Shown one piece after another: positions 1 to 32,298 of a stretch of 32,298 nt of DNA. Position 1 is the first letter of the stretch, and every line of letters starts with the position of its first letter. The notes under the pieces are model-generated. The model worked only from the letters and a program-made list of their open reading frames with translations, did not search any database and was not told the DNA's origin. The DNA is from a bacterium (GTDB lineage: Bacteria; Patescibacteriota; Minisyncoccia; JAUYLV01), in NCBI GenBank assembly GCA_030699565.1, contig JAUYLV010000035.1, forward strand, positions 1 to 32,298, read 5' to 3'. A program made the position numbers and the translations under genes.

Positions 1-17
1 TATTTGCAGTTACGCAT

Positions 18-524
18 ATGCCTATTTCAAAATCCTTTCTTAAATTTCTTGAGGCGAAAAAAGCGAAATACGAACTCGTTGAGCATCGGCGGGTTTTTAC
101 CGCATACGACAAAGCCGCTACACTGCATGTCGATCCGAAAACAGTCGTAAAGACCGCGGTATTCCAGGCCGGATCCAAAGAACATGCCTTGGTATTCGTG
201 CCGGCTTCAAAGCACATAGATAAAAAGAAAGTAAAGACGGCGATCAATATTTGGCTGCGCGCGCAATCAAAAAAACCCGAGAGCAAAGTCGATTTTGCCA
301 CGGAACAATGGATGAAAAAAAACATGTCGGGAGACGTGGGCGCCACGGCGGCGCTACCGGAGGCTCTCGGCATGTACGCATTCGTGGATGGCGCGCTTTT
401 TAAGCCCGCGAAGCTTTATTTGAATATCGGCAGCTACGAGGTATCAATATCGGTGAACCAGGCGAATTTTAAAAAAATTCTTGGGAAGAGTTTTGTAAAA
501 GGGGCCTTTGCAAAAGCAAAGTGA
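18..524 (+). CDS. YbaK/EbsC-like aminoacyl-tRNA deacylase domain protein
   Basis: 168 aa ORF; FLEAKKAKYELVEHRRVFTAYDKA..., VFVPASKHIDKKKVK and DGALFKPAKLYLNIGSYEVSISV resemble the YbaK/ProX fold. Confidence 0.75.
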   Translation: MPISKSFLKFLEAKKAKYELVEHRRVFTAYDKAATLHVDPKTVVKTAVFQAGSKEHALVFVPASKHIDKKKVKTAINIWLRAQSKKPESKVDFATEQWMKKNMSGDVGATAALPEALGMYAFVDGALFKPAKLYLNIGSYEVSISVNQANFKKILGKSFVKGAFAKAK

Positions 525-526
525 AA

Positions 527-546
527 GCCTCCCATGAGCGGGAGGC
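527..546. terminator. Hairpin between convergent genes
   Basis: GCCTCCC-ATGAGC-GGGAGGC, 7 bp perfect stem right after the stop of the first gene; weak T-run. Confidence 0.5.
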
Positions 547-569
547 CTGATAATGACTGTGGGGGCAAC

Positions 570-755
570 TTAGTTGTAATGGCCGAGGCCTAACTTTCGA
601 AGGCCAGCATAAAGTGCCATGGTTCCCATTACAACAAGTAGAACCGGAAGTGAAAGTAGCCTGCCGGGTTCTAAAATCCCGAGAGAGGATACCTCCAAAC
701 ACCCGATACACGGCACTGCAAAACCCCAGAACAGACTAGCCGGATGCATTACCAT
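570..755 (-). CDS. Small membrane protein with a CxxC motif (hypothetical)
   Basis: 61 aa from the ATG at 755: MVMHPASLFWGFAVPCIGCLEVSS...LPVLLVVMGTMALYAGL. GGAGG sits 6 nt upstream of this ATG (tttGGAGGttaaaATG), so this start is preferred over the track start at 791. Confidence 0.5.
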   Translation of the reverse strand: MVMHPASLFWGFAVPCIGCLEVSSLGILEPGRLLSLPVLLVVMGTMALYAGLRKLGLGHYN

Positions 756-805
756 TTTAACCTCCAAAGAGCGACATTCATACTTCTTCATATAGTATAT
801 AATAT

Positions 806-1534
806 ATGGAAGACATTGTCAAGTCTAGCGCATATCAGGTCAAGCTACAATCTTTCGAAGGACCTATGGATGTCCTTCTTAATTTAATTGAGGAAAAAAA
901 GCTCGAGATCACCAATATTTCACTTGCCGAGGTGACGGGCCAGTTCATACAATATGTGGAGTCGTCCGACATTCCTCCTGGCATGATCGCCGAGTTCCTT
1001 GCGGTGGCAGCACGGCTTCTGATCATTAAAACGAAGGCCTTGCTGCCGTTTTTGACGCTTTCGGAAGAGGAGGAAGAGGAGATCGTCGATCTTGAATTAC
1101 GCCTGAAACTTCTGCAACAATTCCGGGAAGGCGGAAAAACATTGCGCAAACTCCATAAAAAGTCATGCCGATCATTCGGGCGCGAGGGGATTACCACGTT
1201 TGCGGTTACGTTTTATCCTCCAAAAAATCTTGAAACCCAAACGCTGCATACGCACTTTAAGCGCATTGCCGATGAATTCCACGCGTTTTACGAAAAGCAG
1301 CGCTACGTAGAAGCGACGCTGGAAAAAGTGATATCCCTCGAAGATCGCATTCGCGAGGTCATGCATATGATCGAACAAGCCATCGAGCAACAATTCGATC
1401 AGCTCACGATTGACGCAAAATCGAAGACAGATATCATTGTGACGTTTCTTGCGATGCTGGAGCTCATCAAGCAACGGCTGATCAATGTCGAGCAAAGCGG
1501 TATTTTTGGGCAGATAACCATCAGAAGAATGTGA
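806..1534 (+). CDS. scpA: Segregation and condensation protein A
   Basis: YQVKLQSFEGPMDVLLNLIEEKKLEITNISLAEVTGQF is the ScpA N-terminal signature; followed by scpB. Confidence 0.93.
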   Translation: MEDIVKSSAYQVKLQSFEGPMDVLLNLIEEKKLEITNISLAEVTGQFIQYVESSDIPPGMIAEFLAVAARLLIIKTKALLPFLTLSEEEEEEIVDLELRLKLLQQFREGGKTLRKLHKKSCRSFGREGITTFAVTFYPPKNLETQTLHTHFKRIADEFHAFYEKQRYVEATLEKVISLEDRIREVMHMIEQAIEQQFDQLTIDAKSKTDIIVTFLAMLELIKQRLINVEQSGIFGQITIRRM

Positions 1535-1623
1535 CAGAGTAAAAGAGTAACAAAGTGACAAAGTGATTGGCGTGATATTTTTAAAATACTTCCATTCACT
1601 CTGCCACTCTGTTACTTCGTCAC
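1531..1623. repeat. Short-word tandem/inverted intergenic block A (scpA/scpB)
   Basis: Left arm GTGACAGAGTAAAAGAGTAACAAAGTGACAAAGTG (about 8 nt period), right arm CACTCTGCCACTCTGTTACTTCGTCAC is an imperfect reverse complement. The block contains the scpA stop and ends 2 nt before the scpB ATG. Confidence 0.75.
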
Positions 1624-1625
1624 CC

Positions 1626-2198
1626 ATGAAACTTTCAGCGGTACTTGAGGCGCTTCTCTTCATTGCTGGAGAGCCGGTAAAAATAAAAAAACTGGCTAAA
1701 ATCGCCAATAGCAAGGAAGTAGATGTGCGTGCCGCACTGGAGGAGCTTTCGGCTGCGCACGAAGAACGCAAAGGATTGCGCGTACTGGTAAAGGACGACG
1801 AAGCGGAGTTGGTGACGCATCCGGATGCTACTCCCGTTGTTTCCGAATTTCTCAAGAGCGGTATGGAAGAGGATCTTACGGACGCGACGGCGGAGACGCT
1901 CGCCATCATTGCCTACAAAGGCCCGATCTCACGCGCAGGCATCGACGATATTCGGGGAGTCAATTCCCAATATACGCTGCGGGCGCTTCTGGTGCGAGGA
2001 CTTGTCGAACGCCTTCCCAATCCCGATGATGCCCGAACATATTTGTACAGAATTTCATTCGATTTTCTCAAAAAACTTGGCGTGAAAGATGTTGAGGAGT
2101 TACCTGCATACGGCGAATTGTCGCAAACGTCACTGAAACCTTCGCAGCCCGCGGTTCAAGAATCGAATGCCGTACCCGATGCGTCTCAAGGCTCATAA
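1626..2198 (+). CDS. scpB: Segregation and condensation protein B
   Basis: MKLSAVLEALLFIAGEPVKIKKLAKI... ETLAIIAYKGPISRAGIDDIRGVNSQYTLRALLVRGLVE is typical ScpB; start at the internal ATG 1626 rather than track start 1563. Confidence 0.93.
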   Translation: MKLSAVLEALLFIAGEPVKIKKLAKIANSKEVDVRAALEELSAAHEERKGLRVLVKDDEAELVTHPDATPVVSEFLKSGMEEDLTDATAETLAIIAYKGPISRAGIDDIRGVNSQYTLRALLVRGLVERLPNPDDARTYLYRISFDFLKKLGVKDVEELPAYGELSQTSLKPSQPAVQESNAVPDASQGS

Positions 2199-2216
2199 TC
2201 AGTAAAGCGCAACTTC

Positions 2217-3206
2217 ATGCAGATTATTTTTATTCTGGCTTCTCTATTACTTGGCATCCTTGGAACCGCTTTTCTACCCGACAGCAATACTTCGTCCACG
2301 TTGACCGATACGCTTTCGACATTGCAAAGGCCGATCGAGACGCTTGCAAAACTGCCGTTATCCGATATTCGGGCGCAAACCGCCCAGCTCATTGCGCCCG
2401 CCGCAAGCATGCCACCCGAGGTGCTGCCGCCCTATCGTAAATGGGATGTTCCTTCGCCCGAAATCGATGCAAAGGCGGCCATTGTCGTCGGGGCAAAATC
2501 CGGCAGAGTGCTCTACGAGCGCAACATGCGCCAGCGCCTTCCCATTGCCAGCCTTACTAAGCTGGCCACCGCATTGATTGCCATGGATGAGTTCTTGCTC
2601 TATGACGAAGTTGCGATAACGCGACATGCGGTAAGTAGCGGAGGCGATTATGGAAATCTGGTCGTCGGTGAACGGCTTACGGTGCACGATCTATTGCGTG
2701 CCATGCTTATTGCATCCTCGAATGATGCCGCTATCGCCCTTGCGGATCACTTGGCCGCGACAAAGGGTAAAACCATGACGGAACTTATGAATGCCAAAGC
2801 ATATGCGCTGCATTTGGCCAATACACATTTTGCATCGGTATCCGGGCTTGAGGATCGAAACAACTACGCCTCGGCCGAGGATGTTGCCCGGATCGCATTG
2901 GCCGCGATAGGCAACACGACGTTGTCCGAAATTCTTCACACGGCAAACGCGGACATCCACGCATTGGACGGAAAGTTCACGCATCGCCTTGTGACCTCAA
3001 ACAAGCTTTTGAACCGATTTGATGGAGTTATTGCCGGAAAAACCGGTTATACCACGACCGCGGGTGGCACATTGGCCATTGTCGCAAAAAACGCCCATGC
3101 CGATGACGATTTTATCGTCGTTATTCTAGGATCTACGAACGAGCAGACGCGCTTCGAAGCGGCAGAGACGCTCATTACCTGGGTGGATGCGGCCTATCGC
3201 TGGTAA
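2217..3206 (+). CDS. D-alanyl-D-alanine carboxypeptidase (peptidase S11, DacA/PBP5-like)
   Basis: Penicilloyl serine transferase motifs SLTK, SSN and KTG (AGKTGYTTTAGGTL) plus an N-terminal hydrophobic segment. Confidence 0.9.
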   Translation: MQIIFILASLLLGILGTAFLPDSNTSSTLTDTLSTLQRPIETLAKLPLSDIRAQTAQLIAPAASMPPEVLPPYRKWDVPSPEIDAKAAIVVGAKSGRVLYERNMRQRLPIASLTKLATALIAMDEFLLYDEVAITRHAVSSGGDYGNLVVGERLTVHDLLRAMLIASSNDAAIALADHLAATKGKTMTELMNAKAYALHLANTHFASVSGLEDRNNYASAEDVARIALAAIGNTTLSEILHTANADIHALDGKFTHRLVTSNKLLNRFDGVIAGKTGYTTTAGGTLAIVAKNAHADDDFIVVILGSTNEQTRFEAAETLITWVDAAYRW

Positions 3207-3225
3207 CCAACGACCTATACAACTC

Positions 3226-3267
3226 ACAACCTTTACGACTTATTTCTAAATAAGTCGTAAAGGTTGT
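3226..3267. repeat. 20 bp perfect palindrome with tandem GTAAAGGTT words (block B, dacA-like/mraY)
   Basis: ACAACCTTTACGACTTATTT-CT-AAATAAGTCGTAAAGGTTGT, followed by further GTAAAGGTT copies up to the mraY start. Confidence 0.85.
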
Positions 3268-3295
3268 AAAGGTTGTTCGTTGTAAAGGTTAAATT

Positions 3296-4339
3296 GTGAA
3301 TCCCGTAATAAAAATTCTCATTCTTTCCACCATCTCATTCGCTGTTGCGATCGTTTTGACGCCGTTTTGGGTCAGGTTTCTTCAGCGGCATAAGCTCGGA
3401 AAGCAGATCCGGACGGAGGGCGCGCCGATCTTTGCGATGCTGCACGGCAAAAAGGCCGGCACTCCGACGATGGGCGGCGTTCTGGTGTGGATGAGCGTAT
3501 TGATCGTGCTGGGCATATTCACTTTCATCGCCGCCTACAATCCCGGCTCCAAGTTCGCCGAATTGAATTTTCTTTCCCGAGGGCAAACATTACTGCCGCT
3601 GGGCGCAATGATCATCAGCGCGATCATCGGCCTTGGCGACGATCTATTGGGTATCTTTCATATCGGACCCAAGGGCGGAGGATTCCGCCTCCGGCACAGG
3701 ATTTTATTGTATCTGTTCGTGGCCATGGGCGGCGCGTGGTGGTTCTGGGACAAACTTGAATGGGATACGCTGGCAGTTCCCTTTATGGGAACATTCAATA
3801 TCGGCATCTGGTACGTGCCATTGTTTATTCTTATTATTTTCGCGACGGCATTTTCGGTGAACGAAACGGACGGGCTGGATGGGTTGGCGGGCGGCGTTTT
3901 GCTTATCGCCTTTGCCGCCTTAGGCGCCATCGCCTATGCGCAAGATCGCTTCCAGCTTGCGGCATTCTGCGGCGTCATCATGGGGGCGCTCTTGGCGTTC
4001 TTATGGTTCAACATTTACCCCGCCAAGTTCTTTATGGGGGACACGGGATCCATGGGACTGGGGGTAACGCTTGGCGTTATCGCGATGCTGACCAATTCGG
4101 GACTCTTATTGCCTTTCATCGCGTTCATACCCATGCTCGAATCCCTTTCGGTGCTGCTGCAGATCGCATCAAAGCGCATTCGAGGAAAAAAACTGTTCCT
4201 TTCCACGCCGCTCCATCACCATTTCGAGGCCAGAGGTTGGCCGGAAACACAGGTTACCATGCGATTTTGGATCGTCGGCGGCGTTGCGGCAGGATTGGGA
4301 TTGATTTTATCCCTTTTGGGGACGAGGTACATTTTTTGA
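3296..4339 (+). CDS. mraY: Phospho-N-acetylmuramoyl-pentapeptide-transferase
   Basis: KKAGTPTMGGVLVW, NETDGLDGLAGG, FMGDTGSMGLG and TPLHHHFEARGW motifs; GTG start. Confidence 0.96.
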   Translation: MNPVIKILILSTISFAVAIVLTPFWVRFLQRHKLGKQIRTEGAPIFAMLHGKKAGTPTMGGVLVWMSVLIVLGIFTFIAAYNPGSKFAELNFLSRGQTLLPLGAMIISAIIGLGDDLLGIFHIGPKGGGFRLRHRILLYLFVAMGGAWWFWDKLEWDTLAVPFMGTFNIGIWYVPLFILIIFATAFSVNETDGLDGLAGGVLLIAFAALGAIAYAQDRFQLAAFCGVIMGALLAFLWFNIYPAKFFMGDTGSMGLGVTLGVIAMLTNSGLLLPFIAFIPMLESLSVLLQIASKRIRGKKLFLSTPLHHHFEARGWPETQVTMRFWIVGGVAAGLGLILSLLGTRYIF

Positions 4340-4361
4340 TCGTCTGAAGGTTTACGTTTGC

Positions 4362-4503
4362 TATGCTGAAAATTTATAAGGATACGAAGTGCTGTTTGCG
4401 GATAAGCAAAAATGCGCCGAGCTGCTGTTTGCCTTCGTACGTGCTTTTAAAATTCTCCCAAAATATCGCGCATGATGCGTGTTTTAAAAAGCATCTTGCG
4501 AAC
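4362..4503 (+). ncRNA. Candidate small transcript or very short ORF (unclassified)
   Basis: Extended -10-like TGCTATGCT near 4360-4367, inverted TACGAAG/CTTCGTA around a duplicated GCTGTTTGC, then the cggccgaggccg hairpin. Also contains AAGGA-tacgaa-GTG opening a 28-codon ORF (MLFADKQKCAELLFAFVRAFKILPKYRA). Weak evidence. Confidence 0.2.
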
Positions 4504-4504
4504 T

Positions 4505-4524
4505 AAAAAACGGCCGAGGCCGTT
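4505..4524 (-). terminator. Rho-independent terminator (strongest for the minus strand)
   Basis: Minus strand AACGGCC-TC-GGCCGTT followed by TTTT, just downstream of the 4548-4712 ORF. Confidence 0.75.
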
Positions 4525-4547
4525 ATTTCTTTTTCACGTGATAGCGC

Positions 4548-4712
4548 TTATACTATGGAGAGAAGCAAAATTGCCCCAATGATGAACGAAAAGATCCAGC
4601 GATCCCAAAGACGGTTTGCGATCGCAAGACACTGGTCACAATAGCATCCGAAGAAGCCGTCATAAAGATCGCCTCGGTTGTTGCCGCAAAAATTGCACTG
4701 CGTTGTGTGCAT
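4548..4712 (-). CDS. 54 aa Zn-ribbon-like N-terminus plus C-terminal TM helix (hypothetical)
   Basis: MHTTQCNFCGNNRGDLYDGFFGCYCDQCLAIANRLWDRWIFSFIIGAILLLSIV; CxxC plus CxCxxC, GAGG about 9 nt upstream and a terminator right after. Different frame from the 62 aa track ORF at 4553-4741; missed by the 60 aa cutoff. Confidence 0.65.
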   Translation of the reverse strand: MHTTQCNFCGNNRGDLYDGFFGCYCDQCLAIANRLWDRWIFSFIIGAILLLSIV

Positions 4713-4766
4713 ATGGTAACCTCACATTTTTTAAATAACATCGAAAGCGTAACAAAATAGTTGCAT

Positions 4767-6143
4767 ATGTCAATTCATTCATTGCATGTAAAGCGGGATT
4801 TTTCCTTATTTTGCAATAAGCGCATAACCGTCATGGGACTGGGGCTTCACGGCGGGGGAGAGGGAACGGCAAGATTTCTGGCCAAGGCGGGCGCAAATGT
4901 CACGGTTACGGATCTGAAGACCCGCGCGGAGTTGGCGCCCTCCATAAATAAACTCAAAGGCATGCCGATCCGTTATGTCTTGGGGCGGCATGTTGTGAAG
5001 GATTTCACGAATGCCGATATGGTCGTCTACAATCCCGGTATACGCGCGAAATTCATGCGGCTTGAAGATTCTCCGTACCTTGCCGCGGCATTGAAAAAGG
5101 GAGTGCCGCTCGAGACGGATATCGGCATATTTTTCGACCTGGCAAATCGGGGACAGATTGTCGGTGTGACTGGTTCAAAGGGAAAATCGACCACGGCGGC
5201 GCTGATTGCGCACCTATTGAAGCAGAAATATCCGGATACGTTATTGGCCGGGAATATTCGAACGTCTGTTTTTGATGTTTTGCCCCGTATAACTTCTAAG
5301 ACTCCTATTGTTCTGGAATTATCCAATTGGCAATTGGAGGGGCTTGCAAAAAAGAACATAAGTCCGCATATAGCGGTCATTACCAATATATTGCACGAAC
5401 ATCTCAATACCTATAGAAACTTTCACGGATATATAGAGGCAAAAAAACATATTCTTCGCTTTCAAAAACCTGATGACATTGCGGTACTGAATAAAAGTTT
5501 GGCGCAATGGGAAGAATTTAAGGAACCGTGCGGCAAAGCCAGGCGCGTATGGTTCGCGAAAAGAGAGCCTTTGGATCATAAAGATGAGTTGAAACTTCCC
5601 GGAGCGCATAATCGCGAAAACCTCGTTGCCGCGCTTGCGGTCGCCCGATTATACCGTATTCCGGCTTTCCGGATCCGCAAGGCGCTTGCGACCTTTGAGG
5701 GTCTTGAGGGTCGTCTGCAAACCGTCCGAACGGACCGTGGCATTACCTGCATCAACGACACGACCGCAACCATGCCGGATGCCGTCATCGCCGCTTTGCG
5801 GAGCATGCCAAGACCGCAAAATACCATACTCATTGTCGGTGGTGTCGATAAAAAATTCGATTTTAACCCCATGGCGCGTTTTATTGCCGCCTACCCGCCA
5901 AAGGCGCTAGTGATGTTACCGGGATCCGCCACCGAAAAATTAATAAATGCGCTTCGTAAGGCGCATTGCCCCTCTCCCATTATTGAGGCATCCTCCATGC
6001 GTCAAGCTGTATATTCTGCGTGGAAGGCCGCGCAGAAAGGAGATACAATATTGTTATCGCCGGGTGCGGCGAGTTTTAACCTCTTCAAAAACGAGTTCGA
6101 TAGAGGCGAACAGTTCGTAAAAGCAGTTAATAAAATCAGGTAA
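4767..6143 (+). CDS. murD: UDP-N-acetylmuramoylalanine--D-glutamate ligase
   Basis: GLGLHGGGEGTARFLAKAGANVTVTDLK, VGVTGSKGKSTTAALIAHLLK, LELSNWQLEGL, GAHNRENLVAALA, INDTTATMPDAVIAAL. Confidence 0.93.
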   Translation: MSIHSLHVKRDFSLFCNKRITVMGLGLHGGGEGTARFLAKAGANVTVTDLKTRAELAPSINKLKGMPIRYVLGRHVVKDFTNADMVVYNPGIRAKFMRLEDSPYLAAALKKGVPLETDIGIFFDLANRGQIVGVTGSKGKSTTAALIAHLLKQKYPDTLLAGNIRTSVFDVLPRITSKTPIVLELSNWQLEGLAKKNISPHIAVITNILHEHLNTYRNFHGYIEAKKHILRFQKPDDIAVLNKSLAQWEEFKEPCGKARRVWFAKREPLDHKDELKLPGAHNRENLVAALAVARLYRIPAFRIRKALATFEGLEGRLQTVRTDRGITCINDTTATMPDAVIAALRSMPRPQNTILIVGGVDKKFDFNPMARFIAAYPPKALVMLPGSATEKLINALRKAHCPSPIIEASSMRQAVYSAWKAAQKGDTILLSPGAASFNLFKNEFDRGEQFVKAVNKIR

Positions 6144-6148
6144 TTTCT

Positions 6149-6175
6149 AATTGACCTAATTGACCTAATTGACCT
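6149..6175. repeat. Tandem repeat (AATTGACCT)x3 (block C, murD/ftsW)
   Basis: Three perfect 9-mers directly after the murD stop. Confidence 0.95.
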
Positions 6176-6235
6176 AAATAAATTCCAAACCTGGCGATTT
6201 GCGATATAGAATTCATTGGTAATTGGAAATTATTT

Positions 6236-6263
6236 GGAAATTGGAAATTGGAAATTGGAAATT
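6236..6263. repeat. Tandem repeat (GGAAATT)x4 (block C, murD/ftsW)
   Basis: Four perfect 7-mers, one more at 6225-6231, ending 13 nt before the ftsW ATG. Confidence 0.95.
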
Positions 6264-6276
6264 GCCATGCATCAGC

Positions 6277-7374
6277 ATGGCTGCCCGTCGTCCCGACTAC
6301 ATTCTTCTTGGATTGATCATTATTCTGCTATTGGGAGGCTTGCTAATGCTGGCAAGCGCCTCGGTCGCCGTATCGTATAGCCGGTATGGCTCCGCCAGTA
6401 AACTCATCATTGAACAATTGACGGGCGGCGTTCTGGTGGGCAGCGCAGGCTTCATGCTGACGCAGCGCATTCCGTATGCGTTCTGGCGAAAAGTGGCTTT
6501 TCCGGCTTTATTGGTCTCACTGGCACTGCTCGCTGTTGTCTTCACACCGCAATTCGGTTTCAGCGCGGGCGGTGCCCGCAGATGGATTCGTTTTCAATCG
6601 TTCGTCTTCCAGCCATCTGAACTGGCCAAGCTTGCCATGATCATTTATCTGGCGGCATTCTTCAGCAAATATAAGGATGCGATCTCGCACTTTTGGCAAA
6701 CCGTCGCTCCTTTCCTGGCGGTTTCGACGGCCATTCTTGGACTTATTGCGCTGCAACCAGACATCGGCACGCTCGGCATCATTGCGGCAACCGCGGGTGT
6801 CATGTTCTTTATTGCGGGCGCGCGCTGGAAGCACGTCGGCATGCTCATCGGGATCCTTGCCATTGCTTTTTTCGCATTCATACTAACCGCGCCGTATCGC
6901 GCAAACAGATTCCTGGTATTTCTTGATCGCGATTTCGATCCGCAGGGCATAGGATACCAATCGCGGCAGGCATTACTGGCCGTCGGATCAGGCGGTTTAT
7001 TAGGACTCGGTCTTGGTGAATCCGGTCAAAAATACAATTTTCTCCCCGAATCGGTCAGCGACTCCATTTTTGCCATTATCGCCGAAGAGCTTGGATTCGT
7101 GGGTGCGGTGGCCTTGGTGGCGCTCTTTGTTGCGTTCGGACTTCGATCCTATTGGATAGCCGCCCGCGCCCCGGATCTTTTCGCCAAATACCTCGCTATC
7201 GGCATCGCCTCATGGATTGTTATTCAGGCATTTGTTAATATATCAGCAGTGATTGGGCTTATTCCGTTAACGGGTGTTACCCTGCCTTTTGTGAGCCACG
7301 GCGGCTCCTCGCTCGCATTGGTGCTAGCGGGCTGCGGAATCCTCATCAATATATCAAAATACGCAAAACAATAA
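6277..7374 (+). CDS. ftsW: FtsW/RodA/SpoVE-family SEDS glycosyltransferase
   Basis: RPDYILLGLIIILLLGGLLMLASAS, FQPSELAKLAMIIYLA, LQPDIGTLGI, GQKYNFLPESVSDSIFAIIAEELGFVG, GVTLPFVSHGGSSL. Start at ATG 6277; the track start 6223 lies in the repeat block. Confidence 0.93.
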   Translation: MAARRPDYILLGLIIILLLGGLLMLASASVAVSYSRYGSASKLIIEQLTGGVLVGSAGFMLTQRIPYAFWRKVAFPALLVSLALLAVVFTPQFGFSAGGARRWIRFQSFVFQPSELAKLAMIIYLAAFFSKYKDAISHFWQTVAPFLAVSTAILGLIALQPDIGTLGIIAATAGVMFFIAGARWKHVGMLIGILAIAFFAFILTAPYRANRFLVFLDRDFDPQGIGYQSRQALLAVGSGGLLGLGLGESGQKYNFLPESVSDSIFAIIAEELGFVGAVALVALFVAFGLRSYWIAARAPDLFAKYLAIGIASWIVIQAFVNISAVIGLIPLTGVTLPFVSHGGSSLALVLAGCGILINISKYAKQ

Positions 7375-7446
7375 ATTTTCAATGATCGAATTTTCAAATA
7401 ATGATGTTCCGCCATTTGAAAATTGAAAACTGAAAATTGAAAATTT
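7374..7446. repeat. Short-word inverted block D (ftsW/murG)
   Basis: AAATTTTCAATGATCGAATTTTCAAAT ... ATTTGAAAATTGAAAACTGAAAATTGAAAATTT; right arm is a 7 nt TGAAAAY tandem and is inverse-complementary to the left. Confidence 0.8.
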
Positions 7447-7448
7447 GT

Positions 7449-8567
7449 ATGCATATCTTATTGACCGGCGGCGGGAGCGGGGGACATGTGTTTCCGCTGA
7501 TCGCCATTGCCAGAGAACTTAAAAAGCGAGCGGATGACGAAGGGACAAAGCTTCACCTTCATTACATGGGTCCGCCCGACCAATGGAGGGATACGCTGGA
7601 GCTTGAAGGTATCCATGTACATACCGTTCATTCCGCCAAGTGGCGGCGGTATCCGTCGGCGGAAAACATAACCCAATTATGGAAACTGCCTTTCGGCATT
7701 TTTGAGGCCGCCTGGAAGCTCTTTTGGATCATGCCGAGCGCGATTTTCTCGAAAGGCGGCTACGGCAGCCTGCCCGCGATCTGGGTGAGCAGGCTCTACC
7801 GTATTCCGGTGATGATCCACGAATCCGACGCGATACCGGGTATTGCCAATCGCTTTGCCGCAAAATTCGCAAAGCGCATTTTTGTGTCGTTCGAACACGC
7901 GATCGATTTTTTTCCGAAATCTCGGACAACGCTTGTCGGCAATCCCGTACGGCCGCAGTTGGCGCAGTCAGACGCAAATAGCGCAAAGTCTTTGTTGCGA
8001 CTGGACGGCAAAAAGCCAATCCTTTATATTACCGGAAGCTCCCTTGGCGCCCAAAAGATCAATGAAATCGTCGTTAATACGCTTCCGCATCTTTTGGAGC
8101 GCTACGAGATCATTCATCAATGCGGACGCGCCCATGTGGACGAGCTTTCCGATCTGGTACGGAAAGAATATCGCGCGGAATTGCTGCACGATTACCATCT
8201 GTACGGATTTTTGAATGAATCTGAACAAAGCGCGGCCTATGCGGCAAGCGATCTCATTATTGCCCGTGGCAGCGCCTCAACCATTTTTGAGATCGCGCAG
8301 GCCGGCAAGCCATCGATCGTCATACCGCTATCATCCGCTGCTGCGAATCATCAATTCGAAAATGCCAGCGCATATGCAAAACATGGAGCCGCTGTCGTGC
8401 TCGATGAACAGAATCTGACGCCGAATCTTTTTCTTGAAGCCATTGCAAATCTTATGGAAAGCGAGGAAAGACGCCTTACGATGCGCGAGGCTGCCATCCA
8501 ATTTGCCAAGCCGGATGCCGCAAAGAATATCGCCGATGAGCTCTTTGAATTCGCCCTCAGGCAATAG
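7449..8567 (+). CDS. murG: UDP-N-acetylglucosamine--N-acetylmuramyl-(pentapeptide) pyrophosphoryl-undecaprenol GlcNAc transferase
   Basis: HILLTGGGSGGHVFPLIAIARELK, FSKGGYGSLPAIWVSRLYRIPVMIHESDAIPG, YITGSSLGAQKINEIV, ARGSASTIFEIAQAGKPSIVIPLSSAAANHQFENA. Confidence 0.95.
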   Translation: MHILLTGGGSGGHVFPLIAIARELKKRADDEGTKLHLHYMGPPDQWRDTLELEGIHVHTVHSAKWRRYPSAENITQLWKLPFGIFEAAWKLFWIMPSAIFSKGGYGSLPAIWVSRLYRIPVMIHESDAIPGIANRFAAKFAKRIFVSFEHAIDFFPKSRTTLVGNPVRPQLAQSDANSAKSLLRLDGKKPILYITGSSLGAQKINEIVVNTLPHLLERYEIIHQCGRAHVDELSDLVRKEYRAELLHDYHLYGFLNESEQSAAYAASDLIIARGSASTIFEIAQAGKPSIVIPLSSAAANHQFENASAYAKHGAAVVLDEQNLTPNLFLEAIANLMESEERRLTMREAAIQFAKPDAAKNIADELFEFALRQ

Positions 8568-8599
8568 GCTTCTTGAGGGGATCACAGAAACTGCATATC

Positions 8600-8625
8600 T
8601 AAAAAAAGCAGCCTTTAAAGCTGCT
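8600..8625 (-). terminator. Rho-independent terminator overlapping the 3' end of the next gene
   Basis: Minus strand AGCAGC-TTTAAAG-GCTGCT followed by TTTTTT. Confidence 0.7.
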
Positions 8626-9253
8626 TGGCGTACGCCGTAATAAGCGCATCAAGTCTTTGACGAATCTCATCCCGAAATTCCCTAAACGCCGCATCTCCCA
8701 TCCAGGTGCCGCTTGGATCACTGGGAAAGTGTTCGCTATGCTTATGCCACCAGGATAGATGCGTAAGCTCTTCATATGCCCGAAGCGTTGCTTGCATCGT
8801 TTCGAATCCGACGTATGCTGCAGCGCGGCGATCCGTCTCGATCTCGAATGGCAATGTTTTGCGAGTGGGAAAAAACGGGTTTAAAACAGGATCTTCTATC
8901 AAATGGCTGATCTCATGCGCATAAACCCCGCGTAATGCCTGCTCATCAAAATAATCAATGACCTCCCGGGAGATCACGATCTTACCCCGTCGCAAGCGGA
9001 GAGGCGATGTGGAACTCGGTATGTGCGCGGCATTGAAAAAGTAATTCTTGGTGATATAAAGATGCGGCGTCTTTCGGCTGAATTGCGCCGAAACCTCTTG
9101 TAGAAGTTCGTATGGCCGGCCTTCATGGATTTCCTCAGCTTCGAATAAATCGACCGTACGCTGTTCCAGCCCGAAATGAATAGCCGTAATGCCATAGCCG
9201 ATAAGGCCAAGCAGTACCGCGCAAATGATTAGAATCTTGGTTTTTATTTCCAT
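8615..9253 (-). CDS. Membrane-anchored M48-like zinc metalloprotease
   Basis: N-terminal TM segment, HExxH (VYAHEISHLIEDP) and downstream EIETDRRAAAYVG consistent with a third ligand Glu. Confidence 0.7.
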   Translation of the reverse strand: MEIKTKILIICAVLLGLIGYGITAIHFGLEQRTVDLFEAEEIHEGRPYELLQEVSAQFSRKTPHLYITKNYFFNAAHIPSSTSPLRLRRGKIVISREVIDYFDEQALRGVYAHEISHLIEDPVLNPFFPTRKTLPFEIETDRRAAAYVGFETMQATLRAYEELTHLSWWHKHSEHFPSDPSGTWMGDAAFREFRDEIRQRLDALITAYAKQL

Positions 9254-9298
9254 TGCGCCACCACCTTATTTTCAAGGTTCCCAAATCGCATTCGTACC

Positions 9299-10792
9299 AT
9301 GACCACCAAATATAGTCAACAAAATTCCATTCGCGTCCGCATGGCCCCATCCCCAACGGGACGGCTCCATATTGGCACGGCGCGAACGGCATTATTCAAT
9401 TATCTGTACGCCAAAAAAACCGGCGGCGCATTTGTTCTGCGCATTGAAGATACGGATGTGGCGCGCTCGAACCCCGAATTCGAAAAAGATATTCTTGAAA
9501 ATCTGAAGTGGCTCGGCATCGCATGGGATGAGGGTCCCGATGTTGGCGGGCCGTATGCGCCGTATCGGCAGAGCGAGCGAACGGCATCGTATCGGCAATA
9601 CTTGGAGAAGCTTTTGGAGGAACAAGCAGCTTATTGGTGTTTTTGCACTCCGGAGGCTTTGGAAATCGAGCGACAAACAATGCAAGCCGAAGGCAAGGCC
9701 CCGCGTTATGCCGGAACGTGCAGGCAAATAAAACCGGAAGATGCCGAAAAGCGAAGAGACGCGGGTGAACGCGGAGTCATCCGGTTTAAGATGCCTCAGA
9801 ACACCGCAACCCGCATAGACGATCTGATACGGGGCCCGATCGTTTTTGGATCGGAAAACTTCGATGATTTCGTTATCGCAAAGAGCTTGGATGAGCCGCT
9901 CTATAACTTCGCCGTCGTCATCGATGATTATGACATGCAAATAACCCACGTCATCCGCGGCGAAGATCATATTACCAATACGCCAAAGCAGTACGCACTC
10001 ATTGACGCTTTGGGTTTTCCGCATGTGGCCTATGCGCACCTGCCGCTCATTCTTGGACCGGACCGATCGAAAATGTCCAAGCGGCACGGATCGGTCGCGC
10101 TGGGGGAATATCGCGAGCAGGGATATTTGCCCGAGGCATTGTTAAACTTTTTGGCTTTTCTCGGATGGAACCCTGGCACCGATGAGGAAATTCTCTCGAA
10201 CGATCAGATCATCGAGCGCTTTTCGATCGAGAGCATACAAAAATCCGGCGCGATCTTCGATCAGCAAAAACTGGATTGGATGAACGGCATGTATATTCGT
10301 CAGCAGGGCGGCAGCAAACGAGGACCACTTCTGGAACTCATTAAGCCCTATATCGAAAGGGCGGGTTTTGCCGATGCCTTCAATAAGTATAATTTTAATG
10401 ACCAGTCAAGTATTCTTGCTCTTGTAATCGAACGAATGAAAAAAATTTCCGAATTCGTTGAGTTGTCTGAATTTTTCTTCAAGACCCCGGAATACGACCG
10501 GGAACTTTTGCGCTGGAAAAATATGACCGACGAGGAGATTGCAAAAAGCCTTTCGGAAACCCAAAAACTTCTTGGAGCAATTTCCGATGGGAATTTCACC
10601 ACCGAAAGGATAGACGCAGCACTGAAGACGTATGCGGAGCATCTTAAGGATAAAGGATCTGTTTTTTGGCCCCTGCGTGTTGCTTTAACCGGCCGCAAAG
10701 CATCCCCCCCACCCGCAGCAATTGCGGCGGTTTTTGGAAAGTTAGAGACGCTGAAAAGGATTCAAATTGCGATTGACAAATTAGCATCTTAG
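9299..10792 (+). CDS. gltX: Glutamyl-tRNA synthetase
   Basis: RVRMAPSPTGRLHIGTARTALFNYLYAKKTGGAFVLRIEDTD (HIGH motif) and DRSKMSKRHG (KMSKS motif). Confidence 0.96.
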   Translation: MTTKYSQQNSIRVRMAPSPTGRLHIGTARTALFNYLYAKKTGGAFVLRIEDTDVARSNPEFEKDILENLKWLGIAWDEGPDVGGPYAPYRQSERTASYRQYLEKLLEEQAAYWCFCTPEALEIERQTMQAEGKAPRYAGTCRQIKPEDAEKRRDAGERGVIRFKMPQNTATRIDDLIRGPIVFGSENFDDFVIAKSLDEPLYNFAVVIDDYDMQITHVIRGEDHITNTPKQYALIDALGFPHVAYAHLPLILGPDRSKMSKRHGSVALGEYREQGYLPEALLNFLAFLGWNPGTDEEILSNDQIIERFSIESIQKSGAIFDQQKLDWMNGMYIRQQGGSKRGPLLELIKPYIERAGFADAFNKYNFNDQSSILALVIERMKKISEFVELSEFFFKTPEYDRELLRWKNMTDEEIAKSLSETQKLLGAISDGNFTTERIDAALKTYAEHLKDKGSVFWPLRVALTGRKASPPPAAIAAVFGKLETLKRIQIAIDKLAS

Positions 10793-10800
10793 CCATAGCA

Positions 10801-10828
10801 TTGACATCGTTCTTTGGTACGTTATTAG
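10801..10828 (+). promoter_or_regulatory. Sigma70-like promoter for the RidA-family gene
   Basis: TTGACA-N16-TATTAG, then GAAAGGAG upstream of ATG 10844. Confidence 0.6.
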
Positions 10829-10843
10829 TGAAAGGAGCATGGC

Positions 10844-11368
10844 ATGGGCGATGCATATGGAAGCGGGGGAGGCGGACCAATCTTTACCGCCAAATCCGCA
10901 CACACGCAGTTTCTTTTTTCGGATTTGGCACCAGAGCCAGGCTATTATAGCCAGTGCGTACTTAAAGACTGTGGTGCCTTTTGGCTGGCACATCTTGCCG
11001 GCCAGACGGGCAACGTTCCTGGAATCCCTGGAGAGCCGGTTATCTATGGCGGGATTGGACCGCAAACAACGCAGGCATTGAAAAACATTGCAGCAATCTT
11101 AAAAGATGCGGGCGGGAGTATTACGGATGTCAGTAAATACAGGGTCATACTTAAAGATACGGAACCGCTAGGCATCTCGCTTACCAATGCGCGAGAAGCA
11201 TTCGGCAAAGCATATGCCGAATTCCTCGCAAAATACGGCATATCGAAAGAAAATGGAAACCTGCCCGCCAGAACGCTTTTTTGGGCGGTGGAGGTCCCAC
11301 TTGAGGCGCCCAATGAAGATACGCTCATCGAAATCGAAGTAGATCCGGTCGTAATCCGGAAATCCTAA
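10844..11368 (+). CDS. RidA/YjgF family protein
   Basis: YGGIGPQTTQALKNIAAILKDAGGSITDVSKYRVILKD ... LPARTLFWAVEVPL..DTLIEIEVDPV; conserved Arg retained in the PAR motif. Confidence 0.8.
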   Translation: MGDAYGSGGGGPIFTAKSAHTQFLFSDLAPEPGYYSQCVLKDCGAFWLAHLAGQTGNVPGIPGEPVIYGGIGPQTTQALKNIAAILKDAGGSITDVSKYRVILKDTEPLGISLTNAREAFGKAYAEFLAKYGISKENGNLPARTLFWAVEVPLEAPNEDTLIEIEVDPVVIRKS

Positions 11369-11390
11369 CGAGCCCGCGCGCTCGTTTTTT
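11367..11390 (+). terminator. Rho-independent terminator
   Basis: ACGAGC-CCGCGC-GCTCGTTTTTT immediately after the stop codon. Confidence 0.8.
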
Positions 11391-11497
11391 GTCATCCCGG
11401 AGATTCGTTATGGATTTTCAGCATAAATCATCCGGGATCCATGAAAAATGGATTCTGGGTCATTCATTGTCAATAATAAGGAATGTCCGGAATGACA
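11390..11497. mobile_element. REP/MITE-like element with TGTCATYCCGG ends
   Basis: TGTCATCCCGG ... CCGGAATGACA terminal inverted repeats (one mismatch) and internal ATCCGGGATCCATGAAAAATGGATTCTGGGTC inverted segments. Confidence 0.6.
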
Positions 11498-11588
11498 ATG
11501 TGCGCGGCGTTTGTGTGGCCACAAGCGTTTATGGTAGGCTGCGTTCAGCCATATATTTTGAACTTTGAAAAGAGAAAGGACTTGCAAA

Positions 11589-13625
11589 ATGCCATTCAAT
11601 GACGGCTTTTTCAGGCCCGACGAGACTGCGATTGACTATGCCGAAAATATCGGCGATCCGGGACAATTTCCATTCACGCGCGGCATCTACCCCACCATGT
11701 ACCGCGGCAAAAAGCCGACCGTTCGCCAGTTTGCCGGTCATGGCCTTTCCAAAGATACCAATGCCCGATTCAAAAAAATTCGGGCCTTGGGCGGCACGGG
11801 GCTATCGACGGCTTTTGACTTATGCACGCTGATGGGACTGGATTCGGATCACCCCAAGTGCGAGGGACAGGTCGGGTGGGATGGCGTGGCAATCGACACG
11901 CTGGACGACATGATCACGCTCTTCGACGGCATTTCGCTTGGCGATGTGACAGTTTCCATGACGATAAACGCACCCGCGGCTACGTTGCTTGCCATGTATG
12001 TGGCGGTGGCCGAGCGTCGCGGCATTCCCCGCGCCATGCTCGGAGGCACAACCCAGAACGACATCTTGAAAGAGTACATTGCCCAGAAGGAGTGGCTCTT
12101 TCCGGTAGACAAGGGCGTGAAGCTCGTCACCGACACGATCGAGTTCTGCGCCCAGCACATGCCCAAGTGGCATCCCGTCTCTATCAGTGGATATCACATT
12201 CGTGAAGCGGGGTCTTCGGCCTCGCAAGAGCTGGCCTATACCATCGCCAATGGCCTGACGTATGTGGATCGCGCGATCGAACGGGGACTTGCCATCGATG
12301 CGTTCGCGCCGCGGCTTTCGTTCTTCTTCGATGTGCATAATGACTTTTTTGAGGAGATCGCCAAATTCCGCGCCGCGCGGCGCATCTGGGCTCGGCTCAT
12401 CCGAGACCGCTATCATCCGAAGGACCCCAAATCGCTTTTGTGCCGCATTCACGCGCAGACCGCCGGATGCACGCTGACGCGAAAAGAACCGATGAACAAC
12501 ATTATGCGGGTTGCCAATCAGGCTTTGGCGGCCATGCTGGGCGGCGCGCAAAGCATTCATACCAATTCATGGGATGAAGTGTTTTGTACGCCAACGGAGC
12601 AAGCCGTCGGACTCGCCATCCGCACGCAGCAGATTCTGCAGGAAGAGACCGGGATTTGCGATGTCGTCGACCCCTTGGGCGGCGCCTGGAATATGGAAGA
12701 CCGGACGAATCGAATCGAGGCCGAAGCATTGAAGGAAATCGGCAATATCGAAAAACTCGGCGGCATGGAAAAAGCGGTCGCCGCCTGGTATCCGCAAAAA
12801 CGCATTCACCAGCATGCCGCTCAAGATCAGGAGCGCGTAGAACAAGGATTGCGCAAGATTATCGGCGTCAATGCGCATGCCGACGCCGGCGGGAGCAACG
12901 ATAGCGAAATAGAGGGCATGATCAAGGAACTGGATGAGCGCCGTGGATTTGAAGAAAAGCAAATCACGCACCTTCGCGCCATCAAGGCGTCGCGAGCAGG
13001 CGAGCATGTGGATCGGGCGATTCTTGCCCTTAAGCATGCGGCGGAGCGCAATCAGAATGTCATGCCCGCCCTCATCGAGGCCGCGCATGCGTATGCAACC
13101 TTAGGCGAGATATCGGAAGCCTTGCAAAACGTTTGGGGAACGTATGAGGAAAAAGAGATCGGCATCTCGACGCTCTCACCCAAGGCCAAAGAAGCGATCA
13201 TCGGCTCTAAGCGATTTACCCGCCCGGTAAGGATATTGCTTGCCAAGGGGGGTCTCGACGGCCATACGCGCGGCATATGGATCCTGGCCAATCTTTTCCG
13301 CGATATGGGTGCCGAGGTCATCTACCTTGGCCTGCATCAGCATACCGAAGCGATCGCAAAGGCCGCATTGGAAGAAGACGTCGATATCGTGGGCCTAAGT
13401 ACGCTGATCGGCTCTCCCGTCATGCTTTTCGGTAATTTGCGAAAGGCGCTCGAGCGTTACGGCAAGGACGACGTCTTGGTCATCGGCGGGGGCATTGTCA
13501 CGCCCGACGACAAACGGTATATCGAACAAGAACTTAAGGTTGGACGCCTGTTCGAGCCGGATACGCCGATGGAGCATATCGCCGAATATCTTTTTGGGGA
13601 GGTAAAACGCCGTGGAATCGCATAA
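11589..13625 (+). CDS. Coenzyme B12-dependent acyl-CoA mutase (methylmalonyl-/isobutyryl-CoA mutase family) with fused C-terminal B12-binding domain
   Basis: RGIYPTMYRGKKPTVRQFAGHG, FDLCTLMGLDSDHP, VSMTINAPAATLLAMYVAVAERRGIP, TTQNDILKEYIAQKEWLFP, SISGYHIREAGSSASQELAYT; C-terminal KGGLDGHTRGIW (DxHxxG). Start ATG 11589 with AAAGGA upstream. Confidence 0.95.
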   Translation: MPFNDGFFRPDETAIDYAENIGDPGQFPFTRGIYPTMYRGKKPTVRQFAGHGLSKDTNARFKKIRALGGTGLSTAFDLCTLMGLDSDHPKCEGQVGWDGVAIDTLDDMITLFDGISLGDVTVSMTINAPAATLLAMYVAVAERRGIPRAMLGGTTQNDILKEYIAQKEWLFPVDKGVKLVTDTIEFCAQHMPKWHPVSISGYHIREAGSSASQELAYTIANGLTYVDRAIERGLAIDAFAPRLSFFFDVHNDFFEEIAKFRAARRIWARLIRDRYHPKDPKSLLCRIHAQTAGCTLTRKEPMNNIMRVANQALAAMLGGAQSIHTNSWDEVFCTPTEQAVGLAIRTQQILQEETGICDVVDPLGGAWNMEDRTNRIEAEALKEIGNIEKLGGMEKAVAAWYPQKRIHQHAAQDQERVEQGLRKIIGVNAHADAGGSNDSEIEGMIKELDERRGFEEKQITHLRAIKASRAGEHVDRAILALKHAAERNQNVMPALIEAAHAYATLGEISEALQNVWGTYEEKEIGISTLSPKAKEAIIGSKRFTRPVRILLAKGGLDGHTRGIWILANLFRDMGAEVIYLGLHQHTEAIAKAALEEDVDIVGLSTLIGSPVMLFGNLRKALERYGKDDVLVIGGGIVTPDDKRYIEQELKVGRLFEPDTPMEHIAEYLFGEVKRRGIA

Positions 13626-14394
13626 TATACCATCGAATGACCCGGTGATCGCTCTCGATGTCTGCCGAACGCTTGCCAAAACGCTTACGGCGCTGGACCG
13701 GAATCCGGACAATGCCGCAGAAACGCTTCGGAGCTGTCCGCTTATGGATCGGCCGAAAACGGGCAAGATCATCGGTGTTACCGGTCCTGAATCGGTCGGC
13801 AAAAGCACGCTGATCTCGAGCCTCATCACCACACTGCGCAAAAGCGGGAAAACCGTGGCAGTGCTTGCCATTGATCCCTCTTCGAGCATCAATGGGGGAG
13901 CGTTCCTTGGTGACCGGACCCGCATGCAAAGTCATGCCATCGACCGCGGAGTCTTTATTCGCAGTATCGCGACAAAAAACGCAAGCGCGGGATTGGCTCC
14001 TGCCGCACGAAGCATGTTGGAGCTGATGGCGCACGTGGCCGATGCCGTCATTGTCGAGACGACCGGCGCGGGTCAAACCGATAGTGGTATTGCGGATCTC
14101 TGCCAGACGCTCGTATTGATGCCGTCGCCGAAAGGGGACGAAGTGAGCATTATGAAATCGGGCGTCAAGGAACATGCGCATCTTTTGGTGGTTAATACCC
14201 GCCAATCCGAGGCGCCGATCTGCGAGCATTTCACCCAGCAGCTTCGCATGGAATGGGAAGGCGGCCTTCTGCCCGATGGCTGGCGGAGAAAAATATTTTC
14301 TGTCGATGCGTTATACGGCCGGGGCGTGGACGAGCTCGTTCGCGACGGAATCCTGGCGCACTGGACGCATTTGGATGCGGCCACGGTAAAATAG
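13612..14394 (+). CDS. MeaB/ArgK-like G-protein chaperone with altered G4 motif
   Basis: P-loop GPESVGKST, AIDPSSSINGGAFLGDRTRMQ, VETTGAGQTDSGIADL, KGDEVSIMKSGVKEHAHLLVVNTRQSE. GTG start with GGGGAGG upstream, overlapping the mutase stop by 14 nt. Confidence 0.88.
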   Translation: MESHNIPSNDPVIALDVCRTLAKTLTALDRNPDNAAETLRSCPLMDRPKTGKIIGVTGPESVGKSTLISSLITTLRKSGKTVAVLAIDPSSSINGGAFLGDRTRMQSHAIDRGVFIRSIATKNASAGLAPAARSMLELMAHVADAVIVETTGAGQTDSGIADLCQTLVLMPSPKGDEVSIMKSGVKEHAHLLVVNTRQSEAPICEHFTQQLRMEWEGGLLPDGWRRKIFSVDALYGRGVDELVRDGILAHWTHLDAATVK

Positions 14395-14408
14395 CTTAAC
14401 GCATAGAG

Positions 14409-14433
14409 CCTCCGATATTTTCGGAGGTTTTTT
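14409..14433 (+). terminator. Rho-independent terminator
   Basis: CCTCCGA-TATTT-TCGGAGG-TTTTTT. Confidence 0.9.
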
Positions 14434-14481
14434 CATAGCCAAAGAATCCACCCGCTCATTCTTCCATGTTTTCATTGCTTT

Positions 14482-14510
14482 CGTCATTCCCGCGGAGGCG
14501 GTAATCCAGA
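14482..14510. repeat. Fragment of a CGTCATTCCCGC...GGTAATCCAG-type dispersed repeat
   Basis: cgtcattcccgcggaggcggtaatccag resembles one end of the REP-like sequence family common in environmental bacterial genomes; only one arm is present. Confidence 0.45.
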
Positions 14511-14570
14511 CCCAACTCAAAAAAGCATTGATTAAACTTTATCACCGGTGAAGTTAACGATTTTTTTGCT

Positions 14571-14598
14571 TTGCAGCATATTATCTTGTTGGTATACT
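14571..14598 (+). promoter_or_regulatory. Promoter of the pilB-like gene, predicted leaderless start
   Basis: TTGCAG-N16-TATACT; the expected +1 falls at about 14605-14606, the ATG being at 14606. Confidence 0.5.
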
Positions 14599-14605
14599 TA
14601 TGCAT

Positions 14606-15892
14606 ATGTCTACATTGCTATCAGAACCGGAGACGCAGCAACTTGCAGCACTCATCGAGCAATCCTCAAACCCACAGCAAGTCGTTGATTTGGTAGATAA
14701 GCTCATGGAGCTTTCGGTGGTAAAGGGCGCATCCGATGTACACATCGAACCGTTCGAAACCGAGGCGGTTGCGCGATTTCGTATCGACGGCATTTTACAT
14801 GACGCGGTCACATTACCGCGGCCGGCGCACGACCGGATCCTGGCGCGCATTAAAGTGCTTGCCAATCTTAAAATAGACGAGCATCGTATGCCGCAAGACG
14901 GCAGATCTTCCGGCAGATTCGGTGATCGTCTCGTGGATTTTCGCGTTGCAACATTACCGCAAATTTTTGGAGAAAAAATCGTATTGCGCGTGCTGCCGCG
15001 CGACTTAAAAGCCGGAGGGCTTAAGGATCTTGGATTCAGCGATCAAGCTGTCAAGCCCATTGAACAGCATGTTCGACGGCCCTATGGCATGATCTTGGTT
15101 TGCGGCCCAACTGGTTCGGGTAAAAGCACCACGCTCTATACGCTCATACAAAAACTGCTTGACGAGCGCGGAACATCGGCAAATGTGAGCACAATTGAGG
15201 ATCCGGTCGAATATGCCATTCCCCGTGTCAATCAGATTCAAGTGGGCATAGGAACCGGCATGTCGTTTGAGATGGCGCTGCGCGGGCTTTTACGCCAGGA
15301 TGCCGATGTCATCATGGTCGGGGAGATTCGCGACAGAGAAACCGCCGAAGCCGCGATTGAAGCGTCATTAACCGGACGTCTTTTATTATCTTCACTGCAT
15401 ACGCGCGATGCCGTTGGTGCGCTTATTCGGCTTTTAGAGATTGGCATTGAACCCTATTTAGTTTCGTCTTCTATTTCGTTGATCGTAGCACAGCGCCTCG
15501 TACGCCTTATTTGCACCGGTTGCGTGGAGTCATACGCGCTTGATGAGCCAACTTACAAAGACTTGGTTGAACGTTACCATCTTGACCGCATCATTATGGC
15601 TATCGAAGAGCGCGTGCCACAACTGGCACCCATACCATCACCGCCCAGGCTTTTTCGGGGAAAAGGCTGTGATGCGTGCATGTATACCGGTTATCGGGGA
15701 CGAACAGCGATTTTTGAGGTTTTGGAAGCAAGTGATGCTTTCCGCGTTCTGGCAGGCAAGCGAGCGACCGCGGCGGAGTTTAGGGATCAGGCCATAGGAG
15801 AAGGAATGATAACAATGCTTCAAGAGGGATTCTATAAGGCGTTATCGGGACAGACAACGCTCGAAGAAGTGCTAAAAGCTACGCTGGAATAA
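14606..15892 (+). CDS. pilB: Type IV pilus / type II secretion assembly ATPase (PilB/GspE family), short form
   Basis: GASDVHIEPFE, CGPTGSGKSTTLYTL (Walker A), LRQDADVIMVGEIRDRETAEAAIEASLTGRLLLSSLHT (Asp/His/Walker B), C-x2-C ... C-x2-C zinc motif (CTGC, CDAC). Confidence 0.92.
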   Translation: MSTLLSEPETQQLAALIEQSSNPQQVVDLVDKLMELSVVKGASDVHIEPFETEAVARFRIDGILHDAVTLPRPAHDRILARIKVLANLKIDEHRMPQDGRSSGRFGDRLVDFRVATLPQIFGEKIVLRVLPRDLKAGGLKDLGFSDQAVKPIEQHVRRPYGMILVCGPTGSGKSTTLYTLIQKLLDERGTSANVSTIEDPVEYAIPRVNQIQVGIGTGMSFEMALRGLLRQDADVIMVGEIRDRETAEAAIEASLTGRLLLSSLHTRDAVGALIRLLEIGIEPYLVSSSISLIVAQRLVRLICTGCVESYALDEPTYKDLVERYHLDRIIMAIEERVPQLAPIPSPPRLFRGKGCDACMYTGYRGRTAIFEVLEASDAFRVLAGKRATAAEFRDQAIGEGMITMLQEGFYKALSGQTTLEEVLKATLE

Positions 15893-15908
15893 GGTATTCA
15901 CGTAACAT

Positions 15909-16490
15909 ATGATACTCGAAAATATTCTTGAAGCGTTTCGCGCGATATTGTTGGCATTTTTTACGGACCTGAACATCTGGTGGTTTTTGGCACCCATTAT
16001 GCTGCTCTGGATACTCACCGAGATATACGACGGCGAATACCGGCATGAATTACCAAGCCGTAACGCCGCATTGGGCAACGGCATTTCGCTCACATGGATC
16101 AATATCGCCTCATTGCGGATTTTATTCACCCAAAACCCCGATGATCTGGTATTCAGATTTTTGATCTTGTTTGCCTTTTCGACGTATGGCCTGGCCATTA
16201 TTTATTTTGCGTTTACACACAGGATTTCGGCGCGTAAGATGGGAATATTGGCCGCACCGACGCCGCTCTACACGCTTTCGGTATTTTCGGTGCTCTATGG
16301 CCAGATGCGCCTGCCCCTGGATCGCTGGATACTTACCGATCTGCTCATTATTTTTTTGATATTTCAGCTTTTTTGGCTTGTTATGCACCGGTTCGTGATA
16401 AAAGGCAGATTGGGCGATCTGGAACTTGTTGAAAAAGGCGTTTCGCTGCGTGAGCTGAAAAAGATCGAGGATAAATTAGACGGCGAATAA
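15909..16490 (+). CDS. Multi-spanning membrane protein, unknown function
   Basis: 193 aa with several hydrophobic helices; IWWFLAPIMLLWILTEIYDGEYRHE... RNAALGNGISLTW. Confidence 0.7.
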   Translation: MILENILEAFRAILLAFFTDLNIWWFLAPIMLLWILTEIYDGEYRHELPSRNAALGNGISLTWINIASLRILFTQNPDDLVFRFLILFAFSTYGLAIIYFAFTHRISARKMGILAAPTPLYTLSVFSVLYGQMRLPLDRWILTDLLIIFLIFQLFWLVMHRFVIKGRLGDLELVEKGVSLRELKKIEDKLDGE

Positions 16491-16534
16491 GAGCAATCGC
16501 GAATATACAAATTTCCACAAATATAGGAATTCAA

Positions 16535-16577
16535 AATCAATTATACAAATTTACGCTCCGTATTTGTATAATTGATT
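16535..16577. repeat. 16 bp perfect inverted repeat (block E, upstream of the rhodanese-fold gene)
   Basis: AATCAATTATACAAAT-N11-ATTTGTATAATTGATT, followed by two direct copies of ATTTGTATATTAG (16582-16594, 16599-16611). Confidence 0.85.
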
Positions 16578-16619
16578 GCTGATTTGTATATTAGATGTAT
16601 TTGTATATTAGCGAGTACT

Positions 16620-16967
16620 ATGTTTGCAACCATCACCAAAGAAGCGTTAAAGGAAAAGCTCGATAGGGGCGAGCGGATTCAGTTGATCGATATCCGCTCG
16701 TATGAATCCTACTTCAAGGAACGCATTCGCGGTGCGCGCAGCTTGGCATACGAGCACATCTACGATCGGATCGAGATCCTAGATCAGTCAAAGCCTATCA
16801 TTTTATACGGCGAAGACGAGAACGATCCCTTCGTTACGCGAACCGCCGAAGTTCTTATCGAGCGCAACTTTGATGCCGCAAACATCAGCATATATACGGA
16901 AGGGCTTTTAGGGTGGCGAGCCGCTTCGTATTTTACGACTTCAGGAGATGAGCCAATTTCAAGCTAA
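16620..16967 (+). CDS. Rhodanese-fold protein lacking the catalytic cysteine
   Basis: LIDIRSYESYFKERIRGARSLAYEHI... KPIILYGEDENDPFVTRTAEVLIERNFDAANISIYTEGLLGWRAA; no Cys anywhere in the 115 aa. Start ATG 16620. Confidence 0.75.
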   Translation: MFATITKEALKEKLDRGERIQLIDIRSYESYFKERIRGARSLAYEHIYDRIEILDQSKPIILYGEDENDPFVTRTAEVLIERNFDAANISIYTEGLLGWRAASYFTTSGDEPISS

Positions 16968-17018
16968 AATGATTATTCCCTGAGCGCAGCGAAACAAAGT
17001 CGAAGGGTTATCCTTATT

Positions 17019-17099
17019 ATGCCAAAATGCATTTGGTGCATTGCCATGTTGATAGCCATGTTTGCAGTAGTCGGTATCGCAATCTTTTTTATATTTTGA
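17019..17099 (+). CDS. Possible 26 aa CxxC-TM peptide (speculative)
   Basis: MPKCIWCIAMLIAMFAVVGIAIFFIF; only a distant AAGGG upstream; stop codon overlaps the next MITE-like end. Confidence 0.2.
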   Translation: MPKCIWCIAMLIAMFAVVGIAIFFIF

Positions 17100-17273
17100 G
17101 ACTGTAGAAGAAGGCACCGTGAAGTCATTGCGAGGAATCCGGCCAGCCAAGGCGGATGACACGGCAATCTTTTCCCTAATCATTTTGAAATGATATTGAT
17201 ATTGAACGGATCGCCACGCCGATGCGGAGTACCGCATCGGCTCGCGATGACAGATACATTCTTCTACAGTCTC
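17098..17273. mobile_element. MITE-like element with 15 bp perfect TIRs
   Basis: GAGACTGTAGAAGAA ... TTCTTCTACAGTCTC; nested inner TIR GTCATTGCGAG (17124) / CTCGCGATGAC (17241). Confidence 0.75.
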
Positions 17274-17311
17274 GTTTTGAAATCAACTTAAATATTGCTG
17301 GCTCGGCGCAT

Positions 17312-17439
17312 AATTTTTAATTTACAATTTCCAATTTTCATTGAATTTCCAATGATACAATGAACCAACTGCATGCATGTTTGAACATCGGTTCATAAAA
17401 TATTCGTTGAAAATTAAAAACTGAAAACTGAAAATTTTT
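17312..17439. repeat. Short-word inverted block F (upstream of the SIMPL gene)
   Basis: AATTTTTAATTTACAATTTCCAATTTTCATTGAATTTCCAAT ... GTTGAAAATTAAAAACTGAAAACTGAAAATTTTT with nested ATGAACC/GGTTCAT. Confidence 0.75.
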
Positions 17440-17446
17440 CCCGTAT

Positions 17447-18244
17447 ATGCTTACGGAATTCCAAGAAGAAAACAAAAAGTCCACGCCCATGCCCGATGGC
17501 CATCAAAGCGATTGGAAATGGACCATTGCCGCCATATTTGGCGTGGCGCTTGCTATTTGGGCGGTTGGAAAGGCGCTTGAGATCCAGCGCATGATTCAAT
17601 ATCCGCCTGCAGGCGTTGCGCAACATGCCATAACCTTGTCCGAATCGGGAAAGGCCACGGTGGTGCCCGATACCGCCGAAGTGGAATTTTCCGTCATCAG
17701 CGAGGCTAAGGCGCCCCAAGACGCCCAGCGCGACAATACGCAAAAAATGAACGCAATCATTCAGTTCGTAAAAGATCAGAACATAGACGCCAAAGACATC
17801 AAAACAGCCGCATATAATCTTTACCCGAAATACAATTATGAGAATGGCCGGGCCGACATTGTCGGCTATACCCTTACCCAGTCGCTGCGCGTCAAAGTGC
17901 GCGACATCGAGAAGCTGGGAGCGTTATTGGAAGGCGTCACGTCCCGCGGAACCAACCAGGTGGGCGACATACGCTTTTTTGTGGATGATCCCGATGCATC
18001 CAAGCAAGAAGCTCGCAAGGAAGCCGTGGCTAAGGTGCGCGCCAAAGCCGACGAGCTTGCTCGCCTGATGGGGGTTCGACTCGGCAGGGTTATTGCATTC
18101 TCCGAATCGGGAGGTGATATGCCGCCCATCTTTTATGCCAAGGCTGAAGCGTATGGTGCCGGAGGCGTCGCTCCGGCCCCGCAGATCGAGCAGGGGACGC
18201 AGGATATTACGGTTACCGTTACGGTTACATACGAAATTCGATAA
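17447..18244 (+). CDS. SIMPL-domain (DUF541/YggE-like) protein, membrane-anchored or exported
   Basis: ALSESGKATVVPDTAEVEFSVISEAK-type start (ITLSESGKATVVPDTAEVEFSV), NLYPKYNYENGRADIVGYTLTQSLRVKVRDIEKLGALLEG, N-terminal TM. Confidence 0.85.
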   Translation: MLTEFQEENKKSTPMPDGHQSDWKWTIAAIFGVALAIWAVGKALEIQRMIQYPPAGVAQHAITLSESGKATVVPDTAEVEFSVISEAKAPQDAQRDNTQKMNAIIQFVKDQNIDAKDIKTAAYNLYPKYNYENGRADIVGYTLTQSLRVKVRDIEKLGALLEGVTSRGTNQVGDIRFFVDDPDASKQEARKEAVAKVRAKADELARLMGVRLGRVIAFSESGGDMPPIFYAKAEAYGAGGVAPAPQIEQGTQDITVTVTVTYEIR

Positions 18245-18359
18245 TCATCCGCCCACGCGTCATTCTGATACCTTGGTTAAAACATAAAGGAAGAATCTCT
18301 TATTCTCCCTTTATAAAAGGGAGTACCCGCAGGGGGAGGGATTTATTCTCCGTTTTACA

Positions 18360-18394
18360 TCAACGGCTCATTTCGTCATGAAATGAGCCGTTGA
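18360..18394. terminator. 15 bp hairpin between convergent genes
   Basis: TCAACGGCTCATTTC-GTCAT-GAAATGAGCCGTTGA; no U-run on either side. Confidence 0.5.
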
Positions 18395-18419
18395 CTTCGT
18401 AATTCATTGTAATTCAAAA

Positions 18420-19532
18420 TCAGATCTTAATCTCAATAACATCGCCGTCGTGCATAACATAATCCCTGCCGACGGTTTTTAATTTTCCCGATTCGCGGGC
18501 CTTGCCGTACGAGCCCATCTCCAAAAGTTCGTTCCACGGAATAACCTCCGCGCGGATGAACTTTTCTTCAAAATCTGAATGGATCTTGCCGCCGGCCTCG
18601 GGAGCGGTGGAACCCTTTCTCACCGTCCATGCGCGCGTTTCGTCCTCTCCCGTGGTAATGAACGTAAGAAGATCAAGAATCTCATAACCCTTTTTTATCA
18701 GCCCATTGATGCCTTCATAGGCGGCGGAGACGTCGTAGGCCTTGCGGCATTCTGCGGCTTCTTCGGCGGAGAGCTCGGAAAGCTCCTGCTCAAGTTTGGT
18801 GGCGATGAACGCAAGCCCCACGTGCGCAAGATCGGGAAACGCCGACCGGAAAATTCCCTCCTGCTCCTTTTTTATTTCATCGAATTTATCGGAACGAATA
18901 TCGTCTTCGGAAAGATTAAAGGCTACAATTATGGGTTTTACCGTCAACAGATTGAGTTCATTGATGATCAATGTCTCATTTTCATCCCAGACGGCGGACG
19001 ATATAATCTTCCCTTTTTCAAGAACGCTCGCGATCTTTCCGAGAACATCGCGGCGACGCACGGCATCCGCCCTGCCGCTTTTTGCCTCGCTCGAAGCCTT
19101 CTCAAGCGCCTTGGACACCAATTCCAGATCCGACAAGATCAGTTCCAAATGAATGATCTCAATATCCCTTCGGGGATTGACCGTGCCTTCCACGTGTACT
19201 ATTTCGCCGGACGCAAAACAGCGAACCACCTCGCAGATGGCATCCACCCGACGAATATGCGATAAAAACGCATTGCCGAGCCCTTCGCCCTTGGAAGCGT
19301 CCTTGACCAGCCCCGCGATGTCATGGAATTCAACGATGGTGGGAATGGTTTTTGCCGAATTGAATAGCCGGGTAAGCTTTTGGAGCCGCTCATCGGGTAC
19401 TTTGACCACGCCCACATTCGGATCGATGGTGCAGAACGGGTAATTCGAAATATCCACCGGATTTTTGGTGAGCGCTTTAAACAGGGTTGATTTGCCCACA
19501 TTGGGAAGTCCAACGATGCCGATACTTAACAT
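18420..19532 (-). CDS. ychF: Redox-regulated ATPase YchF (Obg-like)
   Basis: MLSIGIVGLPNVGKSTLFKALTKNPVDISNYPFCTIDPNVGVV; C-terminal TGEDETRAWTVRKGSTAPEAGGKIHSDFEEKFIRAEVI. Confidence 0.97.
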   Translation of the reverse strand: MLSIGIVGLPNVGKSTLFKALTKNPVDISNYPFCTIDPNVGVVKVPDERLQKLTRLFNSAKTIPTIVEFHDIAGLVKDASKGEGLGNAFLSHIRRVDAICEVVRCFASGEIVHVEGTVNPRRDIEIIHLELILSDLELVSKALEKASSEAKSGRADAVRRRDVLGKIASVLEKGKIISSAVWDENETLIINELNLLTVKPIIVAFNLSEDDIRSDKFDEIKKEQEGIFRSAFPDLAHVGLAFIATKLEQELSELSAEEAAECRKAYDVSAAYEGINGLIKKGYEILDLLTFITTGEDETRAWTVRKGSTAPEAGGKIHSDFEEKFIRAEVIPWNELLEMGSYGKARESGKLKTVGRDYVMHDGDVIEIKI

Positions 19533-19542
19533 GATATTGGTA

Positions 19543-19998
19543 TTATCTCGTATGATCTACTTTGCCGCTATTTATCATTCCGACCGCTCTGGAAAGCTTT
19601 ATGTATTTATCCTTCAATTCCGCGAGTTTATCGGCGGAAATGTTCGTTTCATTCTGCAAAGAAACAAGCCGTTCTACAATGGGTACGAGCTTTTCCTTGA
19701 GCGCCAATCTTTGAGGATCCCGCAGGGCTTCTTCCGGAGCTGCAATTGTGTGAAGATATTCGAGAGAATGCTCCGATTCTGCCGCAGCGATCACGCCTTC
19801 GAATTCTAGGATCTCCGGGCCGCAATCCCTCTTCTGCTCGGGAGCCGGGGGTTCTGGATTTTCTTCCATGTATGCCTCATATTCGGCGATCTGTTCCGGC
19901 GTCAGGTCCGCGACCTTGGTTCGCTTTATTTCAGTTGATTCCTCAGGTTCTTTTTCCGAATTCTCCTCAAAATTCGGATTCTCGGGCGAATAGATCAT
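19543..19998 (-). CDS. Hypothetical acidic protein
   Basis: 151 aa ORF directly upstream of ychF on the same strand; no family recognised. Confidence 0.55.
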   Translation of the reverse strand: MIYSPENPNFEENSEKEPEESTEIKRTKVADLTPEQIAEYEAYMEENPEPPAPEQKRDCGPEILEFEGVIAAAESEHSLEYLHTIAAPEEALRDPQRLALKEKLVPIVERLVSLQNETNISADKLAELKDKYIKLSRAVGMINSGKVDHTR

Positions 19999-20133
19999 AT
20001 GATATGATATGTTTTATTAAGAACGAATTTGCATTCAATCCATAACCATTATCAACGTGGCAATAATAATGGTGATGGCTTCGCCCCTTCGCTACTCCGC
20101 ACGGCATGCTGTGTGGATTTTTTACTTCTAGGT

Positions 20134-20163
20134 TTGTCATTTGAATCGCTGTTATGCTATAGT
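20134..20163 (+). promoter_or_regulatory. Promoter of the phosphomannomutase gene, near-leaderless
   Basis: TTGTCA-N18-TATAGT, ATG at 20172, about 2 nt after the expected +1. Confidence 0.5.
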
Positions 20164-20171
20164 TTTTCCGT

Positions 20172-21515
20172 ATGAACGTCAATTCTTCCATTTTTAAGGC
20201 ATATGACATCAGGGGGCTGTGCCCGGGCGATATCGACGCGGAACTCGCCTATGCGATCGGCAGGGGAGTAATGGCCACCGTTGTCGGAAAGCATAAGAAC
20301 CGAACCGTCATCGTAGGGCGCGATGCAAGGCCCACATCACCGGATATTGCCAAAGAACTTGTTCGCGGACTGCGAGATGGCGGCGCGGATGTGATCGATA
20401 TCGGCATGGCTACCACGCCGCTTTTTTACTTTTCCGTTATCCACGTAAATGCCGTCTCGGGCGTGATGGTAACCGCATCGCATAATCCGGCACAATATAA
20501 TGGGTTTAAAATCGTTAAAGAAGGTGCCGTCGCGATCGGACTTGATAGCGGTCTGGGAATCTTGCGAGATTTCATTCAGAAAGGAGAGTTTGGGGTTGTT
20601 GCCGCAGAGAGCAGCCTTACCCAGAAGGATTTTAGCGATACGTATATCGACCGGGTAACGAATGGCGCAAAGATTCGGAAATTTAAGATCGCCATAGATG
20701 CCGGTAACGGTATGGCGGGCATTCTATTGCCCAGGGCGTTGGGACGGCTTGGCATCGAAGCAAGGAGTTTGTATGTAGAGCCGGATGGAACGTTTCCTAA
20801 TCACGAGGCGAACCCCTTGAAGGAAGAAACATTGGTTGACTTGCAAAAACTGATGAAAGAACATCCGGTAGATTTCGGCATTGCCTTTGACGGCGATGCG
20901 GATCGCATTCGTTTTTTACTGGCGGACGGAACTCCGATCCCGGGCGACATCTTGCTTGCGCTTTTGGCCAAAGAATATCTTTTAAAGTACGAAGGCGCTG
21001 CGGTGGTGTATGCGGTCAACTGCTCTCGAATCGTGCCGGAAATGATAAAACAGTGCGGCGGCGTTCCGGTGCGCTGGAAGATCGGCGCTACGCTTGCCAA
21101 GGCGAAAATGAGAGAGGAGAATGCCATCCTTGGCGGCGAGATCTCCACGCATTATTTTTACCGTGAAATGGGTACGGTAGAGTCAACCATGCTTACCTTG
21201 CGCCGCGTATGCGAAATATTGACGCAGCGAAATATGACGCTTGCCGAAGCCATAAAGCAATTTACGAAATATCCCAAAACCCCGGAAATAAATTTTGAGA
21301 TCGCCGATAAAGATGCCGCGCTGAAGCGCCTTGGAGCGCACTTTGCCGATGCCAAGCTCGACACGCTTGACGGCCTTACAATTGAATATCCGAAGTGGTG
21401 GGTGAATATTCGCGCATCAAATACGGAGCCGTTGCTGCGCCTGAATTTGGAGGCGGAGACGAAGGAGTTGTTGGAGGAGAAGCTGGCAGAGGTACGAAGA
21501 ATTATTCTTGAATAA
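20172..21515 (+). CDS. Phosphomannomutase/phosphoglucomutase
   Basis: FKAYDIRGLCPGDID, GVMVTASHNPAQYNGFK, GIAFDGDADRIRF, GGEISTHYFYRE, RASNTEPLLRLNLEA. Confidence 0.95.
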   Translation: MNVNSSIFKAYDIRGLCPGDIDAELAYAIGRGVMATVVGKHKNRTVIVGRDARPTSPDIAKELVRGLRDGGADVIDIGMATTPLFYFSVIHVNAVSGVMVTASHNPAQYNGFKIVKEGAVAIGLDSGLGILRDFIQKGEFGVVAAESSLTQKDFSDTYIDRVTNGAKIRKFKIAIDAGNGMAGILLPRALGRLGIEARSLYVEPDGTFPNHEANPLKEETLVDLQKLMKEHPVDFGIAFDGDADRIRFLLADGTPIPGDILLALLAKEYLLKYEGAAVVYAVNCSRIVPEMIKQCGGVPVRWKIGATLAKAKMREENAILGGEISTHYFYREMGTVESTMLTLRRVCEILTQRNMTLAEAIKQFTKYPKTPEINFEIADKDAALKRLGAHFADAKLDTLDGLTIEYPKWWVNIRASNTEPLLRLNLEAETKELLEEKLAEVRRIILE

Positions 21516-21584
21516 TACGCAAATCATTTTACCATGGACCCAAAAACTTATTTCCTATCATAACAAAGCGTATTAATATTGTGG

Positions 21585-21749
21585 GTCATTGCGAGGAGGG
21601 ACGATGAAGCAATCTTTTCCATAAATTTTAACGTGAAATTCAGGAAAGAGATTTCCTGGGCGGATTTCATTCATCGGAAACATGGAAGCCGCCCGTGTAA
21701 TGCTCTCCCAGAGCATTACACCCACGCTCCTTACGTCGCTCGCAATGAC
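21585..21749. mobile_element. MITE-like element, second copy of the GTCATTGCGAG family
   Basis: GTCATTGCGAG ... CTCGCAATGAC perfect 11 bp TIRs; internal GCAATCTTTTCCATAA matches GCAATCTTTTCCCTAA in the 17098-17273 element. Confidence 0.7.
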
Positions 21750-21872
21750 TGCGGTAAGGATCGATTTTTTGGTTCACGAATGCAATATCGGATGACATGA
21801 TAGATTCGTACATTCGTATTTATTCGTATTTCGTAAAGTATTGAACATTTACAACTTATGAGGGAGAAAAAG

Positions 21873-23027
21873 ATGAAATCAGCAATAACAGCACGACTCT
21901 TGTTTGGCGGAACCGATCCGATGCCAGGCCTGCCGTTCAGCGTTGCCGATCTTTACTGGAAAACGCGCTTTCGGGTGGGCGATCCGGTGTTTTTTTGCGA
22001 ATTGCCGGATGGCGATGCGGTGTTATTCGTAAACGCGCTCGAGTACGGCCGCGCAAAGAAAGAAGCATCCGGATGCCGCATCGAGCTATTGGAGCCACTG
22101 CTGAAGAAGGCCGAAACGGATAGCGCATCTGTTGCCATCGCAGCGTATTTAAAGCGCCTCGGCATCACCACCATAGAAGCCCATCATGCGATGCCCTTCG
22201 GTATTATCCGTCGCATTGAAAAAAGCGGCCTTGCCGTCACCGAAGCGAAAGGCGACTGGTACCCCCAGCGCATGGTAAAGACCGCCCAGGAGCTTTCGGC
22301 GATCAAAAAGGCTCAAGAGGCGACGGGAAGGGCCATGCGAGAGGCCATGGCATTGATCCGGAAAGCACGCGTCGCTTCCGGGGGAATTCTCTTGAACGAA
22401 AAGGGCGAGATCATCACCTCTGAATACGTGCAGAACTGTATGCGTATGCGGCTTTTGCAGGAGAACTGCTTTGGCGCATCGATCATCGTGGCTTGCGGCG
22501 ATCAGGCGGCCGATCCCCACAAGATCGGATCCGGCCCCTTACAAGCGCACCTGCCCATTGTCATTGACGTGTTTCCCAGATCGCTTGAAACGCTTTACTG
22601 GGCGGATATGACGCGCACCGTATTCAAGGGAGAACCGACAAAAGAATGCGCCGCCATGTATCGGGCAGTTCTGGAGGCGCAAAAAATCGCCGAAGACATG
22701 ACAAAAGCGGGCGTTGACGGCAATGATATCCAACAGGCGGTAGAGAGGCATTTTATCGGATCCGGATACAAAACAGGAAAAAAGGACAAGATCATGCAGG
22801 GGTTCATTCACAGCGTCGGCCACGGGGTAGGCCTCGATATCCACGAGAAGCCCGGAATCGGCAAGGCGCATATGCCGCTTCCCGAGGGATCCGTGGTGAC
22901 AATTGAACCGGGACTTTATTACCTCGGCATCGGCGGCGTGCGCATTGAAGATATGGTCGTCGTTCAAAAAGACGGCGCGCATAATCTGACGGGCTTTCCG
23001 AAAGAACTGGGAGAGATGATTCTGTAA
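21873..23027 (+). CDS. M24 family metallopeptidase (Xaa-Pro aminopeptidase-like)
   Basis: VIDVFPRSLETLYWADMTRTVF, IHSVGHGVGLDIHEKPGIG, EGSVVTIEPGLYYLGIGGVRIEDMVVV. GGGAG 6 nt upstream of ATG 21873 favours this over track start 21858. Confidence 0.88.
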   Translation: MKSAITARLLFGGTDPMPGLPFSVADLYWKTRFRVGDPVFFCELPDGDAVLFVNALEYGRAKKEASGCRIELLEPLLKKAETDSASVAIAAYLKRLGITTIEAHHAMPFGIIRRIEKSGLAVTEAKGDWYPQRMVKTAQELSAIKKAQEATGRAMREAMALIRKARVASGGILLNEKGEIITSEYVQNCMRMRLLQENCFGASIIVACGDQAADPHKIGSGPLQAHLPIVIDVFPRSLETLYWADMTRTVFKGEPTKECAAMYRAVLEAQKIAEDMTKAGVDGNDIQQAVERHFIGSGYKTGKKDKIMQGFIHSVGHGVGLDIHEKPGIGKAHMPLPEGSVVTIEPGLYYLGIGGVRIEDMVVVQKDGAHNLTGFPKELGEMIL

Positions 23028-23043
23028 GATCCTCACCGCCCAA

Positions 23044-23070
23044 CCCCTCCTTATTAAGGAGGGGATTTTT
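23044..23070 (+). terminator. Rho-independent terminator
   Basis: CCCCTCCTTA-T-TAAGGAGGGG then ATTTTT. Confidence 0.9.
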
Positions 23071-23114
23071 ACATTGCTCCACTAACCAACGATCGCTGGT
23101 CAGTGGAGCACGAA

Positions 23115-23140
23115 CAAAAATCCGCCTTTTTAGGGCGGTT
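23115..23140 (-). terminator. Rho-independent terminator (minus strand)
   Basis: Minus strand CCGCC-CTAAAAA-GGCGG-ATTTTTG after the Ada-like ORF. Confidence 0.75.
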
Positions 23141-23148
23141 CTATTTAT

Positions 23149-23385
23149 TCAAGGCACAGGTTTGCAGATTTTACAGGGCCGGGCGCCGTATTCGATCGCG
23201 TCATGATACGTATGCACAAAAATGCGGTTTTCCTTTTTGGCGCGCTTTCCCGATGTGCAATCGAGCCGTCCGAAGATCATTTGCGTGGTAATGATGGCAA
23301 ATCTGCCTGGCCTGACGGATCGTATGAATCTGCCGCGCTTCCATATGGCATACAACCTTTGCTTTCCATGCCTTTTCATTTTCAC
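23149..23385 (-). CDS. Small Ada-like metal-binding-domain protein
   Basis: FAIITTQMIFGRLDCTSGKRAKKENRIFVHTYHDAIEYGARPCKICKP resembles the Ada Zn-binding module (F-C/H-x-x-x-C ... PCxxCxP); GTG start. Confidence 0.6.
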   Translation of the reverse strand: MKMKRHGKQRLYAIWKRGRFIRSVRPGRFAIITTQMIFGRLDCTSGKRAKKENRIFVHTYHDAIEYGARPCKICKPVP

Positions 23386-23468
23386 TGCACCGTCACAATC
23401 CCCAACGCAGCGCCTTCGGCGAGCAGCCAGGCATCAAGCTTCCCGATGTCGGCATTTGAATTTTCCAT
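23382..23468 (-). CDS. 28 aa upstream ORF overlapping the Ada-like gene by GTGA
   Basis: AAGGAG-TTTGCA-ATG opens MENSNADIGKLDAWLLAEGAALGIVTVQ; its TGA overlaps the GTG start of the next ORF. Confidence 0.5.
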   Translation of the reverse strand: MENSNADIGKLDAWLLAEGAALGIVTVQ

Positions 23469-23514
23469 TGCAAACTCCTTTATGTAAAGGTGCCTATGAA
23501 CTTTCAATCCACCC

Positions 23515-24525
23515 CTACATTAAAAATCCCATCTTAGCCTTCACTTCCTTCAGGGTTTTATCGGCGATCGCCGCCGCACGCGCGGCCCCATCGGCAAGGA
23601 CGCCGCTTACATATACGCGATCGTTCTGGAGTTCTGCGCGCCTGGCCCGAAAATCTGCAAAATAATCCGCAACGACTTGGGCAAGATCGTTCTTAAAATC
23701 AGCATACCCCTTGCCGGCGTACATTTTTTCTATGTCTGCGACGGGTTTACCCGAAAGCTCGCCGTAGATCGTAAGCAAATTCGATACGGCGGGCTTGGCG
23801 CCCGGGGAATACCGGATCTCGGACCCCGAGTCGGTTACGGCGCGTTTTATTTTTTTGCGGATCTCATCGGCGGAGTCACCCAGCGATATGCCCGCATCCC
23901 CGGATTTGGACATTTTTTTCTTTGGTTCCGCAAGCGACATAATGCGCTTTGCCTCGGTCAGAAGCGGCTTTATCGGATCAAAGGTCTTGCCGAAAAGATG
24001 GTTGAAGCGCTTGGCGATCTCGTTTGCCACATCGATATGCGGCAGCTGGTCTTCGCCGACGGGAACGCATGTGGCTTTATAGAGTAAAATATCCGCCGTC
24101 ATCAATACGGGGTAGTCGAGAATGCCCACCTGGTTAAGCTGGGAATTTACGGCAGTCTCCTCCTTATAAGGACCAAGGCGATCGAGCCATGAGATAGGAG
24201 TGATGCTGTTGAAGATCCACGCCAATTCGCTGTGTGCCGGCACATGCGATTGCACGAACAGGATGGAACGCTCCGGATCGATGCCTAAGGCAAGAAGGTC
24301 AAGCACGATATCGCGGGTATTTTGCGTAAGTTCCTCCGGCTTTTGCGGCTTGGTGATCGCATGCAGATCAACCACGCCGTAAATGCATTGGTATGATTCC
24401 TGCAGCGCTACCGCTTGTTTGATCATGCCGAGATAATTTCCCAGATGCGGGCGGGCGGTCGGCTTGATGCCGCTGAAGACCGTTTCTTTACCGCTTGCTT
24501 TTTTATCGGCTGGAGTGTTTGCCAT
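23515..24525 (-). CDS. trpS: Tryptophanyl-tRNA synthetase
   Basis: VFSGIKPTARPHLGNYLGMIKQ, YPVLMTADILLYKATCVPVGEDQLPHIDVANEIAKRFN, PKKKMSKSGD. Confidence 0.96.
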   Translation of the reverse strand: MANTPADKKASGKETVFSGIKPTARPHLGNYLGMIKQAVALQESYQCIYGVVDLHAITKPQKPEELTQNTRDIVLDLLALGIDPERSILFVQSHVPAHSELAWIFNSITPISWLDRLGPYKEETAVNSQLNQVGILDYPVLMTADILLYKATCVPVGEDQLPHIDVANEIAKRFNHLFGKTFDPIKPLLTEAKRIMSLAEPKKKMSKSGDAGISLGDSADEIRKKIKRAVTDSGSEIRYSPGAKPAVSNLLTIYGELSGKPVADIEKMYAGKGYADFKNDLAQVVADYFADFRARRAELQNDRVYVSGVLADGAARAAAIADKTLKEVKAKMGFLM

Positions 24526-24568
24526 ACCGTACGATTATATATCTCCGTGTTGAAAACCACAAACGCCC

Positions 24569-25255
24569 TCAGAAGGCGATGTCGGCCCAAACGGGTTTGT
24601 GATCGGAACCGCTTACGTCTTCAAGTACGCCGCTTGCGTGAATGCGGCAATTTTTTGCCGCGATCCAATCAAGGTTTCTGCCGAATCCCAGATGTTTCCA
24701 CGAATACGGCAATCCCTCCGCTACGGAAAACCCATTGCCATTGAGCGTCTCGGTTACACCATGTATTTCGCGTTTACTATAAGTATTGAAATCACCCATC
24801 AGGATCTGCGGCTGCGCGATCGGTCGCGCCTCCAAAGACTCAAAGATCCGCTCAAGCTGCTTTGCGCGCGTCTTCTTCGTTGCAAGCGATTCGAGGTGCG
24901 TATGCGTCAATCCGGCGCAGCCGTGTGAAGTGGCAACCTCCACATAGTGCGCAATGCGCGGGCGCAGTCGCGATCGCGCCGGTGGCAGCACGATGTGTTC
25001 GGTGACAGCGAGTGGAAGTTTAGTAAGAATTGCCATGCCGATACTCCGCCCCAGAATGGTCGCGCGCGGCACAAAATGATGGTCGTATCCGAGCGCATAG
25101 GCAAGTGCCTGAGTAAACCTCCGCTTCTTGCTCTGCCAGACCTCCTGCAATGCAACAATATCCGGTTCCAGGTCGCCAAAGGCCGAAAGAGCGGTCTTTA
25201 AGAGCCGCTCGGAGCGAAGCGCGTAGAAAATATTGAATGTAACGACGCGAAGCAT
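24569..25255 (-). CDS. Endonuclease/exonuclease/phosphatase family protein
   Basis: MLRVVTFNIFYALR, PDIVALQEVW, ILMGDFNTYSKRE, DWIAAKNC...SDHKPVWADIAF. Confidence 0.85.
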   Translation of the reverse strand: MLRVVTFNIFYALRSERLLKTALSAFGDLEPDIVALQEVWQSKKRRFTQALAYALGYDHHFVPRATILGRSIGMAILTKLPLAVTEHIVLPPARSRLRPRIAHYVEVATSHGCAGLTHTHLESLATKKTRAKQLERIFESLEARPIAQPQILMGDFNTYSKREIHGVTETLNGNGFSVAEGLPYSWKHLGFGRNLDWIAAKNCRIHASGVLEDVSGSDHKPVWADIAF

Positions 25256-25261
25256 TCTTGC

Positions 25262-25289
25262 ATTATAACTATTTATGTGGTGTCGTCAA
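25262..25289 (-). promoter_or_regulatory. Strong promoter of the EEP gene, predicted leaderless
   Basis: Minus strand TTGACG-N16-TATAAT-GCAAGA-ATG; 6 nt between -10 and ATG puts +1 on the A of ATG. Confidence 0.75.
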
Positions 25290-25372
25290 TAATTCACGGT
25301 GCTGGTGTATTGAAATATGACGCATCATCACTTAAACTGCACAATACGCTGTTTGAAAATAAAGGAGGTTCT

Positions 25373-26332
25373 ATGGCGAATCGTCCACCCGGCATAACCA
25401 TCGATCGATTTCAGCAACTCTTGCGTGAAATATGCGACCAAGAAACGTCGCAGGATCCGGAACATTGGAAGCCCGAAAACCCCTTATGGGGACATTGCGC
25501 CGTCGCCTCCCTGGTAGCCCAGAATCTTTTCGGAGGCGACATTTTTCGCGCCTCGATGCAGCGGCGCGGAAAAGTCTTCGGATCGCATTATTGGAACCGC
25601 CTCCAGGACGGCAAAGATTATGATTTCACCAGGGATCAATTCGGCGGTACGCTTCCGACACTTTTGGATCCCGCCTTGCGCGACCGCGCAAGTATTCTGT
25701 ATCCAAAGCCGGATGACCCGGATGAACGCAAACAATTGTTCGTCGGGACAAGGAATCGTTACAAGCTTTTGGCATGGCGGCTTTTGCAGAAACTTTACGG
25801 CATCAATGCCGCCGGCAGGCAGAATCCGCTTTTTTCCGATACGCGGTATCGGGCATGCTTCGAGGTGGCGATGGATTCACCATGCCAGAAGATGAAATTC
25901 GGCTGCGTCATAACCCGCGAAGGCTCCATACTATATGCCGGCAGCAACAATACCATCGAGCCCTTGCGATCACTCTGTGATCCGACCTGCATTCGCTTGT
26001 CGATCCAATCCCGAACCGATTCCATGATCGGTGCATGCGGCCACGGCGAGGAGTTGGCGCTTTGGGAGGTTGCCCGCAAAGGCATCCGCCTGGATGAATG
26101 CGAACTCTACGTCGCCGGCTTTCATCCTACCAGCCTTCCGTGGCTGAAAACGGATGGCGAACACACATGCCTGCGCTGCAGCGTGCAAATGTTCAACGCG
26201 CGCCTTCGCACGATATACGTTCCGCTCCAAGCGCCGGACACGTTCAATACCGCCGTATGGCATCCGCTATCTGCCGAAGAAGCTCTTCGAGGTGCGGTGG
26301 CCTATGCATTGAAGGAAAAGACTATTAAGTGA
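25373..26332 (+). CDS. YunG-like N-terminal domain fused to a cytidine/deoxycytidylate-deaminase-fold C-terminal domain
   Basis: N-term: HWKPENPLWGHCAVASLVAQNLFGGDIFRASM...GSHYWNRLQDGKDYDFTRDQF...GTRNRYKLLAWRL (YunG-like). C-term: CGHGEELALWEVARKGIRLDECELYVAGF...HTCLRCSVQMFNARLRTIYV (HxE and CxxC zinc motifs). AAAGGAGG 6 nt upstream of ATG 25373. Confidence 0.75.
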   Translation: MANRPPGITIDRFQQLLREICDQETSQDPEHWKPENPLWGHCAVASLVAQNLFGGDIFRASMQRRGKVFGSHYWNRLQDGKDYDFTRDQFGGTLPTLLDPALRDRASILYPKPDDPDERKQLFVGTRNRYKLLAWRLLQKLYGINAAGRQNPLFSDTRYRACFEVAMDSPCQKMKFGCVITREGSILYAGSNNTIEPLRSLCDPTCIRLSIQSRTDSMIGACGHGEELALWEVARKGIRLDECELYVAGFHPTSLPWLKTDGEHTCLRCSVQMFNARLRTIYVPLQAPDTFNTAVWHPLSAEEALRGAVAYALKEKTIK

Positions 26333-26338
26333 TGTACT

Positions 26339-26361
26339 GACCCGTTTAAATCGGGTCTTTT
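26339..26361 (+). terminator. Rho-independent terminator
   Basis: GACCCG-TTTAAAT-CGGGTC-TTTT. Confidence 0.75.
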
Positions 26362-26395
26362 CATTTATTCAGAAATACGGTACTATGAGACGGTT

Positions 26396-27901
26396 ATGCC
26401 AAGTAATAAGGACACAACAAAAAAACATCCGCCCGTCATTGCCGTTATGGGGCATGTTGACCATGGCAAAACGAGCCTTTTGGATTACATCCGCAAATCG
26501 AATGTAGCCGAAAAAGAGTCCGGAGGCATCACCCAGCATATCGGTGCCTATCAAATTACCCATGCCGACCGCGTCATGACGTTTTTAGATACGCCGGGAC
26601 ACGAAGCGTTCTCCGAGATGCGCAGGCGAGGGGCGCATGTCGCGGACCTTGCGGTCATCGTCATCGCAGCGGACGAAGGAGTAAAACCGCAGACGTTGGA
26701 GGCGCTGAAACACGCCCAGGAAGCCAAGATTCCGTTTGTGATCGCGTTCAACAAAATCGACAAGCCCAATGCGGACACCAACCGGGTGAAAAAAGATCTT
26801 TCCGAAAAGGAAATTCTTACGGAAGACTGGGGCGGAAGCATTCCTTCGGTCGAGGTTTCGGCAAAATCGGGACAGGGCGTTCCGGAATTGCTTGATATGC
26901 TGCTTCTGATGTGGGATATCGAGGATCTGGAGGCCGCGGAAGCGGGGAGCGGCATGGAAGGCGTGGTCATCGAATCCCGGCTTGACGCGCGCAGGGGGCC
27001 GACGGCGACCGTGCTTGTAACCATCGGCACCTTGAAGACGGGAGACATTATTGCGTGCGGCAAGACCATCGGCAAGATCCGGATACTGGAAAATTTTAAA
27101 GGTGAAGAAATAAGCGAAGCGACCGTTGCAACGCCCGTTCGTATCATCGGGTTGGAAGAAGTTCCGGTGTTGGGCGACACATGCCGCACGGTTGCCGGCA
27201 TTGAAGAGGGGCAGGCGCTTGTCGATGTCGCGCGAAAAACCGAGGAGGCGGATCGCACCAAGGCCGCTGCCGTCATCGGCGGAACGACCTATGTACTTCC
27301 ATTGATCCTTAAGTCGGACGTGAAAGGATCGGAAGAAGCCATTCGTGACGCGCTCGCCAAGATCGTCACCGCGGAGGCCGGCATTCGGATCATCGAAAGC
27401 GGCGTGGGAGACATCACCGAGGCCGATATCAAATCGGCGGTCGCCACCAAGGCGAAGATCATCGGGTTTCGAGCCGGCATATCGCATGATATCGAGCAAT
27501 TCGCCCGCCAGAAGGAAATCCCCGTGGCGCGCTACGATCTTATATATGACTGCCTGGAGGGCATTCGAAAGGAGCTCGCATCGCTTCTGCCCGCGGAGAT
27601 CATTAAAAAGCCCTATGGCAAGGCAAAGGTATTGGCGGTATTCAAGCGTGAAAAAGACGGTATTATCGTAGGTGGACGCGTCACGCAGGGCAAGCTGGTT
27701 CGCGGCGTCTGGTGCGATTTGATGCGCGATGGAGAGTTGATTGCGGAAGGAAGGCTTCGGGAGCTTAAGATCATCAAGGATAGCGCAGCGGAAGTAAAAG
27801 AAGGCCAAGAATGCGGCATGCTCTACGTGGGCAAAGGGGAGCCGAAGATCGGGGATACGCTGGAATCATACGAGCGTGAAGAGCGGCGAAGGGAACTTTA
27901 A
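26396..27901 (+). CDS. infB: Translation initiation factor IF-2 (short, core-only form)
   Basis: PPVIAVMGHVDHGKTSLLDYIRKSNVAEKESGGITQHIGAYQI, FLDTPGHEAFSEMRRRGAHVADLAVIVIAADEGVKPQT; 501 aa starting just before the G domain. Confidence 0.97.
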   Translation: MPSNKDTTKKHPPVIAVMGHVDHGKTSLLDYIRKSNVAEKESGGITQHIGAYQITHADRVMTFLDTPGHEAFSEMRRRGAHVADLAVIVIAADEGVKPQTLEALKHAQEAKIPFVIAFNKIDKPNADTNRVKKDLSEKEILTEDWGGSIPSVEVSAKSGQGVPELLDMLLLMWDIEDLEAAEAGSGMEGVVIESRLDARRGPTATVLVTIGTLKTGDIIACGKTIGKIRILENFKGEEISEATVATPVRIIGLEEVPVLGDTCRTVAGIEEGQALVDVARKTEEADRTKAAAVIGGTTYVLPLILKSDVKGSEEAIRDALAKIVTAEAGIRIIESGVGDITEADIKSAVATKAKIIGFRAGISHDIEQFARQKEIPVARYDLIYDCLEGIRKELASLLPAEIIKKPYGKAKVLAVFKREKDGIIVGGRVTQGKLVRGVWCDLMRDGELIAEGRLRELKIIKDSAAEVKEGQECGMLYVGKGEPKIGDTLESYEREERRREL

Positions 27902-27959
27902 CTTAGAAGCGGATAAACGCTGACAGCCGTCGGCCATAGCCTATGGCGTCGGACGATAG

Positions 27960-28038
27960 CCCCGACGCTTCATCACTTAAGCATAGAAAAGTCGGGATCC
28001 CGACCGCTCCATAATCCTAATCAGTGGATGCGTCGGGG
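27960..28038. repeat. Nested inverted repeat between infB and rbfA
   Basis: CCCCGACGC ... GCGTCGGGG (9 bp) enclosing the perfect palindrome GTCGGGATCCCGAC (27991-28004). Confidence 0.75.
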
Positions 28039-28119
28039 TAACGCGGAAAAATGCGGAAATCAAAGGCAGTTATTTCTCAAATAGAGTGATAATGGAGTCG
28101 AGGGATTTTCTAATTTCGT

Positions 28120-28506
28120 ATGGCTTTTAAAAAGGAGCGGCTTCAGGAAATCATACGGCATGAGGTTTCGCAAATTTTGGAGCGCGACTTCAGACGACCG
28201 GGCGTCCTGGTTACCGTACTGGGTGCCGACGTATCACCGGACCGCCAACACGCGGTTATCTTTTTTAGCGTGTATCCCGCCGATAAAGGGGAGGAAATCG
28301 ATCAGATGATCGGACGCGTAATCGGCATCATTCAACGCGATCTTAACCACACCCTGCAAATGCGGCCAGTACCTAAACTACGGTTTGTGCGGGACACCTC
28401 GGCGGCTGAAGCCGCATCGATCGAGTCCTTGATAAAGCAGGAATCATCTGCTAGTGTTACCGGTCATGCCCGACGCTCACGCCGAACATTTCGCAAATCT
28501 GCATAA
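28120..28506 (+). CDS. rbfA: Ribosome-binding factor A
   Basis: FKKERLQEIIRHEVSQILERDFRRPGVLVTVLGADVSPDRQHAVIFFSVYP; PVPKLRFVRDTS; follows infB. Confidence 0.9.
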   Translation: MAFKKERLQEIIRHEVSQILERDFRRPGVLVTVLGADVSPDRQHAVIFFSVYPADKGEEIDQMIGRVIGIIQRDLNHTLQMRPVPKLRFVRDTSAAEAASIESLIKQESSASVTGHARRSRRTFRKSA

Positions 28507-29443
28507 ACTGATGGGGGAGGCGACTCGTCTTATTTTTGCCACCCATGAAAATCCCGATGCCGACGCGATCGGGGCGGTTTATGGTTTGGCGCATGTCGCC
28601 GCGCACATGGGCAAGTCCGCGTCACTGTTTCTTCCCGACGGCGTGCCACAGGAATTGGCATTTCTCTCAAACGACTTGCCGCGCCATACGGATCCGGAAA
28701 ATCTTGAAGGCGATGTGCTGATCGCCGTCGACTACGGCGATTTTAAGCGCACTAAACTGGATACGTATGTGGAACGCGTGCCGCTCCATGTGGCCACCAT
28801 CGACCATCATCCGCTGCGCGATCACCGCGGCAAAATCATCATCGTGGATACGTCGGCATCGTCGACCTGCGAGATCATATACCGATTCTGCAGGGAAACG
28901 GAAGTGCCCCTGACAAAGGATCTTGCCACCTGCCTCTTGGCCGGCATTATTTTCGATACCGGAGGCTTGAAGCATTCGAGTACATCCCAAAAAACCATGG
29001 AGGTTGTTACGGATCTTATTCGCCACGGCGCGCGCATGCATAAGGCGCATCAGGTAATGCGCACATCGAGCGAGCTGGAGTCCATGCGGATCATCGCAAG
29101 GGCGCTCGCGCGGATCGTATACGATAAGGAGTTGTCCATGAGTTATACCGTCATACCGCACGAGGAACTTCGCCTTGCCGGCGAGGACGCGGACGTAAGC
29201 ATAGTGACGCACCTATTGGGAACGGGGGAAGAGCATAAGTTCGCCGTAGTGTTCAAGGAATCCGAACCGGGAAAATTCCGCGTAAGCCTTCGCAGCGAAA
29301 ACTTCAAGGGAGTGGATGTTTCAAAAATTGCCAGCCAGTTCGGCGGGGGAGGGCATATGTACGCTTCGGGCTGCAGCATTGACGGAAGCATCGAAGAAGT
29401 TCTGACGAAGTTCAGGGAAGTGGCAAAGGCAACGCTTTCTTGA
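28466..29443 (+). CDS. nrnA: DHH-family phosphoesterase (NrnA-like oligoribonuclease/PAP phosphatase)
   Basis: IFATHENPDADAIGAVYGLAH, IAVDYGDF, ATIDHHPLRDH, FGGGGHMYASGCSI; overlaps rbfA by about 40 nt. Confidence 0.88.
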   Translation: MPDAHAEHFANLHKLMGEATRLIFATHENPDADAIGAVYGLAHVAAHMGKSASLFLPDGVPQELAFLSNDLPRHTDPENLEGDVLIAVDYGDFKRTKLDTYVERVPLHVATIDHHPLRDHRGKIIIVDTSASSTCEIIYRFCRETEVPLTKDLATCLLAGIIFDTGGLKHSSTSQKTMEVVTDLIRHGARMHKAHQVMRTSSELESMRIIARALARIVYDKELSMSYTVIPHEELRLAGEDADVSIVTHLLGTGEEHKFAVVFKESEPGKFRVSLRSENFKGVDVSKIASQFGGGGHMYASGCSIDGSIEEVLTKFREVAKATLS

Positions 29444-29546
29444 TATAGTAGCCATGTGGGCGAGCGTAAATTATTTTACACTCGCGGGCGACATGCCATG
29501 GCGCTTGCCCGGTGAAAGGCAGAGATCTGCCGTCAAATTAATATAT

Positions 29547-29618
<72 letters not shown>

Positions 29619-29630
29619 CTAAATATACCC

Positions 29631-29801
29631 ATGCCCGATGCAGCTAAAACCAATGCGAACATTCAGGAGGACTACAGAAAATTCCTTGAAGATTTAGCAG
29701 TGCTTCAAAAGCAGCAAAATGCGTTGATTGCCGCGTATCGGCAAAAACTCGAGCAGCGTAAACTCGCTACAATACAAAAAAGATTAGCTTCCGCACTATA
29801 A
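29631..29801 (+). CDS. Small coiled-coil-like hypothetical protein
   Basis: 56 aa MPDAAKTNANIQEDYRKFLEDLAVLQKQQNALIAAYRQKLEQRKLATIQKRLASAL; followed by a terminator hairpin. Confidence 0.5.
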   Translation: MPDAAKTNANIQEDYRKFLEDLAVLQKQQNALIAAYRQKLEQRKLATIQKRLASAL

Positions 29802-29824
29802 CCGCGCATCGGCGGTATTTTTTA
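29801..29824 (+). terminator. Rho-independent terminator abutting the next start codon
   Basis: ACCGC-GCATCG-GCGGT-ATTTTTTA, with ATG at 29825. Confidence 0.65.
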
Positions 29825-31384
29825 ATGGAAAAAGAATATCATGAGGAATTGAATACTTCGGAGAATGCATCGGATCGTGAGGGGCGATCTGATGAGGCGC
29901 TGCAATACGAGCCCGGCATTGGCATACGTTTTACGGAACTTTTGAAGGAGCAACGCGAAGTAATAAATCCGGAAAAAATGAGCGAGTCGTCCGCCGAGAC
30001 GGACGAATACCTGATAGAATCAGTGGAGAAACGGGCTCAAGAAATGGTTGTCGAAGGCCAGATGCAGGTTGACGGACTGGAGCAGGAACTTGGCATGCCA
30101 CAAGACGATATTATTGCGGTGCGAGAAGAAATGGATTTTAACGATCATTTAAGAATGATTCGATGGAAAGCGAGCGAGATGGTCGATGCAATGCGCATAA
30201 AATTATTTGGGCGCAAACCCATAGAATCCGGCGAGATATTCTCTCCGGAACTTGAGATGAGAATAATCCGCGAAGCTTCCAAAAACGAGCGCCCCGCGCT
30301 CATTCGGGAATTCAAAGAAAAATTGGCATTTCAAAAGAAGGGGCTGGCGCGCATGCAAAAAGAAATCATCCAGAAGATAAGAAAAAATCCCGATGCTCAG
30401 CTTGGTGAACTTTATCGCTGGGTAGATGAGGCCGCCCCTTCACTTGGTCTTACATATGACCAGACAGAAGAAGCTCGCGAGATGCTCTCGGCATATGCCG
30501 AAAAACATGCAAATGTGCGATGTAGGCGCGAGGAATTCCCTGACGATAAAGCACTCTATAAGGCTTTATTCGGCCAGGAACCCCGGGGCGAGGTGAAGGT
30601 AGTTGAAGGCCCCATTACGTTATACTTCCGCTGCTTCGATCCGGCTGATTATGCCCGCATCCATCGCCACGCTTGGGAAGGGGAGGATATCACCGAAAAA
30701 GATCTTCAAATCGCGAATATGAGCGGCGGGGTAAGCATCGGCGATTCACGCATTCCGGGACTTGAAGGCGCGATTATCGCCGAAAATTCCCACGAACTGA
30801 AAATAACGGGATTACGAAGATTTAACCCCGATGTTTATCGGAATAGACGCGATAGATCGCATAAAATTTTGGCACATGAGGAACAACATGCGATAAAGCG
30901 ACTGTTTGGAGAACGCCTTGAGCGGCGAAGCACATGGAAGAGATTCCGTAAAGCAGAGAACGACGAGGAACGCATAACCATACTAAAAAGCGAACTTAGA
31001 TATGGTCGGGAAGAATTTGCCGACGAGAGAGCTAGAGATGAGATACTGGCATACTTTACCGAAGGCTTATATGGCGTGTACGAGCGTCTGACACAGCCAA
31101 AAGCACAGGGAGGAATCTATGATTACCTGGACGGTGTCAAGGAAAGAGTTATTAAAAATTTTACTATTGAATTCGGCGAGGAGTTCAAACCTCTATATGA
31201 AAAGACCGCAAGCGCGGTGTTGGATGCAGAATATAAGCAGCTTCTTAAATCAGGCATTAATGCGGTACATGCCTTGTATAAGGAGGGGCATGATAAACAG
31301 GAGATCATCGCCCTGCTTATTCAGGAGCCGCTTGCGAGATGGGAAAAAGTTGTAAGGCGACAATTACACGAGCGAAAGGAATAG
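29825..31384 (+). CDS. Large hypothetical protein with HExxH putative metallopeptidase motif
   Basis: 519 aa; SHKILAHEEQHAIKRLFG (HEEQH) followed by REEFADERARDEILAYFTEGLYGVYE, which could supply the third ligand; charged coiled-coil N-terminal half. Confidence 0.65.
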   Translation: MEKEYHEELNTSENASDREGRSDEALQYEPGIGIRFTELLKEQREVINPEKMSESSAETDEYLIESVEKRAQEMVVEGQMQVDGLEQELGMPQDDIIAVREEMDFNDHLRMIRWKASEMVDAMRIKLFGRKPIESGEIFSPELEMRIIREASKNERPALIREFKEKLAFQKKGLARMQKEIIQKIRKNPDAQLGELYRWVDEAAPSLGLTYDQTEEAREMLSAYAEKHANVRCRREEFPDDKALYKALFGQEPRGEVKVVEGPITLYFRCFDPADYARIHRHAWEGEDITEKDLQIANMSGGVSIGDSRIPGLEGAIIAENSHELKITGLRRFNPDVYRNRRDRSHKILAHEEQHAIKRLFGERLERRSTWKRFRKAENDEERITILKSELRYGREEFADERARDEILAYFTEGLYGVYERLTQPKAQGGIYDYLDGVKERVIKNFTIEFGEEFKPLYEKTASAVLDAEYKQLLKSGINAVHALYKEGHDKQEIIALLIQEPLARWEKVVRRQLHERKE

Positions 31385-31390
31385 AAATAT

Positions 31391-31780
31391 ATGCTAAATG
31401 TTGCTGCGGCGATCATTGAAAAAAACGGCAAGTATCTCATTGCCAAGCGCAAGGCGGGTTCGTATCGCCAAGGCATGTGGGAGTTTCCGGGCGGCAAGAT
31501 CGAGCCGGGCGAGACGCCCGAGGCCTGCCTGGAAAGGGAATTGATGGAAGAACTCGGTATCGTTACCAACGTAGGAGAGTTTATCATGGAAAATACATAC
31601 GACTATGGCGACAGGGTGGTAAGGCTGCTTGCTTATCGGGTTTTCTATGTTTCGGGAGAATTCCAACTGAATGCCCATGACGAGTTACGGTGGGTTGAGG
31701 CCAATGAATTCAGTCAATTTGATTTTGTGGAGGCGGATCTGCCGTTCGTGCAAAGGCTCATCAGCATAAACTCCGCTTAA
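31391..31780 (+). CDS. mutT: NUDIX hydrolase, MutT-like
   Basis: Nudix box GGKIEPGETPEACLERELMEELGI (GX5EX7REUXEEXGU). Confidence 0.92.
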   Translation: MLNVAAAIIEKNGKYLIAKRKAGSYRQGMWEFPGGKIEPGETPEACLERELMEELGIVTNVGEFIMENTYDYGDRVVRLLAYRVFYVSGEFQLNAHDELRWVEANEFSQFDFVEADLPFVQRLISINSA

Positions 31781-31790
31781 AAAAACATAG

Positions 31791-31856
31791 TCCGCGTCCT
31801 GCCCGCTTAAATTTTGCGAAGCAAAACTTTGGCGGGCTTGCGATGCGGCTTTTTTT
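31791..31856 (+). terminator. Long terminator hairpin
   Basis: CCGC..TGCCCGC ... GCGGGC..GCGG-CTTTTTTT. Confidence 0.75.
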
Positions 31857-31875
31857 GTTTTATGATTTTAACGCT

Positions 31876-31962
31876 GCCCGGGTGATGGAATTGGTATACA
31901 TGAGGGACTTAAAATCCCTTGCCCGCAAGGGCTTGCGAGTTCGAGTCTCGCCCCGGGCACCA
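31876..31962 (+). tRNA. tRNA-Leu (anticodon UAA)
   Basis: GCCCGGG ... CCCGGGC acceptor stem, AGGGA-CTTAAAA-TCCCT anticodon arm, long variable arm, GTTCGAGTC T-loop; 3' CCA encoded. Confidence 0.97.
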
Positions 31963-32130
31963 TTAGTGAACTCATCGGTTTTTTGGAAGCCAGAAGGTGG
32001 GACGCGCGAAGCGCGTGGCGCATCATTTGTTTTGAAAATAGGTTCGGATTTGGTAAAATAAACGCACATCAATTCCAAATGCCATATTTTTGAATCGAGT
32101 AGACTTAATTTCAGCTTTCTGAAGATTCAG

Positions 32131-32156
32131 CCAACGCCTCATGGTGTTGGTTTTTT
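32131..32156 (+). terminator. Rho-independent terminator
   Basis: CCAACGCC-TCA-TGGTGTTGG-TTTTTT. Confidence 0.85.
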
Positions 32157-32232
32157 AATCTAATCCTCATCTATTCGGATGTATCCTGAAGAGCGTCATT
32201 CTTAGGCTTTTCTACCGATGTTTTAAGGTGTA

Positions 32233-32261
32233 TTGACAACTATAATAATTCGTGCTAGAAT
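32233..32261 (+). promoter_or_regulatory. Near-consensus sigma70 promoter facing out of the window
   Basis: TTGACA-N17-TAGAAT; the driven gene lies beyond 32298. Confidence 0.8.
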
Positions 32262-32298
32262 AGCATACATACTTTTTGCATCTGCTTTTTGTTTTTTG

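Follow-up and report, generated by a model that had tools for sequence, protein, structure and literature searches.

The window, the whole stretch of 32,298 nucleotides that was analyzed, comes from the genome of a small uncultured bacterium of the Patescibacteria (CPR) (1.23 Mb in 92 contigs, completeness 99.8%). It carries a gene, present in single copy in this genome, for a protein in which a YunG domain is followed by a deaminase domain (Table 1). The gene ends with a TGA at 26330-26332, and the boundaries previously assigned to it were exact. An alternative start at a GTG (25277) would give a longer product, without Shine-Dalgarno-type support. Upstream lies a divergent endonuclease/phosphatase-like ORF (24569-25255, minus strand), and downstream infB starts at 26396. 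The hairpin proper of the terminator-like element between the fusion gene and infB spans 26339-26357 and is followed by TTTT, which suggests that the fusion gene is a transcription unit of its own. The same genome encodes a cytidine deaminase (L124), a dCTP-deaminase-like protein and a thymidylate synthase. A search of this genome for another dCMP-deaminase-type gene yielded none that passed PF00383.

Table 1. Features of the YunG-deaminase fusion gene and its flanks (window coordinates)
Feature	Position	Strand	Basis
Shine-Dalgarno-like AAGGAGG	25362..25368	+	read in sequence; 4 nt 5' of ATG 25373
YunG-deaminase fusion gene, 319 aa	25373..26332	+	ORF, Pfam matches, homologues
YunG domain, residues 10-141	25400..25795	+	PF24585, E 7e-25
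Cys42, predicted YunG nucleophile	25496..25498	+	Cys in 41/43 YunG domains
His72 of YunG	25586..25588	+	43/43 YunG domains
Asp84 of YunG	25622..25624	+	43/43 YunG domains
CDA-fold deaminase domain, residues 160-283	25850..26221	+	PF00383, E 1.1e-8
Cys202, Cys206, Cys222, 5' of HxE, possible second metal site	25976..26038	+	conservation
HxE (H224-G225-E226), zinc ligand and proton shuttle	26042..26050	+	sequence, alignments
C266-L-R-C269, zinc ligands, TCxxC not PCxxC	26168..26179	+	sequence, alignments
Intrinsic-terminator-like hairpin and T run, between fusion gene and infB	26339..26361	+	z -3.8

An earlier note on this DNA had proposed a fusion of a YunG-like with a deaminase-fold domain, and the fusion proved to be real. 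Both Pfam domains scored over their cut-offs, with 87.9 bits against 27 for PF24585 (YunG; positions 2-115 of the 116 in the profile covered) and 35.3 bits against 25 for PF00383 (dCMP_cyt_deam_1). A search for homologues returned relatives of full two-domain length at 52-60% identity. The nearest of these, the fusion in G001, is 60% identical to the window protein; over 311 codons the two genes differ at 97, 69 and 196 first, second and third codon positions, the pattern expected of a protein under purifying selection. Because of the Pfam E-values, the full-length homologues and the codon-position pattern, a chance match of the two domains can be dismissed.

The YunG signature, previously described as including a conserved Cys and His, was found in WKPENPLWGHCAVASLVAQNLFGGDIF (residues 32-58) and GSHYWNRLQDGKDYDFTRDQF (residues 70-90). 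Besides these two residues it holds Asp84 and Gln89, and the window protein has all of the invariant C, H, D and QF motifs of the family (C42, H72, D84 and Q89). A third motif, GTRNRYKLLAWRL, is the tail of YunG and is less conserved. Conservation was compared across 43 YunG domains from the window's class, other Patescibacteria, plasmids and one phage, among which Asn75 is kept in 42 and Gln89 in 41. Both exceptions to Cys42 come from a single genome, G685, and one of them carries an in-frame stop. From residue conservation, YunG is likely a Cys-His-Asp hydrolase or transferase. Searches of the literature gave nothing of use on the family.

Structure models were made of the two halves, from alignments of four sequences, and both were weak. 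In the YunG model (pLDDT 66, pTM 0.69) a helix begins with Cys42 and the hairpin strand that follows bears His72, a predicted arrangement as in papain/transglutaminase-type enzymes. The papain/transglutaminase-like Cys/His site suggested earlier gained support as a conserved Cys-His-Asp set, joined by Asn and Gln. Neither sequence nor fold comparison gave a significant PDB or viral match to such a fold, and the YunG profile retrieved only noise from the PDB sequences. Cys-His-Asp sets of such spacing are typical of papain/transglutaminase-type enzymes, which act on proteins, and papain-like proteins are among the weak, non-significant fold matches. On these grounds the YunG half could be a protein-modifying or auto-processing Cys protease or transglutaminase, which would regulate or target the deaminase or, in phages, host proteins. 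We consider this rather unlikely, because across many phyla YunG is mostly a protein of 115-135 residues on its own, for which no conserved partner protein was seen, and because its recurrent fusion partners, CDA and UDG, are base enzymes.

In the C-terminal half, the HxE within GHGEELAL and the CxxC within HTCLRC were present as described, in the order typical of the zinc motifs of the CDA-fold superfamily. The usual Pro before the first Cys of the CxxC is replaced by Thr or Ser in the relatives. Upstream of the CxxC, the subfamily shows the signature C-x3-CIR-x2-I-x-SRT-x2-M-x-G-x-C-x-HAEE. Its extra cysteines occupy the place of the Cys-rich stretch of dCMP deaminases; C206 and C222 are invariant in the five fusions of alignment A1 and C202 is retained in most of the active ones, and together the three may bind a second metal. 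When a profile of nine deaminase domains was compared with the PDB, four dCMP deaminases ranked first, in the order cyanophage S-TIM5, Streptococcus mutans, T4 and 2w4l. The best Foldseek matches of the deaminase model (pLDDT 51) were TadA, dCMP and cytidine deaminases (probability 0.8-0.9, E about 0.3). The score with the ComEB model TIGR02571 was 19.4 bits, far under the NCBIfam cut-off of 219; because of this distance and the TCxxC, the protein is not an ordinary dCMP deaminase. We infer from the sequence that this half is active on a cytosine-type nucleotide.

Six other intact fusions were found, in G001, L002, L003/G276, G337, G121 and G215. The one in L002 stems from a Melainabacteria MAG, possibly through a binning error or transfer, and the one in L003/G276 from Candidatus Yanofskybacteria, a genome of the same class as that of the window; in both L003/G276 and G337 the fusion has a cytidine deaminase gene in its vicinity. 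On a Lloydbacteria contig (L004) the fusion is interrupted by a transposase gene. There, YunG and the front of the deaminase (3981-4571) are separated from the remainder (5921-6205) by an insert (4571-5921) with IS110-like transposase ORFs on the minus strand (4771-5289 and 5222-5818). The gene for infB adjoins the fusion in G000 and G001, and G035 has only a 40-residue YunG remnant, located upstream of infB as in the window (L009 1480-1620).

Three further fusions of one family (G042, G065 and probably G129) have a degenerate deaminase half. Their HAE is changed to HAP, by which the catalytic Glu is lost while the zinc ligands are retained, and this half should therefore be inactive. The HAP genes of G042 and G065 sit between an M50 peptidase gene and rpsL; in G129 an M50 peptidase gene adjoins, and the YunG half is partly masked by a run of N. 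In G065 this spot further holds an active stand-alone deaminase of the same subfamily as well as a cytidine deaminase, and G053 has a split deaminase-YunG pair there. The M50-peptidase spot of G087 holds three consecutive genes for different deaminases, without YunG (L095 1187-2926).

The deaminase subfamily was defined by a score of at least 75 bits in 387 genomes of the class, where the next score was 56. All 12 members either are fused or adjacent to YunG or lie in the corresponding deaminase cluster at M50 peptidase/rpsL. A Fisher value for co-occurrence of the subfamily with YunG is partly circular, the profile having been built from fused proteins, and was not relied on. In a tree of the YunG domains the five core fusions formed one group (85/81), from which G121/G215 and the HAP pair each stood apart; deep support was weak, and two changes are enough to account for the active fusions. 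As judged from the sequences, a single fusion followed by losses or splits is possible.

Deaminases and YunG are also combined in other ways. The pair in G053 consists of separate genes in reversed order, deaminase then YunG, 15 nt apart, and its deaminase belongs to the fusion subfamily (195.6 bits). In the huge phage LR756501 (L032 2674-6375), a 1233-aa protein comprises, in this order, deaminase (PF00383, 6e-9), YunG-like, PolyA_pol and HD domains; the YunG-like domain matched the YunG profile with an hhalign E of 1.8e-7, and its C, H, D and QF line up with those of the profile. A Streptomyces sp. KN37 plasmid carries an annotated nucleoside deaminase gene divergent from YunG, with 180 bp between them. 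Another, independent partner belongs to the UDG superfamily and has a VGExPAxNGWxKSG motif; it is fused to YunG in G638 (7.7e-12) and encoded next to YunG in G587 (L038 937-1851 and L079 6389-6949 for the G638/G587 set); the two UDG parts match each other at 4e-23. In G136 the gene order is deoxynucleoside kinase, YunG and a dCTP-deaminase-like gene. The view that the fusion ties YunG to nucleotide or base chemistry, put forward from the window alone, was strengthened by the split and reversed arrangements and by the YunG-UDG fusion.

A neighbor test, with genes three to five places from YunG in the same loci as control, gave no significant enrichment for NUDIX (4 of 86 near compared with 2 of 107 far) or CDA genes (3 of 86 compared with 2 of 107). 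This result would fit a fortuitous fusion, in which two unrelated enzymes were joined by chance. We regard such an event as very improbable, since the fusion is kept across a class, a reversed pair and a phage fusion exist, and active-site residues are conserved in both halves.

HAD hydrolase genes adjoin YunG or lie two genes off in three genomes (L070, L072 and L074), and in two cases they abut or overlap it. Stand-alone YunG genes on plasmids (Bacillus, Streptomyces, Rhizobium and others) had no constant partner. Stand-alone YunG is frequently plasmid-borne and adjacent to acetyltransferase genes, as might be expected if the fusion protein served to detoxify antibiotic or xenobiotic nucleosides, with YunG opening an amide. 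Blasticidin S deaminase, a resistance enzyme, shares the CDA fold. A role of this kind is nevertheless quite improbable for the window protein, because related genes keep a conserved chromosomal position, at infB (G000, G001 and the remnant in G035) or at the M50 peptidase/rpsL spot (G042, G053 and G065), unlike a drifting resistance gene.

Phage members extend the YunG family under the Pfam cut-off. They include gp296 of phiCbK (YunG E 1.7e-4), whose gene neighbors that for DNA polymerase I, relatives in cyanophages and a large protein of Myxococcus phage Mx1 (L052 3980-8336) with YunG-like, GNAT and ART-PolyVal domains (E 0.0035), the gene of which follows shortly after those for thymidylate synthase and a dNMP kinase. 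The L032 protein has repeated DPYGEEDW motifs, and adjacent ORFs begin with MIxKFKLFE-like sequences, perhaps a packaging or cleavage signal. The occurrence of phage YunG-like domains in big proteins with GNAT and ART-PolyVal domains, of the polyvalent type (PMC5512222), counts in favor of a protein-modifying YunG. Polyvalent proteins are phage proteins that are injected into hosts; YunG and papain-like domains go unnamed in the text of that study, which brings up the deaminase fold only where the RadC/JAB domain is compared with it (PMC5512222).

Phage carriage of YunG-deaminase proteins could also point to an attack on nucleic acids. The deaminase would then act on DNA or RNA, as a mutator, in editing or as an anti-phage effector, and the UDG partners would take the resulting uracil. 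The ties of YunG to both deaminases and UDG-superfamily proteins agree with this, as does a weak match of the window protein to the MafB19 deaminase profile (E 0.011). We nonetheless judge it unlikely. PADLOC gave no match of the window protein to a known anti-phage defense protein, no secretion, immunity or delivery context was seen, and the solved enzymes closest to the deaminase family, those for dCMP, act on free nucleotides. In addition, no locus was seen to combine YunG with both a CDA and a UDG. A toxin was likewise given a low rank, for want of a delivery or immunity context and of a toxin-family match over cut-off.

The reading that we prefer is a bifunctional enzyme that handles cytosine/uracil (deoxy)nucleotides and whose two halves would act on a shared metabolite. 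The C-terminal half would be a zinc-dependent dCMP/TadA-type deaminase, with the zinc held by H224, C266 and C269 and protons shuttled by E226, and would convert a cytosine-type amino group to a keto group by hydrolysis. The Cys42-His72-Asp84 hydrolase or transferase of the YunG half would work on this metabolite too or else on what the deaminase makes of it, and fusion or gene pairing would hold the two steps together. Free cytosine (deoxy)nucleotides, or modified or damaged versions of them, are the most likely substrate class, since dCMP deaminases are the closest solved relatives and a cytidine deaminase, a dCTP deaminase, a deoxynucleoside kinase or a UDG-superfamily protein stands by YunG in related loci. 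Against this reading count the weak neighbor test, the plasmid-borne YunG genes with their changing surroundings, the distance of the deaminase from ComEB and the low quality of the structure models. We give the shared nucleotide handling an even chance and not a higher one. A wider proposal is offered only tentatively: YunG might be the common module of a new pyrimidine-base pathway in Patescibacteria, many plasmid-bearing bacteria and huge phages, a Cys-His-Asp enzyme that would work with a cytosine deaminase or uracil-glycosylase-like partner on some altered (modified or damaged) cytosine/uracil nucleotide.

Deaminase fusions are of an already known kind, and the value of this one lies in making the function of YunG testable. 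The family occurs in B. subtilis, Streptomyces, Patescibacteria and phages, and the deaminase and UDG links provide a first testable hypothesis for it. The analysis singles out C42, H72 and D84 in one half and E226, C266 and C269 in the other, and the HAP relatives, with a deaminase half that is expected to be dead, are a natural control.

Among known systems, the nearest solved relatives of the window's deaminase family are the dCMP deaminases/ComEB (PF00383; PDB 4p9c, 2hvw, 1vq2 and 2w4l), with which it has the HxE, the CxxC and a Cys-rich stretch before the HxE in common. The window protein differs from them in its TCxxC instead of PCxxC, in the SRTxxMxGxCxHAEE signature and in the attached YunG. 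With the YunG family (PF24585; Bacillus subtilis YunG) it shares a match over the whole profile and the C, H, D and Q residues, whereas YunG elsewhere stands alone and is here fused to a deaminase. The UDG superfamily, family 4-like (PF03167), is the other fusion or pairing partner of YunG, in G638 and G587; this UDG-type protein scored under the UDG_fam4 cut-off, too distant to name a substrate, and is absent from the window protein. Finally, the large multidomain phage proteins in which the YunG-like domains of L032 and Mx1 lie resemble the polyvalent proteins (Iyer et al. 2017, PMC5512222), whereas the protein of the window is cellular and has two domains.
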